NCBI RefSeq assembly: GCF_029961185.1
Contig: NZ_JASBQQ010000008.1
Location: 1 to 64,000, forward strand
Source of the DNA: Albidovulum aestuarii
GTDB lineage: Bacteria; Pseudomonadota; Alphaproteobacteria; Rhodobacterales; Rhodobacteraceae
Length of the DNA: 64,000 nucleotides
Direction of reading: 5' to 3'
Positions 1 to 64,000 of this stretch are shown one piece after another (position 1 is the first letter of the stretch; every line of letters begins with the position of its first letter). Position numbers and translations under genes: made by a program. The notes beneath the pieces were generated by a model that saw only the letters and a list, made by a program, of their open reading frames with translations, searched no databases and had not been told where the DNA came from.

Positions 1-945
1 CAAATCGTGTCGATCGACAGCCACGACGGCATGGCGGAGGACGACATCCTGTGCGTTGCCGCTGCGCTCGACCAGGCCTCCAAGCACCCCGTGGCGCAGG
101 CAATCGTCGCGACCGCGAAGGAGCGGGGCTTCTCTCTGCCCGTTCCGTCAGACGTGGCGGAGATCCCGGGTGAAGGCGTCGTGGGCCATGTCGAAGGCCG
201 AAAGGTCATCGTCGGTGGGGATGCCTTCGTCGCGTCCCGCGTAGGTCGGCGGCCCGGCGATCAATCCGTCATCGCCGCCGGCTCGGTCCTCGTTGCCGTC
301 GCCGTCGACGGGCATATGGCCGGGCACCTCGTGATGTCCGATCCGCTGCGCGAAGGCGCGGGCGGCATGCTCGACGGGCTGCGGCGGGAGGGGATCGCAC
401 GCATCCTGCTCGCTACTGGCGACCGCGCGGACGTGGCTGAGCGCGTGACCGAGGGGCTTGGCCTCGACGGGCTGCGGGCCGGGCTGACGCCGGACCAGAA
501 AGTTCTGCTTGTGCTGACCGAGCGTAAGAATGGCCCGGTGATGATGGTGGGCGACGGCGTGAACGATGCACCCGCGCTCGCAGCAGCGGACGTGGGCGTT
601 GCGATGGGCGCGCGGGGCGCTGCCGCTTCGGCGGAAGCGGCCGACGTGGTGCTCCTTGTCGACCTGATCGACCGGCTTGGGCCGGGGATTGAGATCGCGC
701 GCGGCGCGCGGCGGATCGCTCTCGAAAGCGTCGTGGCAGGGATCGGGCTGTCGGTCGCGGGCATGATCGCCGCCGCCTATGGCTATCTCACGCCCGTGCA
801 GGGGGCACTCCTGCAGGAGGCGATCGACGTCGCCGTGATCCTGAACGCGCTCCGCGCTCTGCGCATCGCGCCGCACGAGCCCGCTACGAAACCAAAGGCT
901 GTCTCCTCTGGGCACGCCGACATCGCTCAAGGAGCCACGCCATGA
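1..945 (+). CDS. Heavy-metal P1B-type ATPase, C-terminal part (5' end outside window)
   Basis: C-terminal part of a membrane metal-exporting P-type ATPase; the frame is open from base 1, so the gene starts left of the window. The visible part has the nucleotide-binding-domain HP motif (SKHPVAQA, about visible residue 25), the conserved TGDR loop (about 137), and the hinge signature GDGVNDAPA (about 182-190). It ends in two membrane helices with ILNALRALR, a C-terminus common in Zn/Cd/Co/Pb exporters. The metal-site transmembrane motif and the phosphorylated DKTGT lie outside, so metal specificity cannot be read. The stop overlaps the start of the next gene (ATGA), suggesting translational coupling. 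Confidence 0.93.
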   Translation, partial: QIVSIDSHDGMAEDDILCVAAALDQASKHPVAQAIVATAKERGFSLPVPSDVAEIPGEGVVGHVEGRKVIVGGDAFVASRVGRRPGDQSVIAAGSVLVAVAVDGHMAGHLVMSDPLREGAGGMLDGLRREGIARILLATGDRADVAERVTEGLGLDGLRAGLTPDQKVLLVLTERKNGPVMMVGDGVNDAPALAAADVGVAMGARGAAASAEAADVVLLVDLIDRLGPGIEIARGARRIALESVVAGIGLSVAGMIAAAYGYLTPVQGALLQEAIDVAVILNALRALRIAPHEPATKPKAVSSGHADIAQGATP

Positions 946-1643
946 GCCGCCTCTCGCATTCTGAAATCCACATGGTGCATCGCATCGGCTGGCTCCGGGC
1001 GGCCGTTCTCGGGGCCAACGACGGCCTCGTATCGACCGCAAGCCTCGTCGTCGGCGTGGCCGCGGCCGGCTCTGGAAAGCCCGAGGTTCTGATCGCGGGC
1101 CTAGCCGGGCTAGTGGCGGGTGCGATGTCCATGGCCGCTGGAGAATACGTATCGGTCAGCTCACAAACAGACGCCGAACAGGCCGACCTCGCACGCGAGA
1201 CCCGCGAACTGGCGGAGACATCTGAAACTGAACTCGAGGAACTGACCCGGATCTACGTGGATCGGGGGCTGGAGCGCGACCTGGCCGAGAAGGTGGCCAT
1301 CCAGTTGACCCAACGCGACGCCCTCGGATCGCATGCCCGCGATGAGCTTGGCATCTCCGAGAGAGTGACGGCCCGCCCAATCCAGGCTGCCCTGGTGTCG
1401 GCTCTCACCTTTGCCGTTGGCGCCGTGCTTCCGTTGATCCTCGCGCTGCTTGTGCCGGAAACGCGGATCGGGCTTCTAGTGGCGGCATCGTCGATCGTTG
1501 GGCTGGCGGTGCTCGGTGGGCTTGGCGCGTCAGCCGGCGGAGCAGGCGTGCTACGTGGGGCCGCAAGGGTAACGTTCTGGGGCGCACTGGCCATGGGCGC
1601 GACAGCTGCGGTCGGGGCGTTGTTCGGGGTCACGGTGGGGTAG
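942..1643 (+). CDS. VIT1/CCC1-family transporter
   Basis: A 233-residue integral membrane protein of the VIT1/CCC1 family, which moves ferrous iron or manganese. The N-terminus has the family segment LGANDGLVSTASLVVG, followed by a hydrophobic helix, a charged acidic segment (about residues 75-130, rich in Glu and Asp, the usual metal-binding region) and three further hydrophobic helices to the C-terminus. Length is normal for bacterial members. It overlaps the P-type ATPase gene by 4 bp, so both probably serve metal homeostasis in one transcript. The actual metal is not deducible. Confidence 0.92.
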   Translation: MSRLSHSEIHMVHRIGWLRAAVLGANDGLVSTASLVVGVAAAGSGKPEVLIAGLAGLVAGAMSMAAGEYVSVSSQTDAEQADLARETRELAETSETELEELTRIYVDRGLERDLAEKVAIQLTQRDALGSHARDELGISERVTARPIQAALVSALTFAVGAVLPLILALLVPETRIGLLVAASSIVGLAVLGGLGASAGGAGVLRGAARVTFWGALAMGATAAVGALFGVTVG

Positions 1644-1698
1644 CCTTATCAGACCCGCGCCGAACGACCACAAAGTCCGCACTGCTGTCACTCGACCT

Positions 1699-1756
1699 GC
1701 GGAAATGCTGCGCCAGTCCTCCAAGTTCGGCTTCGGAGAAGCTGCAATGCGGCGCG
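1699..1756 (+). repeat. Dispersed intergenic repeat, copy A
   Basis: Copy of a dispersed non-coding repeat: block ATGCTGCGCC (1705-1714), a 23-base variable spacer, then a block related to GAAGCTGCACTGCAGCG (1738-1754). Related copies lie near 17.3, 21.5, 26.2, 33.3 and 41.6 kb, always between genes. It sits in the 1644-1864 gap between the VIT gene and the convergent flavoprotein gene; nothing else was seen in that gap. Confidence 0.6.
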
Positions 1757-1864
1757 AACCAAGCCGATGAATGTCTCTTTTGGGCCGCGAGTGCAAGATT
1801 ATCAGGAAGCAGTTGCCGGAACGGACATTGATGCAAGAGTATTTGGCGGGCGAGCGACCACCGG

Positions 1865-3910
1865 TCAGCTCTGTTGCTCCGGCTGGAACCCGTCCCTTCG
1901 TACCATGGCTCTTTCCCTGCGCACGTCAACCGGATGCACCAGATGCTGACACGCAAACCTGTGTCCGTCATGGACGGCGTGGGCAATGAGACCGGGGGCG
2001 CGGGCGTCGCCGATACGGTGGAGCGTGGCAAGGCCGGCGTTCTTCAACGCCAACCAAAGCCCGTCCTGCGGCTCGCGCGACGTGACGGGGACGAACCCAT
2101 CGCAGGCAATCTGGCTGCGCCGTCCGGTGTAGGCACAGGCCAGATCCGCCGCGCCCGCGCTCAGCCCGGTCATGATCGTGCCGGTCAGGATCGTCACGCC
2201 GCGCTCGATCAACCGGGCCTGAAGGCGGGATTGTTCGACCGTATAGGCGGACCATTCGGCGACGCGGCCTGCGGGTGTGACATAGGTGACCTCCAGCCCC
2301 TCGGAGGCAAGAAGGTCAGCGATGCCCGCCGCAACATGATACCCTTCGTCGTCGAAGATCACGGCCGGACCTTTGGGCCGCATGCCGTTCAGAATCGCCT
2401 CCGGTGTCATCGTGCGCGGGTCAGAGAAGCTGGCGACGCCGCGGGGATGGCTGCGGCCGCGCCCGTCGGCACGCCAGAGGCTGCCGGTCGCCACGTAGAC
2501 ATGGCGCGCTTCGGTTTCCAGGACCGACGCCCGGTCCATCGCGGAGGCTAGGTAGAGTTCCACATTCGGCATCTGGCTGATCTGGTGCAGCCGCCAGTCG
2601 CGCACTCGCGCCCATTCCGACAGGCCCGGGAGGCGCGATTCCAGCGTCACCCGCCCGCCCGGCTCGTCACCCGCCTCGGCCAGCATCACATGTGCGCCGC
2701 GCCGCCCAAGCGTGAGCGCGGCCTCCAGTCCCGCCGGACCCGCACCGACGATCAGCACCGGCTCATCTGTCCGTTTCAGCGCGGGCACGCGTTCGGGGTG
2801 CCATCCGCGCCGCCATTCCTCGCCCATCGTCGGGTTCTGGGTACAGCGGATCGGCGCGCCCAAACCATCATGGGCGTAGCAGATGTTGCAACCGATACAT
2901 TCGCGGATGTCTTCAAGCCGCCCCTCGCGGATCTTCGCGGGCAGGAAGGGATCGGCGATCGAGGGGCGGGCGGCACCGATGAAATCCAGGACACCGCGCC
3001 GGACCTGCGACAGCATCGTCTCGGGGCTGGTAAAGCGTCCGACGGCGACGACGGGCTTGCCCGTAATGGTCTTCACGTGTGCGATATGGTCCTCTAACAC
3101 CGCCTCCTTGACGAAGCGGGATGGCCCCATCTCGGTGGCGTAGTCGGGGATCGTCACGTCGAAGACATCGACGAAAGGTGCGAGGTCCGACAAGAGCCGC
3201 GCGCGTTCCTCACCGCCCGATCCATCCTCGTCCGTCACCTCGATGCGGATCGCCACGGCACAGCGGTCGCCCACCGCTTCACGCGTCTCCTCGACCAGTT
3301 CCCGGACCAGCCGGGTGCGGGCGGCGAACTCGCCACCATATTCATCGGCGCGCGGATTGGTCGAGGGGTCGAGAAACTGGGTCAGAAGATATGTATGCGC
3401 GGCATAGACATAGATCACGTCGAACCCGGCCTGCTTGGCACGGAGCGCGGCCGTCCGATGCCAGGCTCGCAGGTCGCGGATATCTTGCCGGTCCATGCGC
3501 TGGCTCTGCCATGGCACATTCTCGGCCAGCATGCTTTCGGGGCCGAGAGGCGCCTCGCGGGAAAGGACGTTCCCCGCCCGCCAGCCGCCGTGCCACAGTT
3601 CCACCCCGGCCAGCGCGCCATGGGCATGCACGGCCTCGGTCATCGCCGCCATGTTGGCGATATCGCCCTCGTCCCATAGCGTGGCAAAGGGCGCGGGTGT
3701 GTCATCCGAAGTAGGATGAATCGAGCAATATTCGGTGTTGACCACGCCCCAGCCGCCCTCGGCCTTGACCCCTCGCATGGCAGCAAGAGTAGCGGGGAGC
3801 GCAAACCCCATGCCGGTGCAATGCGGCACCTGCCAGAAGCGGTTCGGCGTGGTGACGGGGCCGATCTTCAAGGGCTGGAACAGGATATCGAAACGCGGGT
3901 CGCGGGCCAT
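1865..3910 (-). CDS. Trimethylamine/dimethylglycine/N-methylproline demethylase-type flavoprotein
   Basis: A 681-residue cytosolic flavoprotein of the old-yellow-enzyme plus pyridine-nucleotide-oxidoreductase architecture (trimethylamine dehydrogenase, DgcA and StcD family). Residues 1-340 form the FMN barrel. The 4Fe-4S site ECIGCNICYAHDG with a later RCTQNP follows at about 345-370. The dinucleotide-binding GAGPAGLEAALTLGRRG at about 392 opens the second domain. The family oxidatively N-demethylates methylated amines; the exact substrate is unknown. It lies 3 bp downstream of the TetR gene on the same strand and opposite a dimethylglycine-dehydrogenase-like gene, which supports N-methyl-amine catabolism. 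A 2,4-dienoyl-CoA reductase is less likely from context. Confidence 0.85.
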   Translation of the reverse strand: MARDPRFDILFQPLKIGPVTTPNRFWQVPHCTGMGFALPATLAAMRGVKAEGGWGVVNTEYCSIHPTSDDTPAPFATLWDEGDIANMAAMTEAVHAHGALAGVELWHGGWRAGNVLSREAPLGPESMLAENVPWQSQRMDRQDIRDLRAWHRTAALRAKQAGFDVIYVYAAHTYLLTQFLDPSTNPRADEYGGEFAARTRLVRELVEETREAVGDRCAVAIRIEVTDEDGSGGEERARLLSDLAPFVDVFDVTIPDYATEMGPSRFVKEAVLEDHIAHVKTITGKPVVAVGRFTSPETMLSQVRRGVLDFIGAARPSIADPFLPAKIREGRLEDIRECIGCNICYAHDGLGAPIRCTQNPTMGEEWRRGWHPERVPALKRTDEPVLIVGAGPAGLEAALTLGRRGAHVMLAEAGDEPGGRVTLESRLPGLSEWARVRDWRLHQISQMPNVELYLASAMDRASVLETEARHVYVATGSLWRADGRGRSHPRGVASFSDPRTMTPEAILNGMRPKGPAVIFDDEGYHVAAGIADLLASEGLEVTYVTPAGRVAEWSAYTVEQSRLQARLIERGVTILTGTIMTGLSAGAADLACAYTGRRSQIACDGFVPVTSREPQDGLWLALKNAGLATLHRIGDARAPGLIAHAVHDGHRFACQHLVHPVDVRRERAMVRRDGFQPEQQS

Positions 3911-3913
3911 GGC

Positions 3914-4567
3914 TCAGTCTTCCTGTCGCGGCCCTGCGGTGGTGAAGTGACGCGGGAACTGACCCGCAAGATAGGCGTAGATCTGAGCCTTGGCGTCGTC
4001 ATTTGAGAAACGCGCCGGATACATCAGGATGTTCAGCCAGAATCCATCGAAGAGCGCTTCCAGCGCTTCGCCTATGCCTTCGGGATTTACATCTTCGTAC
4101 CCACCCTGGCTGATGAGGGCGCGGCACAATTCGGTCGACGTGTCCAGCCGTTCCATGTCGAGTGCGGCCGTACATTCGCGGTAGGATTTGCGCTGCTTGG
4201 TCTCCCCGAAAAAGGCGAACCAGACGGCGAGTTTGCGACGATTGCTGATGCCGCCCTCGAAATGTGCTTCGACGATCGCGGAGAGTTTCTCATGCGGTGC
4301 AAGATCTGGCCGCCGCGCCGTTTCCTGCCAACGGTCGCGCAGTTCGGCGGCGAGGTAGTTCAGAGTTTCGACCAACAGCGCGTCCTTGGACTTGAAGTGA
4401 AAATTCACCAGGCCAAGCGACAACTCCGCGATCCCCGTCACGGTCGTCAGTGTCGTGCCCGAGATCCCATAGCGGCTGATCGAGGTGATCGTCGCCTCAA
4501 TCAATTGCTTTCTCCGCTCTTCCGGAGGAGCAGTTCTTCTCCTCCTAACACTCTCTGATTTATTCAT
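3914..4567 (-). CDS. TetR-family regulator, BetI-like
   Basis: A 217-residue TetR regulator. The start at 4567 is preferred over an upstream ATG because the longer form would cross the palindromic operator candidate at 4581-4596. The N-terminal helix-turn-helix covers about residues 15-65 (segment YGISGTTLTTVTGIAELSLG, then NFHFKSKDALL), and the C-terminal ligand domain resembles BetI repressors. It is followed at once by the flavoprotein gene and is divergent from the FAD/GcvT dehydrogenase operon, so it probably represses both in response to a methylated amine. The ligand is inferred only from the neighbours. Confidence 0.88.
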   Translation of the reverse strand: MNKSESVRRRRTAPPEERRKQLIEATITSISRYGISGTTLTTVTGIAELSLGLVNFHFKSKDALLVETLNYLAAELRDRWQETARRPDLAPHEKLSAIVEAHFEGGISNRRKLAVWFAFFGETKQRKSYRECTAALDMERLDTSTELCRALISQGGYEDVNPEGIGEALEALFDGFWLNILMYPARFSNDDAKAQIYAYLAGQFPRHFTTAGPRQED

Positions 4568-4580
4568 TAATTTACGCCCA

Positions 4581-4596
4581 TTGAATGTGTATTCAA
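4581..4596. promoter_or_regulatory. Palindromic operator candidate between TetR gene and dehydrogenase operon
   Basis: Perfect inverted repeat TTGAAT-gtgt-ATTCAA in the divergent intergenic region, 14 bp from the TetR start and 67 bp from the opposite gene. TetR proteins bind sites of this size, and it resembles the BetI-type TTGAA...TTCAA pattern. A second palindrome, TTTGATCAAA, lies at 4633-4642. The assignment is inference from position and symmetry. Confidence 0.55.
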
Positions 4597-4662
4597 TCAT
4601 TGCTTGCTTTTGTCGCCGAGTCAATCGATGCTTTTGATCAAACCTTGATTCGCGGACAGACG

Positions 4663-7119
4663 ATGCAGCAGACTCTTCCTTCCCATGCCCGGGCCGTTGT
4701 GATCGGCGGTGGTGTCATTGGTACATCCACAGCCTACCACCTTGCCGAACAGGGCTGGACCGATATCGTCGTCCTCGAACGTGACAAACTCACATCAGGC
4801 ACAACCTGGCATGCAGCGGGCCTGATCGCCTCGGCAGGCATGTCAACCGAGACGCTCAGCTGGATCTTTCGCCATTCGCACGACCTCTATCGGCGGCTTG
4901 AGGCGGAAACAGGTGTCTCCACCGGCTTCCATCAATGCGGTCATCTGCATATCGCCACGACGAGTGCCCGACGCGAGGCGCAGCGGCGCGAGATGAACTT
5001 CATGCGCCTGATGGGGCACGACAAGCACGAGGTCTCGCCGGCCGAGGTCGAGGCAATGTTTCCGCTGATCGAGACCGAGGGGATGCTCTCGGCGATCTGG
5101 TCGCCCGAGGATGGCCGCGCCAATCCGGTCGACGTGACCATGGCGATGGCCGCCGGGGCGCGAAAGCGCGGCGTTCGGATCGTCGAAGGCTGCCCGGTGG
5201 ACGACATCCTCGTCGAACGCGGGCGGGTGCGCGGCGTGGTCACGCCGCAGGGAACGATCAGAGCGGATGCTGTTGTTCTGGCCGCCGGGATGTGGTCGCG
5301 CCAGATCGGCGCGAAGATTGGTGTGCCGGTGCCCCTGCAGGCGATGGAACACTATTATCTGTTGACCGAGCCGATGAATGGCGTGCACCGCGACTTGCCG
5401 GTCGTTGAAGACCCCGAAAGTTACGCCTATGTCCGCGAAGAGGGTGGTGGGCTGCTTTTCGGCCTGTTTGAGCCCGATGGCGCGCCCTGGGCCACTACGG
5501 GGATTCCGGGGGATGCGAGCTTTTCCACGCTGGCGCCTGACTGGGACCGGATGACGCCACATCTGGAACATGCCTTTCGCCGCTTTCCGGCGATGCAGAC
5601 AGCGGGGCTCAAGACCTTCTTCTGCGGCCCGGAAAGTTTTACACCGGACGGCAAGTTCCTGGTCGGCGAATGCCCCGAGGTTCAGGGGCTCTACCTCGGT
5701 ACCGGCCTGAACTCGCTTGGCATCCTGTCGGGTGGCGGGGTCGGTGCGCTCTTGGCCGAAGAGATCGTCCAGGGCAATGCCAGCCAGGATATGACCGGAC
5801 TGACGCCTGCGCGCATGGGGGCACATGAGGCGGTGCGCCACTATCTGCTCGACAGGCTGCCGGACGCGCTGGCTTACAGTTTCACCAACGCTTCGCTGCC
5901 AAACTTCAAGCACAAGCGGGCCCGGGCCGCGCGGCGGTTGCCGCTGCATGACCGGTATGCTGAAAAGGGCGCCTATTTCGTCGCGCTCTCGGGCTGGGAG
6001 ATGCCCTTCTGGTTTGCGCCTGACGGACCGAAGCCAGACGTGAGATACGAATTCGGCCGACAGGACTGGTTCCACCTCTCTGCTGCCGAACACCGGGCGA
6101 CGCGCGAAAGCGTCGGACTGTTCGATAAAACCTTCATGGGAAAGTTCGTGGTCCAAGGCCGCGACGCCGAGAAGGTGCTGAACCGGGTGAGTGCCAATTC
6201 GGTCTCGGTTCCCGTCGGTGCAAACATTTATACTCAGTGGCTGAACCCGCAGGGCGGCATCATCTCGGACCTGACGATCACCCGCACCGGCGAGGATGAG
6301 TTCCTGCTGGTTACCGGCGACGTGCTGCAGCGTATTACGCCGTCCTGGCTGAAACGTCATGCCGGGCCGGACGAGTTCTGCGCCGTCACCGACGTGACTT
6401 CGGCCTATATGATTCTATCGTTGCAGGGCCCCCGGTCGCGTGAGGTATTGGCAGCAATCACCGGTGCGGACCTTTCGACCGAGGCGCTGCCCTTCCGCAG
6501 CTCGGCCTTCGTCGAGATCGGTTATGCCCGCATCCGCATCGTCCGCGTCACCTATATGGGTGAACTCGGTTACGAACTTTACATCCCGTCAGAGCAGAGC
6601 CTGAACGTTTTTGATGCGTTGGTGGCGGGAATAGAGGCGCAAGGAGTGCCCTGCACCCTTTGCGGGTTGATGGCGCTGGAAAGCCTGCGGTTGGAAAAGG
6701 GATACCGTGATTTTGGCGTCGATATCGACAATACCGATACGCCGCTGGAAATGGGCCTCGGCTTTGTCGTTGATATGGGCAAGGATTTCATCGGCCGCGA
6801 CCGGCTGGCCGAACAGAAGGCTGCCGGCGCTTTGCCGAAACGGCTGGTTGCGCTGAAGCTCGACGACCCGGAGCCGCTGCTGCTGGGGTCAGAGCCGCTT
6901 TTCGCGGATGGTGTTCCGGTGGGCTATGTCCGCGCCGGAACCTTTGGCCACACATTGGGCGCCTCGGTCGGGCTCGCCATTGTCGAGAATGCAGACGGCG
7001 TAACGTCCGACTACCTGAAAACGAAATCATTCGAGGTCGAGGTCAACGACCGGCGCGTCAAGGCGACGCTCTCAATCGCGCCCTTCTACGATCCGAAAAG
7101 TGAACGCGTGCGCGCATGA
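4663..7119 (+). CDS. FAD-dependent dehydrogenase/aminomethyltransferase fusion (dimethylglycine/sarcosine dehydrogenase family)
   Basis: An 818-residue protein of the dimethylglycine/sarcosine dehydrogenase family. The N-terminal FAD domain has [17 protein letters not shown] at about residue 15 and [11 protein letters not shown] at about 45, where the His of WHAAG carries covalent FAD in characterised dimethylglycine dehydrogenases. The C-terminal half (about 440-818) is a GcvT-type folate-binding domain that would pass the released methyl group to tetrahydrofolate. ATG 4663 is chosen because the longer frame runs through the operator palindrome. It leads an operon with a polyamine-type ABC transporter, so the substrate is probably an imported N-methylated amine or betaine derivative. 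Confidence 0.87.
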
Positions 7120-7165
7120 ACTGTTGTCAAAGCGGCACAAAGGCCGAGGGGGAGGGCCTGACCAC

Positions 7166-8260
7166 ATGAAGGAAGCAATCGGCATCAAGGATGTCAGCAA
7201 GGTGTTCGGCCAGGGCGATTCCGCCTTCACCGCCGTTGCCAGGGTCAACATCAACATTCGTGAAAACGAGCTCTTCACGCTTCTCGGGCCATCGGGCTGT
7301 GGCAAGACCACGCTTCTGCGGATGATCGCGGGGTTCGAGTTTCCGACCGATGGCGAGATTCTGCTGCACGGCGAGAACATCGCCGACATGCCGCCCTTCC
7401 GCCGCCCGATCAACACGGTCTTCCAGAATTACGCGCTCTTCCCGCATATGACGGTGGCCGACAACATCGGCTTTGGCTTGCGCATGCTCGGAAAGTCGAA
7501 GGCTGAGGTGTCCGAGCGGGTGAACGCGATGCTGCGGCTGGTGAAGATGGAGCCGATGGCCGGGCGCCGCACAAGCGAAATCTCGGGCGGTCAGCAACAG
7601 CGCGTGGCCTTGGCCCGCGCTCTCGCACCGCAACCCAAGGTCCTGTTGCTCGACGAGCCGCTCTCGGCGCTCGACTACAAGCTGCGAAAGGAAATGCAGC
7701 TGGAACTGAAGCGGATGCAGCACGAGACGGGCATCACCTTCATTTTCGTGACCCATGACCAGGAAGAGGCGCTGACGATGTCGGACCGTATCGCGGTGAT
7801 GTCGAAAGGCCAGGTGCTACAGGTCGGCAGCCCACGCGACATCTACGATGCGCCGTCCGACCGGTTTGTTGCCTAGTTCATCGGCGAGACGAATTTCCTG
7901 ACCGGCCGCGTGCGCACGATCGCGGACAAAACCGCCGAGGTCATGCTGGAAGGCGGCACCGCGATTTCTGCAGCCGCAGCCGGCGTGGGTGTCGGCGACG
8001 AAGTAACCATTGTTGTGCGCCCCGAACATGCGGAGGTTGTCGCCGCCTCCGCCCCAGGCGGCGCCGTGACCAATGACACACTGGAGAACGTCGTCTATTT
8101 CGGCACGGATACGCATTTTCATGTCCGCCTTGCTGACGGGTCGGTTTTCGTGACCCGTCAGCAGAACAAACCCAAGCTGAGCAGCGAGCTTGCCATCGGC
8201 AGCGAGGTGAGTATCGCCGTAGCCGCCGACGCCGCGCGCATCCTGAGGGCCGGGGCATGA
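7166..8260 (+). pseudogene. Polyamine-type ABC transporter ATPase, interrupted by in-frame TAG
   Basis: PotA-like ATPase with Walker [10 protein letters not shown], signature [14 protein letters not shown] and Walker [13 protein letters not shown]. An in-frame TAG at 7874-7876 (codon 237) ends translation just after DRFVA; the same frame then continues as [12 protein letters not shown] and a normal TOBE-like C-terminal domain to 8260. The intact paralogue at 22032-23099 reads [13 protein letters not shown] at this place, so the stop replaces an acidic residue. The remaining 236 residues hold the whole nucleotide-binding domain, so residual function is possible. It starts after GGGGGAGG and overlaps the permease frame by 4 bp (ATGA). 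Confidence 0.85.
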
Positions 8261-9171
8261 GCCAGTCCGCGATCAGGGCGGACTATCGCCGTATGCTCAC
8301 GCGCCGCTGGCTACTTTCGTCGCCCGCACTTCTCATCGTTCTTCTCGCGGCAACCGGCCCGCTTCTGGTGGTTCTGCTCTATTCCTTCCTAAAGGCGGGC
8401 CCCTATGGCGGTGTCCTGCCGGAGTTTTCGCCCGAGGCCTGGATCGGCGTGGTCATGGAACGCGGGCTGTTCAACGATACGCTGTCGATCGCCGACGCCC
8501 ATCTCGCGATCTTCTGGCGTTCGATACGGCTGTCGCTGGAAACCACCCTCCTGACGCTGATCTTCGGTTTCCCGACCGCCTAATTCATTGCCACAAGGGC
8601 ACCGAACAGGCGCGAGCTTTGGCTGTTCCTGATCACAATCCCGTTCTGGACGAACCTTCTGATCCGCACCTTCGCGATCCTGCAGATCATCCGGAACGAC
8701 GGCACGATCAACACGATCCTGCTCAAGCTCGGGCTGATCGGAGACCCAATCCGGATGCTCTATACCGACGGCGCGATCCTGGCCGGCATGGTCTATGTCT
8801 ATCTGCCGCTGATGGTGTTGCCGCTTTACGCCAGCATGGAAAAGCTCGACTTCCGCACCGTCGAGGCGGGCTACGACCTTTACGCGACGCCTTTCCGCGT
8901 GCTCCGGCTGATCATCGTCCCGCTGGTCAAGCCGGGCATCGTCGCTGGCTGCATCCTCGTCTTCATCCCCTCGCTCGGCGCCTATGTGACGCCGAACGTG
9001 CTGGGCGGCGGCAAGAACCTGATGATCGGCAACCTGATCGAACTGCAGTTCGGGCAGGGTCGGAACTGGCCGCTCGGCTCGGCGCTGTCGATCTCGCTCA
9101 TGGCCGTGGTGATGGCCGCGCTGATCGTCTACGTCCGAAACGCCGATAAGACGGGGGGGCACCATGGCTAA
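8257..9171 (+). pseudogene. Polyamine-type ABC permease (PotB-like), interrupted by in-frame TAA
   Basis: PotB-like inner-membrane permease. TAA at 8581-8583 (codon 109) follows FGFPTA; the frame then continues without a shift (FIATRAPNRRELWLFLITIP) to a normal end at 9171. The intact paralogue at 23096-24007 has [10 protein letters not shown] here; a Tyr codon, also seen at this place in the family as I recall, would be one base from TAA. The EAA-type loop (EAGYDLYATPFRVLRLIIVP) is in the second half, so truncation should abolish permease function unless the stop is read through or is a sequencing error. It overlaps the next permease by 8 bp. Confidence 0.85.
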
Positions 9172-9964
9172 GCCGTTTTCCGTCAAGCGCCAGCGCGGCT
9201 TTACCGCCATGGCAATCACCTGTTTCGCAGCGCTTTACCTGCCTATCTTCGTTCTGGTCATCTTCGCGTTCAACTCTGCCTCTAGCCTCAGCCACTTCGA
9301 AGGCGTCTCGCTGCGTTGGTTCCACCAGGCAGCGCAGAACAAGCAGGTCGTCGATGCGACGCTTCGGTCGTTCCATGTCGCCTCCGCCTCCGCCGTCATA
9401 GCGACGCTGGTTGCAACCATGGCAGCACTGGCGACGACACGCACCCGGCCCTATCCCGGCCTGACCTTCAAATATGCGCTTCTGAACGCACCCCTGATGA
9501 TCCCCGAGATCGTGACGGCCGTCGCGCTCCTGATCGTCTTTTCGCAGGTCAAGGGCTGGATCGGCTATACCGGCATCGGCTATCTGATCGCGGCCCATAC
9601 CGCGTTCTGCGTACCCTTCGCCTATCTGCCGATCCGCGCCCGGCTGGAGAACATGGACCTGACGCTGGAAACGGCGGCAGCCGATCTTTACGCCACCCGT
9701 TGGAATACATTCCGGTACGTGACGCTGCCGCTTCTCTGGCCGGGCATCCTCGCCGGCCTGATGCTCGCCTTCGTCATCTCGCTCGATGACGTCGTCATTA
9801 CCGAATTCGTGAAATCCGCCGGGCAGGACACGCTGCCCACCTACATGCTCGGCCAGCTCCGCCGTTCGATCACGCCCGAGGTGAATGCCATCTCGGCCGT
9901 GTTCCTGACGTTCTCGGTGCTGGTCGTGACGCTGTTTTTCTTCGCAAGCAAGAAAAGGAACTGA
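9164..9964 (+). CDS. Polyamine-type ABC permease (PotC-like)
   Basis: A 266-residue inner-membrane permease with about six hydrophobic helices and an EAA-type loop for contact with the ATPase (AADLYATRWNTFRYVTLPLL, about residues 166-185). The frame is intact, unlike the two genes before it. It closely parallels the permease at 23991-24815, indicating an ancient or transferred duplicate of the whole system. Without the broken partners it probably does not form a working transporter, unless it pairs with the second system. Confidence 0.88.
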   Translation: MAKPFSVKRQRGFTAMAITCFAALYLPIFVLVIFAFNSASSLSHFEGVSLRWFHQAAQNKQVVDATLRSFHVASASAVIATLVATMAALATTRTRPYPGLTFKYALLNAPLMIPEIVTAVALLIVFSQVKGWIGYTGIGYLIAAHTAFCVPFAYLPIRARLENMDLTLETAAADLYATRWNTFRYVTLPLLWPGILAGLMLAFVISLDDVVITEFVKSAGQDTLPTYMLGQLRRSITPEVNAISAVFLTFSVLVVTLFFFASKKRN

Positions 9965-9994
9965 GGGAACTGACACATGAACCAGGGAGGACCC

Positions 9995-11017
9995 ATGAAA
10001 CTGTCAGGATTGATGGTGGCGCTTTTTGCCACAACCACCGCCGCGCATGCCGAAGGTGTGCTGAACATCTACAACTGGGGCGACTATACCAACCCCGAAC
10101 TGATCGAGAAGTTCGAGAAGACTTATGATGTCAAGGTAACCATGACGGACTACGACTCGAACGAAACCGCACTGGCCAAGGCTCGGCTCGGCAATACCGG
10201 CTTCGACATTGCCGTGCCCTCGCAAAGCCACCTGCCGATCTGGATTGCCGAGGGGCTGCTTCTGGAGACCAACCCTGGCCAGATGGAAAACGGCAAGAAC
10301 ATCGCGCCGGATTGGGCCGATCCCGATTTCGATCCGGGCCGAAAGTATTCCGCGCCCTGGCAGCACGGCACAATCGGCATCGCGGTCAATACCGACGTCT
10401 ACAAGGGGCCGCTCGACACCTGGGCCATCGCCTTCGATCCGCCTGCGGAGCTTCAGGGCAAGGTCAATGTCGTGCCCGAGATGAGCGACATCATCTTCGG
10501 CGCCATCGCCTACAACGGTGGCGAGTTGTGCAGCGCCGACGAGGAAGTCCTTAAAAAAGCTCATGCGACGCTGGTCAATGCCAAGCAGCACTGGGCGGCG
10601 ATGGAATACGGCACCATTGAGTACATGCTGGCCGGCGATTTCGCCGCGACCATCGACTGGAACGGCTCGGCCATGCGCCAGCGTCTGGAAAACCCAGCCA
10701 TCGCCTACGTTTATCCGAAGGAAGGCGTCGCGACCTGGTCGGATAACGTGGTCGTTCTGAAAGAGGCGCAGAATGTCGAGAACGCCAAACTTTTCCAGAA
10801 CTTCATCATGGATCCCGAGAATGCGGCGCTGATCTCGGCCTTCGCGCGCTATGCGAACGGGATCGCCGGTTCGGAAGAGTTCATGCCGGAAGATATGAAA
10901 GGCGCGCCGGAACTGACGATCGCCGAACATGCGCGGGCCAACACCGTAAACATGCGGATCTGCGATCCTGAAGTGCAGGACATCTACACCAAGATCTGGA
11001 CCGACGTCCTTAAGTGA
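9995..11017 (+). CDS. Polyamine-type ABC substrate-binding protein (PotD/PotF-like)
   Basis: A 340-residue periplasmic binding protein. The ATG at 9995 follows GGGAGG, which favours it over an ATG 18 bp upstream, and gives a clean signal peptide cleaved after AAHA. The mature N-terminus EGVLNIYNWGDYTNPELIEKF is typical of PotD/PotF proteins, with Trp, Asp and aromatic residues that cage amine groups. It resembles the protein at 24835-25860. With the demethylating enzymes upstream, the ligand may be a methylated amine rather than a simple polyamine (inference). A strong stem-loop follows the stop. Confidence 0.9.
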   Translation: MKLSGLMVALFATTTAAHAEGVLNIYNWGDYTNPELIEKFEKTYDVKVTMTDYDSNETALAKARLGNTGFDIAVPSQSHLPIWIAEGLLLETNPGQMENGKNIAPDWADPDFDPGRKYSAPWQHGTIGIAVNTDVYKGPLDTWAIAFDPPAELQGKVNVVPEMSDIIFGAIAYNGGELCSADEEVLKKAHATLVNAKQHWAAMEYGTIEYMLAGDFAATIDWNGSAMRQRLENPAIAYVYPKEGVATWSDNVVVLKEAQNVENAKLFQNFIMDPENAALISAFARYANGIAGSEEFMPEDMKGAPELTIAEHARANTVNMRICDPEVQDIYTKIWTDVLK

Positions 11018-11023
11018 CCTTCC

Positions 11024-11050
11024 CGCGCCCGCCTTAAACCGGCGGGCGCG
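11024..11050 (+). terminator. Stem-loop after substrate-binding-protein gene
   Basis: Perfect 10-bp GC stem CGCGCCCGCC / GGCGGGCGCG with a 7-base loop, 6 bp after the binding-protein stop. There is no T-tract, so it may protect the upstream mRNA or attenuate read-through into the gene at 11084. Confidence 0.6.
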
Positions 11051-11083
11051 ACACCACCCTTGCAGCCAATTGGAGAGCCAGCC

Positions 11084-11566
11084 ATGGCCCAATCCACACG
11101 GCACTTCGCCGACTATTTGACGGGACTGCGGACCATGTTCGAAGAGGAATACGTGGGTGAAGGCCTCTTCGAAACGCTCGCCGGCTACCACGACGGCGTG
11201 GCGCGGCCGGCGTTTCTCCTCATGGCCAAGATCGAACGTGCCATGATCGCCGTCACCGAACCCGCAATCCACCGGAACGGTTTGCAAATTCGCGACCCCG
11301 AAAGTTTACGCGCCGAGGGGCGCGACGAGGCCGAGACGATGCGGACCATGAGCTGGCCCGACTTTTTTGAGCATGTTGTCACAGATTATCCCGCATTTCT
11401 GGACGAATTCGAACAGGTCGCCCAACTCGCGCCGCCTTGTGACGCTGCCGATGCCAAACTCCTAATCGACCATGAAGTGGCGTTCATCGACTTTGCAGTC
11501 GCGTGTCGGCGCGGGAAACCTGACAGCATGGAAGTCCTTGAAAGCTTTCTCGCCAGGATAACTTAG
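11084..11566 (+). CDS. Uncharacterised protein in the amine-catabolic operon
   Basis: A 160-residue soluble, acidic protein that I do not recognise. No signal peptide or membrane segment is visible. It looks largely helical, with conserved-looking patches HFADYLTGLRTMFEEEY at the N-terminus and EQVAQLAPPCDAADAKLLIDHE near residue 115, and contains only one Cys. ATG 11084 is chosen because it is well spaced from GGAGAG. It lies 66 bp after the binding-protein gene on the same strand, beyond a stem-loop, so it is probably a late or weakly expressed operon member. Confidence 0.7.
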   Translation: MAQSTRHFADYLTGLRTMFEEEYVGEGLFETLAGYHDGVARPAFLLMAKIERAMIAVTEPAIHRNGLQIRDPESLRAEGRDEAETMRTMSWPDFFEHVVTDYPAFLDEFEQVAQLAPPCDAADAKLLIDHEVAFIDFAVACRRGKPDSMEVLESFLARIT

Positions 11567-11664
11567 TCGTCTAGAGCCGGACAGTTGCATCGTCGATCCG
11601 ATCCACCAGTTGCCGGGCCTGACCAGAAGGCAAATGTCGAGATTTCGCGGTCGCGGTGAATGTC

Positions 11665-11694
11665 CGGAAAGCGGGCTGCGACCGCAGCATAAAG
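11665..11694 (+). repeat. Dispersed intergenic repeat, second module, copy 1
   Basis: Contains GCGGGCTGCGACCGCAGCAT (11671-11690), with internal palindrome CTGC-gacc-GCAG. A close relative is at 33433-33452, 110-130 bp after a first-module copy. It lies in the 11567-11746 gap, which otherwise shows no gene. Confidence 0.45.
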
Positions 11695-11746
11695 CCACTA
11701 CGTCGAGAGTCCGCATAGGGCCGTAGGGCGTCCGGAAGGTGGTTCT

Positions 11747-12313
11747 CTAGACGGCAAGCATCTGATCGATCAAAACCCTTGCCGCCAATCCGGCATCCCG
11801 CGCGGGATCGCAGTTTTGCGACAGGACGGCTGTGACGATCGCCCCTTCCTTCAGCAACAACAGCTGGCAGGCGAGAGCAGTAGCATCCTTTGCTCCGGCC
11901 TTTTCGGCCAGCCGTGTGAAGTGATCCAGCAGAAGCCGTTTGTGCTCGGCCGCCTGGACGTGGATCGGGTGATCCCTGTCCTGAAACTCCGCGCTTGCCT
12001 TAATGAACATGCAGCCGCGGAACTCGCGTTTGCCGAACCATTCGCCGAGTGCGTCGAACAGCGCCAGAAGCTGACCGCGCGGGGTGTCGGCCAATTCATC
12101 GACCCGGCGGTAGAGCCAGTTGCGGAAATTCTCATCCCTGAGCCGCAGCACCGCGAGGATCAGATCCTCCTTGGTGCGGAAATGCTTGTACATTGATGTC
12201 TTGGATATTCCGGTCTCGGCCACGAGCATGTCCATGCCGGTGGCGTGAAAGCCGTTCCGATAGAAGATGTCGAGCGCCTTGCGCACCAGTTCGTCGCGTT
12301 TTGTCTGTCGCAT
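11747..12313 (-). CDS. TetR-family regulator
   Basis: A 188-residue TetR regulator. The N-terminal helix-turn-helix (residues 10-55) contains YRNGFHATGMDMLVAETGIS and TSMYKHFRTKEDLI; the rest is a helical ligand domain similar to regulators of reactive-electrophile or efflux genes. It is divergent from the small-peptide/NTF2-like/flavin-fold genes. The 219-bp gap between them holds three copies of a GATC-centred palindrome, so it probably represses itself and the divergent genes. The inducer is unknown. Confidence 0.9.
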   Translation of the reverse strand: MRQTKRDELVRKALDIFYRNGFHATGMDMLVAETGISKTSMYKHFRTKEDLILAVLRLRDENFRNWLYRRVDELADTPRGQLLALFDALGEWFGKREFRGCMFIKASAEFQDRDHPIHVQAAEHKRLLLDHFTRLAEKAGAKDATALACQLLLLKEGAIVTAVLSQNCDPARDAGLAARVLIDQMLAV

Positions 12314-12330
12314 GATTCGCGCCTTAAGGT

Positions 12331-12342
12331 TACTGATCAGTA
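12331..12342. promoter_or_regulatory. TetR operator candidate 1
   Basis: Perfect 12-bp palindrome TACTGATCAGTA, 18 bp upstream of the TetR start. Two variants of the same core follow at 12462 and 12493, suggesting autoregulation. Confidence 0.6.
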
Positions 12343-12461
12343 CATATATGGGATTGGCGGCGGGCGCAAACCTTGCAGAAAGTTTTTATCTTTTACAGTT
12401 ATTTAGATGTAGAGCCGCCGAAAGGTGTTCTTCGACTGCTCATGATCAGGTTGACAAAAAT

Positions 12462-12473
12462 TACTGATCTGTA
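12462..12473. promoter_or_regulatory. TetR operator candidate 2 with overlapping -35 region
   Basis: TACTGATCTGTA, one mismatch from the palindrome at 12331. A TTGACA (12451-12456) lies just upstream, so a repressor bound here would sit between -35 and -10 of a rightward promoter. Confidence 0.55.
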
Positions 12474-12490
12474 CACATTCAAGCCATAAG

Positions 12491-12505
12491 TTGACAGATC
12501 GGTAC
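12491..12505. promoter_or_regulatory. TetR operator candidate 3 with overlapping -35 region
   Basis: TTGACAGATCGGTAC: a third, less perfect version of the ACTGATCAGT core (here ACAGATCGGT) overlapping another TTGACA. It is 31 bp from operator 2 (about three helical turns), a spacing that would let dimers bind on the same face. Confidence 0.5.
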
Positions 12506-12532
12506 ACCATAAGTCAGAGAAGAGTCGGCCCC

Positions 12533-12634
12533 ATGACCATTCCCCGCCCGAAAACCCTTGCCCTTGCCGCCGCCGCCGCTGCGCTGGCTGCGATGGTCAT
12601 TACCGCCGCGATGCAGACCCCCGCCGCGCATTAA
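12533..12634 (+). CDS. Small hydrophobic leader-like peptide
   Basis: A 33-residue ORF: a basic N-terminus (MTIPRPK), then an Ala/Leu-rich hydrophobic stretch and a short tail ending in TPAAH. It looks like an isolated signal peptide or small membrane peptide. It is the first ORF after the TetR operators and precedes the NTF2-like gene by 82 bp. No homologue is recognised; it could be a tiny membrane protein or part of the leader. Confidence 0.45.
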   Translation: MTIPRPKTLALAAAAAALAAMVITAAMQTPAAH

Positions 12635-12716
12635 TGCGGCGTCCGGCGCCCCGGCCAATCGCTCCCTCCCCGTCCCCTGAAGGGCCGGGGCGCCCCAAAA
12701 CTCCGAGGACCAGACC

Positions 12717-13181
12717 ATGACCCGCCCCCCATTTCCCCCGTTCGACACCGACGCCGCCAAGCTCAAGGCGCGGCTGGCCGAAGATGCTTGGAACAGCCGC
12801 GACCCGGAAAAGGTCGCGGGCGCCTACACGCCCGGCAGCCGCTGGCGCAACCGGGCTGAATTCGTCGAGGGCCGCGACCAGATCATCGACTTCCTGACCC
12901 GGAAATGGGCGCGCGAACTGGATTACCGGCTGATCAAGGAGTTGTGGGCCGCCGCCGGGAACCGCATTGCCGTGCGCTTTGCCTATGAATGGCGTGATGA
13001 CAGCGGGTCATGGTTCCGCTCTTTCGGGAATGAGAACTGGCAGTTCACGGATGACGGCCTGATGTGTCACCGTATCGCGTCAATCAACGATCTGCCGATT
13101 ACCGGGGCAGACCGCCTGTTCCATTGGCCCCTCGGTCGTCGCCCCGACGATCATCCCGGCCTGTCCGACCTTGGCCTCTGA
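12717..13181 (+). CDS. NTF2-like protein, DUF1348 type
   Basis: A 154-residue soluble protein of the SnoaL/NTF2-like cone fold, matching the DUF1348 pattern: [24 protein letters not shown] near residue 25, [22 protein letters not shown] in the middle, and a C-terminal [17 protein letters not shown]. The biochemical role of the family is unknown. It sits under the TetR operator array and directly before a flavin-fold protein, a pairing that suggests detoxification or stress defence (inference). Confidence 0.87.
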
Positions 13182-13192
13182 CGGAGACGACC

Positions 13193-13789
13193 ATGCCCCT
13201 TGCCTTTGCCGACATTGCTTTTACCCCTTCGGTCCGGGCCGCGCAGGAACGCCACGGTTCTGCCGCGACCTATGCCAAGTTCCTCGCCCCCGACCGTGAC
13301 GGCGGGCACGAACTGACGGCGGCGGAAGCCACGTTCCTGACTGCCCGCGACGGCTTCTTTCAGGCAACCGTGTCTGAAACCGGCTGGCCTTATGTCCAGT
13401 TCCGTGGCGGTAGGCCTGGGTTCCTGAAGGTCATCGACGCCCGGACCATTGCCTATGCCGACTATCGCGGCAACCGGCAGTATCTGAGCGTCGGCAATCT
13501 TACCTCAAACGACCGCGTGTCTATCATTGCAGTCGATTACCCGAACCAGCGGCGCCTGAAACTCTGGGGTCACGCCACGCTGACCGAGGATGCCGAGATC
13601 ATTTCAGCACTGACGGAAGAGTCCGATGCGGTGGTCGAGCGCGGCGTGGTCATCCGAATCGCCGCCTTTGACTGGAACTGCCCCCGTCATATCCCGCAGC
13701 GCCGCACTGATGCCGAGCATGACGCCGAAGTCGCCCGCCTGCACAACCGGATTGCGGAACTGGAACACCAGAACTTCCCATCCGACTGA
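13193..13789 (+). CDS. Pyridoxamine 5'-phosphate oxidase-fold flavin protein
   Basis: A 198-residue protein with the split-barrel fold of pyridoxamine-phosphate-oxidase-like proteins. The core FFQATVSETGWPYVQFRGG is followed by GFLKVIDARTIAYADYRGN and the segment NDRVSIIAVDY, the usual flavin-binding strand pattern. ATG 13193 after CGGAGACG is preferred to upstream starts overlapping the previous gene. These proteins often reduce or sequester small reactive molecules. It is 11 bp after the NTF2-like gene, so probably co-transcribed under TetR control. Confidence 0.85.
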   Translation: MPLAFADIAFTPSVRAAQERHGSAATYAKFLAPDRDGGHELTAAEATFLTARDGFFQATVSETGWPYVQFRGGRPGFLKVIDARTIAYADYRGNRQYLSVGNLTSNDRVSIIAVDYPNQRRLKLWGHATLTEDAEIISALTEESDAVVERGVVIRIAAFDWNCPRHIPQRRTDAEHDAEVARLHNRIAELEHQNFPSD

Positions 13790-13862
13790 ACCTCTCCGGC
13801 GCCACGTCCAGACAACATGGAGGCGGCGCCGTTCAGTCAGCCGCATCGATATGGAGCCGGCC

Positions 13863-14957
13863 ATGCCCACCGTCACTTCCGCCTTTGCCCACGCTATGGC
13901 CTCGGCCGCCAGATTGACCCTTACGCCGGAAGGTCAGGTGATGTCTGGCACCAAAGTCATCCACCAACTACCGCCCATGACGGGGGACCAAATCGACGAC
14001 CAGAGCCATTTCACCCTGATCGACCTCGCCGCGTCGCATCAGCCCGACCGTATGGCGCTGATCGCCGCATATGCCGATGCGATCGGCACGGAAGACCTCG
14101 GAGCGCTCGGGCTTGCGCTGAAGAGCGCCCCGACACTGGGCGACTCCCTGGCGCGGCTCGAACGCTATTTCCGACTTCTGACCGATACGGCGGTCTATTG
14201 GCTGGACAGGGATGGCAACCGGGCTTCGCTGGGTATCGAGGGCTGCACCCCCGATCATGCGGCATTGACCCTGCGCAATGAGTGCGCGCTGGCCGCCGTC
14301 GTCCGCAACATGCACGCCTTCGTCCGCGATGGGCTGACACTGGATTATGTAACCTTCCGCCATGCCTGTCCCGACGATCCCATGCGATATGCGGCGCATT
14401 TTGGCTGCCGTGTGATATTCGGTGCCCCCCGTGATGCCATCGCCATGCCCGTGCGAGCGCTGGACCTGCCCAACCGCATCGGCGACAAGGCGATCTCGGA
14501 CTTCCTCACTTGCCATCTCGATCGTGAATTGAACGCCTCGTCTGGCCAACCGCCGATGCGGGTCGAGCTGTCCCGCCGCCTGTCCAGCGCGCTTAGCACC
14601 GGTGTACCACACGCCGCCGCCCTGGCATGCGAAATGGGCATGAGCGAGCGAACCTTCTTCCGCCGTCTCGCCGAGGAGGGCACAACCTATCGTGACGTGG
14701 TGCGCGACGTCCAGATCCGTCTGGCGCGCGAGTTGCTGGAACGCGGTGACTGCAGCATTGCCGAGGTCGCCTTTCTGACCGGTTTCGCGGAACAGAGCAC
14801 CTTTGGCCGCGCCTTCAAGCGCTGGATTGGGCAGGCCCCGGCAGAGTTTCGCAACGGCGCTTCAGCCCAACCACGCCCGTCCAAAGCGGCCATCTTGGCA
14901 GGCACGGCCCAAAAGCTGGCAGGCAGGACCGATACGATCCGTGCGGTGGTCGTCTAA
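13863..14957 (+). CDS. AraC-family regulator with arabinose-binding-like domain
   Basis: A 364-residue regulator. The N-terminal 200 residues match the variable AraC sensor domain (segment LAALSRP-like HFTLIDLAASHQPDRMALIAAY and later DYVTFRHACPDD). The C-terminal 100 residues form the double helix-turn-helix (EMGMSERTFFRRLAEEGTTY, then IAEVAFLTGFAEQSTFGRAF). ATG 13863 with GGAG seven bases upstream is chosen; ATG 13851 is an alternative. It follows the flavin-fold gene by 73 bp and precedes a set of exported proteins it may control. The ligand is unknown. Confidence 0.9.
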   Translation: MPTVTSAFAHAMASAARLTLTPEGQVMSGTKVIHQLPPMTGDQIDDQSHFTLIDLAASHQPDRMALIAAYADAIGTEDLGALGLALKSAPTLGDSLARLERYFRLLTDTAVYWLDRDGNRASLGIEGCTPDHAALTLRNECALAAVVRNMHAFVRDGLTLDYVTFRHACPDDPMRYAAHFGCRVIFGAPRDAIAMPVRALDLPNRIGDKAISDFLTCHLDRELNASSGQPPMRVELSRRLSSALSTGVPHAAALACEMGMSERTFFRRLAEEGTTYRDVVRDVQIRLARELLERGDCSIAEVAFLTGFAEQSTFGRAFKRWIGQAPAEFRNGASAQPRPSKAAILAGTAQKLAGRTDTIRAVVV

Positions 14958-14972
14958 CCTGATGTCATCAGG
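14958..14972. terminator. Tight palindrome after AraC gene
   Basis: CCTGATG-t-CATCAGG, a near-perfect 15-bp palindrome immediately after the AraC stop. It could fold as a small terminator-like hairpin or bind a regulator; there is no T-tract. Confidence 0.35.
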
Positions 14973-15040
14973 ACGAGGCAAACCCTCGCGACAGCCCCCG
15001 GTGCAAACGTCCCGCACCCTGAAACCGAAAGGCCCACGAT

Positions 15041-15418
15041 ATGGTACTTCGCATCTCACCCGACCGCCCGAGCCGCGACTTGCCGACACCCGGCCGCGTT
15101 CGCCCAACACGCACGCCCACTTTCATCAGCCGTGACACCAAGGATATGATTTCGTTGCTGATTTCGGCCGTCGCCGGCGCGCTGGCTACTGGTGCGATTG
15201 CGACGCTGATCATCATGTCGGCGCCAGCCTATGCCGAGACGGAAGGCACGCATGGCGCTATGAACTTGGCTAGCGAAGAGAGCGATGCCCCGGAACGGCT
15301 GTATCCGGCGCACGTTTCTCCCAATGATGATCTCGCACCTATCCCCTTCCGCAGCTCGCGCGGTGTCGACCTTCCGCCGGTCTGCACCTGCATCCTGCCG
15401 CAAATCATTCCAGATTGA
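15041..15418 (+). CDS. Hypothetical exported protein with C-terminal Cys-x-Cys
   Basis: A 125-residue ORF, not recognised. Residues 36-66 (from ATG 15146) form a good signal sequence: MISLLISAVAGALATGAIAT then APAYA, so the real start may be 15146. The remaining 60 residues are acidic and end in PPVCTCILPQIIPD, with a CTC pair that could bind metal or be oxidised. It lies between the AraC gene and the exported cysteine hydrolase, suggesting shared regulation. Coding status is moderately supported by the signal peptide only. Confidence 0.45.
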   Translation: MVLRISPDRPSRDLPTPGRVRPTRTPTFISRDTKDMISLLISAVAGALATGAIATLIIMSAPAYAETEGTHGAMNLASEESDAPERLYPAHVSPNDDLAPIPFRSSRGVDLPPVCTCILPQIIPD

Positions 15419-15599
15419 CGCCATTCCCTGCGCTGCCTGACGGCGGCTCGGGTCAACCCAGGAAAGCGAACCCCTTTTTCCGCGGCGTCCCTGCGTCCGC
15501 GACCGGTACCGCCATGCGGCAATAAGGGCGTTCCGCCGACCTGACAGCGCCTTCGCGCTGTCCCCTAGCACCACCCAACCCTCATCAAGGAGAACGACG

Positions 15600-16448
15600 A
15601 TGAAACACGACGATCATGAAAATTGCGGCTGCAACGTCACGCGAGAGCATGTTGATATGGCCCGCCGCCGCCTGCTGGCCGGTGCCGCTGCCACCGGGGT
15701 TGCGGGTCTGGCCGGAACGGCGGTCAACGCGGCCACACCCGAGGCGCGTGCGGAATATGCCGACCCTGAAACCCCTGGGCTGCCACAACTCGACATGGAG
15801 ATCGTGCCTGGCCGCACCGCTCTGGTCGTGACCGACCCGCAGGTAGACTTCCTGTCCGAGGACGGTGTCACCTGGGGTGTCGTCGGAGAGAGCGTGACCG
15901 AGCAAGGCACTGTCGACAATATCGAGCGCCTGTTCGCCGCCGCCAAATCCGCGGGCATGCCGGTCTTCATCTCGCCGCACTACTATTATCCACACGACCA
16001 CGAATGGCATTTCGAGGGCGTGTTGGAAAAGACCATGCACTCCATCGGCATGTTCGACCGACCCGGTCCGCTTGACCTGAACGGTTTCGACGGCTCCGGC
16101 GCCGACTGGATGCCGCAGTACAAGAAATACATCGAGGATGGCGAGACCATCATCTGCTCGCCCCACAAGGTCTACAGCCCGGCGCAGAACGACCTGAACC
16201 TGCAGCTGCGCAAGCGTGGGATCGACAAGGTGATCCTTGCCGGGATGTCGGCGAACCTCTGCACCCAGGCGCATCTCTACGAGCTGCTCGAGCTCGGTTA
16301 CGAGGTCGCCGTGGTGCGGGACGCCACCGCCGGGGCCAAGGTGCCCGAAGGCGACGGATACCTAGCCGCCATCATCAATTTCCGAATGGTTGCCAACGCT
16401 GTCTGGTGGACAGACGACGCGGTGACCCGCATTGCCCGTGGCGCCTGA
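15600..16448 (+). CDS. Exported isochorismatase-like cysteine hydrolase
   Basis: A 282-residue cysteine hydrolase of the isochorismatase fold. The putative triad is Asp79 (VVTDPQ), Lys in SPHKVYS (about 187) and Cys in MSANLCTQ (about 219). The N-terminus has an arginine-rich MARRRLLAG followed by an Ala/Gly-rich hydrophobic run ending in VNAATP, which resembles a Tat signal; this is unusual because most relatives are cytosolic. A Cys pair (ENCGCN) precedes it. ATG 15600 follows AAGGAGAA. Downstream lies an exported YHS protein, so the pair may act in the periplasm. The substrate is unknown. Confidence 0.88.
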   Translation: MKHDDHENCGCNVTREHVDMARRRLLAGAAATGVAGLAGTAVNAATPEARAEYADPETPGLPQLDMEIVPGRTALVVTDPQVDFLSEDGVTWGVVGESVTEQGTVDNIERLFAAAKSAGMPVFISPHYYYPHDHEWHFEGVLEKTMHSIGMFDRPGPLDLNGFDGSGADWMPQYKKYIEDGETIICSPHKVYSPAQNDLNLQLRKRGIDKVILAGMSANLCTQAHLYELLELGYEVAVVRDATAGAKVPEGDGYLAAIINFRMVANAVWWTDDAVTRIARGA

Positions 16449-16502
16449 GCGCCGCGGACACCCTCCTCAAACGATCCCCTCACAAAGAGAAGAACAAAGA
16501 CC

Positions 16503-16985
16503 ATGACAAAACTCATCCTTACCGCCGCCCTGTCGGCTACCCTGATCGCGTATGCCCCGGCTGTCTTTGCCGCCGATGAGATCAACGTGAACAACGGGCT
16601 GACCCTGACCGGCCACCCGCTGGGCATGCACGGTTTCGATCCCGTCTCGATGTTCGAGGCGGACGCACCCCAGATCGGCGACGCGCAATTCACCTCGGAA
16701 CATGACGGGGTAGACTACTATTTCGCCAGCGCCGAGACCAAGGCCGTCTTCGACGCTGACCCGGCTGCCATGCTGCCCCAGTTCGGCGGGTTCTGCGCCT
16801 TCGGCGTCTACGTCGGCAAGAAGCTGGACGGCGACGTGCGTTATGCCGACATCGTCGAAGGCAAGCTCTACCTGTTCGTGAACCAGTCGATCTTCGAGAA
16901 GTATCTCGAGGACCGAGCCACGATCATCTCCGGCGCTTTCGCCAAGTGGCCGGAGATAATGGCGACCCCGGTGGGCGATCTGTGA
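16503..16985 (+). CDS. Exported YHS-domain protein
   Basis: A 160-residue periplasmic protein: the signal peptide ends at AVFAADE, then comes a YHS-type domain with HGFDPVSMFEADAP and YYFASAETKAVFDADPAAMLPQFGG. YHS domains are linked to metal binding or handling. A single Cys (GGFCAFGV) replaces the usual CXXC-type context. It is 54 bp after the exported cysteine hydrolase and has its own stem-loop downstream, so the two probably form one transcript. Confidence 0.87.
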   Translation: MTKLILTAALSATLIAYAPAVFAADEINVNNGLTLTGHPLGMHGFDPVSMFEADAPQIGDAQFTSEHDGVDYYFASAETKAVFDADPAAMLPQFGGFCAFGVYVGKKLDGDVRYADIVEGKLYLFVNQSIFEKYLEDRATIISGAFAKWPEIMATPVGDL

Positions 16986-17005
16986 TCCATCTCCGGTGAG
17001 GTAGG

Positions 17006-17033
17006 TCGGGCCGCGGAAACCCTCGCGGCCCGA
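17006..17033 (+). terminator. Stem-loop after YHS gene
   Basis: Perfect 10-bp stem TCGGGCCGCG / CGCGGCCCGA with an 8-base loop, 20 bp after the stop. A likely transcription end for the hydrolase-YHS unit, although no long T-tract follows. Confidence 0.6.
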
Positions 17034-17104
17034 TATGTCGGTCATATACCGAGGCGGTCCGATCCTCTTCATCATGCATGCGTCATCCGCTTAAATCCAA
17101 TAGA

Positions 17105-17240
17105 ACGATCATGGCATTCAAGATGCCGTTGGTGGGACATTCACCGCATCAACTCAATATGTTCCGGGCCTGCTCCGCTGTCGTTTCAGCAGTTGGAAGA
17201 AGCTCTCGGCGTAAACTACGCCCCATGTATCCGTAATGGA
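17105..17240 (-). mobile_element. IS3-family transposase remnant
   Basis: The minus strand reads DTWGVVYAESFFQLLKRQRS (about 17165-17234), matching the conserved end of the IS3 DDE domain (D-x-W-x-x-x-Y-AESFF, whose Glu is catalytic), then a stop. A shifted frame continues with PTNGILNAM, resembling the C-terminal TNGMLSP motif. No intact ORF and no terminal repeats were found. This is a decayed fragment within the 511-bp gap 16986-17496, which also holds a stem-loop and an intergenic repeat copy. Confidence 0.6.
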
Positions 17241-17324
17241 AAACCGATTTTGCACGTGACTTCTCGTTGACATCGAATGTATCGCCTCCGAGGCTCGTTT
17301 CGTCCGCACTGTGGTCTTGCAATT

Positions 17325-17380
17325 TCCCGAAATGCTGCGCCTCGCCATAACGTCCGGTTTGAGGAAGCTGCACTAAGGTA
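17325..17380 (+). repeat. Dispersed intergenic repeat, copy B
   Basis: ATGCTGCGCC (17332-17341), 22-base spacer, then GAAGCTGCACT (17363-17373). Same architecture as the copies near 1.7, 21.5 and 26.2 kb; it directly borders the IS3 remnant. Confidence 0.6.
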
Positions 17381-17496
17381 AAAGATCCAGCTGTGGATAT
17401 CCGTTCAGGGCCGGTCGCGAAGACACTCCAATATCAGTTCCCGGCATCCCAAGGGATTCCAGCTTTATCCACGCGGCGTTGCTTTGAAACCGGCGC

Positions 17497-19035
17497 TCAA
17501 ATGCCCAGCCCCGCCAGAGTGGAAACCAGGTCGGACAACTTATCCGTCCGACGCAGGTTAAAGTGGGTCAGGAATTCCTTGGTTCCAAATGGGACTTGTT
17601 TGGCTCGGATTGCATCAACACAATCCTGCGCCTTAAGCGCCTCTCCGCGTTGCGCATAGATGGCAGCGGCAATTATGAAGACGTAAAGGTGCGGATTGGG
17701 GGATTTCAACGCGCGCTCGGCATATCGACGTGCGGCCGCCGGATCATCGCCGATCCAGGCAGCCAGCGCCCGGGTGCCGAACATCGATTGCAAATGCGGA
17801 TCAAGGGGGCTGAGTATCAGCGCATGATCGACGTTCTGATCGGCCAATTCGCTGTTGCATAGGACCGTGTTCAAGGTCGCGTTATTGTAATAGCCGAACG
17901 CATAATTGGGGTTCAGTTCCAGCGAGCGATCCACCCAGATCAATCCATCCTCTGCATCCCCGGAAAGCCACTTGGCTCGTCCGTAGATCAGGTTGCAAAA
18001 GGGATCGAGAGGATCGAGTTTCAGCGCCTCTTCAGCATGGTTCAGCGTCAGGCGGCGATGGTGGTCCACATCCATGCCGAAATGCTGAAACGCGTTCTGG
18101 AATTCGGTGTAGGACAGCCCGCCATAGGCACGCGCAAAGCCCTTGTCCAGTTCGATGGCCCGGCCGAAATGTCCCGCCGCAATCTGATTGTCGGCGCGGT
18201 TGTAGCGATACAAATGGCGGATGCCCAAATGATAGTGCCCCCAGGCATCCAGATTTTCCGATGGCACATGCGTCAACCTGTCGGCTTCGTGCATCGGCAG
18301 GCGTAATTCCAGGGCTATAACCAGTTCGCGTGCCACACGGGCGCGCATATCATAGACGTCATCGATCTTCCCCGAGATGCGTTCCGTCCAGATCACCTGC
18401 CCGGTGCGTGTATCCGAGAGTTCGGTGAATATCGCCAGCCCATCTGCGTGCCACTCGACCAAACCCGAGACGACATATTGTGCGCCGAGTTGTTCAGCCA
18501 TATCGGCGGTATCTGCATCACCGGGACCAAAACGAAAACTCGACCCTCGGGCAATAACGTTGATCCAGCGCAGGCGCGACAGCGTGGCAATCAGTTCTGC
18601 CGGGATGGCTTCGGCCACCGCTTGTTGGGTTGGATTATGACCGAGCAATTGAAATGGCCGGATCGCAATTGTCGGCTTGGTTGCGGGAGCCAGGGTCTCA
18701 ACGGGTGCCGCCGCTTGGGCGGAGCGTATCTCGCGGACTTCCGCAACAAAGTGGAACCCGTGCCCTCGCACCGTCTTGATGAACGCTTGCCGTTCTCCGT
18801 CATCCCCAAGCACTTTGCGGATTTGCTTGACCAGCGTCGAAAGCGAGGCGTCCGTGACGAATATGCCGGGCCAGATTGCCTCGAAAATGTCCTGCTTTGT
18901 CACCGCGCGATGGCGTTCAGCGACCAGAAAGTTCAATAGCGCCATCGCCTTTGGTTCCAAGGCAATCGTCCCGTTGGCGCCACAAAGCTCATGGCGCTGC
19001 TTGTCCAGACAAAATTCCCCGAACTCATAGATCAT
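17497..19035 (-). CDS. CadC-type winged-helix regulator with TPR-like C-terminus
   Basis: A 512-residue protein. Residues 1-100 are an OmpR/CadC-type winged helix (FGEFCLDKQRHELCG, TLVKQIRKVLGDDG, FIKTVRGHGFHFVAEV). The middle (about 120-250) resembles the adenylate-cyclase-associated TolB-like segment (IAIRPFQLLGHN, QYVVSGLVEW, GQVIWTERISG). The rest is tetratricopeptide-like helical repeats (YNRADNQIAAGHFGRAIELD, HAEEALKLDPLDPF, SLELNPNYAFGYYNNA). No transmembrane segment is seen, unlike CadC itself. It is divergent from the 19374-21130 gene set and may control it; the signal is unknown. Confidence 0.87.
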   Translation of the reverse strand: MIYEFGEFCLDKQRHELCGANGTIALEPKAMALLNFLVAERHRAVTKQDIFEAIWPGIFVTDASLSTLVKQIRKVLGDDGERQAFIKTVRGHGFHFVAEVREIRSAQAAAPVETLAPATKPTIAIRPFQLLGHNPTQQAVAEAIPAELIATLSRLRWINVIARGSSFRFGPGDADTADMAEQLGAQYVVSGLVEWHADGLAIFTELSDTRTGQVIWTERISGKIDDVYDMRARVARELVIALELRLPMHEADRLTHVPSENLDAWGHYHLGIRHLYRYNRADNQIAAGHFGRAIELDKGFARAYGGLSYTEFQNAFQHFGMDVDHHRRLTLNHAEEALKLDPLDPFCNLIYGRAKWLSGDAEDGLIWVDRSLELNPNYAFGYYNNATLNTVLCNSELADQNVDHALILSPLDPHLQSMFGTRALAAWIGDDPAAARRYAERALKSPNPHLYVFIIAAAIYAQRGEALKAQDCVDAIRAKQVPFGTKEFLTHFNLRRTDKLSDLVSTLAGLGI

Positions 19036-19176
19036 GCGGCCGACATTAATCGGAACTTCAGTTCCTATGCAAAGGGAGCTGCCAAATCATCATGAAAAAC
19101 TCAGACGGTACTCAAGCGCCAAATATCTCGTCTGCGCATACGGGGATGACCAGCGTACTTGGCCGCCTCCTTCGAA

Positions 19177-19377
19177 ATGAACAACCCCATGTCGTCCGAT
19201 CCAAGTTCAAAATCCATCGTCATGGCGATCCACGGCTCTGCAAGCCGGGCGACCCATCCCGACGTTGTGAACAAACGCCTGTGCCAATCCCTTGCCGCAC
19301 ATGGCGTCAAACTCTCCCCAACCAATCGCAACCAGAACGCTTGCAGCCTAGCCCAGAAAGGAAGGAACCCGCTATGA
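19177..19377 (+). CDS. Possible small coupled ORF
   Basis: A 66-codon ORF starting MNNPMSSDPSSKSIVMAIHG whose TGA overlaps the ATG of the next gene (ATGA at 19374), which argues weakly for translation. The segment IVMAIHGSAS recalls the start of alpha/beta hydrolases, so it may be a truncated relic. No clear ribosome binding site. The rest of the 19036-19373 gap shows nothing else. Confidence 0.3.
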   Translation: MNNPMSSDPSSKSIVMAIHGSASRATHPDVVNKRLCQSLAAHGVKLSPTNRNQNACSLAQKGRNPL

Positions 19378-19715
19378 TCACCAGAATTTGGCAAGCATGG
19401 ACCACGCCCGAAAATGCGGATCCATACGAAACTCTTCTGATCGGCACGATTTTCCCGGCCATTCGCGCCAAGCGCATCGACGGCCTGAAAACCATGGAGC
19501 TTCTTCGCCGGGAGGCCGGGCAGGAAGTTGAATTTGTGGTCCTGTTCCGCTTCACCGATCTGGACGGCATCCGTGAAATGGCCGGTGCCGATGCCGAAGC
19601 GGCCTTTGTTCCCGATATCGCACGCAAGGTGCTGAAACGGTTCGAGGACCGTGCGCGTCATTTCGACAGCCGTTTTCATTCCACCCCTGAAAACGAGATG
19701 ACCAATGCCCGATGA
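19374..19715 (+). CDS. Antibiotic-biosynthesis-monooxygenase-like (ABM) protein
   Basis: A 113-residue protein with the dimeric alpha/beta-barrel pattern of ABM-type proteins: MITRIWQAWTTPENADPYET, GLKTMELLRREAGQEVEFVV and a C-terminal FVPDIARKVLKRFEDRARHF. ATG 19374 follows GGAAGGAA, a strong ribosome binding site, so the long upstream extension is rejected. The catalytic role is unclear; relatives include heme-degrading and quinone-modifying enzymes and many of unknown function. It overlaps the GFA gene by 11 bp. Confidence 0.8.
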   Translation: MITRIWQAWTTPENADPYETLLIGTIFPAIRAKRIDGLKTMELLRREAGQEVEFVVLFRFTDLDGIREMAGADAEAAFVPDIARKVLKRFEDRARHFDSRFHSTPENEMTNAR

Positions 19716-20199
19716 TCTGCAAATGGGCGGATGTTCCTGCGGCCGGGTCAGGTACCGGCTGCGCGACACCCCCCTTATCGTGCACGCCTGCCATTGCCGC
19801 ATGTGTCAGCGCCTGAGCGGGTCAACCAATGCGGTCAATGTGCTGATCGAGGCCAGCAAGGTCGAGCTTGAAAGCGGCGAAGTCACCCAGAAACTGGCCT
19901 TCACGCCCTCAGGTCGTGGGCAACTGATCACCAGATGCGCCGATTGTCAGGTGGCGGTGTGGAGCGAATACCTGATCTTTACCGCAAGGCGCGGCGTCGC
20001 CGTTCGCTTCATCCGCGCGGGCACTCTGGACCGCCCGGATCGCTTCCCGCCTGACGTCCATATCTATGCCGAGACGATGCAGGATCATTTTCTGGTATCA
20101 CCGGACATCCCGCAATTCCCGAAGTTCTATGACCTGGCAAAGGTTTGGTCGCCTTCCAGCCTCAAAAGGCTGTCGCGCGCCAAACCCGATGCCGCCTGA
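19705..20199 (+). CDS. GFA-family zinc protein
   Basis: A 164-residue protein of the glutathione-dependent formaldehyde-activating (Gfa/CENP-V) family. The zinc-binding cysteines are all present: GGCSCGRVRY at about 8-17, CHCRMCQRLSG at about 30-40, and RCADCQVAVW near 78-87. Gfa itself speeds formation of S-hydroxymethylglutathione, but most family members lack assigned substrates. It overlaps the ABM gene and is followed 16 bp later by a DMT exporter, consistent with a small detoxification operon. Confidence 0.88.
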   Translation: MPDDLQMGGCSCGRVRYRLRDTPLIVHACHCRMCQRLSGSTNAVNVLIEASKVELESGEVTQKLAFTPSGRGQLITRCADCQVAVWSEYLIFTARRGVAVRFIRAGTLDRPDRFPPDVHIYAETMQDHFLVSPDIPQFPKFYDLAKVWSPSSLKRLSRAKPDAA

Positions 20200-20215
20200 G
20201 ACAAGGACGATAAAC

Positions 20216-21130
20216 ATGAAACCAACGGATTGGCTTGTCATCCTCATCGCCGGATGCGCCTTTGGCGCCTCATTCGGCCTTAATGAACTTTTGCTGGGTG
20301 AGCTTGGCCCGCTTACGATTTCCGCACTAAGGGTGGGCATCGCCGCAGTTGGATGCTGGGTCTGGTTACTCGCCCGCGAAAGACATGGGCTGGCGCAGGC
20401 GGTAGTGACGTCGAGGCTGACACTTCTGGGCGTGTTCCAGTTTGCCCTGCCATTCGCACTTTTGCCTTTTGCCCAGATGCATATCACGTCTTCTGTCGCG
20501 GGAATTGCCAATGCCCTGACACCTGTTGCCACGCTGGTCGTTTCTCTTGTGCTGGTCACCGGCGAACGTGTGGGTGCCGCCAAGTTATCGGGTCTCGGCT
20601 TCGGTGCACTGGGTGCCTTTGTGCTGGTCTCGGGTAATGGTCACGAGACAGGTTCAGATCCCCTTTATGTGCTGGTGGCGGTGCTCGCGACGTTCAGTTA
20701 TGCGCTCGCGCTCAACATCGCCAAAGGGTTGGGGGGCGTCTCTGCGACCGTCGCAATTACCTGGTCGCTTACTTTTGGCTTCGCGTTCATCGCACCGGTG
20801 GCATTGCTGGTCGAAGGCGTCCCAGGATCGATCAGTCCGAATACAATCGCTTCGATCTCGGTGCTTGGGCTGGGCCTGACGGCAGTTCCGTTCATGGTCC
20901 TTTACGCCCTGATGCAAAGGGTCGGTGCAATCAACGTCTCACTTGTTACCTTTGTCGCACCAGTATCGGCCCTAGCCATTGGGGTTTTCTTGTTTGACGA
21001 AGCATTGACCGGTGCAAACATAGTCGGGGTGATTTTCGTGTTCGTAGGCCTGCTTTATGTCGATGGTCGCTTGGTAGGCCGACTGTCCCGAGCCAAATGG
21101 ACAAACCCATGGGCACGGGCCAAAGTCTGA
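20216..21130 (+). CDS. DMT-superfamily (EamA) exporter
   Basis: A 304-residue inner-membrane protein with ten hydrophobic segments arranged as two EamA repeats (first repeat from WLVILIAGCAFGASFGLNEL, second from YVLVAVLATFSYALALNIAK). Such proteins usually export amino acids, metabolites or drugs. ATG 20216 with AAGGACG upstream is chosen; upstream in-frame ATGs lie inside the GFA gene. It is the last gene of the ABM-GFA-DMT set. The C-terminus is basic (SRAKWTNPWARAKV) and cytoplasmic. Confidence 0.88.
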   Translation: MKPTDWLVILIAGCAFGASFGLNELLLGELGPLTISALRVGIAAVGCWVWLLARERHGLAQAVVTSRLTLLGVFQFALPFALLPFAQMHITSSVAGIANALTPVATLVVSLVLVTGERVGAAKLSGLGFGALGAFVLVSGNGHETGSDPLYVLVAVLATFSYALALNIAKGLGGVSATVAITWSLTFGFAFIAPVALLVEGVPGSISPNTIASISVLGLGLTAVPFMVLYALMQRVGAINVSLVTFVAPVSALAIGVFLFDEALTGANIVGVIFVFVGLLYVDGRLVGRLSRAKWTNPWARAKV

Positions 21131-21459
21131 CAATATCATTAGCGTTGCATCCGTCGGCTGGGTTTTGGACGGGCCTGCCTCCCCGACTGATCTCCGCAAG
21201 CGCGCCGCCCTGAAATCAAATTAATCCAAGGAGTTAGGGCCAGAACCCATTGATCTTGCGCTTGCGGCATGACTCAGCCTCTGCAAGGTGACTGACCGAT
21301 GAACAACCTTTTCTGGCTGACAGACTGTCCACTTATTCTTCTTGGTTATCCTGAAAGAACTACAACTTGAATGTCGGGCCATCGTGTTTGCGTTTTGTTT
21401 AGGGAGAATCAAATGCTCAACAAATGCAGCCATCTACGCAACCGCGGCGAAAGCCCAGT

Positions 21460-21545
21460 TTGTCCCGCAGCCGGGCCTTGGCGAGCCGAAAATGCTGCGC
21501 CAAATATTGAATGGCAGCTTCGGGGAAGCTGCACTGCAGCGATTG
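21460..21545 (+). repeat. Dispersed intergenic repeat, copy C
   Basis: The best-preserved copy: ATGCTGCGCC (21492-21501), a 23-base spacer, then GAAGCTGCACTGCAGCG (21525-21541). The stem CAGCTTC-ggg-GAAGCTG (21515-21531) and CTGCA-c-TGCAG are internal. A GCCGGGCCTTGGC flank matches copy D. It lies in the 901-bp gap 21131-22031; the remainder holds repeat-like GC-rich sequence and short frames that I do not consider genes. Confidence 0.65.
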
Positions 21546-22031
21546 CCATGAAGGTCAAAGTCCGGATTGGGCCGTCCTTGCCGGGGCGGTGCAGCCTAGT
21601 AGGCGAACATGCTGCGGCAGACACAATGACGGCTTCAGAGTCCGTATTGACTAAAGCTGCGCGCGATACGAACGGGTGTGAACCGCGCGAGGCTGCCGTT
21701 CGCGATCTTAAGGCGAGCCCAATCCTGCCATACGCTCTGCGGCAAACACGCTGCAGAGCGGCCATTCTGACCTGACGTTGGCTGCAGAACGATGACCAAG
21801 ATACGGGTGCAGGTTCGGAGGGCGGACAATTTGAGTATTTGAGCGCACAAGGTGTAAGCGCAGAGAATACGATGCAACGCTCAGAATTCGGGCGATATGA
21901 GTTCGACGTCGCAGCGGAGATCCCTGGACATGTCATTCACGGCCACGTTGACCCTTTAACTCCACACCCAACATCCGCTTGTCATTCCAGCCCCTATCGG
22001 ATCAACTGAGCGGGCCAGTGGAGGGGCGGTT

Positions 22032-23099
22032 TTGAGTTCTGCGATTGCGATTGAGACACGCCGTGCGCTTAAGGAATACGGGACAGGTTCGCATGCCGTA
22101 CGAGCTCTTGACGGGGTTTGCGTTCGCATTGACAAGGGTGAATTCTTCACACTGCTTGGTCCATCGGGATGCGGCAAGACCACGCTTCTGCGTCTCATTG
22201 CCGGCTTCGAGACACCGACTTCCGGTCAGATCCTGCTTCACGGCAAGAACATCACGACAGTCCCGCCCAATCTGCGGCCGGTAAACACCGTCTTTCAAAG
22301 CTACGCTCTGTTTCCGCACTTAACCGTCGCGGACAACATTGCCTTTAGCCTACGCATGCTGGGACGCTCCCGCTCTGACGTCCTTCAAACGGTAGAAAGA
22401 ATGCTTTCCCTGGTGCGCCTCGAGAGTTTCGCCTCCCGCAAACCGCAGCAGTTGTCCGGTGGCCAGCAGCAGCGCGTTGCCTTGGCGCGAGCGCTGGCGC
22501 CGGAGCCTAAGGTGTTGCTGCTCGACGAGCCGCTGTCGGCGCTCGACCTGAAACTGCGCAAGGAAATGCAACGCGAGCTCAAACGTCTGCAGACCGAGAC
22601 GGGCATTACCTTCATCTTTGTGACTCATGATCAGGAGGAGGCATTGACGATGTCCGACCGCATAGCCGTGATGCGGTCCGGCAAAATCCTTCAGGTCGGT
22701 GCGCCACGTGAGATCTACAACCATCCAGTGGACCGGTTTGTTGCCGACTTCATTGGCGAGACCAATTTCCTTTCCGGACGTGTCGAGGGCGACAAGATAC
22801 GCCTGTCATCGGGCGAACTGGTGGCGGCAGAAACCGAAGGCCATTCCGGCAGCGTGACATTGGCAGTACGCCCTGAACAGGTCGGCATCTGTCCGGCGGG
22901 CACGTCGGACAGCCTGACCGCCGAAATCGTCGACACCGTCTATTTCGGCACCGACACCCATTGTCATCTGTCGCTCGCGGACGAGACGGAACTCGTGGCG
23001 CGGCTGCAAAGCCCGCCATCCGGCAATATTGGCCTGAGCCGCGGCGAAAAGGTGGGAATCAAATTCAACCCGGGCGCGGTTCAGGTGTTGAACGAATGA
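22032..23099 (+). CDS. Polyamine-type ABC transporter ATPase (PotA-like), intact copy
   Basis: A 355-residue ATPase with Walker [10 protein letters not shown] (about residue 42), signature [16 protein letters not shown] (about 138), Walker [13 protein letters not shown] and the switch His in [15 protein letters not shown]-type regulatory domain follows from [12 protein letters not shown]. It starts at TTG 22032; no ATG is suitably placed. It is the intact counterpart of the interrupted gene at 7166-8260. It overlaps the permease gene by 4 bp (ATGA) and heads a four-gene transporter operon with no catabolic partner nearby. Confidence 0.92.
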
Positions 23100-24007
23100 G
23101 CAGCGCGGCAGAAATCGCGGCGGAACGCAAGGAAAGGCGGAGGTCCTGGCTGCTCTCCGCACCCGCGCTTTTCGTTCTGTTATTCGCCGCATCAGGGCCG
23201 CTCTTGATCATCCTTGTCTATTCCTTCCTGCCCCCGGGAAAATACGGCAATGTCGAATGGGGTTTTTCACTCGATGCCTGGGTCGGCATCCTCTATTCGC
23301 GCGACATCTTCGACGGCACCTACAAGCTGGCGGATGCACATCTTACGATTTTCTGGCGTTCGCTTAAGCTGTCACTTTACACGACGCTTTTCACATTCCT
23401 GGTGGGCTTTCCGACCGCATGGTTCATCGCAACCCGCAGTGCGCAAATGCGGGCGGTACTTCTGTTCCTCATAACGATACCGTTCTGGACCAACCTGCTT
23501 GTGCGTACCTTCGCGATAAACCAGCTCATCCGCAACGAGGGCGTTGTGAACACGTTTCTGATCTGGACCGGAGTCATCGATACGCCGATTCAGATCGTCT
23601 ATACGGATTTCGCGGTGTTTCTGGGTATGACCTACGTCTATCTGCCGCTGATGGTGCTGCCGCTTTATGCGACAATCGACCGGTTCGACATGCGCCTGCT
23701 TGAGGCAGGTTGCGACCTCTATGCCAGCCGCTGGCAGGTGCTTCGCCATGTGATTGTACCCGTCGTAAAACCGGGAATTATTGCGGGATCGATCCTGGTC
23801 TTCATTCCCTCGCTCGGGGCCTATGTCACGCCGCGCATCCTGGGCGGCGGGCGCAACATGATGATTGGCAATTTCATCGATCTGCAGTTCGGTGCAGGGC
23901 GAAACTGGCCATTGGGGGCGGCGCTGTCGGTTACGCTGTTGCTGGCCGTCGCAGTGGCGCTTTTCGTTTATGTCCGATACGCGACCCGGGATGACAATCG
24001 TGTCTGA
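23096..24007 (+). CDS. Polyamine-type ABC permease (PotB-like)
   Basis: A 303-residue inner-membrane permease with about six hydrophobic helices and a large periplasmic loop after helix 1 ([20 protein letters not shown]). The EAA-type loop is [20 protein letters not shown] near residue 200. It reads through [10 protein letters not shown], exactly where the paralogue at 8257 has a stop. ATG 23096 overlaps the ATPase stop. Together with the next permease it would form the membrane channel. Confidence 0.92.
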
Positions 24008-24815
24008 CCGGGCCTTCTCAGTTTCACGCTTGCCGGGTTTCGCGACCATCGCCGTGACGGTTCTTGTCATGCTTTACCTGCCGATCGTGCTGCTGGTGCT
24101 GTTCGCGTTCAATGCAGGCCCCTCTCCCGCAATCTGGGAAGGATTTTCACTGCACTGGTTTCCGCGCGCATGGGCCAATGAGCAGGTCAAGGAGGCCACG
24201 ATACGCTCTCTGGTCATCGCTACTTCGGCCGCGATCATTTCGACCTCGGTCGCAGTCCTCGCGGCCCTTGGAACAACTCGGCGCAGAAAGTCGCCGGGGC
24301 AAACATTCGTCTACCTCATGATCAACCAACCGCTGATGGTGCCCGAAATCGTCACTGCCGTGGCGCTGCTCATTCTGTTTGGGTTCATCAAAGTCGCAAC
24401 CGGGTATCAGGGGCTGGGCTACCTGATCCTGGCCCATTCAGCCTTCTGCATACCCTTTGCCTACCTGCCGATCCGGGCCCGGCTGGAAGGCATGGATATT
24501 ACCCTCGAGATCGCCGCTGCAGATCTTTATGCGACCCCTTGGCAGGCCTTCCGTCATGTCACTCTGCCGATGCTGATGCCTGCCGTAGCCGCCGGTTTCA
24601 TGCTGGCGTTCATCACTTCGCTAGATGACGTCATCATCTCGCTGTTTGTAAAGTCCGCCGGCCAAGATACGCTTCCAACCTACATGCTGGGTCAGATTCG
24701 CCGGAACATGACGGTCGAGGTCAACGCCATCTCGACGCTGCTTATTGGCCTGACTGTCATCCTGTTGACCGCCTTTTTTCTGCTGACCCGTGAAAGAAAC
24801 CGACCACAAAAATAA
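23991..24815 (+). CDS. Polyamine-type ABC permease (PotC-like)
   Basis: A 274-residue inner-membrane permease with six hydrophobic helices and the coupling loop AADLYATPWQAFRHVTLPML. ATG 23991 overlaps the preceding permease by 17 bp; an ATG farther upstream lies deep inside that gene. It is closely similar to the permease at 9164-9964 (shared PLMVPEIVTAVALLI-type segment). Followed 19 bp later by the binding protein. Confidence 0.91.
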   Translation: MTIVSDRAFSVSRLPGFATIAVTVLVMLYLPIVLLVLFAFNAGPSPAIWEGFSLHWFPRAWANEQVKEATIRSLVIATSAAIISTSVAVLAALGTTRRRKSPGQTFVYLMINQPLMVPEIVTAVALLILFGFIKVATGYQGLGYLILAHSAFCIPFAYLPIRARLEGMDITLEIAAADLYATPWQAFRHVTLPMLMPAVAAGFMLAFITSLDDVIISLFVKSAGQDTLPTYMLGQIRRNMTVEVNAISTLLIGLTVILLTAFFLLTRERNRPQK

Positions 24816-24834
24816 ACACAACAAGGAGGAAACC

Positions 24835-25860
24835 ATGAAAATACTGATGTCTGCAGCCGCCGCGCTGCTGGCAGGCGCGGTTGCTGCCAATGCCGAAGGT
24901 GAACTGCAACTGTTCAACTGGGGCGACTATACCAGCCCTGAACTGCTGGAGAAATTCGAGAACGAAACCGGCATCAAGGTCACGGTCTCGGACTATGACA
25001 GCAACGATACCGCTCTGGCCAAGGTCGAGGCTGGCGGTGGCGGCTACGATCTCGTCGTGCCGTCGGCCAACTACGTGCAGATCTACGTTGAAAAAGGTCT
25101 GATCCAGGAACTCGACCTTAGCCGGCTGCCCAACCATTCCAACATCGCGGCAGAATGGCTGGATGTGCCGTGGGATCCGGGCCGCAAATATACCATTCCG
25201 TGGCAGTGGGGATCGGTCGGCATCGCCGTCAATTCCGACACCTATTCCGGCGATATCAACACCTCGGCGATGTTCCTTGACCCGCCGGAAGAGCTGGTAG
25301 GCAAGATCAATGTCGCGCCTGAGATGAATGACGTCATGTCCCTGGCGCTTATGTATGTCGGAGGCGAGGCGTGCAGCGAAGATACCGAGGTGCTGAAGAA
25401 GGCACGCGATGTCCTGATGGCGGCCAAGCCCAAGTGGCAGTCGATGGATTACGGCGCCACTCCGAAGCTTGCCTCCAATGACATGCTGGCGTCGGTCTAC
25501 TGGAACGGAGCCGTCTTCCGGGCCCGGTTGGAGAACGACAAGGTGAAGTTCGGCTATCCTAAGGAGGGTTTCCCCTTGTGGATGGATTCGGTGGCCATGT
25601 TAAGTGATGCAAAGAATGTCGACGAGGCCTACGCGTTCCTGAACTTCATCATGGAACCTGAAAATGCGGGGCTCATCTCGGCATTTGCGCGCTATGCCAA
25701 TGGCATCGAGGGCTCCGAGGAGTTCATGCCGGCTGACATGGAAACCGCCCCCGAGATCGTTATCCCGGATGAATACAAATCTGCGGGTAAATTCCTGCCG
25801 ACTTGCTCGCCCAAGGCGCTGGAATATTACACGGCGATCTGGACGGAACTGAGGAAATAA
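24835..25860 (+). CDS. Polyamine-type ABC substrate-binding protein (PotD/PotF-like)
   Basis: A 341-residue periplasmic binding protein. ATG 24835 is preceded by AAGGAGG and gives a signal peptide cleaved after AANA; an upstream ATG lacks this. The mature start EGELQLFNWGDYTSPELLEKF is the PotD/PotF hallmark. It is similar along its length to the protein at 9995-11017, including the segment SAFARYANGIEGSEEFMP, so the two systems are paralogues. The ligand is probably a polyamine or related cation (family inference). Confidence 0.91.
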   Translation: MKILMSAAAALLAGAVAANAEGELQLFNWGDYTSPELLEKFENETGIKVTVSDYDSNDTALAKVEAGGGGYDLVVPSANYVQIYVEKGLIQELDLSRLPNHSNIAAEWLDVPWDPGRKYTIPWQWGSVGIAVNSDTYSGDINTSAMFLDPPEELVGKINVAPEMNDVMSLALMYVGGEACSEDTEVLKKARDVLMAAKPKWQSMDYGATPKLASNDMLASVYWNGAVFRARLENDKVKFGYPKEGFPLWMDSVAMLSDAKNVDEAYAFLNFIMEPENAGLISAFARYANGIEGSEEFMPADMETAPEIVIPDEYKSAGKFLPTCSPKALEYYTAIWTELRK

Positions 25861-25876
25861 GGCTTGAAAGACTTAT

Positions 25877-25902
25877 GCGCCGAAGGCGACCACCTTCGGC
25901 GC
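25877..25902 (+). terminator. Stem-loop after PotABCD-like operon
   Basis: Perfect 10-bp stem GCGCCGAAGG / CCTTCGGCGC with a 6-base loop, 16 bp after the stop. A likely transcription end or mRNA-stabilising structure; there is no T-tract. Confidence 0.65.
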
Positions 25903-26139
25903 GTACTGCCAACTATCTCCAAGTTGAGATTGAGCACGGGTAATTGGCGTTCTGCCGGAAACCTTAGCCATTGTGCTGAAGCCCGATCGATTCGAACTGA
26001 GTGCTGCCTCACCGGAATGCCTGAGTTTTGCTTCGATCCCGCAGAGTAACATCCGCCCTTAGCTGGCGGTACTTCTCGATACTGTCACGAAACGACTTAA
26101 GCCGACATTCGGGGTCGGTGCAGCGAAATGGCGCAAGGG

Positions 26140-26222
26140 TTCGCGATCCGGGCCTTGGCCGGTCGGAAATGCTGCGCCAGGGAACGAACGGCAGGTTCGG
26201 GGAAGTTGCACTGCAACGCGAG
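26140..26222 (+). repeat. Dispersed intergenic repeat, copy D
   Basis: CCGGGCCTTGGC flank, ATGCTGCGCC (26169-26178), a 23-base spacer, then GAAGTTGCACTGCAACG (26202-26218). The last block keeps its palindrome by a compensated change (TTGCA-c-TGCAA versus CTGCA-c-TGCAG in copy C), which hints at selection for the hairpin. It lies in the 419-bp gap 25861-26279, otherwise holding only the stem-loop at 25877. Confidence 0.65.
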
Positions 26223-26279
26223 GCGCCTCGATGAACGGCAGGAACGGGCCGTCAGCAACGTGCCGTTGACATGTTAAGC

Positions 26280-27986
26280 CTATGACATCACTTCGAAGCG
26301 ATCGACGTCGATCATTCCGCGGTCGGTGATTTTCAGATGCGGAATGACCGGAAGAGCCAGGAACGCCATCTGCAGGAAGGGCTCCTCCAGGGTCACTCCA
26401 AGAGATCGGGCCGCTGTTCGCAGAGCCCTCAACTTTTCTTCGACCACTTCGAACCGGTCCAAGCTCATGAGGCCGGCAATGGGCAGCGCGAGTTCGGCAA
26501 GCACGGCTCCGCCACGCGCGACGACAAATCCGCCCTCAATGTCCTTCAGCCGGTTCGCTGCCAGTGCCATGTCCTCGTAGTCGATGCCGACGACGACAAT
26601 GTTGTGATGATCATGGCAGACGGTTGCGGCAATCGCACCTCTTTGGAAATCAAAACCGCGCACGAAGCCGGTGGCGATATTGCCGTTCTTTCCATGCCGC
26701 TCGATCACGGCAATTCTGGCCAGGTCTCGCGCGGGGTCGGGCCGCTTGTCGCCCCCATCGGGATGGATGTCTTCGGTCACGTGCTCGGTTATGATCTTGC
26801 CCGGTAAAATGCCAATGACCGAAGTTTCGGCGCGATTTTCTGCGCAACGGAATGAACCGGCGGTGATTGGCGGTGGCTTGACCGAATTGCGCGCGACGGG
26901 CGGGATCGTCTTTCGTGAGGCGAAAGCCGCATCGTTGACGACAATTCCACCGCAAATCACCATCTGCGGCCGACATGCGGCAAGATTGTTCATCACGACG
27001 ATATCCGCGCGCTTTCCTGGGGCAATCTGGCCGCGATCTTTCAGACCAAAGGCCTCTGCGGCCGACAGACTGGCGGCGCGGTAGACCGCGAGCGTGTCGG
27101 CGCCGCGTGCGATTGCGGAGCGGATCATGTAGTCGAGGTGGCCATGCTCGGCGATGTCGAGCGGATTGCGGTCGTCGGTGCATAGGCAGATGTAGGGAGA
27201 GTTCCGTTCGGTGATCAGCGGCATCAGCGCCTCCAGATCCTTCGAGACAGAACCTTCGCGTATCAGAATCCTCATACCCTTGCGAAGCTTCTCCAAAGCC
27301 TCCTCGGTCGAGGTTGCCTCATGTTCGGTCCGGATCCCGGGGCTGAGATAGGCATTGAGATCCTTTCCCTTAAGGAGCGGAGCGTGGCCGTCGATGTGAA
27401 GGCCACGGAAAGCCTCGAGTTTCGCCATGGCGTCTGGTGCCTTGTTGATGACGCCTGGGTAGTTCATGAACTCGGCCAATCCGATCACTGCAGGATGATC
27501 CCGCAGAGCGATCAGGTCAGCGACCTCCAGTCGCGCGCCGGCGGTTTCCATCTCGGTTGACGGGACGCAGGACGACAACTGTACGCGGATATCCATCAGC
27601 GTATGGGTGCTTGCTTCAAGGAAATACCGGATGCCGTCGATACCGGCGACATTTGCGATTTCGTGCGGGTCGCAGATCGCGGTCGTAACACCCTTGGGGC
27701 ATACGCAGCGGTCGAACTCGAAAGGCGTGACACAGGAACTTTCGATGTGAAGATGGGTATCGATGAAGCCTGGGACCAGGTAATTGCCCGTCACGTCGAA
27801 GACCTCACGGGCCTCGTAGCTTTCGCAGATGCCAATGATCGCATCGCCACAGACCGCCACGTCTCCGGTCAGGAACGTTCCGGTCACGGTATCAAGAACG
27901 GTGCCGCCGCGCAGCACCAGATCCGCCGGGACAAGCCCACGGGCCTGATCGATCATGTCGTGAAGTGACCTTGTTCCTTTCATCAT
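26280..27986 (-). CDS. ade: Adenine deaminase
   Basis: A 568-residue metal-dependent amidohydrolase that converts adenine to hypoxanthine. The metal motif DTHLHIESS is at about residue 75, DPHEIAN at about 105 and the later metal-site CTDDRNPLD near 270. The C-terminal beta domain with [15 protein letters not shown] is specific to the adenine-deaminase group. ATG 27986 is chosen because it overlaps the permease stop (TGATG); a GTG one codon earlier is possible. It is the last gene of a transporter operon, suggesting the imported compound is a purine or is salvaged through adenine. A related amidohydrolase specificity is possible. Confidence 0.9.
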
Positions 27987-29563
27987 CACTCCACCGTCTG
28001 CATGCCGAGATGCGTCAGTGTCCGCCGCTCAACGAACAGGATCGCGTAGTAGAAGGCGACGGACAGGCAGACCGATACCGCGGCGACCGTCCAGATCATG
28101 CCGTAGTCGAGATAACCCCTCGACTGGTTCAGGAGGTTGCCCAGCCCCGTGCCTGTGGCCAGCCATTCGGCGATCATCACGCCCAGCAGCGCGCGCGGCA
28201 CCGTCAGGCGGGTCGCCGCGAAGAGATATGGCAGCGCGGCCGGGATCGAGACCATCCGAAGCTCCTGCCAGGCAGACGCGCCATATGCGCGCGGCAGGTC
28301 AAGCACGGATTGCGGTACGCGCTGGATTCCCTGCACGAGCAAAACGAAGGCCGGAAAGAACGTCACCGAAATCGTGATCCAGAGCGTGACCGATGTGCCG
28401 CGTCCGAGGATCAGGACCAGAAGTGGCGTCAGAGCGACAAGCGGCATCGTCTGGGTCACCAGCGCGACCGGCATGAACGTCTTGATGAATCCGGGAAACA
28501 TGCGGGCCGAGATTGCAAGCAGGAAGGCGAAGCTCAGCCCCGCGATCATGCCGACCGCCGTGATCGGCAGGGTTTGGGCCAACGCAGCCAGAAGTTTTTC
28601 CCGTGCGGCAGGCGATGTGTCGGACAGAAAGAGGTAGTCCACGACGCCAAACGGGGTCTTCGCGATCAGGTCCGGCACGCCCGTCAGCTTGATGAACGCC
28701 CACCACAGGACAAAGGGCAGAAGCGCCGCCCCGGCGAAGATCGCCATTCGCAGGGGCAGCGGCTTTGCCGTGCCGTCGCCGACACCGGGGATTGCGGTGT
28801 TCAGCGTCACGGATCGGGTGCTGCCCAGGGTGCGGGCGGAGATGACTGCGAACACAAGATAGCTCAGTCCGGCAATCAGCGTCGCAACCAACCCGATACC
28901 CCAAAGCCGGGCAGGTTCTCCCCGGCCAAGGGAGCCGAGCAGGTAGGTGCCGAGCCCCCAGCGTCCACCGCCGCCAAATTCCGCAAGGATAGCGCCTAGG
29001 ACCGCGTTGGGCGCTGCGATGCGAAGACCGCTGAGGATGTCGGGCACGGCACCGCGCAGGCGCACTAGCTTCATCACCAGCCAATCCTTGCCGCCATAGG
29101 CCCGTACGACGTCTGCCGCACGGGTATCGAATTGAGACAGGCCTACGACCGTTGCACTCATCGTTACGAAGTAGACGCCGAGCGCGGCGAGCGTGACCCG
29201 CGGAGCCATGCCCGACAGGGTCAGTACCAGGATCGGTGCGATGGCGATGGGTGGCAGGGCAAAGACCGCAATATTGAAGCCCCGCGTCAGCCGCAGCAAG
29301 GTCGGGAAAAGAACGAAGAGTATCCCCGCGCCGACCGCGACGACATTGCCGATCAGGAACCCCATGACCGAGGCATAGACCGTCGCCCCGACATGGCCGG
29401 GATAATCGGCACGGTCTATCCAGAGCCGGACGAGAATCTCGCTCAGGCCCGGTAACGCTCCCCCAGCGATCCAGTCCATGCGCCCCACGATTTCCCAGAC
29501 GAGGAGCAGTATCGCGAGATTGAGAAGAGTCCGGCTGCGAAGAAATCCCGTCCTACCCGTCAT
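27986..29563 (-). CDS. ABC permease, fused double-domain (SsuC/TauC type)
   Basis: A 525-residue inner-membrane protein with two complete permease halves in tandem. The first half (about 1-245) has an EAA-type loop [20 protein letters not shown]; the second (about 265-525) has [20 protein letters not shown]. Usual relatives are single-domain proteins of about 260 residues that dimerise, so the fusion supplies the whole channel in one chain. ATG 29563 overlaps the ATPase gene by 11 bp; a longer upstream frame lies inside that gene. The family imports sulfonates, nitriles, pyrimidine precursors or similar small molecules. Confidence 0.88.
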
Positions 29564-30323
29564 GAAGCACCGTCGCGATCTTGTCGCAGAGCGTATGGAA
29601 CTCCGGCGCGGAGTAGAGTTCATTTCTGCGCGGACGTTCAAACGGGACTAGAATGATGTCGACGACACGCCCCGGGTTGGCATGCATGACCACCACATAG
29701 TCGGCGAGGAAGACGGCCTCGTCTATGCCATGGGTGACCAGAAGCGCCGTCGATTTCGATTCCAGCCAGATGCGCTGCAATTCTATGTTCATCTGACGCC
29801 GACGGATCTGGTCGAGCGCGCCGAAGGGTTCGTCCATGAACAAGACCTCGGGCGCCGTGATCAGCGAACGGGCGATCGAGACACGCTGGCGCATACCGCC
29901 GGACAGCTGGCCGGGCAGCGAATTCTCGTAGCCTTTCAACCCGACCAGTTCGATCAATTTCGCGATCTCATGGCTGTATTTGGCAGGGTCCCGTCCCAGA
30001 ACCTCGAGGGGGAGCGAGACGTTGCGCGCAACGCTCCGCCAGGGAAGGAGGGCGGCGTCCTGAAACGCCACCCCCGTAACTCCGGCCGCCGTTGCCGCCG
30101 CGGGTGGCTGACCCGCGATCCGGACATCGCCGCTGTCATAGTCCTCAAGCCCCAGTGCAATCCGCATCGCCGTCGACTTGCCGCAGCCAGACGGCCCGAT
30201 AAGCGCAGTGAATGACCCGGGCGCGCAGTCCAGGTCCATATCCCGCAGCGCTTCGACATCCGCGCCCCGCCCACGATAGGTCTTGCAGACGGCGCGCAGA
30301 TGGATGCCCTGATCGTGGTGCAT
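29553..30323 (-). CDS. ABC transporter ATPase (SsuB/TauB type)
   Basis: A 256-residue cytoplasmic ATPase with Walker A IGPSGCGKST (about 42-51), the signature LSGGMRQRVSIARSL (about 138), Walker B VLFMDEPFGALD and the switch LLVTHGIDEAV. It overlaps the binding-protein gene upstream (ATGA) and the fused permease downstream, so the three genes are translationally coupled. A C-terminal LHDG end is normal for the type. Confidence 0.9.
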   Translation of the reverse strand: MHHDQGIHLRAVCKTYRGRGADVEALRDMDLDCAPGSFTALIGPSGCGKSTAMRIALGLEDYDSGDVRIAGQPPAAATAAGVTGVAFQDAALLPWRSVARNVSLPLEVLGRDPAKYSHEIAKLIELVGLKGYENSLPGQLSGGMRQRVSIARSLITAPEVLFMDEPFGALDQIRRRQMNIELQRIWLESKSTALLVTHGIDEAVFLADYVVVMHANPGRVVDIILVPFERPRRNELYSAPEFHTLCDKIATVLHDG

Positions 30324-31291
30324 CAGATCTCCTCAAGCAGCGTGGTGTCGAACATCTCGCGCGTGCCGTTGATGCCGACGGCCCTAAGCGCCTCGAGGCT
30401 TTTTGCAATCGCGTCCTCGGACATTGAAAAGATCCCATCGGGCGCGACGATCAGGTCCTTCTGTGCGGTGTTGAAGAAGACCTCGTTGTCGATGGTTCGG
30501 CCCGTCCCCTTGAACCAGGTTTCTTCCCATTGCGGCGGGTAGACGGACGGATCGGCAAGGTTTTCGTCCCAGCCCCTGCGGCTGGCCCGCAACCAGGCCA
30601 CCAGCTCTGCCCGCTTCGAGGCGAGCGTTTCTTCGGTGACGACGACGGTGTCGTTGAACAGCGTGACACCATGATCGTAAAGCAGGAAGGACTGTGCCTC
30701 TTCGCCAAGCCGGCTGATGGTGTAGGGAACGTTGGTGGTGAAATCGAGCGAGGCGTCGATTTCGCCGCTGACAAGCGGGGTGGGATCATAAGCATAGGGC
30801 ACGATGTTGACCGCGCTTCGATCAATGCCGTTCAGGCTGAGCAGTGCCTCGACGGTGACGGTGTTCACCGGCGGCACGGCAACGGTCTTGCCGACCAGGT
30901 CCGACGGCGTGTTGATCGGGTTCTTTTTCAGCGAAACGATCCCGATCGGGTTCTTCTGATATTGCGCGCCAATGATCTTGAACTTGGCGCCCTGTTCCGA
31001 AATGGCGCGGATCGTCGTATCTGGCGTGGTCAGCGCCAGGTCCGCACGCCGGGCGATGATTGTGCTTTCCGGTATCACGTCCGGCCCGCCCGACAGATAG
31101 GTCAGGTCCAGGCCCTCTTCGGCGTAGTACCCCTTGTCCATCGCAAGGAAATATCCGGCGAATTCGGCGTCGTTGATCCAGGCCGCCTGCATCGTGAGCG
31201 GCGTGGCGGCAAATGCGCGACGGGGCAGCCCGATGGCGGCGGTCGCGGCCGTCGCCTGAAGGAATGTCCGGCGATTGAGTGTCAGTGTCAT
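30323..31291 (-). CDS. ABC substrate-binding protein, NMT1/THI5-like
   Basis: A 322-residue periplasmic binding protein. The N-terminus NRRTFLQATAATAAIG followed by RRAFAA is a twin-arginine signal, so export probably follows folding in the cytoplasm. The mature part has the NMT1/THI5 pattern (AGYFLAMDKGYYAEEGLDLT, DVIPESTIIARRADLALTTP), the fold that binds pyrimidine precursors, riboflavin, nitriles or sulfonates. A good ribosome binding site (GGGAGGTAAT) precedes the start. Operon partners (adenine deaminase, 5-FCL-like protein) suggest a heterocyclic ligand such as a nucleobase or pterin, which is inference. Confidence 0.87.
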   Translation of the reverse strand: MTLTLNRRTFLQATAATAAIGLPRRAFAATPLTMQAAWINDAEFAGYFLAMDKGYYAEEGLDLTYLSGGPDVIPESTIIARRADLALTTPDTTIRAISEQGAKFKIIGAQYQKNPIGIVSLKKNPINTPSDLVGKTVAVPPVNTVTVEALLSLNGIDRSAVNIVPYAYDPTPLVSGEIDASLDFTTNVPYTISRLGEEAQSFLLYDHGVTLFNDTVVVTEETLASKRAELVAWLRASRRGWDENLADPSVYPPQWEETWFKGTGRTIDNEVFFNTAQKDLIVAPDGIFSMSEDAIAKSLEALRAVGINGTREMFDTTLLEEI

Positions 31292-31330
31292 TATTACCTC
31301 CCTTGACCGGCAGCACGCGGCTGCACTTTC

Positions 31331-32077
31331 CTAAGTTGACGGCGCCAGCCCCTGCATGGCGCGCAGTTCCTGCAATGGCGGGGTCTGTTCGATCTGTTTG
31401 GGATCAAGAAGATCCCAGATGACTCCGCGCGGGCGCTTGGCCCGCCGTTCAACCTTGTGCAGCTTGCTCGGCGTGGCGATGTAATCGACAAGAATATCTG
31501 TCGGGCTCGGGTGGAGTTTTTCTTGAACGACTTGACAGTCATGGACGGCTGCGACGACCGGCGTGTCTTCGCCCACCAACCCGAGATCGGTGAACATGCC
31601 CCATTCAAGGTCGAAAAACCCATGCCCCTTGCCGAAGCGGACACCATCGACAGAGACGGCTGAGGCGCCTGTGACCAGGAAGTCAATTCTGCCGTGCCGC
31701 GCGACCTCCTCCAGCGAAATCGGTACGCCGAAATGCTCCATACCGTCCAGCCAGGCGGCATAGAGCTCATGACCCTTCGGGACGCTTCCCGGCTCGATAT
31801 AAAGAAAACCGCGATAGATGCCATAGGTCGACATGAAGAAAGGCTTACCCATCTCGATCAGTTGCCGACGCAGGTCCACCAAGCAGTTATCGGGCGTGAT
31901 GAACAGAAACTCGGCCTCCTTGCAGGCCGGCATGTCGAGGATGCGGCTCGTCGCGATCTCTGATCCTTCGAAGTCCGGTATGACCTCTGCGAAATTCTTG
32001 TCGAACCTCGTATCCGGTTTGGCGACGTCCTTCAGCTTGCTCCAGATCTGCTGGCGAATGATGTTTGATTTTGACAC
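31331..32077 (-). CDS. 5-formyltetrahydrofolate cyclo-ligase-like protein
   Basis: A 248-residue protein of the 5-FCL/MTHFS-like family, which in its classical members converts 5-formyl-THF to 5,10-methenyl-THF with ATP. Visible are the N-terminal IRQQIWSKLKDVA helix and the conserved VSVDGVRFGKGHGFFDLEWG loop (about 145-164, matching the substrate-site G-x-G-x-G-F-Y/F-D element). It is longer than true MTHFS (about 190), so it probably belongs to a paralogous group with different substrates. It heads the ABC/adenine deaminase operon and is divergent from the RpiR gene. Confidence 0.82.
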   Translation of the reverse strand: MSKSNIIRQQIWSKLKDVAKPDTRFDKNFAEVIPDFEGSEIATSRILDMPACKEAEFLFITPDNCLVDLRRQLIEMGKPFFMSTYGIYRGFLYIEPGSVPKGHELYAAWLDGMEHFGVPISLEEVARHGRIDFLVTGASAVSVDGVRFGKGHGFFDLEWGMFTDLGLVGEDTPVVAAVHDCQVVQEKLHPSPTDILVDYIATPSKLHKVERRAKRPRGVIWDLLDPKQIEQTPPLQELRAMQGLAPST

Positions 32078-32143
32078 GCGGCGCCCCTACTGTTTCAGAT
32101 AGCTGTTTCATTGTTTCAATCAATGTTCCAGCGTTCCAGAATT

Positions 32144-32161
32144 GTGAAACACGAGTTTCAC
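32144..32161. promoter_or_regulatory. RpiR operator candidate
   Basis: Perfect inverted repeat GTGAAAC-acga-GTTTCAC, 40 bp before the RpiR gene, in the divergent gap. Three further TGTTTCA elements (32091, 32104, 32112) lie on the operon side, making a cluster of half sites between both starts. Position and symmetry suggest control of both transcripts. Confidence 0.6.
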
Positions 32162-32201
32162 TCAGTCAAAGAAAAAAATAAGTATATGAAAAGGCTAATG
32201 T

Positions 32202-33050
32202 ATGTCGACAAGACTGTCCCTGAGAATCCAGGAACGGATCAACCGACTGACGAAAAGCGAGCAAAAACTGGCTCGGGTGATTCTCGAGTCACCGACGCTT
32301 ATTGAAACGCATACTGCAACTGAGCTCGCGAGCATTGCCGATGTATCCAAGGCGACCGCCGCGCGCTTCTTTCGGGCACTCGGTTATGCCGATTTCGACG
32401 AGGTGAAACTTCAGGCGCGGGAAGAGCGGAACCGTACCCAGCCCTACAGCTATTCAGAGTCGCCTCAAGGCAGCACGGTACTGGGACGGAAGATCAGTGA
32501 ACACCTCGAGCTTGAGCTGACGAACATCACACGCACCTTCGAGGAGATGGGGCCGGAATCCCTTCGGCAGGCATCACGCATGATCGCGGACGCGCCGCGG
32601 GTCTGGTTTCTTGGGCTTGGCGCCGACGCCTGGCTGGCGCGTTACGCACGCGTCACTTTCTCCCGCCTGCGCCACAACGTGAACGTACTCGGCACGGGGG
32701 AAGGTGCCTTGGCCGAAGATCTCGCGATGATGGGGCCGCGCGACGTACTGGTCACTATGGTTCAGGGACCGCAATCCAGGGAACTGAAGGCGATCCTGTC
32801 CTTCGCGCGGACGACCCGTGTGAATATCATAGCGATCACAGATCACAGCAATCTGGCGCAGGCCAAGCGCTTCTCCGATCTCGTCCTGCGCTGCCATATC
32901 GCGAATTACGGTCTCATCGCCACCTATACCACCATGGTCAGCCTGCTGCGTCTGCTGGCGGTGTCATATGTCGGACATGTCGGCGAAACCGCCGTGCAGC
33001 GCACAGGCTTGATCGACGATATCAATGAGGAACTTGACGTATTCGGCTAG
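32202..33050 (+). CDS. MurR/RpiR-family regulator
   Basis: A 282-residue transcription factor. The N-terminal helix-turn-helix (about 15-75; LTKSEQKLARVILESPTLIE, IADVSKATAARFFRALGY) is joined to a C-terminal SIS domain (about 125-265; RVWFLGLGADAWLARYARVT) that binds phosphosugars in known members. It is divergent from the 5-FCL/ABC/adenine deaminase operon with an inverted repeat between them, so it probably controls nucleoside-type uptake, perhaps sensing a ribose phosphate (inference). Confidence 0.9.
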   Translation: MSTRLSLRIQERINRLTKSEQKLARVILESPTLIETHTATELASIADVSKATAARFFRALGYADFDEVKLQAREERNRTQPYSYSESPQGSTVLGRKISEHLELELTNITRTFEEMGPESLRQASRMIADAPRVWFLGLGADAWLARYARVTFSRLRHNVNVLGTGEGALAEDLAMMGPRDVLVTMVQGPQSRELKAILSFARTTRVNIIAITDHSNLAQAKRFSDLVLRCHIANYGLIATYTTMVSLLRLLAVSYVGHVGETAVQRTGLIDDINEELDVFG

Positions 33051-33272
33051 TGAAGACGGGTTTATCCAAAACGAGTCGGTTGCCTAGAAATGAGCATCCA
33101 AGGCTCGTATTTCTTCAGCATACTACCGACCGGTGAGTCATCATTTAGCTCATGCAAAAGTGATTGAAATGTGCGTATGCGGCCGAGGCAGACCTCCCAG
33201 TTCTTCGCTCGCTTCGAAGCGACATTGGCGTAGTCACAGCGCATGGCCGCGATGTTCCTCCCACCAGTCAAT

Positions 33273-33452
33273 TCGGCAATATGGATCGAGGTCTGCTTCG
33301 GGAAGGCTGCACTGCAGCGTCAGGGACGTAGATCAGTGACCGCAAAGGGCTGAATGAAGACCAAACCCAGCATTGCATCCCGTGCCATCGTCAGATGTTT
33401 TACCGCCGCGATCCACACGAATGGCAGCAATGCGGGTTGCGACGGCAGCATC
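33273..33452 (+). repeat. Dispersed intergenic repeat, copy E (both modules)
   Basis: The 3' half of the first module (GGAAGGCTGCACTGCAGCG, 33301-33319) is followed by a second-module copy GCGGGTTGCGACGGCAGCAT (33433-33452) related to 11671-11690. This fills much of the 457-bp gap 33051-33507 before the recombinase gene; nothing else was recognised in the gap. Confidence 0.5.
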
Positions 33453-33507
33453 GCAGGTAGCTGCTTGATGTCGGCTCTGGGCCGCCCGCGTCGGACTGCC
33501 CTTTGGC

Positions 33508-34140
33508 TCAGATTTCGACGGCTTCAGCGATGGCCAGCGCGTCTTCGAGTTCGACGCCGAGATATCGGACGGTGCTGTCCATCTTGGTATGTCCCAGGAG
33601 AAGCTGCACGGCACGCAGATTGCCGGTCTTGCGATAGATCTCGGCGACCTTCGTCCGGCGCATCGAATGCGTCCCGTAGGAACTTGGCTCAAGCCCGATC
33701 GACGTCACCCAGTCGCGCACAAGGCGGGCATATTGGCGGGTTGAGATATGAAGCCGCTCATGAAAGCGTCCGGGCCAAAGGTATTCTGACCCGATCATCA
33801 GCGGGTTTCTGAACCAGTCCTCCAGCGACTTTCGCGTTCCCTCGGAGAGTTCGAAGCGCACCGGCTTCTGTGTCTTGCTCTGAATGATCGAGGCGCGTTC
33901 CTTCACCTGTCCGGCGGCATAGACGTCGGCGACCTTGAGTTTCACAAGGTCGCAGCCCCTGAGCTTGCTGTCGATCGCGGTGTTGAAGATCGCGAGGTCG
34001 CGGATGTTCCCGGCCAGTTCGAGCCGGACCCGGATGGCCCAGACATGTTTCGGCAGCAGAGGCCGCTTCTGGCCGACGACACGGCCCTTGTTCCAAGCGG
34101 GGCGGCAGGCGCGGATGGCGGGAAGATTGGCAATGGTCAT
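33508..34140 (-). CDS. Tyrosine recombinase/integrase
   Basis: A 210-residue site-specific recombinase of the lambda-integrase class. Catalytic-domain motifs: SKLRGCDLVKLKVADV (first Arg region), HSMRRTKVAEIYRKTG (H-x-x-R), LLGHTKMDSTVRYLGV (second His and nucleophilic Tyr). The N-terminal core-binding domain is very short. ATG 34140 follows GGAGGAG. No att repeats, excisionase or phage genes are adjacent, so it may belong to a plasmid/integron-like module. The upstream 34141-34393 gap shows no gene. Confidence 0.88.
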   Translation of the reverse strand: MTIANLPAIRACRPAWNKGRVVGQKRPLLPKHVWAIRVRLELAGNIRDLAIFNTAIDSKLRGCDLVKLKVADVYAAGQVKERASIIQSKTQKPVRFELSEGTRKSLEDWFRNPLMIGSEYLWPGRFHERLHISTRQYARLVRDWVTSIGLEPSSYGTHSMRRTKVAEIYRKTGNLRAVQLLLGHTKMDSTVRYLGVELEDALAIAEAVEI

Positions 34141-34393
34141 GGCATCTCCTCCGATCCGCCACATACCGCCCATCACCAACCAAACGTTGGCAATTTAGAA
34201 TAGCATGGTCAGATAAAGCTGAGGAAAGAGTCCGTTCGGAGCCAACCTGAGGACCGTGGGATCGCCTCCGAAACATGCCAACCAGGATCTGACCTCGAGG
34301 CCAGAGAGGCAGCCCAAAGCAGCGATCCGGGGCTTTTCGTTTCATGATTCCTAGAAAATATGCGACAAAACCCGCCCGCTCCCAGTGGCCAGT

Positions 34394-35557
34394 TCAACTC
34401 TGTCCGGTAATATGTAGGCTCAAATCTCCCGCGCCAGCAAGGCGGACGAGTGACGTATCATTCATTCCGAACGTGCCGCCAACCAGCGCCCCGATCTTCT
34501 TGTCGGCATTCAGGATGCACGTGTGCATGACGAAGGTCATTCCACGATGGATCGGCTCAGCGTTCGTCCGGGTGATGCCGAACGGTTCCAGCCATGTCGG
34601 CGGATACCCGATCCCTACGCTGTATCCGAACCGCATGGCGAAGACATCGCCCAAGCCTTCGCCGGACAGGATGTCGAGAGCGGGCGCCTCGATTTCGGCA
34701 GCCGGAATCCCGGGACGCGCCACCGCGATGCCGGCGGCGAGGCACCTGCGGGCCGTGTTGTAGAAGTGGCGGGCCTCGGACGTAGGGGGCGCGCCGACCG
34801 CGACCGTCTGAATGCCGACAGCGTGATAGCGATTGTGGACTGCACCAAACTCTGCGTGCAAAAGATCGCCGGGTTCGAGAACACGTTCGGTCGGCGTGCC
34901 GTGAACATGATGGGACCGATCGCCCGAGGCCAGTTCGACCGGAACGGCCCAGTAATCTGAGCCAGCGTCGCGCAATGCGGCTTCGATGCCGGCCGCGACC
35001 GCCATTTCCGTAGCCCCAGGAACTGCCGCCCTTCGTAAGGCGGCCAAACCTTTCTCAGCATAGGTCCCCGCAATCCGCATCGCCTCGAATTCATCCTGCG
35101 TCTTGAAGGCCCGCAGACGGGCAATTGGAACGGAGATATCGATCGGGGCCATCATCCCCGATGCCTCGATGATTGCAATTGCAAGGGCGTGGTTCAGCGC
35201 CGCCGATTGGGCATCCCAGCCATATCTGCCGTTCGTGCCGATATTGGACCCGAGCGCTTCGGCGATGGCTTGTGCCGGGCTTTCGATGCCGAAATCATAA
35301 GCCCGGACGTCCATGTCGGCGCCGCCATGGGGCAGCATCGGGGCGTCCGAGCGCCAGATGACCATGACAGGTTTCTCAAGCCTTGGCGCCAGGATAAGCG
35401 CTTGCGGCGTGTTTACCCCGGCAAAGGAATCATGCCCGAGAAAGTAGAACTGCGCTTCGGGTGAAAAGAGGATTGCCGCGTCTAGGTCGAGAACCTCGAT
35501 GAGCGCCTTGGCCTTTTCCAGTCTTTCACAATACATTTCAGATGATCCCGGTTTCAC
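34394..35557 (-). CDS. M24-family (creatinase/ectoine-hydrolase-like) hydrolase
   Basis: A 387-residue pita-bread-fold protein of the M24 family. The metal ligands of true aminopeptidases P are absent (LLHAEFGAVHNRYHAVG instead of the D-x-G-x-x-x-x-x-x-x-D pattern), as in creatinase and ectoine hydrolase DoeA/EutD, which use a His (here in SHHVHG). The C-terminal GYSVGIGYPPTWLEP strand also resembles DoeA. It starts at GTG 35557 overlapping the SDR stop (GTGA). Its operon with an EutB-like lyase and a polar-amino-acid transporter supports an amide-hydrolysing role on a compatible-solute-like compound. Confidence 0.82.
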   Translation of the reverse strand: MKPGSSEMYCERLEKAKALIEVLDLDAAILFSPEAQFYFLGHDSFAGVNTPQALILAPRLEKPVMVIWRSDAPMLPHGGADMDVRAYDFGIESPAQAIAEALGSNIGTNGRYGWDAQSAALNHALAIAIIEASGMMAPIDISVPIARLRAFKTQDEFEAMRIAGTYAEKGLAALRRAAVPGATEMAVAAGIEAALRDAGSDYWAVPVELASGDRSHHVHGTPTERVLEPGDLLHAEFGAVHNRYHAVGIQTVAVGAPPTSEARHFYNTARRCLAAGIAVARPGIPAAEIEAPALDILSGEGLGDVFAMRFGYSVGIGYPPTWLEPFGITRTNAEPIHRGMTFVMHTCILNADKKIGALVGGTFGMNDTSLVRLAGAGDLSLHITGQS

Positions 35558-36390
35558 GCGGCCGGAAGAGGTTCCGAGGCCAGCCCCGGCCGGACGCCGA
35601 GCCCCATGGATGCGTCGATGACGCTGCCATGAAGCGGGGCCGAGTAGCTGCTCGCAAGAAAGAGGATCAGCGCCGCGATTTCGGCCGGTTCGATCAACCG
35701 CCCCTTGGGCATCCGAGCGACGAAGGCACCACGGGCGTCGGGCGCCATCCTGTCGAGTGTGCTAGCCCGCAACATTCCCGTATTCACCGCGCCCGGACAG
35801 ACGGCAAAGACGTCCACGCCGTCATGGACATGCTCTGCCGCCAGCGCCCGGGTCAGGAAGGCAATCGCCGACTTGCTCATGCCATCGGAGAGACGGAAAC
35901 CCGGAATCTGTGTGACGCCGCCACCAACCGAACTCAGGTTTATGATCTTGCAGGGCGCATTGCCTCCCCGTGCCTCGCGTTCGGTCAGAAACGCCTGGGT
36001 CATGGCCAATGTCCCGTCCGCGTTGATCTGTAGCATCGCGCGATCCTGCTCGCCGGGCGTCGCGCCATAAGCAGCAACCGTGGCTGAGCCGACCGCGGCA
36101 TTGTTGACGAGGATGTCAATTTGCCCCCAAACCTCAAATGCCCTCCGGAGGCAGGTTTCGACGGAACTTCTTTCCATCAGGTTCAAGGGCAGCGCAACGG
36201 CCATGCCGTCGAAGCCATCCGCAAAGGCTTGGGCTGCTGGCGGGTCTTCAAAGCCGTCGGCATAGGTAAAGACGACCTTGACACCATGGTCGACGAAAAG
36301 CCGGACGGTTTCCCGCCCCACGCCACCCAGACCGCCGGTGACTAATGCCGTCTGGTCGGCAAGGGTCGGGTCGATGAGGAATCGCGTCAT
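35554..36390 (-). CDS. Short-chain dehydrogenase with altered catalytic Tyr
   Basis: A 278-residue SDR protein. The cofactor motif TGGLGGVGRE is at about residues 19-28, NNAAVG at about 96 and the Ser of the active site in NLSSVGGG near 149. The usual Y-x-x-x-K reads D-G-M-S-K (codon GAT at 35884-35886), one base from TAT, so the catalytic Tyr appears to be replaced by Asp. The protein may be inactive or use a different mechanism. It lies between the EutB-like and M24 genes of the same minus-strand operon. Confidence 0.87.
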   Translation of the reverse strand: MTRFLIDPTLADQTALVTGGLGGVGRETVRLFVDHGVKVVFTYADGFEDPPAAQAFADGFDGMAVALPLNLMERSSVETCLRRAFEVWGQIDILVNNAAVGSATVAAYGATPGEQDRAMLQINADGTLAMTQAFLTEREARGGNAPCKIINLSSVGGGVTQIPGFRLSDGMSKSAIAFLTRALAAEHVHDGVDVFAVCPGAVNTGMLRASTLDRMAPDARGAFVARMPKGRLIEPAEIAALILFLASSYSAPLHGSVIDASMGLGVRPGLASEPLPAA

Positions 36391-36417
36391 GTTCTACCTG
36401 CCTTGTCGCTCGTTGTC

Positions 36418-37404
36418 TCAGTCTGGCACCCTGCCCAGAAGCGCAGTCCCGTAGCTTTCCGTGTCGATGTTGCGCCCGCTGAGAACGCACAGGACGTTGC
36501 CGGTCAGGGTCGGGTCGTTGATCGCCGCTGCGAGTGAGGTGGCCGCCGCGCCTTCGGTGACGAGCTTTGCTACATCGAACAGAATGCGCATCGCGTCCAC
36601 GGTCTGTTCCAGGGTGACGACGGATGTCCGCCGGACAAGCTGGCGGGTCGCCTGCCATACCCCGTCAATGACGGTTGGCGCCCCAATCGCCTTGACGAAG
36701 GTAGATTTCATCGGGACTTCGGTTGGACATCCAGTGCGCAGGGCGGCAGTCACCGGGGTAGCAGTTTCGGCCTCTACGGCGACGACTTCGGCTTTGCTGC
36801 CCAGCCGGTGCAGGGCACTCGCCGTTCCCGTCGTCAGGCCCCCGGCGCCATACGGAGTAAGCACAACGTCCACATCGGGCAGCTTGTCGGCGATTTCTAA
36901 CCCGATGGAGGCGTGCCCGGTTATGACAGCCTGATCGGTCACCGGGTAGATGTATTCCTCCGGCGTATCCGGCTCATCCTGCCCAAGGGCGTAGGACCAG
37001 TATTGTGCGTCCTCAACAAAGCGGACGCTTCCACCGTTTCGCTGCACCCCTTCGATCTTCGACTGGGGTGCATGGCGATACATATAGGCCGCCATCGGCA
37101 CGCCCGCGATCCGCGCCGCCACCGCAACCGCGTACGCCATATTGCCCGAACTGACGGTGCAGACCCCCTTTGCGATGCGTTCTTTCGGGCGGCTCAGCAC
37201 TGCATTCAGCGCGCCACGGAGCTTGAACGATCCGGCCTGGTTTCCGCCCTCGTCCTTCACAAAGAGGTGCTTGCCCGGCAGATCCAGCGGAAGCTCCACA
37301 ATCGGGCTTTCGGAAAGATAGGGCGCAATCCGCCGTGCGGCTACCTCGATCTCTTCAAGCGTCGGAATTCGGACAGGTGACTTGGTCGACGGTCGCACCA
37401 TCAT
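36418..37404 (-). CDS. PLP-dependent threonine dehydratase-like lyase (EutB-like)
   Basis: A 328-residue fold-type II PLP enzyme. The PLP lysine is in GSFKLRG (about residue 60), the phosphate-binding glycine loop is GAGGLTTG (about 192) and TVSSGNMAYAV is the substrate loop. Threonine/serine dehydratases and EutB of hydroxyectoine catabolism share this form; it lacks the C-terminal regulatory ACT domain of biosynthetic IlvA, so a degradative role is more likely. ATGA overlap with the GntR gene indicates coupling. Confidence 0.87.
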   Translation of the reverse strand: MMVRPSTKSPVRIPTLEEIEVAARRIAPYLSESPIVELPLDLPGKHLFVKDEGGNQAGSFKLRGALNAVLSRPKERIAKGVCTVSSGNMAYAVAVAARIAGVPMAAYMYRHAPQSKIEGVQRNGGSVRFVEDAQYWSYALGQDEPDTPEEYIYPVTDQAVITGHASIGLEIADKLPDVDVVLTPYGAGGLTTGTASALHRLGSKAEVVAVEAETATPVTAALRTGCPTEVPMKSTFVKAIGAPTVIDGVWQATRQLVRRTSVVTLEQTVDAMRILFDVAKLVTEGAAATSLAAAINDPTLTGNVLCVLSGRNIDTESYGTALLGRVPD

Positions 37405-38141
37405 GCCGGCCCCACGAAATACGGCACTCCCATCTGGGACGGCGTCAGGCTGGAATGATCCCGGATCAGTTCGACCGCGAGATCAACGTCACGCGCGAGC
37501 GCAGCGTTCATGAGCCCTGTATGCGCGTCGATGGACATGCGCTTTTCCATGTGTTCGATCGCACGAAGCGCGTCGGCATCGCCCTGTCCGGCACGGTTGG
37601 CAGAAGGAAGCAGGACGAAGGCCTTCTGATGGCGTCTGAAGTGGTCATAGATGCTGCGGTAGAAGGCCAGCAGGTGTTTGGCACCGGCGGCACTTACCAG
37701 TGCCATATGAAAATCGATGTGCCGCTCTTCCCAGCGCTCCAGATCGCTCAGGTTCGGATCGCGCAGATCAAGCGCACAGTTCCTGAGCAGATGGTGGGCA
37801 GACAGAATGCCGACTTCCCATTCCTCGCCGCCGCGTTCAATTGCACGTTTTAGCAGTTCGGTTTCAACCGTCGCCCGCGAGAAGACGAGGTCTTCGAAAT
37901 CTTCCGCGCTCAGGCGTGTCGTATAGTAGCCGCGATTGTGCCGAAGCTGGACGAACCCTTCCGCCTCCAGCCGCGCAAGTGCCTCGCGGATCGGCGTGAT
38001 GCCCAGATCGTAGCTGGATTTCAGTGCCTCGACACGCAACGGCTCATCACCTGAAATGCGCCCGTTAACGATATCGCGCTTGACGCGAAGATAGGCGACT
38101 TCTGATTTGCTGGCTTCTCTGTTGACGGGGGCCTTGGCCAT
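37401..38141 (-). CDS. GntR-family (FCD-type) regulator
   Basis: A 246-residue regulator: N-terminal winged helix (SEVAYLRVKRDIVNGRISGD, GITPIREALARLEAEGFVQL at about 15-70) and a helical FCD ligand domain (about 85-225; ATVETELLKRAIERGG, SDLERWEERHIDFHMALVSA) that in relatives binds metal plus an organic acid. ATG 38141 is chosen; a long upstream extension lies inside the ATPase gene. Its position in the middle of the ABC/lyase operon suggests feedback control of the same genes. EnuR of ectoine clusters is a different (MocR) subtype. Confidence 0.88.
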   Translation of the reverse strand: MAKAPVNREASKSEVAYLRVKRDIVNGRISGDEPLRVEALKSSYDLGITPIREALARLEAEGFVQLRHNRGYYTTRLSAEDFEDLVFSRATVETELLKRAIERGGEEWEVGILSAHHLLRNCALDLRDPNLSDLERWEERHIDFHMALVSAAGAKHLLAFYRSIYDHFRRHQKAFVLLPSANRAGQGDADALRAIEHMEKRMSIDAHTGLMNAALARDVDLAVELIRDHSSLTPSQMGVPYFVGPA

Positions 38142-38163
38142 TTGTTTCTTCACGCTTTGATCC

Positions 38164-38940
38164 TTATCTGGCTTTGGCGACCTTGCGCAGGAACTGCTGT
38201 GTCCTGGTCTCTTTCGGGGAATCAATGACTGCGTCGGGCGGGCCCTGCTCCACGATCCTGCCTTTGTCGAAAAAGCAGATCCTGTCGGAGATATCGCGGG
38301 CGAAGTCGATCTGATGGGTAACGAGCAGCATCGTGTAGCTGTGTTTCGTCGCCAGCGCACGTATCACCTCGGTCACCTCCCCGATCGTTTCGGGGTCGAG
38401 TGCCGATGTTGGTTCATCGAAGACGAGGATTTCCGGCTGCATGGCAAGCGTGCGCGCGATGGCGGCCCGTTGCTGCTGGCCGCCGGACAGCTGGGCCGGA
38501 TAATGGTCCTGCTTGGACTCCATGCCGACCATTTTCAATAGATCGACGGCCCGGCTGCGGGCCTCGGTAGGTTTCGCCCCAAGTGCATAGACTGGCGGTT
38601 CGCTGCAATTCTGCAGAATGGTCATGTGCGGAAACAGGTTGAAGTTCTGGAACACCATTCCAAGCTTGGTCCGCATCCGGCGCAAATGCGCGGGCGAGGC
38701 TTCGATCAGCGCACCGCTGCGGAGTTCCTTGTTAAGCGGGATGCCGTCGATCCAGATGACCCCGTCGTCAACCGGCTCCAATGTCATCAGGCACCGCAGG
38801 ACGGTGGTCTTGCCAGACCCCGAGGGGCCGATGATTGACACCACCTCCCCCGCGCCGATGGACAGGTCGAGCTGGTCCAGGACCGTGAGAGACCCGTAGC
38901 GCTTGCTGACCGCTTCAAACCGGATCTTCTCATCTGCCAT
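38164..38940 (-). CDS. Polar-amino-acid ABC transporter ATPase
   Basis: A 258-residue cytoplasmic ATPase of the GlnQ/EhuA type, with Walker A IGPSGSGKTT (about 37-46), signature [18 protein letters not shown], Walker B ILVFDEPTSALDPE and TMLLVTHQIDFA. It belongs to the amino-acid and compatible-solute class. It overlaps the permease gene by 11 bp and is followed 22 bp later by the GntR regulator. Confidence 0.92.
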   Translation of the reverse strand: MADEKIRFEAVSKRYGSLTVLDQLDLSIGAGEVVSIIGPSGSGKTTVLRCLMTLEPVDDGVIWIDGIPLNKELRSGALIEASPAHLRRMRTKLGMVFQNFNLFPHMTILQNCSEPPVYALGAKPTEARSRAVDLLKMVGMESKQDHYPAQLSGGQQQRAAIARTLAMQPEILVFDEPTSALDPETIGEVTEVIRALATKHSYTMLLVTHQIDFARDISDRICFFDKGRIVEQGPPDAVIDSPKETRTQQFLRKVAKAR

Positions 38941-39601
38941 GGCGCATCTCCGGGATCATGTGGCGTTCCACGATCTTGATAAAAACGGCGGACACAAGGC
39001 TGAGGATCAGGAACAGGACGCCAACGACCGTCAAGGGTTCGGTGAAGCGGTACGTCTCGGAGGCAATACGTTTCGCGGTATCCAACATTTCGGGAATCGC
39101 GACGAAGGACAGAAGCGGCGTTTCCTTGAAGGCCAGAATCAAGAGGTTGCCGAGCCCCGGGATCACCGGCCCGACCGCCTGCGGCAGGATGATGCGCCTG
39201 AAGGCCTGATGGGGCGGGTAGTTCAGGACATAGGCCGCTTCCCACTGGCCCTTCGGAACGGCCTGCAAACCGCCACGGAGAATTTCCGCCGCCGGGGCAG
39301 AATTGTAAACGCCCATGGCCAGCACTCCCGTCCAGATGGGTGGAAGGTAGATCCCGGCCATCGGCAGGACGAAGAAGAGAAAGAAGATCACGACGACAAG
39401 AGGCATCCCACGCATGAATTCAATGAATTCCGCGGCCAGGAAGGCCAAAAAACTGATCTTTGACCGCTTGGCCAACATGAGGAAAAGGCCAAGGAACAGC
39501 GCAAGGAAGAACGACAGGACCGTGACTTCTACAGTGACCCACAATCCCGGAAGGATCCGCGGGATCACCGTTTCGAACGTGAAGTCCCACCGCCAGTCCA
39601 T
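38930..39601 (-). CDS. Polar-amino-acid ABC permease 1
   Basis: A 223-residue inner-membrane permease of the HisMQ class with about five hydrophobic helices (segments VTVEVTVLSFFLALFLGLF, LVVVIFFLFFVLPMAGIY) and the coupling loop AAYVLNYPPHQAFRRIILPQ. Its start overlaps the stop of permease 2 by one base, and it overlaps the ATPase gene downstream. Complete in this window. Confidence 0.9.
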   Translation of the reverse strand: MDWRWDFTFETVIPRILPGLWVTVEVTVLSFFLALFLGLFLMLAKRSKISFLAFLAAEFIEFMRGMPLVVVIFFLFFVLPMAGIYLPPIWTGVLAMGVYNSAPAAEILRGGLQAVPKGQWEAAYVLNYPPHQAFRRIILPQAVGPVIPGLGNLLILAFKETPLLSFVAIPEMLDTAKRIASETYRFTEPLTVVGVLFLILSLVSAVFIKIVERHMIPEMRHGR

Positions 39602-40326
39602 CAGGAACGCCCCGTCCGCAGATGACGATTGAAGCCGGTCTCCAGCAAGGCTCCGGCGAACCTGACGACTTGCGACAGGCAGAAATAAATCAGGGCAAGA
39701 ACCGAGAAGATCTCGATCGTGCGGTAGGTTAACTGGTTCTGACGCACTCCTGCGGCAGTCACGTCGACAAGCGTCACGGCAGAGACGAGGGCCGTGCCCT
39801 TGAGAAGCTCAATCGTCATGTTGGTCAACGCCGGAACCGCGATGATGAGAGCCTGCGGAAGGATGATGCGACTGTATTTGCGCCACCCAGGCATATTGAG
39901 CGTCACACAGGCCTCATACTGCCCACGTGGAACCGCCTGAACCGCCCCCCGGATGATTTCGGCGCCATAGGCGCCGGCATTGAGGCTGATGCCGAGCAGC
40001 GCAGCGACATAGGGCGACAGAGTCAGCCCGAATTCGGGCAGCACGAAGAACAGCCAGAAGAGAATGACCAGCAGGCTGACGCCCCGGAAAATCTCCACAT
40101 AAGCTCCGGACATCAGGCGGACCGCTGCGTTCCGCGACAGGCGTCCGAGGCCGGCCGCAACCGAGATGGCATAGGCCAGGATCGCGGACGGAATGGCAAC
40201 CTGGATCGTCACCGTAAGCCCGTTCAGGAGCGCCGGCAGGAAAGACGCGACATTCGAGAAGACCGCAAAATACAGACCGCCGAGGAAGGCGATCGGTATG
40301 AGCATGGCAGTCGGGCGCGGGGTCAT
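39601..40326 (-). CDS. Polar-amino-acid ABC permease 2
   Basis: A 241-residue HisMQ-class inner-membrane permease (LLNGLTVTIQVAIPSAILAY, LLVILFWLFFVLPEFGLTL) with the loop ACVTLNMPGWRKYSRIILPQ contacting the ATPase. A stem-loop lies between it and the upstream binding-protein gene. Intact, though the binding protein that should feed it is interrupted. Confidence 0.9.
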   Translation of the reverse strand: MTPRPTAMLIPIAFLGGLYFAVFSNVASFLPALLNGLTVTIQVAIPSAILAYAISVAAGLGRLSRNAAVRLMSGAYVEIFRGVSLLVILFWLFFVLPEFGLTLSPYVAALLGISLNAGAYGAEIIRGAVQAVPRGQYEACVTLNMPGWRKYSRIILPQALIIAVPALTNMTIELLKGTALVSAVTLVDVTAAGVRQNQLTYRTIEIFSVLALIYFCLSQVVRFAGALLETGFNRHLRTGRS

Positions 40327-40347
40327 GATCCAGTGTCCAGATTGGAA

Positions 40348-40376
40348 GGCTCCGGCGAACCATAGTCGCCGGAGCC
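40348..40376 (-). terminator. Stem-loop between binding-protein and permease genes
   Basis: Perfect 11-bp stem GGCTCCGGCGA / TCGCCGGAGCC with a 7-base loop in the 58-bp gap after the binding-protein stop. Typical of hairpins that stabilise the upstream binding-protein message. Confidence 0.6.
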
Positions 40377-40384
40377 AGATTCAC

Positions 40385-41248
40385 CTATTGCCCGCAGAGT
40401 TCCGAAACGGATTTGACTGGCGCTTCGTCAGCCGTCATCCCGTGCGCCTCGTTGATCGCAATATAGGCGTCCGTTCCGATGAAGCCACGCATGGCCTCGT
40501 TGAACCGGTCGACAAAGGCCTGATCTTCCTTGCGGAAGGCAAACGCTCCGTGGTCCACCGCCGATTTGCCGCCGATCTCATCGAAGGGCTCGACCATATC
40601 CATGTCTGCCTCAGGCAGGTTGGCAATGATCTGGCGCGCGCTCGGCGCATCCACGCCGAATGCATCTGCACGCCCCGCGCGAAGCGCCGCAAGCGCAGTC
40701 GGCGCATCCGGAAACTCCTGCACGTTTTCGCGGGCAATGCCAAGATCAAGCGCCGCCGCAACCTGAGCCGTGCCGGATACAGCCGCGAGCACGGCACCCT
40801 GCGAAAGAATGTCCTCGTACCGGTTCAACCCTTTCGGATTTCCTTTCGGGGTGATCAACGTCGCCTTGATGCCGAAGGTCGGTTCGGAGAACGCTACTTC
40901 GGCGCAGCGGCCGGGATTGACGAACATTCCCGCCGCAACGACATCGTAGCGGCCCGCCTTGAGCCCGGGTATGAGATTGCCCCAATCGGTTGCCACTTCC
41001 TCGGACACTTCGAGACCCATCTCGGACAGAACCGATTTCAGTATCTCGACATCGGTGCCAATCACGTCGCCGGAGTCGTTCACGTAGGCGAAGGGCGCTT
41101 AGTTGAAATAGGCGACGCGCACACCATCCGATGCCGCGGTATCGTTCAGGTCCTGGGCGTTTGCCCCTGTAACGGCGACCGGCGTCAGCAGAACCGCCGC
41201 TGCGACCACCCGCAGTCGAGGCATTAGTGAGTTCAAGGCAAGTCCCAT
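40385..41248 (-). pseudogene. Polar-amino-acid ABC substrate-binding protein, interrupted by in-frame TAA
   Basis: Frame of 287 codons for a periplasmic binding protein (SBP family 3). From ATG 41248 the signal peptide (PRLRVVAAAVLLTPVAVTGA) and the mature start VRVAYFN are followed by TAA (41101-41099, codon 50), then APFAYVNDSGDVIGTDVEIL continues in the same frame to 40385. An acidic residue (GAA/GAC/GAT) is usual at the stop position, so a single substitution fits. Reinitiation at GTG 41083 would give a cytosolic product without signal peptide. The other operon genes are intact. Confidence 0.85.
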
Positions 41249-41561
41249 TTCCAACTCCCTGTTTTCGCGCGCAAGGCGCCTTTTGAAGACGTAAATTGGT
41301 ATCAGGTTAGATTCCGCATTATCTATTTGACAAGAGAGATTAAATATAATCAGGAAGAATCAGTTTAATGCATTGAATCCCAACAGGAACGTTGCGCGCA
41401 CTTGGTCGACAAGTGAATGTCTCACCACCTCCCGAGATGACGCGTTGCGCGGCAACTGACGTCAAAGAGCTTCGAACGAGCGCGTTGGTTCGAGTCGGGT
41501 TCTCCGCTGTCAGTGCCGAGATCAGATGGCACTGCCGAGCCACCCCCACGGGTCCGCAGCA

Positions 41562-41612
41562 AGTATGCTGCGCGGCGCTCGAATGGCCGCTCTAAAGAAT
41601 GCTGCACCGCAC
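41562..41612 (+). repeat. Dispersed intergenic repeat, copy F (diverged)
   Basis: ATGCTGCGCG (41565-41574), then TCGAATGGCCGCTCTAAAGA and TGCTGCACCGCAC. Diverged from copies A-D but with the same block order and spacing. It is the rightmost copy seen. The surrounding gap 41249-42076 (828 bp) holds a possible leftward promoter for the ABC operon (minus-strand TTGTCA near 41330) and no gene. Confidence 0.4.
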
Positions 41613-42076
41613 CATCTGTGCGCCGGGAAGGTCCGGAAAGGGCCGGACGCATCAGTGCAAAGGTCTACGCGGAGCCTAGATACGCCGGATCTTAAACCAG
41701 ATCGGATGGTGGGAGAATTTCGAGCCAACGCAACGATTGGGGGCATTATTGGGGGTCTTTTTGTCTGACCGCATTTTTTACATGCACCAAATCAATACCA
41801 TAGGGTTGAAATCACAGTCCCTTCAGCGCACCATTCTTCCCGGGTCAATCCAAAAACTCCGACATCGTTGCATCCAAGTGCTGCGTCCGTGGGGCGAACG
41901 ACGTCACGATTATTGATCTTGGTTAATTCACTGGCGACAAGAGCTGCGTCCGGCTTTCAAGGCCCGAGAGCCGGACGCCATTGAGGAAACGGGAGAACCG
42001 CAGCATTCGTGCGGTTGATCTTGGACGACGACCCCGTTCTGCGGATCCTGTGTTCCAGTCCCGGTATCGCCCCCCG

Positions 42077-42793
42077 TCAAGGGCGGACAAGCTGCACTGT
42101 GACATGGCCCAGCGCCGGGCCGATCCATTGCCGCGAGAGTGCGATCGTGCCGTTGCCGGTCACCCAGTAGCTGTTCGTCACCGTCAGCGACTGACCCTTC
42201 GCCAGACAGGTTTCGTCGATCTGAACCGTGGCATAGCTCGTCCCGGCAAAGCTGAGCGTCTTTGCCGCACCGGGCTGATAAGTGCAGGTCATCGGCAAGG
42301 GCCGTTCGCGCCACTCGCCGTCGAGATAGCGATACGAGCGGTCGCTGGTCCCCGACCGCCGTCCGGTGATCAGCGCGACAGAGTTCCCGGTGTCAGACGA
42401 CATCAGGTCAAACCCAAGCCCGCGTGAGGCGATCAGCACGCCGCCTCGTAACGACAGGGTCTGCTTGTTCGGTGTGGAATAGGTGCGCACCGGCCCGTTG
42501 CGGCCGTATTCGCCAAGGACGGTCATCAGCCCGGTGTTCTCGATCTGGGCGAGGATCAGCGGTCCGTCGAACGAGGCCTTTGCCGCGGCGGCCATCTGTT
42601 CGGGATCGGGCGTTTGGGCGGGCGTCTTGCCCGCGCGCATCTTGGCGGCGATGGTCTTTGCCGCGCCCAAAGCGGCGCGGCCGCCTTCGGTCTGTGACCG
42701 GTCGCTGCCGCAGGCCGCCAGAAGCACAGAAAGAGAGACGAGCAAGGCCGACCTTGCCGGAAAACGCCCGATCACCGCCAGAACCTCCCCCAC
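42077..42793 (-). CDS. YjbF/GfcB-family lipoprotein
   Basis: A 238-residue lipoprotein of the YjbF/GfcB family. The lipobox LLAAC places the lipid-modified Cys at about residue 28. The mature part has family features LILAQIENTGLMTVLGEYGR, GVLIASRGLGFDLMSSD and a C-terminal YWVTGNGTIALSRQW. YjbF-type proteins work with YjbH in exopolysaccharide or group-4-capsule systems, but their activity is not firmly known. The GTG start at 42793 overlaps the YjbH gene by 22 bp, so the two are coupled. Confidence 0.86.
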   Translation of the reverse strand: MGEVLAVIGRFPARSALLVSLSVLLAACGSDRSQTEGGRAALGAAKTIAAKMRAGKTPAQTPDPEQMAAAAKASFDGPLILAQIENTGLMTVLGEYGRNGPVRTYSTPNKQTLSLRGGVLIASRGLGFDLMSSDTGNSVALITGRRSGTSDRSYRYLDGEWRERPLPMTCTYQPGAAKTLSFAGTSYATVQIDETCLAKGQSLTVTNSYWVTGNGTIALSRQWIGPALGHVTVQLVRP

Positions 42794-44892
42794 TGGATTT
42801 GCATGTCGCCCTGGTGGGTGTCGCGGATCGTCTGGTACAACCGGCCTTCAACGTCGAGCCGTGCACCACCATCGCGGTTCAGGGGCTTGATCACGGTCGA
42901 CACCTTGGTGCGCGTGGACTGGCCTGTGACCCAGGCAACGGGGATCGTCAGCCGGATACCCTTGTCGAACGAGCCCTCACCAAACTCAGCCGAAGAGAGG
43001 TCGGTGACGGTCGCATAGGCGCCGACCTTCCAGCCATTGGCAAATTCGCGGTCCAGCGTGAAGGTCGCGCCCCAATCACCGACCAGATAGCGCCCGGCGT
43101 CGATCTGGCCGTGGAAGCCATTGCCGAAATCGTAATAAGCCGACACATGGCCAGTCGTCGTCTCATAGTCCCGGAACGAAAACAGCGTGTCGAAGTCACG
43201 CTGCTTGACCCGGTTTACCTCGACGCCGAGGGCAAAGGGGCTGTCGACGCGCTTCCACAGAAGCTCGCCCGAAATGCCGCCATACATGCGTTCCAGAAGA
43301 CCGACGGTGACGCGCCCGTAAAGGTTGGGGGCGGGCCGTGAATACCAGGCGAAGGTCAGGTTGTGGAGCGCGGGGTCGCCCTCTTTCTGGTACTCGACAA
43401 GGTCAGACCGGACGTGGTGCACGATCGAATCCGACACCCGGGTCGACTGGTCGAGATTGCCGATCAGTTTCTTGCGAACCTTGCCCGACAGGACCAGGCC
43501 GGGTGCGAATTCATAGCGGCCCTTGAGCTGAAGCCCGGCATCGGCGCGTACCGGATCGTCGGGGTCGAAGACCGACATTTCGGCATAGGGCGTCAGCGCC
43601 CAGCTGAACCGGGGATAGACGCCCGGCGTCTGGACGAGGCCCTCGTCCGGGCCATTCAGGGGGTCGCTGAACTCTGCCGTGCGCAGCATCTTAAAGGCGG
43701 CGTCGCTTTCCAGTGCTTCGATATCACTGCGCTGGAGCGTGACCGACGAGGTTGGGATGCCGTTCGCGACCGAGGTGATGACAAAGGTTTCGACCGAGGA
43801 CGGCACGGCGCGGGTCAGAATGCGGGCGGTGCGGCCCACTGCCTGCGGCTGGGTCAGGTGGCGTTCGTTGCGCACGCGCACTTCGGCCCTTGTCGTCGAG
43901 AGCGACATGCTTTCGAGGATCTGACCGTCATTCTCAAGCGCCTTGGCAATCGCTGCCTGAACGCCCGGCTGCACCTCGGGGTCGTTGACCCAGTCGGACC
44001 CCCAGCCCTCCGGATCGGCGGCACGGGTGGGCCGTGGCCGAACCGGGAGCGGTGCGGTTTCCAGACCGCTCGGCGCCACCGGCCGACGCGGGTCGATGGC
44101 GAGGTTGAACTGAAGCCCGACCTCGGACCCGTAAAGATAGTAACCCGACAGGCTGGCCGTCCGGTTGATCGCGTAGTTGAAGCCGAGATTGACTGAACTG
44201 TCGCGGTTGAATGTTCCGGCGGCGGTTTCCGTATCATAGGCGTCAGACGAGTATTCCGCCTTGAGGCTCAGCTTGTCGGTGGCTTGCCACGCAAGGCCAA
44301 AGAAGGGTGCTGCCGGTCCGCGGAACCACTGGTCGGTATTGGCCTTGCCACCCTCACCGAAATCCAGCGGCGGGCGGTCGCCGAACGGGCTGCCGATATC
44401 GCCATTGCTGCCGAGCCGGCCCCAGCCAAGGCCCGCCGTCGCCTTGAAGCGCGGGGTGATGGTCTTGGTGGCAACGAGGTATTCGCCGGAATAGATGCCG
44501 GTTCCCACGAAGTCGCGCAGACCGACGGCGACTGCGGGGCGCCAGCCCTTTTCGTCGAGAATCCGGTAGTGAAGATCGAAAGAACGGTCGTAAAGGTCCG
44601 ATCCGCCCGTGAAGACGTCCGGCACCCGGGAATAGCGGAAGGCCCCCGACAGACGGTCGGTGACCTGGAAGGTCGCCGTCATCCTGAGACCGCCCTCAAA
44701 CCGGAACAACGTCGCGCCAAGCGTGCCTTCCGGCGCGCTTTCGGCGGTCGGCATGTCAATCAGGCCCGGAAGGCCGAACGTGCCCGGTGTCTGCTGCAAG
44801 ATCGGATCGGCATAGGCCATCACCGCGCCGAATGTCGCGGCCCCCGCCAGTGCCAGTCTTGCGCTATGCTGCCCCCGCAACCTGCTCTCCAT
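42772..44892 (-). CDS. YjbH/GfcD-family outer-membrane protein
   Basis: A protein of about 706 residues (longer with alternative starts at 44916 or a TTG at 44991). ATG 44892 gives a signal peptide ending at AYADP. The rest is rich in short amphipathic beta strands (LGATLFRFEGGLRMTATFQV, ISGELLWKRVDSPFALGVEV, FHGQIDAGRYLVGDWGATF) as in an outer-membrane barrel, with a periplasmic insert at about 300-390. The YjbH family is associated with exopolysaccharide export or anchoring. No capsule synthesis gene is in the window. Confidence 0.85.
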   Translation of the reverse strand: MESRLRGQHSARLALAGAATFGAVMAYADPILQQTPGTFGLPGLIDMPTAESAPEGTLGATLFRFEGGLRMTATFQVTDRLSGAFRYSRVPDVFTGGSDLYDRSFDLHYRILDEKGWRPAVAVGLRDFVGTGIYSGEYLVATKTITPRFKATAGLGWGRLGSNGDIGSPFGDRPPLDFGEGGKANTDQWFRGPAAPFFGLAWQATDKLSLKAEYSSDAYDTETAAGTFNRDSSVNLGFNYAINRTASLSGYYLYGSEVGLQFNLAIDPRRPVAPSGLETAPLPVRPRPTRAADPEGWGSDWVNDPEVQPGVQAAIAKALENDGQILESMSLSTTRAEVRVRNERHLTQPQAVGRTARILTRAVPSSVETFVITSVANGIPTSSVTLQRSDIEALESDAAFKMLRTAEFSDPLNGPDEGLVQTPGVYPRFSWALTPYAEMSVFDPDDPVRADAGLQLKGRYEFAPGLVLSGKVRKKLIGNLDQSTRVSDSIVHHVRSDLVEYQKEGDPALHNLTFAWYSRPAPNLYGRVTVGLLERMYGGISGELLWKRVDSPFALGVEVNRVKQRDFDTLFSFRDYETTTGHVSAYYDFGNGFHGQIDAGRYLVGDWGATFTLDREFANGWKVGAYATVTDLSSAEFGEGSFDKGIRLTIPVAWVTGQSTRTKVSTVIKPLNRDGGARLDVEGRLYQTIRDTHQGDMQIQWGRFWR

Positions 44893-45048
44893 TCTTGGTT
44901 TGGGGGCACTATACATGCTTGGCGGTGCGCCTCCAGAGGCAAGCTTACCCCAACGTGTCTTTCGGACGGTCTGCCGCCAGTGCTTTTGCAAAAATGCAAC
45001 GAAAGCCCCGTATGGCGGGCGGGCGGCTTTCGTATGGCATGCGTACAG

Positions 45049-45078
45049 CCTCCGTCCCGACAGGTGTCGGGACGGAGG
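45049..45078 (-). terminator. Stem-loop at the end of the gamma-glutamyl operon
   Basis: Perfect 14-bp stem CCTCCGTCCCGACA / TGTCGGGACGGAGG separated by two bases, 6 bp beyond the iron alcohol dehydrogenase stop. A strong candidate transcript end for the seven-gene operon, although no T-tract is present. Confidence 0.65.
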
Positions 45079-45084
45079 TGGTGC

Positions 45085-46233
45085 TTACATGCAGGCCTGA
45101 TAGAGCGCGCGGGTATTGTCGCGCGTCATCTCGACCGGGTTGCCGCTGCAGGACGGGTCTTCGAGCGCCATTTCGGTCAGTTCGTCGAGCCGCGATGCCT
45201 CGACCCCCATCGCTGTGAGGTTTTCGGGGATGGACAGTTCGGCCCGAAGGTCCATGACCCGTGCCCGGAAGCCGTCAAAGCCGCCCTTGATGCCAAGATA
45301 GGCGGCGGCTTGTTCGATGCGGCCTTCGATGGCGTGGCGGTTGAAGTCCAGAACCATCGGCATCACCACAGCGTTTGTGGTGCCGTGATGGGTGCCGTAG
45401 ACTGCGCCGACCGGGTGGGAGAGCGAGTGGATCGCCCCCAGCCCCTTCTGGAAGGCCACCGCACCCATGGCGGCGGCGCTCATCATATGGGCGCGTGCCT
45501 CCAAATCGGTCGGGTTGGCATAGACCTTCGGCAGGTTCTCGAACACGAGCCGCATGCCTTCCAGCGCGATGCCCTGCGACATCGGGTGGTAGAAGGGTGA
45601 AGAATAGGCCTCAAGGCAGTGGGCGAGCGCGTCCATGCCGGTACCTGCGGTGATGAAGCGCGGCATCCCCACGGTTAGTTCGGGGTCGCAGATCGTGACG
45701 GCGGGCAGGAGTTTCGGGTGGAAGATGATCTTCTTCTTATGGGTCGCGGAATTGGTCAGAACGCCCGCGCGGCCGACTTCCGATCCGGTGCCCGCCGTGG
45801 TCGGCACGGCGATGATCGGGGCGATGGTCGCGGGGTTGGCGCGGGTCCACCAGTCGCCGATATCCTCAAGCTCCCACACGGACACTTTCTGGTCGACCAT
45901 CAGCGCGACCATCTTGCCAAGATCGAGCGCCGAGCCACCGCCGAAACAGACGACGCCGTCATGGCCCCCGGCGCGGTAGACCTTCAGCCCGGCCTCCATG
46001 TTCATCTCATTGGGGTTCGGATCAACCTCGGAAAAGACCGCGCGGCCGAGGCCGGCAGCGTCGAGGATATCGAGCGCCTGCGCCGTGATCGGCAGAGCGG
46101 CAAGCGCCTTGTCGGTGACGAGCAGGGGCTTCTTCATGCCCACGGCCTTGCAGTGATCGGCAAGTTCCCTGATGCGGCCGGGGCCGAATTTGACGGCGGT
46201 CGGATAGGACCAGTTGGCGGTGGGCGCGGTCAT
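45085..46233 (-). CDS. Iron-containing alcohol dehydrogenase
   Basis: A 382-residue group III alcohol dehydrogenase. NAD-binding GGGSALDLGKMVAL is at about residue 95, and the metal site includes the Asp of the sequence VPTTAGTGSEVGRAG context plus conserved His residues in GTGMDALAHCLEAYSSPFYH, GLGAIHSLSHPVGAVYGTHHG (about 200-280). It probably oxidises an alcohol group on a gamma-glutamylated intermediate made by the ligase in the same operon. It overlaps the aldehyde dehydrogenase gene by 4 bp (ATGA). Confidence 0.9.
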   Translation of the reverse strand: MTAPTANWSYPTAVKFGPGRIRELADHCKAVGMKKPLLVTDKALAALPITAQALDILDAAGLGRAVFSEVDPNPNEMNMEAGLKVYRAGGHDGVVCFGGGSALDLGKMVALMVDQKVSVWELEDIGDWWTRANPATIAPIIAVPTTAGTGSEVGRAGVLTNSATHKKKIIFHPKLLPAVTICDPELTVGMPRFITAGTGMDALAHCLEAYSSPFYHPMSQGIALEGMRLVFENLPKVYANPTDLEARAHMMSAAAMGAVAFQKGLGAIHSLSHPVGAVYGTHHGTTNAVVMPMVLDFNRHAIEGRIEQAAAYLGIKGGFDGFRARVMDLRAELSIPENLTAMGVEASRLDELTEMALEDPSCSGNPVEMTRDNTRALYQACM

Positions 46234-47618
46234 GTTTTCACCTTGCGGAAGTGATAGGAACGGGGACGGGTGACGGATTGGTAGCCGAGCTTGGAAAGAC
46301 CGATGCCACGGCCGGTATCCTTACAGCCGGTCCAGCAGATCGCCGGATCAAGGTAGTCGGCGCGGTTCATGAAGACGGTGCCCGTGTCGATCTTGCGCGC
46401 AATGTTCCAGGCGCGGTCCTGATCCTGAGTCCAGAGGCTGGCGGTCAGGCCATAGGGGCTGTCGTTCATGAGGGCGAGCGCTTCCTCGTCGGACTTCACC
46501 GGCATGATGCCGACGACGGGACCGAAGCTCTCCTCGGTCATCACCCGCATGGAGTGATCGACGTTGACCAGAACCTGCGGCATCAGATACGCCCCGCCAT
46601 CATCTGCCGGGAAGTTCTGCCGTTCGATCAGGGTCTTGGCGCCTGCGGCCACGGCCTCTTCGGTCTGGGCGCGGACAGTGGCGGCGAAACGCTTGTTGGC
46701 CATCGGCCCGAGCGTGGTTTCGGCATCGAACGGGTTGCCGAGTTTCAGCGTATTGACCCAGTTCACCGCCTTTTCGACGAAGTCGTCAAAAAGCCTGTGG
46801 TTTACGTAGATGCGTTCGATCCCGCAGCAGCACTGGCCTGCATTGTACATCGCGCCATCCATCAGCGTATCGACGGCCCAGTCGAGATCGGCATCCTCCA
46901 TCACGTAGCCGGGGTCCTTGCCGCCGAGTTCGAGCCCGAGCGCGGTGAAGGTGCCCGCTGCGGCCCGTTCGATGGCCTGCCCGCCGCCGACGGAGCCGGT
47001 GAAGTTCACGAAGCCGAAGGAGCGGTCGGCGATGAGTTTCTCGGTCCCTGAATGGTCGAGGACGATGTTCTGGAACACATCCTCGGGCACGCCCGCCTTG
47101 TGCAGCGCCTCGGCGATGCGGTCGCCGACGACGAGGGTCTGGCTGGCATGTTTCAGGATGACCGAATTCCCGGCGATGAGCGCCGGGACGATGGTGTTCA
47201 TCGCGGTCATGTAGGGGTAGTTCCAGGGTGCCACGACGAAGACAACGCCATGGGGCGCGAATTCGATGCGGCGGGCGAAGGTGCCACTGTCCTCAACCAC
47301 CATTGGCGCAAGCGCCTCAGCCGCGATCCCGGCCATGAAGTTCGAGCGTTCATTGAGACCGCCGAACTCACCGCCGAAGCGCGTCGGGCGGCCCATCTGC
47401 CAGGCCAGTTCCTCGACAATCCGGTCCTTGTCGGCGTTCAGGTTGGCGACCCCCGCCTGCACCATCTTTATGCGGTCCTCAAGGGGGCGGGCGGCCCATG
47501 CGCCCTGCGCCGCCTTGGCCCGCGCCACTGAGGCTGCCGCCGCCTCCGGCGACAGGGGCGCGCGTTCGGCATAGACCCGCCCGTCCACGGGCGAGATACA
47601 TTGGATCATCTTGGTCAT
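46230..47618 (-). CDS. Aldehyde dehydrogenase family protein
   Basis: A 462-residue NAD(P)-dependent aldehyde dehydrogenase. The Rossmann motif GSVGGGQAIERAA, catalytic Glu in LELGGKDPGYV (about 240) and catalytic Cys in MYNAGQCCCGIERIYV (about 275) are all present; three consecutive Cys are common in the gamma-glutamyl-aminoaldehyde type. ATG 47618 is preceded by GAGGACC. It would oxidise the aldehyde from the iron alcohol dehydrogenase to an acid. Confidence 0.9.
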   Translation of the reverse strand: MTKMIQCISPVDGRVYAERAPLSPEAAAASVARAKAAQGAWAARPLEDRIKMVQAGVANLNADKDRIVEELAWQMGRPTRFGGEFGGLNERSNFMAGIAAEALAPMVVEDSGTFARRIEFAPHGVVFVVAPWNYPYMTAMNTIVPALIAGNSVILKHASQTLVVGDRIAEALHKAGVPEDVFQNIVLDHSGTEKLIADRSFGFVNFTGSVGGGQAIERAAAGTFTALGLELGGKDPGYVMEDADLDWAVDTLMDGAMYNAGQCCCGIERIYVNHRLFDDFVEKAVNWVNTLKLGNPFDAETTLGPMANKRFAATVRAQTEEAVAAGAKTLIERQNFPADDGGAYLMPQVLVNVDHSMRVMTEESFGPVVGIMPVKSDEEALALMNDSPYGLTASLWTQDQDRAWNIARKIDTGTVFMNRADYLDPAICWTGCKDTGRGIGLSKLGYQSVTRPRSYHFRKVKT

Positions 47619-47655
47619 TTGGTCCTCACTCGGCGCCCGGTGGCGCCCGTTATCC

Positions 47656-49020
47656 TCAGAGCCGTTCAAAGCCCCGTTTCAATTCCCAGTCGGTCACGAC
47701 GCGGTTCTGTTCGTGAATCTCCCACTCCGCCGCATGGACGTAGTGATCCACCACGTCGTCGCCGAACGCAGCGCGCAGCATCTCGGACTTGTTCATCAGG
47801 CTCGCCGCCTCGCCCAGAGTGTGCGGAATCTCGCGCACGCGCTTGGCGTGGTAGATGTCGCCGGTGATCGCGGGTTCCAGTTCCAGTTTCTGTTCGATCC
47901 CGGCCAGACCCGCCGCCAGCAGACCGGCGCAGGCGAGGTAGGGGTTGAGGTCGGCCCCGCCGATCCGGCATTCGACACGGATCGCCTTGGTGTTCTCGCC
48001 ACAGACGCGGAAGCCCGCCGTGCGGTTGTCGAAGCTCCAGACCGCCTTGGTGGGGGCAAACATGCCGACGACGAAGCGCTTGTAGCTGTTGATATAGGGC
48101 GCGAGGCAGAGGGTGAATTCGCGGGCATAGGTCAGTTGCCCGGCCACGTAATGGCGCATCAGGTCCGACATGCCATGCGGGTCCTTCTCATCCCGGAAAG
48201 CGGGCTTGCCGTTCTTCCACAGGGACTGGTGCACATGGCTCGACGAGCCCGCCTTTTCATGGCTGTATTTGGCCATGAAAGTCACCGCGCGGCCCTTCTG
48301 GAAGGCGATTTCCTTTACGCCATTCTTGATGATGGCGTGCATGTCGGCGGTGTCCATCGCGTCGGAATACTTCGCGTTGATCTCTTCCTGCCCGACTTCC
48401 GCCTCTCCCTTGGAGTTTTCGATCGGAATGCCTGCACCCCAAAGCCCGTTGCGGATCGCCCGCATCACGCTTTCTTCCTTGGTCGTGCCAAAGATCGAAT
48501 AGTCGATATTGTGGCGGCCAAGGGCCTGAAGGTTCTGGTAGCCCCGGTCATTCAGGTCGTCGAAGCTGTCCTGAAAAAGGAAGAACTCCAGCTCCGTCGC
48601 CATCATCGCGTCAAAGCCCATCTTCTTGGCGCGGGCGATCTGCCGTTTCAGGATCGCGCGGGGGGAAACGGCGACTTCCTCATGCGTGTGATGGTCCAAG
48701 AGGTCACAAAGCACCATCGCGGTGCCTTCGAGCCACGGGACATGACGAAGGGTCGAGAGGTCGGGCTTCAGCACGTAGTCGCCGTAACCCTTCGACCAGC
48801 TTGCCGACTTGTAGCCGGGCACCGTGTACATCTCGACATCAACGGCCAAGAGGTAGTTGCAGCAATGCGTCTCTTCCCATGCGCCGTCGACGAAATGCTT
48901 CGCGACAAAGCGCTTGCCCATCAGCCGCCCCTGCATGTCGGGGAAACAGGCGAGGACGGTGTCGATCTCACCGGCGGCGACGGCTTTCTTCAGCGCGTCG
49001 AATGTCAGATTGGCGGGCAT
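47656..49020 (-). CDS. Glutamine-synthetase-like gamma-glutamyl-amine ligase
   Basis: A 454-residue protein of the type I/III glutamine synthetase fold, closest to the PuuA/GlnT/IpuC group that joins glutamate to a primary amine using ATP. The active-site Glu of ATELEFFLF (about 143), SSSHVHQSLW (about 260) and the NRTAGFRVCGENTKAIRVE strand (about 338) are present; the adenylylation Tyr region of GlnA is absent. The neighbouring alcohol and aldehyde dehydrogenases suggest an amino alcohol such as ethanolamine or alaninol as substrate (inference). A true glutamine synthetase is unlikely. Confidence 0.9.
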   Translation of the reverse strand: MPANLTFDALKKAVAAGEIDTVLACFPDMQGRLMGKRFVAKHFVDGAWEETHCCNYLLAVDVEMYTVPGYKSASWSKGYGDYVLKPDLSTLRHVPWLEGTAMVLCDLLDHHTHEEVAVSPRAILKRQIARAKKMGFDAMMATELEFFLFQDSFDDLNDRGYQNLQALGRHNIDYSIFGTTKEESVMRAIRNGLWGAGIPIENSKGEAEVGQEEINAKYSDAMDTADMHAIIKNGVKEIAFQKGRAVTFMAKYSHEKAGSSSHVHQSLWKNGKPAFRDEKDPHGMSDLMRHYVAGQLTYAREFTLCLAPYINSYKRFVVGMFAPTKAVWSFDNRTAGFRVCGENTKAIRVECRIGGADLNPYLACAGLLAAGLAGIEQKLELEPAITGDIYHAKRVREIPHTLGEAASLMNKSEMLRAAFGDDVVDHYVHAAEWEIHEQNRVVTDWELKRGFERL

Positions 49021-49086
49021 TGAGCCACTCCCTTGTATCAGTCTCTGTCGCGCGGATTTCTTATCCGCCTGGCCCCTGCAGATATC

Positions 49087-49098
49087 ATTTGATCAAAT
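49087..49098. promoter_or_regulatory. Palindrome upstream of gamma-glutamyl ligase gene
   Basis: Perfect 12-bp palindrome ATTTGATCAAAT, 66 bp before the ligase start, in a 150-bp gap. It could bind the RpiR-type regulator or a Crp/Fnr-type factor; function is unproven. The same TTTGATCAAA core is at 4633-4642. Confidence 0.35.
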
Positions 49099-49135
49099 TA
49101 TTGAACAGCGGGATTCGTACAGTTTCATAAGGTGC

Positions 49136-49160
49136 CGGGCGGCGGGCTGGCCGCCGCCCG
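49136..49160 (-). terminator. Stem-loop after TRAP binding-protein gene
   Basis: Perfect 10-bp GC stem CGGGCGGCGG / CCGCCGCCCG with a 5-base loop, 10 bp after the TRAP binding-protein stop. It may partly insulate the transporter from the enzyme genes that follow. Confidence 0.6.
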
Positions 49161-49170
49161 ATTGTTGTGA

Positions 49171-50205
49171 TCAGCCGTAACGATAGGGCCGTCCGGCCTT
49201 GTCCATCGCCTCATTATAGGCCTTGAAGATGCCGACGATCTTGGCCTTGGTCTCGCTTTCCGCTGCGATCTCTTCCCAGAAATCGCGGGCGGCGGCTTCG
49301 ACCTGTGCCCATTCCTCGTCGGGAATGGAGGTCAGCTGCATCTTGGTGCCTTCGACGCGCAGCCGCGCCTCGCCCGCCCAGTACCAGTGCTGGCGGTAGT
49401 AATGGCTCGAGTCGAAGCAGACGCGCACCAGTTCCTGAAGGTTCGCGGGCAGTTCGTTCCAGCGGTCCATGTTCGAGAAGAAATGGCCGACCCATGCGCC
49501 CGAGATGTTGTTGGTCAGGAAGTAGTTGGTCACATCAGCCCAGCCAACCGTGTAATCCTCGGTGATGCCCGACCATGCGACGCCGTCCAGTTCGCCCGTC
49601 TGCACGGCAACCTCGATGTCTTCCCACGGCAGCGTGACGGGCACGACGCCGAACTTGGACAGGAACCGGCCAGCGGTCGGGAAGGTGAAGACGCGCTTGC
49701 CCTGAAGATCGGCAAGGCTGTTGATCGGGTCCTTGGTTGCAAAGTTGCAGGGGTCCCACGATCCGGCCGAGATATGCTTGACGCCGACTTTTTCGTATTC
49801 CGAGGCCCAGATTTCGTTGAGCCCCCAGTTGTGGAAGAGCGCGGGCACGTCGAGCGAATAGCGCGAGCCGAAGGGGAAGTAGCCGCCGAAGACGGTCACC
49901 TCGGTCGGTGAGGCCATCGAGTCGTCATCCGACTGCACCGCGTCGATCGTGCCGCGCTGCATCGCCTGAAAGAGCTCGCCTGTCGGTACGAGCTGGTCAG
50001 CGAAGTAAAGCTCGATCTCCATCTGGCCTTCAGCGATCTTGTTGAAGCTGTCGATGGCGGGCTTGATCACGTGTTCACCCAGCGCAGCGCCAGCATAGGT
50101 CTGAAGCCGCCATTTGATGACGGACTGGCCGTGTACAGCGGGCGCGGCGAGGCCAGCGGCCCCCACTGCGGCGCCAGTGGTCAGGAACTTGCGTCTCGTG
50201 GTCAT
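49171..50205 (-). CDS. TRAP transporter substrate-binding protein (DctP family)
   Basis: A 344-residue periplasmic DctP protein. ATG 50205 is preceded by AAGGAGG, which beats an upstream ATG. The signal MTTRRKFLTTGAAVGAAGLA is of the twin-arginine type, cleaved near VHGQ. The body has the usual DctP pattern (KRVFTFPTAGRFLSKFGVVP and a conserved Arg/Trp region LDGVAWSG). The ligand is probably a carboxylate or amino-acid-like compound feeding the gamma-glutamyl pathway. Confidence 0.9.
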   Translation of the reverse strand: MTTRRKFLTTGAAVGAAGLAAPAVHGQSVIKWRLQTYAGAALGEHVIKPAIDSFNKIAEGQMEIELYFADQLVPTGELFQAMQRGTIDAVQSDDDSMASPTEVTVFGGYFPFGSRYSLDVPALFHNWGLNEIWASEYEKVGVKHISAGSWDPCNFATKDPINSLADLQGKRVFTFPTAGRFLSKFGVVPVTLPWEDIEVAVQTGELDGVAWSGITEDYTVGWADVTNYFLTNNISGAWVGHFFSNMDRWNELPANLQELVRVCFDSSHYYRQHWYWAGEARLRVEGTKMQLTSIPDEEWAQVEAAARDFWEEIAAESETKAKIVGIFKAYNEAMDKAGRPYRYG

Positions 50206-50254
50206 CGGTCTTTCCTCCTTGTTGCAGTTCGGGTTCATCGGCGGTTGACCCGCC

Positions 50255-51583
50255 TTATTGTTTGTAAAGTGTTTCGGGCAGCCAGAGCGCGATCTCAGGG
50301 AACATGATTACAAGCGCCAAGGCGAGGATCATCACGGCCACGAAGGGAATGATGGAGCGGTAGATGTCGGCCAGTGAAATTTCAGGCGGGGCCATGGCCC
50401 GCATCAGGAAGAGGTTATAGCCGAAGGGCGGCGTCATGTAGGCGACCTGCGTCGTGATGGTGTAGAGAACACCATACCAGATCAGGTCGAAGCCCAGCGC
50501 GTCGACGAGCGGCACATAGAGCGGTGCCACGATCACCAGCATCGCGGTGTCGTCAAGGAACGTGCCCATCAGAAGGAACGTCAGCTGCATGATGATCAGC
50601 ACGGTCCAGCGGTTCAGGTGCAGGTCCTCAAGGAACAGCCCCTTCAGCGCATCGACCGCGCGGAGCCCGTCGAAGATCGCGCCGAAGGCGAGGGCGGCAA
50701 GGATGATCCAGAGGAACATGCAGGAGATGGCCAGTGTGTGACGGGCCGAAGTTTCGAACACCGTCCAGGTCATGCGGCCCTTGACGACGGCGGCAAGAAC
50801 CGCGGCCAGCGCACCGATGACCGAGCTTTCGACGAGGCGGACATAGCCGGTAACGAAGGGCACCATCATCGCAAGGAAGATGCCAAAGGGCAGTAGCCCG
50901 GCGCGCAAGAGGCGGATTTTTTCGGCGCGGCTGACCTGCGCGCGCTCCTCGGCCGACAGGACCGGGCCAAGCGAGGGCGTGATCTTGCAGCGGATCCAGA
51001 TGTAGATGATGAACATCGCCGCCATCATCAGGCCGGGCAGCACACCGGCGAGCCAGAGCTTGCCCACCGGCTGGCGCGCGATCATCGCGTAAAGCACCAG
51101 AACGACCGAGGGCGGGATCAGGATGCCGAGCGACGATCCGGCCTGAATGACGCCCGTCACCATCAGCTTGTCGTAGTTGCGGCGCAGAAGCTCGGGCAGC
51201 GCGATCGTGGCCCCGATGGCCATGCCCGCGACCGAAAGCCCGTTCATCGCCGAGATCAGCACCATGAGGAAGATCGTACCGATGGCGAGGCCCCCGGGCA
51301 CCGGGCCGAACCACACATGGAACATCCGGTACAAGTCGTCGGCCAGCCTGCTTTCGCTGAGGACGTAGCCCATGAAGATGAACATCGGCAGCGTCATCAG
51401 GGGGAACCAGCTCATCAGCTTGATGGACTGGGCGAAGGCGATGTCATAACCGCCGCGATCGCCCCAGAGCCAAAGTGCGGCGACCACGGCGACAAAGCCG
51501 ATCATGCCGAACATCCGCTGGCCCGAGAAAAGGAGGACCAGCATCGCGCCGAACATCGACATGGCGATGAGGTTGGGGGTCAT
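50255..51583 (-). CDS. TRAP transporter large permease (DctM family)
   Basis: A 442-residue inner-membrane protein with about 12 hydrophobic helices and a typical loop FPLMTLPMFIFMGYVLSES near residue 60. It drives sodium-dependent uptake with DctQ and DctP. Overlaps the small-permease gene by 4 bp (ATGA), indicating coupled synthesis. The ligand is set by the binding protein downstream. Confidence 0.92.
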   Translation of the reverse strand: MTPNLIAMSMFGAMLVLLFSGQRMFGMIGFVAVVAALWLWGDRGGYDIAFAQSIKLMSWFPLMTLPMFIFMGYVLSESRLADDLYRMFHVWFGPVPGGLAIGTIFLMVLISAMNGLSVAGMAIGATIALPELLRRNYDKLMVTGVIQAGSSLGILIPPSVVLVLYAMIARQPVGKLWLAGVLPGLMMAAMFIIYIWIRCKITPSLGPVLSAEERAQVSRAEKIRLLRAGLLPFGIFLAMMVPFVTGYVRLVESSVIGALAAVLAAVVKGRMTWTVFETSARHTLAISCMFLWIILAALAFGAIFDGLRAVDALKGLFLEDLHLNRWTVLIIMQLTFLLMGTFLDDTAMLVIVAPLYVPLVDALGFDLIWYGVLYTITTQVAYMTPPFGYNLFLMRAMAPPEISLADIYRSIIPFVAVMILALALVIMFPEIALWLPETLYKQ

Positions 51584-52089
51584 GACAGGTCCTCACCGCG
51601 GAGTTTCGCAAGGTCTTTGAAGAAGATCGAGGTGCATTGCAGGATCATCATCACGATGCCCACGCACATCACGACCTTGACCGGCCACATATAGGGCTGC
51701 CAGAGCCCGCGGCGCTTTTCGCCGTATTCGATCGCATAGGCGGTGCTTTCGACCGCACCGTAGAGAAGGACGCCGAGATAGAAGATCAGCGCGATAATGG
51801 TGATGACATCCACGAGCGCCTTGGTGCGGTCGCTCCAGCGGCTGTAGAAGAGGTCCATCCTGACCGCACTGTCGAGTTGCAGCGAATAGGCACCGCCCAG
51901 CATGAAATAGCCCAGAAGCAGGAACTGGCCGGTCTCATCCGTCCAGATCGCCGGGGTCAGCGCCGAGCGTGCGAAGGACGACCAGAGCATGACCCCCATC
52001 AGCACGAAGAGAAGGTACATGGCAAAGCGCCCGATGCGGTAATTCACGGCATCGATATACTGCACGAAGGTTCGGGTCCAGTTCGGCAT
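51580..52089 (-). CDS. TRAP transporter small permease (DctQ family)
   Basis: A 169-residue inner-membrane protein with four hydrophobic helices (about 20-40, 55-75, 90-112, 130-155), the standard DctQ topology, including the motif YFMLGGAYSLQLDSAVRMD between helices 2 and 3. It lies one base after the amidohydrolase gene, so both share a transcript. Confidence 0.88.
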   Translation of the reverse strand: MPNWTRTFVQYIDAVNYRIGRFAMYLLFVLMGVMLWSSFARSALTPAIWTDETGQFLLLGYFMLGGAYSLQLDSAVRMDLFYSRWSDRTKALVDVITIIALIFYLGVLLYGAVESTAYAIEYGEKRRGLWQPYMWPVKVVMCVGIVMMILQCTSIFFKDLAKLRGEDLS

Positions 52090-52090
52090 T

Positions 52091-52876
52091 TCAGGCGGTT
52101 GCCTTTCTTTCGGTTGTTCCGATCCGGGTCAGGGCGGCGGTCAAGACGGGGGCAAGCCCGTCGGCCATGGACGCGATGGCAAGATCGTCGGCCAGAAGGT
52201 CGTTACGGATCTCAAGCATGACGTGGTGCAGCCCGTAGGGCGTGGCCTGAAGGCGGAGCGTATGGGTGACACCATCGGCGGCCGAGTAGGGCTCGTTCAG
52301 GCGGCAGGTTAGGCCGGTGAGGGATTGCGCCTCGGCCAGAACCGCTTCTGCGAAAGTCGGGTCGGCATCGTGGATGATGCCGAGTTCCACCTCGCGGTGT
52401 TGGCCGTAATAGACCGGCGTGAAACTGTGCACGGTCACGATGACCGGCGGACTGCCCTTCGCCAGAAGCCGGGCGATTTCGGCGTGAAGGGCGGCGTGGA
52501 AGGGCAGATAGATCAGTTCGGTGCGCTGCTGGCGATCCTCTGGTGCCAGGCCCACATTGCCGGGCACTTCGAAGACTTCGCTTTTCGCGGCCATCGCGCC
52601 GGGGGCATGGGGCGGGCGGTTCAGATCGTAGACGAGGCGCGAGATGCCCGCGGAAACCAGCGGCGCGTCGAGCGCCTGCGCCAGCCCGCGCGCCAGGCCC
52701 AGCGCGCCCGGGTCCCAGGCGATATGCGCCTTGCGGGTTTCCGCATCGAGCCCGAGGGTGCCGAAGGCAGGCGGGAAATGGTTCGAGGCATGTTCGCAGA
52801 CGATCAGAAACGGCCCGCCTCCCTCGCGGTTCTCGGTCGTCACGACCGGAAGGGTCTTGTCACTGGCCCCCGCCAT
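52091..52876 (-). CDS. N-formylglutamate amidohydrolase-family protein
   Basis: A 261-residue hydrolase of the N-formylglutamate amidohydrolase family. The metal motif CEHASNHFPP is at about residue 28; DPGALGLARGLA and IVTVHSFTPVYYG are further family blocks. In this operon it is a candidate for cleaving the gamma-glutamyl or another amide bond of the pathway product. That is inference, because known members act on N-formylglutamate or N-acyl compounds in histidine degradation. It is the first gene of the minus-strand operon, divergent from the RpiR gene. Confidence 0.85.
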   Translation of the reverse strand: MAGASDKTLPVVTTENREGGGPFLIVCEHASNHFPPAFGTLGLDAETRKAHIAWDPGALGLARGLAQALDAPLVSAGISRLVYDLNRPPHAPGAMAAKSEVFEVPGNVGLAPEDRQQRTELIYLPFHAALHAEIARLLAKGSPPVIVTVHSFTPVYYGQHREVELGIIHDADPTFAEAVLAEAQSLTGLTCRLNEPYSAADGVTHTLRLQATPYGLHHVMLEIRNDLLADDLAIASMADGLAPVLTAALTRIGTTERKATA

Positions 52877-53019
52877 TCGCCCGAAATCCTCCCCGATTCA
52901 CTGTCACAAGGCTCCTCCGTCAGCCGCGTTTCTGTCAAGATGTTTTCTTGTTTGGAAATTCTGTTACAATCGTTACGCAAGCAGTACCGGATGGTCGCCG
53001 GGCTGAGGGGGAGGACGCG

Positions 53020-53892
53020 ATGCCCGGTGCCACACGAACCATCGAACAGCAGATCAAGGCGCATTTTGATGCGCTGACTCGGGCCGAACGGCAGCTTGCC
53101 TCGCACATCACCCGGCACTATCCGGTGGCGGTTCTCGGCTCCATAACAGCACTGGCAAAGGCTGCGGACGTGTCAACGCCAACAGTCGTGCGGCTGGTGC
53201 AGAAGCTTGGCTACAAGGGCTATCCGGATTTTCAGATCGTGGTCAGGTCCGAGGTTGAGGAGCGCCTGATTTCCCCCATCACGAAGCATGACCGCTGGGC
53301 GGGGGGGGTGCCGGATACGCATATTCTCAACCGGTTTGCGGATGCGGTGGTGGGGAATCTGCAGGCCACTTTGGGCCAGATCGACCATGCCGAATTCGAC
53401 GCCGTGGCGCGGCTGATGGCCGACAAGGAACGCAAGATCTTTGCCATGGGCGGTCGGATCACCCATGCGATGGCGGATTATTTCGTCACCCATATGAAGG
53501 TCATTCGCCCGAATGTGACGCTGATTTCCGACATGTCCAACGCCTGGCCCCCTGCGCTGATCGACATGGGCAAGGGCGATGTGGTGCTGGCTTTTGACAT
53601 AAGACGCTATGAAAACAACGTGTTATCTCTGGTCGAGATGGCCGCCGATCAGGGGGCGGAGGTGGTGCTGATCACCGACCAATGGGTCTCGCCCGCCGCT
53701 GAACGGGCGCGGTACCGGCTGTCGGCGCATATCGAGGTGCCGTCGGCCTGGGACTCGACGGTGGCCATTCAGGTGCTGGTCGAAACGCTGATGGCGGCGG
53801 TGCAGAGCCTGACATGGGAAGACACGCAGGCGCGGATGAAACGGCTGGAGGAGCTGTATTCCCGGGCCCGGTTCTTTCGCCGGTCGAAATAG
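53020..53892 (+). CDS. MurR/RpiR-family regulator
   Basis: A 290-residue transcription factor: N-terminal helix-turn-helix (LTRAERQLASHITRHYPVAV, ALAKAADVSTPTVVRLVQKL at about 20-65) and a C-terminal SIS domain (ERKIFAMGGRITHAMADYF from about 132). ATG 53020 follows GGGGGAGGA. It is divergent from the amidohydrolase/TRAP/gamma-glutamyl operon and is probably its regulator; the inducer may be a gamma-glutamyl or amine intermediate rather than a sugar phosphate. The 143-bp divergent gap holds no obvious perfect palindrome. Confidence 0.9.
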   Translation: MPGATRTIEQQIKAHFDALTRAERQLASHITRHYPVAVLGSITALAKAADVSTPTVVRLVQKLGYKGYPDFQIVVRSEVEERLISPITKHDRWAGGVPDTHILNRFADAVVGNLQATLGQIDHAEFDAVARLMADKERKIFAMGGRITHAMADYFVTHMKVIRPNVTLISDMSNAWPPALIDMGKGDVVLAFDIRRYENNVLSLVEMAADQGAEVVLITDQWVSPAAERARYRLSAHIEVPSAWDSTVAIQVLVETLMAAVQSLTWEDTQARMKRLEELYSRARFFRRSK

Positions 53893-54015
53893 GCCCACAT
53901 CCGTCCGCTTCGCGTCGGGTATCCGTCTGGCATCCGTCCCGACAGGGCGCGCGGTGGGGGAACCGGGGATTCACCTCCCTCTGCGATGAATGGGGCCCCG
54001 CGTTCGGAGGCCGTT

Positions 54016-54489
54016 ATGACCCGACAGACCAAAGCCGAGAAGGAGAGGATCGCCGCCTATCACGAACTGGCCGAGACCATGCGGGGGCTGGAGGCTGACC
54101 TGCGCTGGGGGCTGAACGACTCGTTGCGCCTGCCCCATGCGTGGCGGGCGATTGCCGAGGGGCCGGCGGTGCCGGGGAAGGTCAAGGTGACGCTGCGGCT
54201 GGATGAGGATGTCGTCGCCTTCTTCCGGGCGATGGGGGCGGGGCACCTGACGCGGATGAACGCGGTCTTGCGGACCTTCATGCTCGCCCGGCTGGCGGGT
54301 CTGGTGACGGGGCCGGAGGATGTACGCTACGCGCCCACCCATGCGGAGGAGATGAAGGCGCTGACCCGCGAAATCCTCGACCACGCCATCGCCGAGACCG
54401 ACGCCCGCGAGGCGCGGGAGAAGGCGGCGGAGGAGAAGAAGGAACTGGAGGGGATGCGGAAGTTCCGGGATTACCGGTTGGGGAAGTGA
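54016..54489 (+). CDS. BrnA-like antitoxin protein, no toxin partner nearby
   Basis: A 157-residue protein whose middle (about 55-95) has the BrnA-type ribbon-helix-helix pattern KVTLRLDEDVVAFFRAMGAG, followed by LTRMNAVLRTFMLARLAG. The N-terminus is charged and helical and the C-terminus is a Lys/Glu-rich helix (about 120-150). BrnA is normally next to its ribonuclease toxin BrnT, which is not in the window, so this is an orphan antitoxin or a regulator derived from one. ATG 54016 is preferred over 53986. Confidence 0.75.
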   Translation: MTRQTKAEKERIAAYHELAETMRGLEADLRWGLNDSLRLPHAWRAIAEGPAVPGKVKVTLRLDEDVVAFFRAMGAGHLTRMNAVLRTFMLARLAGLVTGPEDVRYAPTHAEEMKALTREILDHAIAETDAREAREKAAEEKKELEGMRKFRDYRLGK

Positions 54490-54501
54490 GGGGGGGGGAG
54501 T

Positions 54502-54560
54502 CGTAGGGCGGGGTTCTACCCCGCCGCTGGGCGGATGGTGGGGTGGAACCCCACCCTACG
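54502..54560 (+). repeat. REP-like compound palindrome, left copy
   Basis: Outer arms CGTAG (54502-54506) and CTACG (54556-54560) enclose two perfect hairpins: GGCGGGGT-tct-ACCCCGCC (54507-54525) and GGTGGGGT-gga-ACCCCACC (54537-54555). The first hairpin reappears in inverted orientation at 56322-56343, so the Abi cassette lies between inverted copies. Confidence 0.75.
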
Positions 54561-54564
54561 CTCG

Positions 54565-55545
54565 CTATTTCCAGATAGCTTCTTGTTCCCAGTTCATCGG
54601 AAAGCCAGCCGCATTCAAATCAATGATTGGATTTGTAGGAGCGCGTGTTACAAGGTCAACGACCCGTTTGTGCCACTCAGTCGCAGGATGGATATTCCGC
54701 ATCATGATGCACATAATGAGAAGGGCACAGTAGAGACGCGTCTGGCTGTGAGTATTGCCCTGAATATGGTCCAGCTCTGGCAGATCTCCCATGGGCGGAA
54801 ACTTGGGCTGAACTTTTAGACCGCGGTTCCAAAGCCTCGAATGGTGTGCGCATATATTTCGCACGTCATTCAAAGCGTGAACCCAAGTGACCAATTCTTT
54901 TCCGGTAAGTTTTCCATAGTGAGATGCGACAGCATTCGTGTCCGAATGGCGCATACCGTCAACGAAATGGGAAAGCATTCCCCAATCCCACACTTCAGTA
55001 GCAACCCATATAGGGGGTTGGAGGCCGTTGTATTTCTTACGAAAATGGTCTGCAAAGTCCTCTTTCGACTTGTTGAATTTGTCATCTTGACTGTGAAGCC
55101 AGTCCTGATGCCGAGTAAACCTGTTATTTCTACGGCTTCGTTTTGTAGTGAAGTCTCCGTGTAGCTGCGCGGCGCTTCGATGAGCGTGCATGTCACGTGC
55201 CCCAAGGAGGTTGGCGACTTGAGCCCGGAGGCAAATCTCAATCCGCTCCAACGCGTCGCTGACAAGAAGACGTAGCTCTTTGTCATATACGTAGAAGTCG
55301 ATCACCTCCTCGAATTTCGTTCCTGGCACGAACTCGTCGAATGTGTGAAACAGTGGTCTGCCGCGTCCGACGTTTGGCAGAATAAGAAACCGACGGAAGG
55401 GATACCAATAGGCGCTTAGGCGATAGTATCCGACCCTTGCCAGACACTGCTTAGCTTTTGAAACATCGCCAATTGCCATCCCGCGAGCCCGCAGGATTGC
55501 TATCTGCTCGTCCAAAGTCTTGAAGGGTTTTAAGCCGGGAGCCAC
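54565..55545 (-). CDS. Abi_2-family (AbiD/AbiF-type) phage-defence protein
   Basis: A 326-residue protein of the Abi_2 abortive-infection family. The N-terminus has the family pattern LDEQIAILRARGMAIGD and ARVGYYRLSAYWYPFR (about 36-51). The C-terminal part contains R229-NICA-H234, an R-x4-H motif like that of HEPN ribonucleases, followed by SRLWNRGL. The start is GTG 55545; no clear ribosome binding site is visible. The composition is less GC-rich than neighbouring genes, which suggests transfer. A terminator and three stem-loops lie just upstream on the same strand. Predicted RNA-cleaving toxin; unproven. Confidence 0.88.
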   Translation of the reverse strand: MAPGLKPFKTLDEQIAILRARGMAIGDVSKAKQCLARVGYYRLSAYWYPFRRFLILPNVGRGRPLFHTFDEFVPGTKFEEVIDFYVYDKELRLLVSDALERIEICLRAQVANLLGARDMHAHRSAAQLHGDFTTKRSRRNNRFTRHQDWLHSQDDKFNKSKEDFADHFRKKYNGLQPPIWVATEVWDWGMLSHFVDGMRHSDTNAVASHYGKLTGKELVTWVHALNDVRNICAHHSRLWNRGLKVQPKFPPMGDLPELDHIQGNTHSQTRLYCALLIMCIMMRNIHPATEWHKRVVDLVTRAPTNPIIDLNAAGFPMNWEQEAIWK

Positions 55546-55556
55546 AAGTCAACATT

Positions 55557-55605
55557 ACAAAATAAAACCGACCCTTACTACCCTTTCAGGTTGCAGAGGG
55601 GCCGG
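55557..55605 (-). terminator. Intrinsic terminator of the candidate ncRNA
   Basis: Read on the minus strand: CCGGCCC (55605-55599), a loop of about 24 bases, GGGTCGG (55574-55568; one G-U pair), then TTTTATTTT. This is the only hairpin in the window with a proper T-tract, and it separates the structured RNA from the Abi coding region. Confidence 0.7.
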
Positions 55606-55677
55606 CCATGTCGAGACCATACATATCGTTGATTCGTAAAGAATCAATAGCGTTCGCAACGTTAGTTGTTTCGAACG

Positions 55678-55727
55678 TCAGGAGACTGTAGCAACAACGC
55701 TTAAGCGTTGTTGCTACAGTCTCCTGA
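55678..55727. repeat. 50-bp perfect palindrome
   Basis: Perfect inverted repeat with 25-base arms and no spacer, centred on TTAA (55701-55704); each arm begins TCAGGAGACTGTAGC from the outside. It is the longest perfect palindrome I found in the window. It lies between the Abi_2 ncRNA region and the divergent small gene, so its hairpin could belong to either transcript. Confidence 0.9.
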
Positions 55728-55816
55728 GCAATTTGTCAAGTTCATATTGTATTGAAAATGCTGCATATCTTTCGTATCACTACGCATACCTTTGTTTCAT
55801 AACAGAAAGTGCAACA

Positions 55817-56200
55817 TTGTCTGACGACGAACGCAGCTACTACGAGACGCGACTGATCCGCGAGATCGAAGAGATCGACGCAAGGATCATGGAGCTACGC
55901 CGAGAACAAGACGCCCTCAAACGGCAGCTCATGAAGGCTAGGTGGGAGAACAACGCACTAAGGGACGTCACTCGCAAGAACAGCGCCAACCGTGTGATGG
56001 TTGAGCAGCGCATCTTGGATGAATTAGGTGAGGCCAGCAAATCGCTTTCCACATCAGCCTTGTACAAGGTCGCCGTTCTAGCAAACTTCGAACTAAAAGC
56101 GAACACCTTTCGTACGCACCTCCATCGGCTGAAGGAACGTGGGATGATTGAGTCTCCGAGGCGGGGATACTGGAAGCTGTCAGATAGAAAACCCTCTTAG
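55817..56200 (+). CDS. Coiled-coil/winged-helix small protein, unknown
   Basis: A 127-residue product if translated from TTG 55817 (an upstream TTG at 55733 would add 28 residues; no ATG is available near the start). Residues 5-50 are a strongly charged heptad-like coiled coil (ETRLIREIEEIDARIMELRR). Residues 70-127 look like a winged helix (TSALYKVAVLANFELKANTF, then HRLKERGMIESPRRGYWKL). It could be a DNA-binding regulator of the divergent ncRNA/Abi unit. The family is not recognised. It lies inside the REP-bounded segment with the Abi gene. Confidence 0.6.
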   Translation: MSDDERSYYETRLIREIEEIDARIMELRREQDALKRQLMKARWENNALRDVTRKNSANRVMVEQRILDELGEASKSLSTSALYKVAVLANFELKANTFRTHLHRLKERGMIESPRRGYWKLSDRKPS

Positions 56201-56293
56201 AGATACCGAACTTCTGTCGCCCCTACTGCTCCGGCACCAGTAAGCCATCGGATGAGCATTCATTGCGCATAGATGTGGCGGGGCGGTGTGAAA

Positions 56294-56343
56294 GGTGCGC
56301 AATCAATGCGCACCCTACGGTGCGGGGTAGAACCCCGCCCTAC
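56294..56343 (-). repeat. REP-like compound palindrome, right copy (inverted)
   Basis: Hairpin GGTGCGC-aatcaat-GCGCACC (56294-56314), then CTACG, then GCGGGGT-aga-ACCCCGC (56322-56338) with CCTAC. The last part is the reverse complement of the left copy at 54504-54525. It overlaps the ftsK stop codon (56340-56342), so the repeat may have shaped the gene end and may serve as its terminator. Confidence 0.7.
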
Positions 56344-59204
56344 TGTTCGGGGACGAGGATTTCCCGCTTGCCGACATGGTTGGCCGCCGACACGAGGCCT
56401 TCTTCCTCCATCTGCTCCACCAGACGCGCGGCCTTGTTGTAGCCGATGCCGAGCTTGCGCTGAATGTAGCTCGTGCTGACCTTGCGGTCGCGGAGGACGA
56501 CCTGCACGGCCTGATCGTAGAGCGCGTCCTCGCTGCCGTCGCCTCCGAGGCCGAGGACGAGGTCGATGTCGGCCTCTTTCTCATCATCCGGGCCCTCGAC
56601 CACGCCGGACATGTATTCGGGGGGGCCGAAGGACTTGAGGTGGGTCACGATCTCCTCCACCTCCTCATCCGAGACGAAGGGCCCGTGGATGCGGGTGATC
56701 TTCGATCCCCCGGCCATGTAGAGCATGTCGCCCATGCCGAGGAGCTGTTCGGCGCCCATTTCGCCGAGGATGGTGCGGCTGTCGATCTTCGACGTGACCT
56801 GGAAGCTGATCCGGGTCGGGAAGTTGGCCTTGATCGTGCCGGTGATGACATCGACGGAAGGACGCTGCGTCGCCATGATCAGGTGGATGCCGGAGGCGCG
56901 GGCCATCTGGGCGAGGCGCTGGATGCAGGCCTCGATCTCTTTCCCGGCCACCATCATCAGGTCGGCCATCTCATCGACGATGACGACGATGTAGGGCAGG
57001 GCCTCGGGCTTGAATTCGTCGGTCTCGAAGATCGGGTCGCCGGTTTCCTCGTCAAAGCCGGTCTGGACGGTGCGCTTGAACATCTCGCCCTTGGCGAGCG
57101 CCTCACGCACGCGGCCGTTATAGCCCTCGATATTGCGGACGCCCATCTTGGACATCTTGCGGTAGCGCTCCTCCATCTCGCCCACGGTCCATTTGAGGGC
57201 CACGACGGCCTTCTTGGGGTCGGTGACGACGGGGGAGAGGAGATGCGGGATGCCGTCATAGACGGAAAGTTCGAGCATCTTGGGGTCGATCATGATCAGC
57301 CGGCATTCCTCGGGCGTGAGCTTGTAGAGGAGCGAGAGGATCATGGTGTTGATGGCGACGGACTTGCCCGAGCCGGTGGTGCCGGCGATCAGCAGGTGGG
57401 GCATTTTCGCCAGGTTGGCGATGATCGGCTCGCCGGCGATGTCCTTGCCGAGGGCGAGGGGGAGGCGGAGGCCGCTGTCGCCGAAGTCGCGGGCGGAGAG
57501 GATCTCGCGCAGGACGACCTTTTCGCGGAAGGCGTTGGGGAGTTCGATGCCGATGACGGTGCGGCCGGGGACGGTGGAGACGCGGGCGGAAAGGGCGGAC
57601 ATGGACCGCGCGATGTCGTCGGAGAGCCCGATGACGCGGCTGGCCTTGAGGCCCGGCGCGGGTTCCAGTTCGTACATGGTGACGACGGGACCGGGGCGGA
57701 CGGAGACGATTTCGCCCTTCACGCCGTAATCGTCGAGCACGCTTTCGAGCATGCGGGCGTTTTCCTGCAAGGCCTCGTCGGAGAGCGGGCGGCGCTGGAC
57801 CGAGGAGGGGTTCGCGAGAAGCGAGAGCGGCGGCATTTCGTATTCGGGGCCTGCGGAATCCTCGAAGTTCAGGCGCGGCTGGGCTTCGGCCAGTGCCTGG
57901 CGCGAGGGGGCGGGGGCCTTGCGGGTCGTGTGCTGGACGATGCTGCGCTGGCCCGCGGAGGGCGGGGCGCTGTAGGCGTCGTCGTCGAAGGCGTAGTCGT
58001 CATTGCCGTCGGGATCGAAGAGCGGCTCGGCGGTCAGAGGGCCCGGCATATCGGCCTCGACCATCGGTGCGCTGGCGCGCTGGCCCGGCATGAAGCGGGG
58101 TGCGGCGCTGAGCGGCGGTTCCCCGGCCGTGCGGGCGGTTGTCAGGGGCGGCTCCACCCGCTGGCGCGGCTCGCCATCGGCGACATGGACGGTGCGGGTC
58201 TTGACCGCGTCGGCGATGCGGGCGCGGATGCGATCCTCGGGCGGGGCCTCTGCCGTCTGCGCCCAGCGCGAGAGGCGGGGTTCGATGAGTTCGGGTTCGG
58301 GATCGGCATGGGCCTCATCCGACCGGCCCAGCGCGAGACCTGCCACGCGGGCCAGAAGGCCGCGTTTCACGGGGGCCTCGGCAACGGGTTCGGCATAACG
58401 CGCGTCGGCGCGCAGGACGGCGGCGCGGACGGCCGGGGAAACTGCGGAGGCGTCGTTGCGGTCTTCACGCCAGTCTTCGTCATCCTCCAAGACGGCATCG
58501 CGGCGGTTTCGGCTGCGTTCCTGAAGGGCCTGCGCCCCCTTGACCGAAGCGACGGCCCCCTGCCCCAGCATGCGCATGACCCAGTCATATCCGACGATGG
58601 TGCCCACCAGCAGGAAGCGCCCGATGGCGTTCACCTCGCGCCGCTCAAACCCCATGACGAAAAGCGTCATGGCCAGTGTGCCGATGGCAAAGAGCAGCGA
58701 CATGACCTTGAGGCCGAACGTGGCGCTGACCGGCACGATGCCAAGGACCGCACCAAGGACCGTATCGCCGAAAAGCCCGCCAAGGCCGAAACTGTGCTGC
58801 CAGTCGGGCCCGCCCGCATGGGTCGAGGCATAGACCGACATCAGCGCAACAGCGATCGGTGCGAAGATGACGCGCGAAAGTGCCCGGTCTTCGCCGCGAT
58901 GGGTGACGAAACGCACGCCCCAGGCGGCAAGGATCGCGGCGATCCCCCAGGCCCCGTGTCCGGCAATGACGACGAGCGGCAGGGCGATGGCGGCACCGAA
59001 CCGGCCGAGCAGATTCTGTGCAGGTTCATCGGTCGAGGCGAACCAGCTTGGATCATCGGGCGAGTAGCTTGCCAGCATCAGCACAACCAGAAGGGCGGCC
59101 ACGCAGAACACGATACCCAGAAGTTCCTTGCCCCGCCGTTCCAGCGCAGCCTGAATGTTCTGGTCCAGAAGCGGATCGCGCTGTCGTGCCTGGTAAGATG
59201 CCAT
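56340..59204 (-). CDS. ftsK: DNA translocase FtsK
   Basis: A 954-residue hexameric DNA pump that coordinates chromosome dimer resolution with division. About four N-terminal membrane helices (residues 20-190) anchor it at the septum, followed by an acidic/proline-rich linker (about 200-430). The motor has Walker [13 protein letters not shown] (about 600) and Walker [13 protein letters not shown]; the gamma domain is at the end ([24 protein letters not shown]) and binds KOPS. ATG 59204 is preferred to an upstream TTG. The stop lies within a REP-like element. It follows the aminotransferase gene by 11 bp. Confidence 0.96.
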
Positions 59205-59215
59205 ACCCTTATCCC

Positions 59216-60394
59216 TCAACCGTAGAGGCAGTCGCGGAGCATCGTCAGCCCGCGCCGCATTTCTTCTTTTGGAGCTACCATCGCCACGCGAATGTAGCCC
59301 TTACCCGGATTATGCCCGCCAACCTCGCGGGCCAGATACGCGCCGGGGAGCACCCTGACCCCCGTCTCGCACCATGATTTCAGCGCCGCTTCCTCTCCGT
59401 CATCGACGGGCAGCCAGAGGAAGAAGCCGCCTTCGGGGCCCTGATAGCCCTGCACATTCGCGAACACCTTGTCCGCGATGGTGAATTTTTCCTGATAGAG
59501 CGCGCGGCTGGCGTCCACATGCGCCTCGTCGCCCCATGCCTTTTCCGAGACATGCTGGACGGGTAGCGGCAGGGGCGATCCGCCATAGGCGCGCAACTGG
59601 CGGAAGCGTCTGATCGCTTCGGCCCCGCCGGCGACGAAACCCGAACGGAGACCCGCAAGGTTCGAGCGTTTCGAAAGCGAATTCATGACCACGACCCGTT
59701 CGGGATCGGCGCCAATCTCATCCGCGACCTGAAGGGCGCCAACAGGTGGCTGGTCGCGCCAGATCTCGGAATAACATTCATCGGACAGAAGGATGAAATC
59801 GTGTTTCTCGGCCAGGTGCAGCACCTCGGCGATGTAGTCGCGATGCGCGACAGCACCCTGCGGGTTCGCGGGCGAGCAGAGATAGGCGAGCGCGGTGCGG
59901 TCGAGGATGTCCTTGGGCAGGCTTGTGTAATCCGGCAGGAAGCCGGTGGCGGGGCCTGCGGGTACATAGACGGGTTCGGCACCCACGCTGAGCGCAGCGG
60001 CGGAATAGGGTTGATAGAACGGGTTCGGCATGAGGACGACCGGCTGCTGACCGTTCTTCACCTCGGGGCAAAGCGCCATGCAGGCATCGAACAGCCCTTC
60101 GCGCGTACCGTTCAGCGGCATGATCCGGTCCGGTGGCAGGTCGACGCCGTAGCGCAGGCGGAGCCAGCCCGCGATGGCGGCCAGAAGCCCCGGCGTGCCA
60201 TCGTTCGGGGGGTATTTGCCGAATTCGTTCAGATGGGCTTGCAGGATCGGTCCGACGAAATCGGGAACGGCATGGCGCGGCTCGCCGATGGTCATGACAA
60301 TGGGCTCGCCCCCCGGTTCGTGGTGGTCGAGCAACGTCCGCAATCGCGGAAACGCGTAATCTGGCAGGTTCGAAAACCGCTCGGGAAACGCCAT
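59216..60394 (-). CDS. PLP-dependent class I/II aminotransferase (DapC-like)
   Basis: A 392-residue fold-type I aminotransferase. The PLP lysine is in [15 protein letters not shown] (about 238), the NPF/NPQ segment PANPQGAV at about 170 and Asp in [11 protein letters not shown] at about 200. Relatives include succinyldiaminopimelate aminotransferase (DapC) in lysine and cell-wall synthesis, which is my best guess; other amino-acid specificities are possible. ATG 60394 is preferred; a long upstream frame extends through low-complexity sequence. Its adjacency to ftsK is common in related genomes as I recall. Confidence 0.88.
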
Positions 60395-60718
60395 TTCTGC
60401 CTCAATTCGCGGGGTCGTAACGCCCCGTTTTGATGGCAGATTAGCGGGCTGGACAGGGCTGGTCCAGAAAAACCAACGCCTTGACAGGGGCGGCGGGTGC
60501 GGATTGTGGCTTTTGCGTCGTTTGCGGTGGGAGGAGCGGCAGGGTGGCCAGGTTCGGGTGGCGGCCTGTGATGGTGCGCACTTGCTGCGGAGCGGCAATT
60601 TTCTGCGGATGCGAATATACCGCAACGCCCGTGACGAAAGTCAAGGCATCCGGCGGTTGCAGGTGAAAGTGTCCCGGTCGTGCCGATCCCGGCACAGAAC
60701 ATGCCGCAGCAAGACGAT

Positions 60719-61279
60719 ATGCACCGCACCGCATGGAACCAGATCAGAGACCTGACGAGACGGCCAATGGGTCGCAGCGGCATGTTCTGTAGTGTCCGCC
60801 TTTTGATCGTGCTGGCAATCGCGCTGGCTGTCGGGTTTGCCGGTGGCCCGCGCGTGCATGCCATGGGTGTCGCTGGAGACGCCGTGGCAATGGTGATCTG
60901 TTCGGAAGACGGTGCGCAGACGATTTATGTGAGCGCCGACGGAACCCCCGTGCCGCGTGGATCGGACTGCGCCAAGTGCCCTTTGTGCATCGCGCTTTCC
61001 GTTCCCGGCCTGATCGGGTCCGAAGCCTCGGGACATGCCCGGCTATCGCGCCGCTATCGAGGCGTTCGCCCTGCGACAATTGCCTTGCGCACACCCCGCT
61101 ACATGCGTCGGCAATCGCGGGGGCCCCCGTCCGACAAACCACAGCGACTTGATCCGGCACAGGCTGCCCCGGTGTGTATGCATCTTTCGGTAGCCGGAAC
61201 GGGCTTCATCGAAGCCGGTTCGACCGATCTTGGACCGCGCCGGACTTGCGGGCAACATTTCAAGGATGCCCGTCAATGA
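60719..61279 (+). CDS. DUF2946-like exported Cys-rich protein before nosR
   Basis: A protein of about 186 residues (ATG 60767 is an alternative start with a better signal sequence). The signal segment MFCSVRLLIVLAIALAVGFA is followed by CSEDGAQTIYVSADG and SDCAKCPLCIALSVPG, a C-x-x-C-x-x-C motif typical of DUF2946 proteins often found near copper and nos genes. The C-terminal third is Arg-rich and disordered. Its TGA overlaps the nosR ATG (ATGA at 61276), so it is coupled to nosR. It might deliver or sense copper (inference). The 60395-60718 gap shows no gene. Confidence 0.7.
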   Translation: MHRTAWNQIRDLTRRPMGRSGMFCSVRLLIVLAIALAVGFAGGPRVHAMGVAGDAVAMVICSEDGAQTIYVSADGTPVPRGSDCAKCPLCIALSVPGLIGSEASGHARLSRRYRGVRPATIALRTPRYMRRQSRGPPSDKPQRLDPAQAAPVCMHLSVAGTGFIEAGSTDLGPRRTCGQHFKDARQ

Positions 61280-63459
61280 ATTGGTTCCGAGTTCTCCTCA
61301 GCCTGACCGTTTTCTGGTTTGCCGCGCTTCCGGCGGCAGCGGAAACGGTGCTTTCCAAGTTCCTGCCCGAGATTTCAGCCGGTGCGCTCGTGCAGGGGGC
61401 CGATGGGTTCGGCGCGCCGCGGGAAGATGTTGCGGTGGCCCCCGTGCTGAAGGGCGGCGAGACCATCGGCTGGGCCTTCGTCACCAGCGATTTCGTCGGC
61501 ACGACGGGATATTCCGGCAAGCCGATCCACACGATGGTGGCCGTCGACAAGGATGCGCGGATCATCGGCGTCCAGTTGGTGAAGCATTCCGAACCCATCG
61601 TCCTGATCGGCATTCCGGATTCGAAGATGAAGGAGATGGCCGCCGGTTATGTCGGCCTTGATCTCGTCGAAGAGGCGGAATCGGGCGGCACTGCCCACGA
61701 TGTCGACATCATCTCAGGCGCGACGGTCACGGTGATGGTGATCGACGATTCCATCGTGCGGTCGGGCCTGAAGGTGGCCCGAGCGCTTGGTCTTGGCGGC
61801 CTTAGGCCTGAGGAAAAGGCCAGCGGTCCCGTCTATGAGCTCAACCCCGAGGCCACTGCCCCGCAGGGCTGGATGGAGATGGAGGGCGACGGCACGCTCC
61901 GCCGGTTGTCCCTGGATGCGGGGCAGGTCAACGGGGCCTTTGCCGCGCTTGCAGACCAGCGCGCAGCCGAACGCCCGCTGACCGTACCCGACGAGACGAC
62001 ATTCATCGAGATGCAGACGGCGCTGGTATCGGTGCCCGCGATCGGCAAAGCGATCCTCGGCGAGGCGGAATACGCCAACCTCACCGGGTGGCTGAAGCCG
62101 GGCGAGCATGCGATCGTGATCGTCGGTCGGGGCCTTTATAGCTTCAAGGGTTCGGGTTATGTGCGCGGCGGGATCTTCGACCGGATCGTGCTGATCCAAG
62201 GCGATATCTCCGTCCGGTTCCGTGACCGCATGCACAAACGCCTGATGGCGGTGGCGGCGGATGGCGCACCGGTCTTTGCTGAGACCGACATCTTCAAGAT
62301 CCCCGCCGATGCGGGCTTCGATCCGACGCAACCCTTCCGCATCCAGCTTCTGGTGCAGCGCGAGGTTGGGGCGATCGAAAAGCTCTTCACGACGTTCGAC
62401 CTCGGCTACCAACTGCCGCAATCCTACCTGCGCCCTGTTGCGGTTGCGCCGGTGGCCGAACCCTCTGCCGCCGAGGGGATTGCCGGGCAGGAGGAAAGCG
62501 CGGCGCAGGCCGAATTGTGGAAGAGGATCTGGCTGGGATCGCAGACCGAGATCGCGGTTCTCGGCGCGATGCTTTTCGTCCTGACGGCGGTTTTCTTCTT
62601 CCAGACCTGGGCCACACGGAATGCGCGGGCCTTCTTCTGGTTCCGCATCGCCTATCTGACGGCTACCCTCGTCTTCCTCGGCTGGTACGCCAACGCGCAA
62701 CTGTCGGTCGTAAACCTGATGGCCCTGTTCGGCGCGCTGGTATCGGGGTTCAGCTGGCAGGCCTTCCTGCTCGACCCGCTGACCTTCATCCTGTGGTTCT
62801 CGGTCGCTGCGGCGCTGCTTTTCTGGGGGCGGGGCGCCTATTGCGGCTGGCTTTGTCCCTTCGGCGCGCTGCAAGAGCTCATGAACCGCGCGGCCAAGGC
62901 CCTGCACATCCCGCAATGGACCCTGCCCTGGGGTCTACACGAACGGCTATGGCCGCTTAAATACATGATTTTCCTTGGTCTTTTCGGCGTATCGCTGATG
63001 AGCATCGAACAGGCCGAGCATCTGGCCGAGGTGGAGCCCTTCAAGACCGCGATCATTCTGAAATTCGTCCGCGCCTGGCCCTTTGTCGCCTATGCGGCGG
63101 CGCTCTTGATCGCGGGGCTTTTCGTCGAGCGGTTCTATTGCCGCTATCTCTGCCCGCTCGGCGCGGCTTTGGCAATTCCGGCGCGGCTGAGGATGTTCGA
63201 CTGGCTCAAGCGGTATCACGAATGCGGTCACCCCTGTCAGACCTGCGCCAATGAATGCCCGGTGCAGGCCATTCACCCGACCGGCGAGATCAATCCGAAC
63301 GAATGCGTGAACTGCCTGCATTGCCAGCTTTTGTACCAGTCCACGACCAAGTGCCCGGTCGTCATCAGGAAAGCGAAGCGGCGCGACAGCGTTGCCGCCT
63401 CGCCTGCCCCTGATCTCGGGCATCACCCCAACTCACCCAAACCACAGGCTTCCAGTTGA
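61276..63459 (+). CDS. nosR: NosR, nitrous oxide reductase regulatory/electron-transfer protein
   Basis: A 727-residue membrane flavo-iron-sulfur protein needed for N2O reductase expression and electron supply. After a signal segment, a periplasmic FMN-binding domain has the flavinylation motif SGATVTVM (Thr linkage, about residue 156). About five to six membrane helices follow from about 430, with CxxxCP motifs ([23 protein letters not shown]). The C-terminal cytoplasmic 4Fe-4S ligands are [17 protein letters not shown] and [22 protein letters not shown] 61276 overlaps the upstream gene; nosZ follows after 14 bp. Confidence 0.97.
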
Positions 63460-63473
63460 AAGGAGTCCATACC

Positions 63474-64000
63474 ATGACAGAACAACTGAAATCAGGCTTC
63501 AGCCGCCGGGCATTGCTTGGCGCAACAGCGGGCGGCGCGGCAATCGCCGGAGGGCTTGGCGGACGTCTCGCGCTGACCGGCGGCGCCATTGGCGCGGCCA
63601 CGCTGGCCGGCACCAAAACCGCGAACGCGGCCGAGGCGGCCAATGTCGCACCGGGCCAGCTTGACGAATATTACGGTTTCTGGTCGTCGGGCCAGACCGG
63701 CGAGATGCGCATTCTCGGCATTCCGTCGATGCGTGAACTGATGCGGGTTCCGGTCTTCAACATCTGCTCGGCCACCGGCTGGGGGATCACCAATGAATCG
63801 AAGAAGATCCTGACCGAGGGCCTGACCGAGAAGACCAAGAAGTACCTCGCCGCGAACGGGCTGGAATTCCCGCGAAACGGCGACCTGCACCACGTCCACA
63901 TGTCCTTCACCGAAGGCAAATATGACGGGCGGTTCCTGTTCATGAACGACAAGGCCAACACGCGGGTCGCCCGTGTGCGTGGCGACGTCATGAAATGCGA
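63474..64000 (+). CDS. nosZ: NosZ, nitrous oxide reductase (5' part; runs off window)
   Basis: First 175 codons of the periplasmic copper enzyme that reduces N2O to N2. A twin-arginine signal ([19 protein letters not shown]) is followed by [21 protein letters not shown] and the propeller segments [19 protein letters not shown] and [20 protein letters not shown]; the two His of DLHHVHMS are CuZ ligand positions in known enzymes. ATG 63474 follows AAAGGAGT. Clade I type is suggested by the Tat signal and the nosR neighbour. Confidence 0.96.

Follow-up and report, generated by a model that had tools for sequence, protein, structure and literature searches.

Results

The window, that is the whole 64,000-nucleotide stretch of DNA analysed here, carries on its minus strand (54565-55545) an intact open reading frame of 326 amino acids, with a GTG start, that encodes a HEPN RNase toxin of the Abi_2 (AbiF/AbiD) family. 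The protein scores 180.2 bits against PF07751 (E = 6.5e-53), well past the curated cut-off of 25.6 bits; PADLOC names it AbiD (E = 5e-62), and phmmer aligns its residues 3-326 with PDB chain 8vz6, an Abi family protein (E = 1.4e-37). An earlier sequence-only reading of this DNA had recognised an Abi_2 gene with R229-x4-H234, and this is borne out: R229, N230 and H234 of the HEPN motif, R229-N-x3-H234, are invariant in 9/9 aligned homologues. Family and catalytic motif together identify the product as a HEPN RNase toxin, and RNase activity is predicted from its sequence. Between the toxin gene and a divergent gene for a putative coiled-coil winged-helix regulator (plus strand, ~55817-56200, TTG start proposed) lie a hairpin RNA of ~54 nt, two short stem-loops and a long inverted repeat.

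These elements belong to a cassette (window 54568-56235) that finds no match in the other 21 of 22 genus genomes; both cassette flanks are on one contig in 10 of those 21. The best relative (G001) matches the window up to 54497 and then again from 56242, and in G004 only ~0.2 kb lies between the flanks. At the same spot (window 54498-56242) G001 has an AIPR gene (L257) and G013 a Hypoth_Ymh gene (L260), these being the two of six retrieved flank-bounded regions whose cargo was read. The cassette is situated between a conserved gene and ftsK (named by eye), and, since the same spot differs in content from genome to genome, the position beside ftsK seems to be one whose cargo changes. Abi_2 itself was found in 4/101 relatives, the own genome included. 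Copies of GGCGGGGTTCTACCCCGCC in opposite orientation flank the cassette (54507-54525 and 56321-56339); with up to two mismatches allowed, the genome has three occurrences of this sequence.

Upstream of homologous Abi_2 genes we found a recurring element, consisting of ACAYGG, an outer stem of 7-9 bp, an asymmetric internal loop (CUC facing a single base), an inner stem whose length varies and a U-rich tract. Its counterpart in the window (minus strand, 55558-55611, with the proposed transcription start at 55611) has an ACAUGG leader, a 9-bp outer stem, a CUC/A internal loop, an inner stem and a U-rich tract, and the window sequence by itself folds into the same hairpin as the consensus of A2, an alignment of 21 hand-chosen upstream RNA sequences with 14 base pairs. 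In A2 these pairs hold in 95.5% of cells, and sliding the partners by one base lowers pairing to 42-46%. Both-sided changes occur at 6 pairs, compared with 3.0 in shuffles (2/500 shuffles as high); shuffling lowers the covariation score from 0.354 to 0.207 (0/500 as high). The 54-nt hairpin has a folding z of -2.4 (minus strand, calculated without the long repeat), and its loop sequence is conserved beyond the needs of a terminator. The T-tract hairpin that the sequence-only reading called a terminator is indeed present (within 55607-55558); these data support the view that it is itself the conserved RNA, rather than the three stem-loops further upstream, which that reading had proposed as the RNA; the covariation was found for the terminator hairpin. 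A strict promoter and terminator scan of 55480-55900 returned neither a promoter-like nor a terminator-like site, a result that also weighs against the two promoters proposed below.

From upstream RNAs only we built a covariance model, R1, and from a related downstream RNA a second model, R2. R1 scores 54 bits on the window copy, itself a member of the training set, and has one match in the whole window, so the hairpin motif is not repeated in tandem. Two hairpin RNA copies beside one Abi_2 gene were seen at L099:2301-2476, L109:2245-2474 and L074:3464-3644, which recalls the repeats of type III antitoxins. Two adjacent Abi_2 genes share one genome (L021/L024, G399:C158), and the R1 hairpin accompanies one of the two.

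The sequence-only reading expected the RNA to accompany orthologous Abi_2 genes. At E <= 0.01, R1 or R2 marks 67/80 named loci (the best 80 of at least 471 Abi_2 relatives), of which 38 are training members (14 in A2, 24 in A4) and 29 belong to neither training set. The expectation of an RNA beside the gene is thus upheld by the models, and that of an upstream position in part: in 24 of the 67 the RNA lies upstream in sense and in 43 downstream and convergent, with none elsewhere in those loci. R1 matches the strand opposite the toxin gene just past the Abi_2 stop, mostly in gamma- and betaproteobacteria, and the downstream copies were absent from its training, yet score up to 61 bits (L089). 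A related downstream RNA, ACACGGCCCCU..GGGGUUUUU, is present in a further 26 of 46 downstream stretches inspected. The 43 convergent loci fall among L051-L110 (for example, L058:3490-3550, minus), and an Rfam 15 scan of 12 convergent loci found no family at the gathering score except a tRNA.

In a tree of 87 Abi_2 proteins (the window, the 80 named loci and 6 plasmid loci), upstream and downstream placements are split by one branch with a support of 100/96, or 99/98 when two interrupted, stop-holding rows are left out. The tree was rooted for drawing only and so does not orient the placement change. The models at E <= 0.01 had no match in 13/80 named loci; an upstream hairpin was recognised by eye in L063, L068, L071, L084 (R1 E = 0.037), L104, L113 and L114-L119, and the label "up" was given by eye in the tree to 12 named loci and to the plasmid locus L030 (R1 E = 0.087). 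L111, with no R1 or R2 match and no hairpin by eye, is unlabelled.

This distribution bears on the possibility that the hairpin is an attenuator only, a 5'-leader terminator that limits transcription of the toxin gene and has no antitoxin role. Such a role would suit the 24 upstream loci, where 3-201 nt separate the end of the model match (which takes in the U tract) from the matched Abi_2 start, as well as the C. difficile RNA RCd22, where strong termination is reported, together with a 17-fold increase in abiF when RCd22 is deleted, in the available text of PMC12373285. However, 43/80 loci (best 80 of at least 471) have the RNA downstream and convergent, with the hairpin and the promoter spacing kept, and a convergent downstream RNA cannot attenuate as a leader; the conservation of the loop, too, exceeds what a terminator needs. 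We therefore consider attenuation as the sole function unlikely. A role in trans fits best, and the placement pattern favours an RNA that would act in trans, like the antitoxins RCd22 and AbiFr.

Beyond the named loci, R1 has 11 matches at E <= 0.001 in 385 class genomes. The best 4 (47-69 bits) lie directly before an Abi_2 gene, and the weaker 7 (25-34 bits) are on contigs without an Abi_2 match. Abi_2 is present in 16 class genomes, of which R1 marks 4 at Abi_2, several others having different upstream hairpins by eye; the set is thus more varied, with R1 capturing one branch of it. The fifth match (33.7 bits, L250), from a genome that has no Abi_2 match, was set aside; the gene ahead of it we take to be aspS (named by eye).

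For this RNA we propose a promoter of its own, P2 (minus strand, 55619-55647), with TTGATT (55647-55642), a 17-bp spacer, ATGTAT (55624-55619) and 7 nt to A55611; its -35 hexamer and spacer overlap the stem-loop at 55629-55647. As P2 is weak by itself in the window and was missed by the strict scan, the case for it rests on its position in relatives. Counted from the A of ACAYGG, TTGAC starts between -39 and -35 in 18/37 upstream RNAs (mean 0.19 and maximum 2 in 1000 base shuffles), and TTG[AC] does so in 28/37 non-redundant upstream RNAs (shuffle mean 1.4, maximum 5). The convergent downstream RNAs have the same promoter spacing, with TTGAC in 14/25 (shuffle mean 0.12) and TTG[AC] in 22/25 (1.06). 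For these counts anchors were set by hand in 42 upstream RNAs, RF03085-like upstream loci were excluded and near-copies were removed (leaving 37 upstream RNAs and, from 26, 25 downstream ones), and the shuffles preserve base composition only. The sequence-only reading had placed the promoter further upstream, at a -10-like TACAAT (55751-55746); the best hexamer 16-18 nt ahead of this site agrees with TTGACA at no more than 3/6 positions (by eye), which speaks against that site.

The divergent gene has homologues in the same place on two Rhizobium plasmids (L026 and L025, 56 and 59% identity; range 56-60%) and a homologue of 45% identity in a Rickettsiales genome (L109). Its profile at E <= 1e-12 finds 5/394 family genomes and 1/385 class genomes, the own genome included. 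The structural model of the protein (pLDDT 88.6) has a helix at residues 4-72 and a winged-helix part at 79-121. PaaX falls just below its cut-off, and AbiEi models score 28 and 20 bits (PADLOC). Foldseek placed the model closest to ZBP1 Z-alpha (E = 8.3e-3), a domain that binds left-handed duplexes; no match was below 1e-3, and we took the fold for a generic winged helix. The alignment of the protein found no relative in viral contigs. The palindrome pattern gave at least 120 matches there, a number regarded as close to chance given the shortness of the pattern.

In Phaeobacter piscinae (L120) and in three further genomes (L122, L124 and L125) the divergent partner of the winged-helix gene is an NYN-domain gene, NYN being a predicted RNase family. 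These NYN and winged-helix pairs (L120:2021-3363, L122, L124 and L125) enclose a repeat with arms of 23-24 bp. They possibly constitute a new toxin-repressor pair.

At 55678-55727 the spacer in the window contains an inverted repeat with perfectly matching 25-bp arms (core TAGCAACAA..TTGTTGCTA), which has no other match in the own genome at E <= 0.001. The arms measure 25 bp in the window, 24 bp in L120 and L122 (which share one repeat), 23 bp in L124 and L125, 22 bp in L109, 19 bp in L025 and 17 bp in L026; L123 is cut by a contig end. In ~653 kb of loci, several of which overlap, perfect repeats with arms of at least 19 bp and a loop of up to 8 occur only at winged-helix loci and once in L034; the repeat of L026, with a 9-nt loop, was found separately. 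The window has one other perfect inverted repeat with arms of at least 14 bp and a loop of up to 8 (45049-45078).

Overlapping the repeat is a second proposed promoter, P1, directed toward Abi_2 (minus strand, 55711-55739), with TTGACA (55739-55734), a 17-bp spacer and TAGCAA (55716-55711) inside the repeat, so placed that transcription would start near the repeat centre. P1 was missed by the strict scan of 55480-55900. On the toxin side TTGAC[ATG] stands 37-40 nt from the repeat centre in 7/7 distinct loci with an intact spacer, NYN loci included, and is followed after 17 bp by a -10-like hexamer within the repeat (TAGCAA in four loci). On the other side of the repeat the best hexamer matches TTGACA at 2 to 4/6 positions, or 5/6 in L124. 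Gene, repeat and -35 hexamer co-occur, and the simplest reading is that the winged-helix protein is a repressor, the repeat its operator and P1 the promoter; binding and repression are predictions from this arrangement.

The repeat was also central to the proposal of the sequence-only reading that a single structured RNA of ~180 nt, with the 25-bp hairpin as a possibly lineage-specific part of an abiF RNA, is the partner of Abi_2, perhaps processed or serving as a guide. The three stem-loops at 55629-55647 (7-bp arms), 55651-55677 (6-bp arms, folding in the window) and 55678-55727 are present as described; they share a strand and precede the gene, and taken as a whole 55550-55751 (minus strand) folds strongly (z = -9.4). 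The arms of the long repeat also stay complementary despite sequence change, as those of a transcribed hairpin would. Without that repeat, however, the two middle stems reach z = -3.4, far less unusual than the whole, and neither is conserved in L025 or L026, which are the closest loci with this arrangement and have no perfect stem of at least 7 bp with a loop of up to 10 besides the long repeat. By eye, the stem-loop at 55651-55677 was not seen in L025, L026 or L120, and L120 retains the TTGATTCTT half of that at 55629-55647 without its pairing arm. The long repeat, for its part, goes with the winged-helix gene, also before NYN genes, and arms of at least 19 bp are absent from the fetched Abi_2 loci that lack this gene, L034 apart. 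In addition, a transcript starting where the -35 hexamer places it, at the repeat centre, would contain only one of the arms. A partner RNA of ~180 nt thus seems quite improbable, and the relatives lend no support to the single long RNA or to the long hairpin as a part of it. Nor did anything in these sequence comparisons point to guiding by the RNA.

The pairing of the arms over 17-25 bp, while their sequence varies between loci, is more than a simple dimer operator needs, and a plain operator leaves it unexplained. Because the arms keep pairing while the sequence changes, the repeat itself might be a sensor. On this suggestion, which we hold to be doubtful, the winged-helix gene and the 43-50-bp repeat form a portable control module before unrelated RNase toxins (HEPN Abi_2, NYN), in which the repeat, either as a DNA cruciform or transcribed into a duplex that the winged helix would read, senses infection, at Abi_2 loci on top of the RNA antitoxin.

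The winged-helix protein could alternatively be a protein antitoxin or co-factor that contacts Abi_2 directly, the RNA being secondary. Its divergent pairing with two unrelated families of RNases or predicted RNases, HEPN Abi_2 and NYN, would agree with this, as would the weak similarity to the AbiEi winged helix. Yet in most Abi_2 loci with the RNA no winged-helix gene was found in the DNA examined: below L126, where some loci have little upstream DNA, the window, L025, L026 and L109 are the only ones in which it was found next to Abi_2, and we regard such a role as very unlikely.

Discussion

The comparisons above suggest that the cassette is probably a three-part system of the AbiF kind, in which a HEPN RNase toxin and an RNA antitoxin are joined by an added repressor and operator; these functions are predicted. 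The RNA-neutralised Abi system put forward by the sequence-only reading is, in that respect, supported by comparison, with the terminator hairpin, and not the upstream stems, as the likely RNA. An RNA of ~54 nt would be made from its own promoter, P2, and fold into the hairpin, which would end transcription ahead of the Abi_2 gene and, as the same molecule, bind the Abi_2 protein in trans as an antitoxin. The winged-helix protein would bind the long inverted repeat and repress both its own gene and P1, which has a consensus -35 hexamer and would point at both RNA and toxin gene. The RNase might be freed, and growth halted, once the repressor is released or the RNA is lost, for example upon phage infection; the cassette may accordingly serve in phage defence. 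The hairpin, its covariation, the promoter position and the convergent placement in part of the Abi_2 tree are all borne out by comparison of relatives, whereas transcription of the RNA, its binding and neutralisation are expected by homology with AbiF-RCd22 and PbAbiF-AbiFr.

The two covariance models point to an RNA gene in its own right that has stayed next to Abi_2 in several phyla, and the single placement change on the Abi_2 tree amounts to a natural experiment on whether it acts in trans. HEPN and NYN toxin candidates would be tied to one control device by the repressor-like module that they share. A literature search, with subscription papers mostly outside its coverage, brought up no paper that we recognised as dealing with the regulator module or the convergent RNA; the repressor-operator module and the RNA variant look new, the overall kind of system being known.

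AbiE is a type IV system in which AbiEi is a winged-helix repressor that acts with inverted repeats. Unlike in AbiE, no AbiEii nucleotidyltransferase partner is present here, the divergent neighbours examined being Abi_2 or NYN. The layout of type III toxin-antitoxin systems, with a terminator-ended RNA beside the toxin, fits the window by sequence and comparison, the strict scan reporting no terminator; in type III systems and in RCd22 the antitoxin motif repeats, whereas the window has a single hairpin copy. Abi_2 genes are also embedded in restriction-modification operons, as the available text of PMC3710099 describes. The convergent loci resemble type I restriction operons with Abi_2 in having hsdS upstream: the upstream neighbour is HsdS in 7/7 convergent loci tested, which were chosen from 41 for HsdS-like ends and give no overall share. 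Unlike in the window, the RNA there lies downstream and convergent, and the open reading frames listed for the window include none that is restriction-like by eye.

Like the abiF RNA (RF03085), the window RNA is a hairpin RNA adjoining an Abi_2 gene, and it lies outside RF03085 by that model's own cut-off, as RF03085 has no match on the window at gathering or at E <= 10. Rfam at these two thresholds gave mostly microRNA-type matches on inverted repeats in the window region, none at gathering. RF03085 has no match in the own genome either, a result uninformative alone, as controls also matched nowhere. The model scores above its cut-off in 2/40 other Abi_2-related loci (2/20, L006 and L013, then 0/20). 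In these two the match falls at the same place before Abi_2 and, as in the window, the hairpin has a closed outer stem and an internal loop; the loop regions differ, CUCUGCA..GUA in the window versus AAGCCUCUCAACGAUGCUCAAAUC.

The closest parallels are two AbiF systems with an RNA antitoxin. According to the available text of PMC12373285 (PLoS Genet 2025), AbiF-RCd22 of the C. difficile prophage phi027 and phage phiC2 has, as here, an Abi_2 toxin with a HEPN motif and an RNA immediately upstream, with its own promoter and a terminator before the gene. RCd22 exerts repression on abiF in cis, and it neutralises AbiFCd both in cis and in trans, in trans by binding the protein (PMC12373285). It differs in combining two RF03085 motifs with a separate terminator, whereas the single hairpin of the window is itself terminator-like (RCd22 as described in the available text of PMC12373285); the window RNA has no RF03085 match, and the cassette adds a divergent regulator with an inverted repeat. 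R1 and R2 had no match on the phiC2 piece examined (L038). In PbAbiF-AbiFr (PDB 8VZ6) the protein is homologous and binds an RNA antitoxin with an inhibitory bulge, and in the available text on this system, unlike in our reading of the window, no paired repressor is described (PMC12737573, PMC12373285). AbiFr is the RNA antitoxin of PbAbiF, and its single-stranded bulge blocks the RNase (available text of the review PMC12737573). Cas13 has been proposed to descend from AbiF, and the guide RNA from the RNA antitoxin of AbiF, in the available portions of both sources (PMC12737573, PMC12373285). By analogy with RCd22 and AbiFr, we infer that the hairpin RNA of the window may work in the same way.
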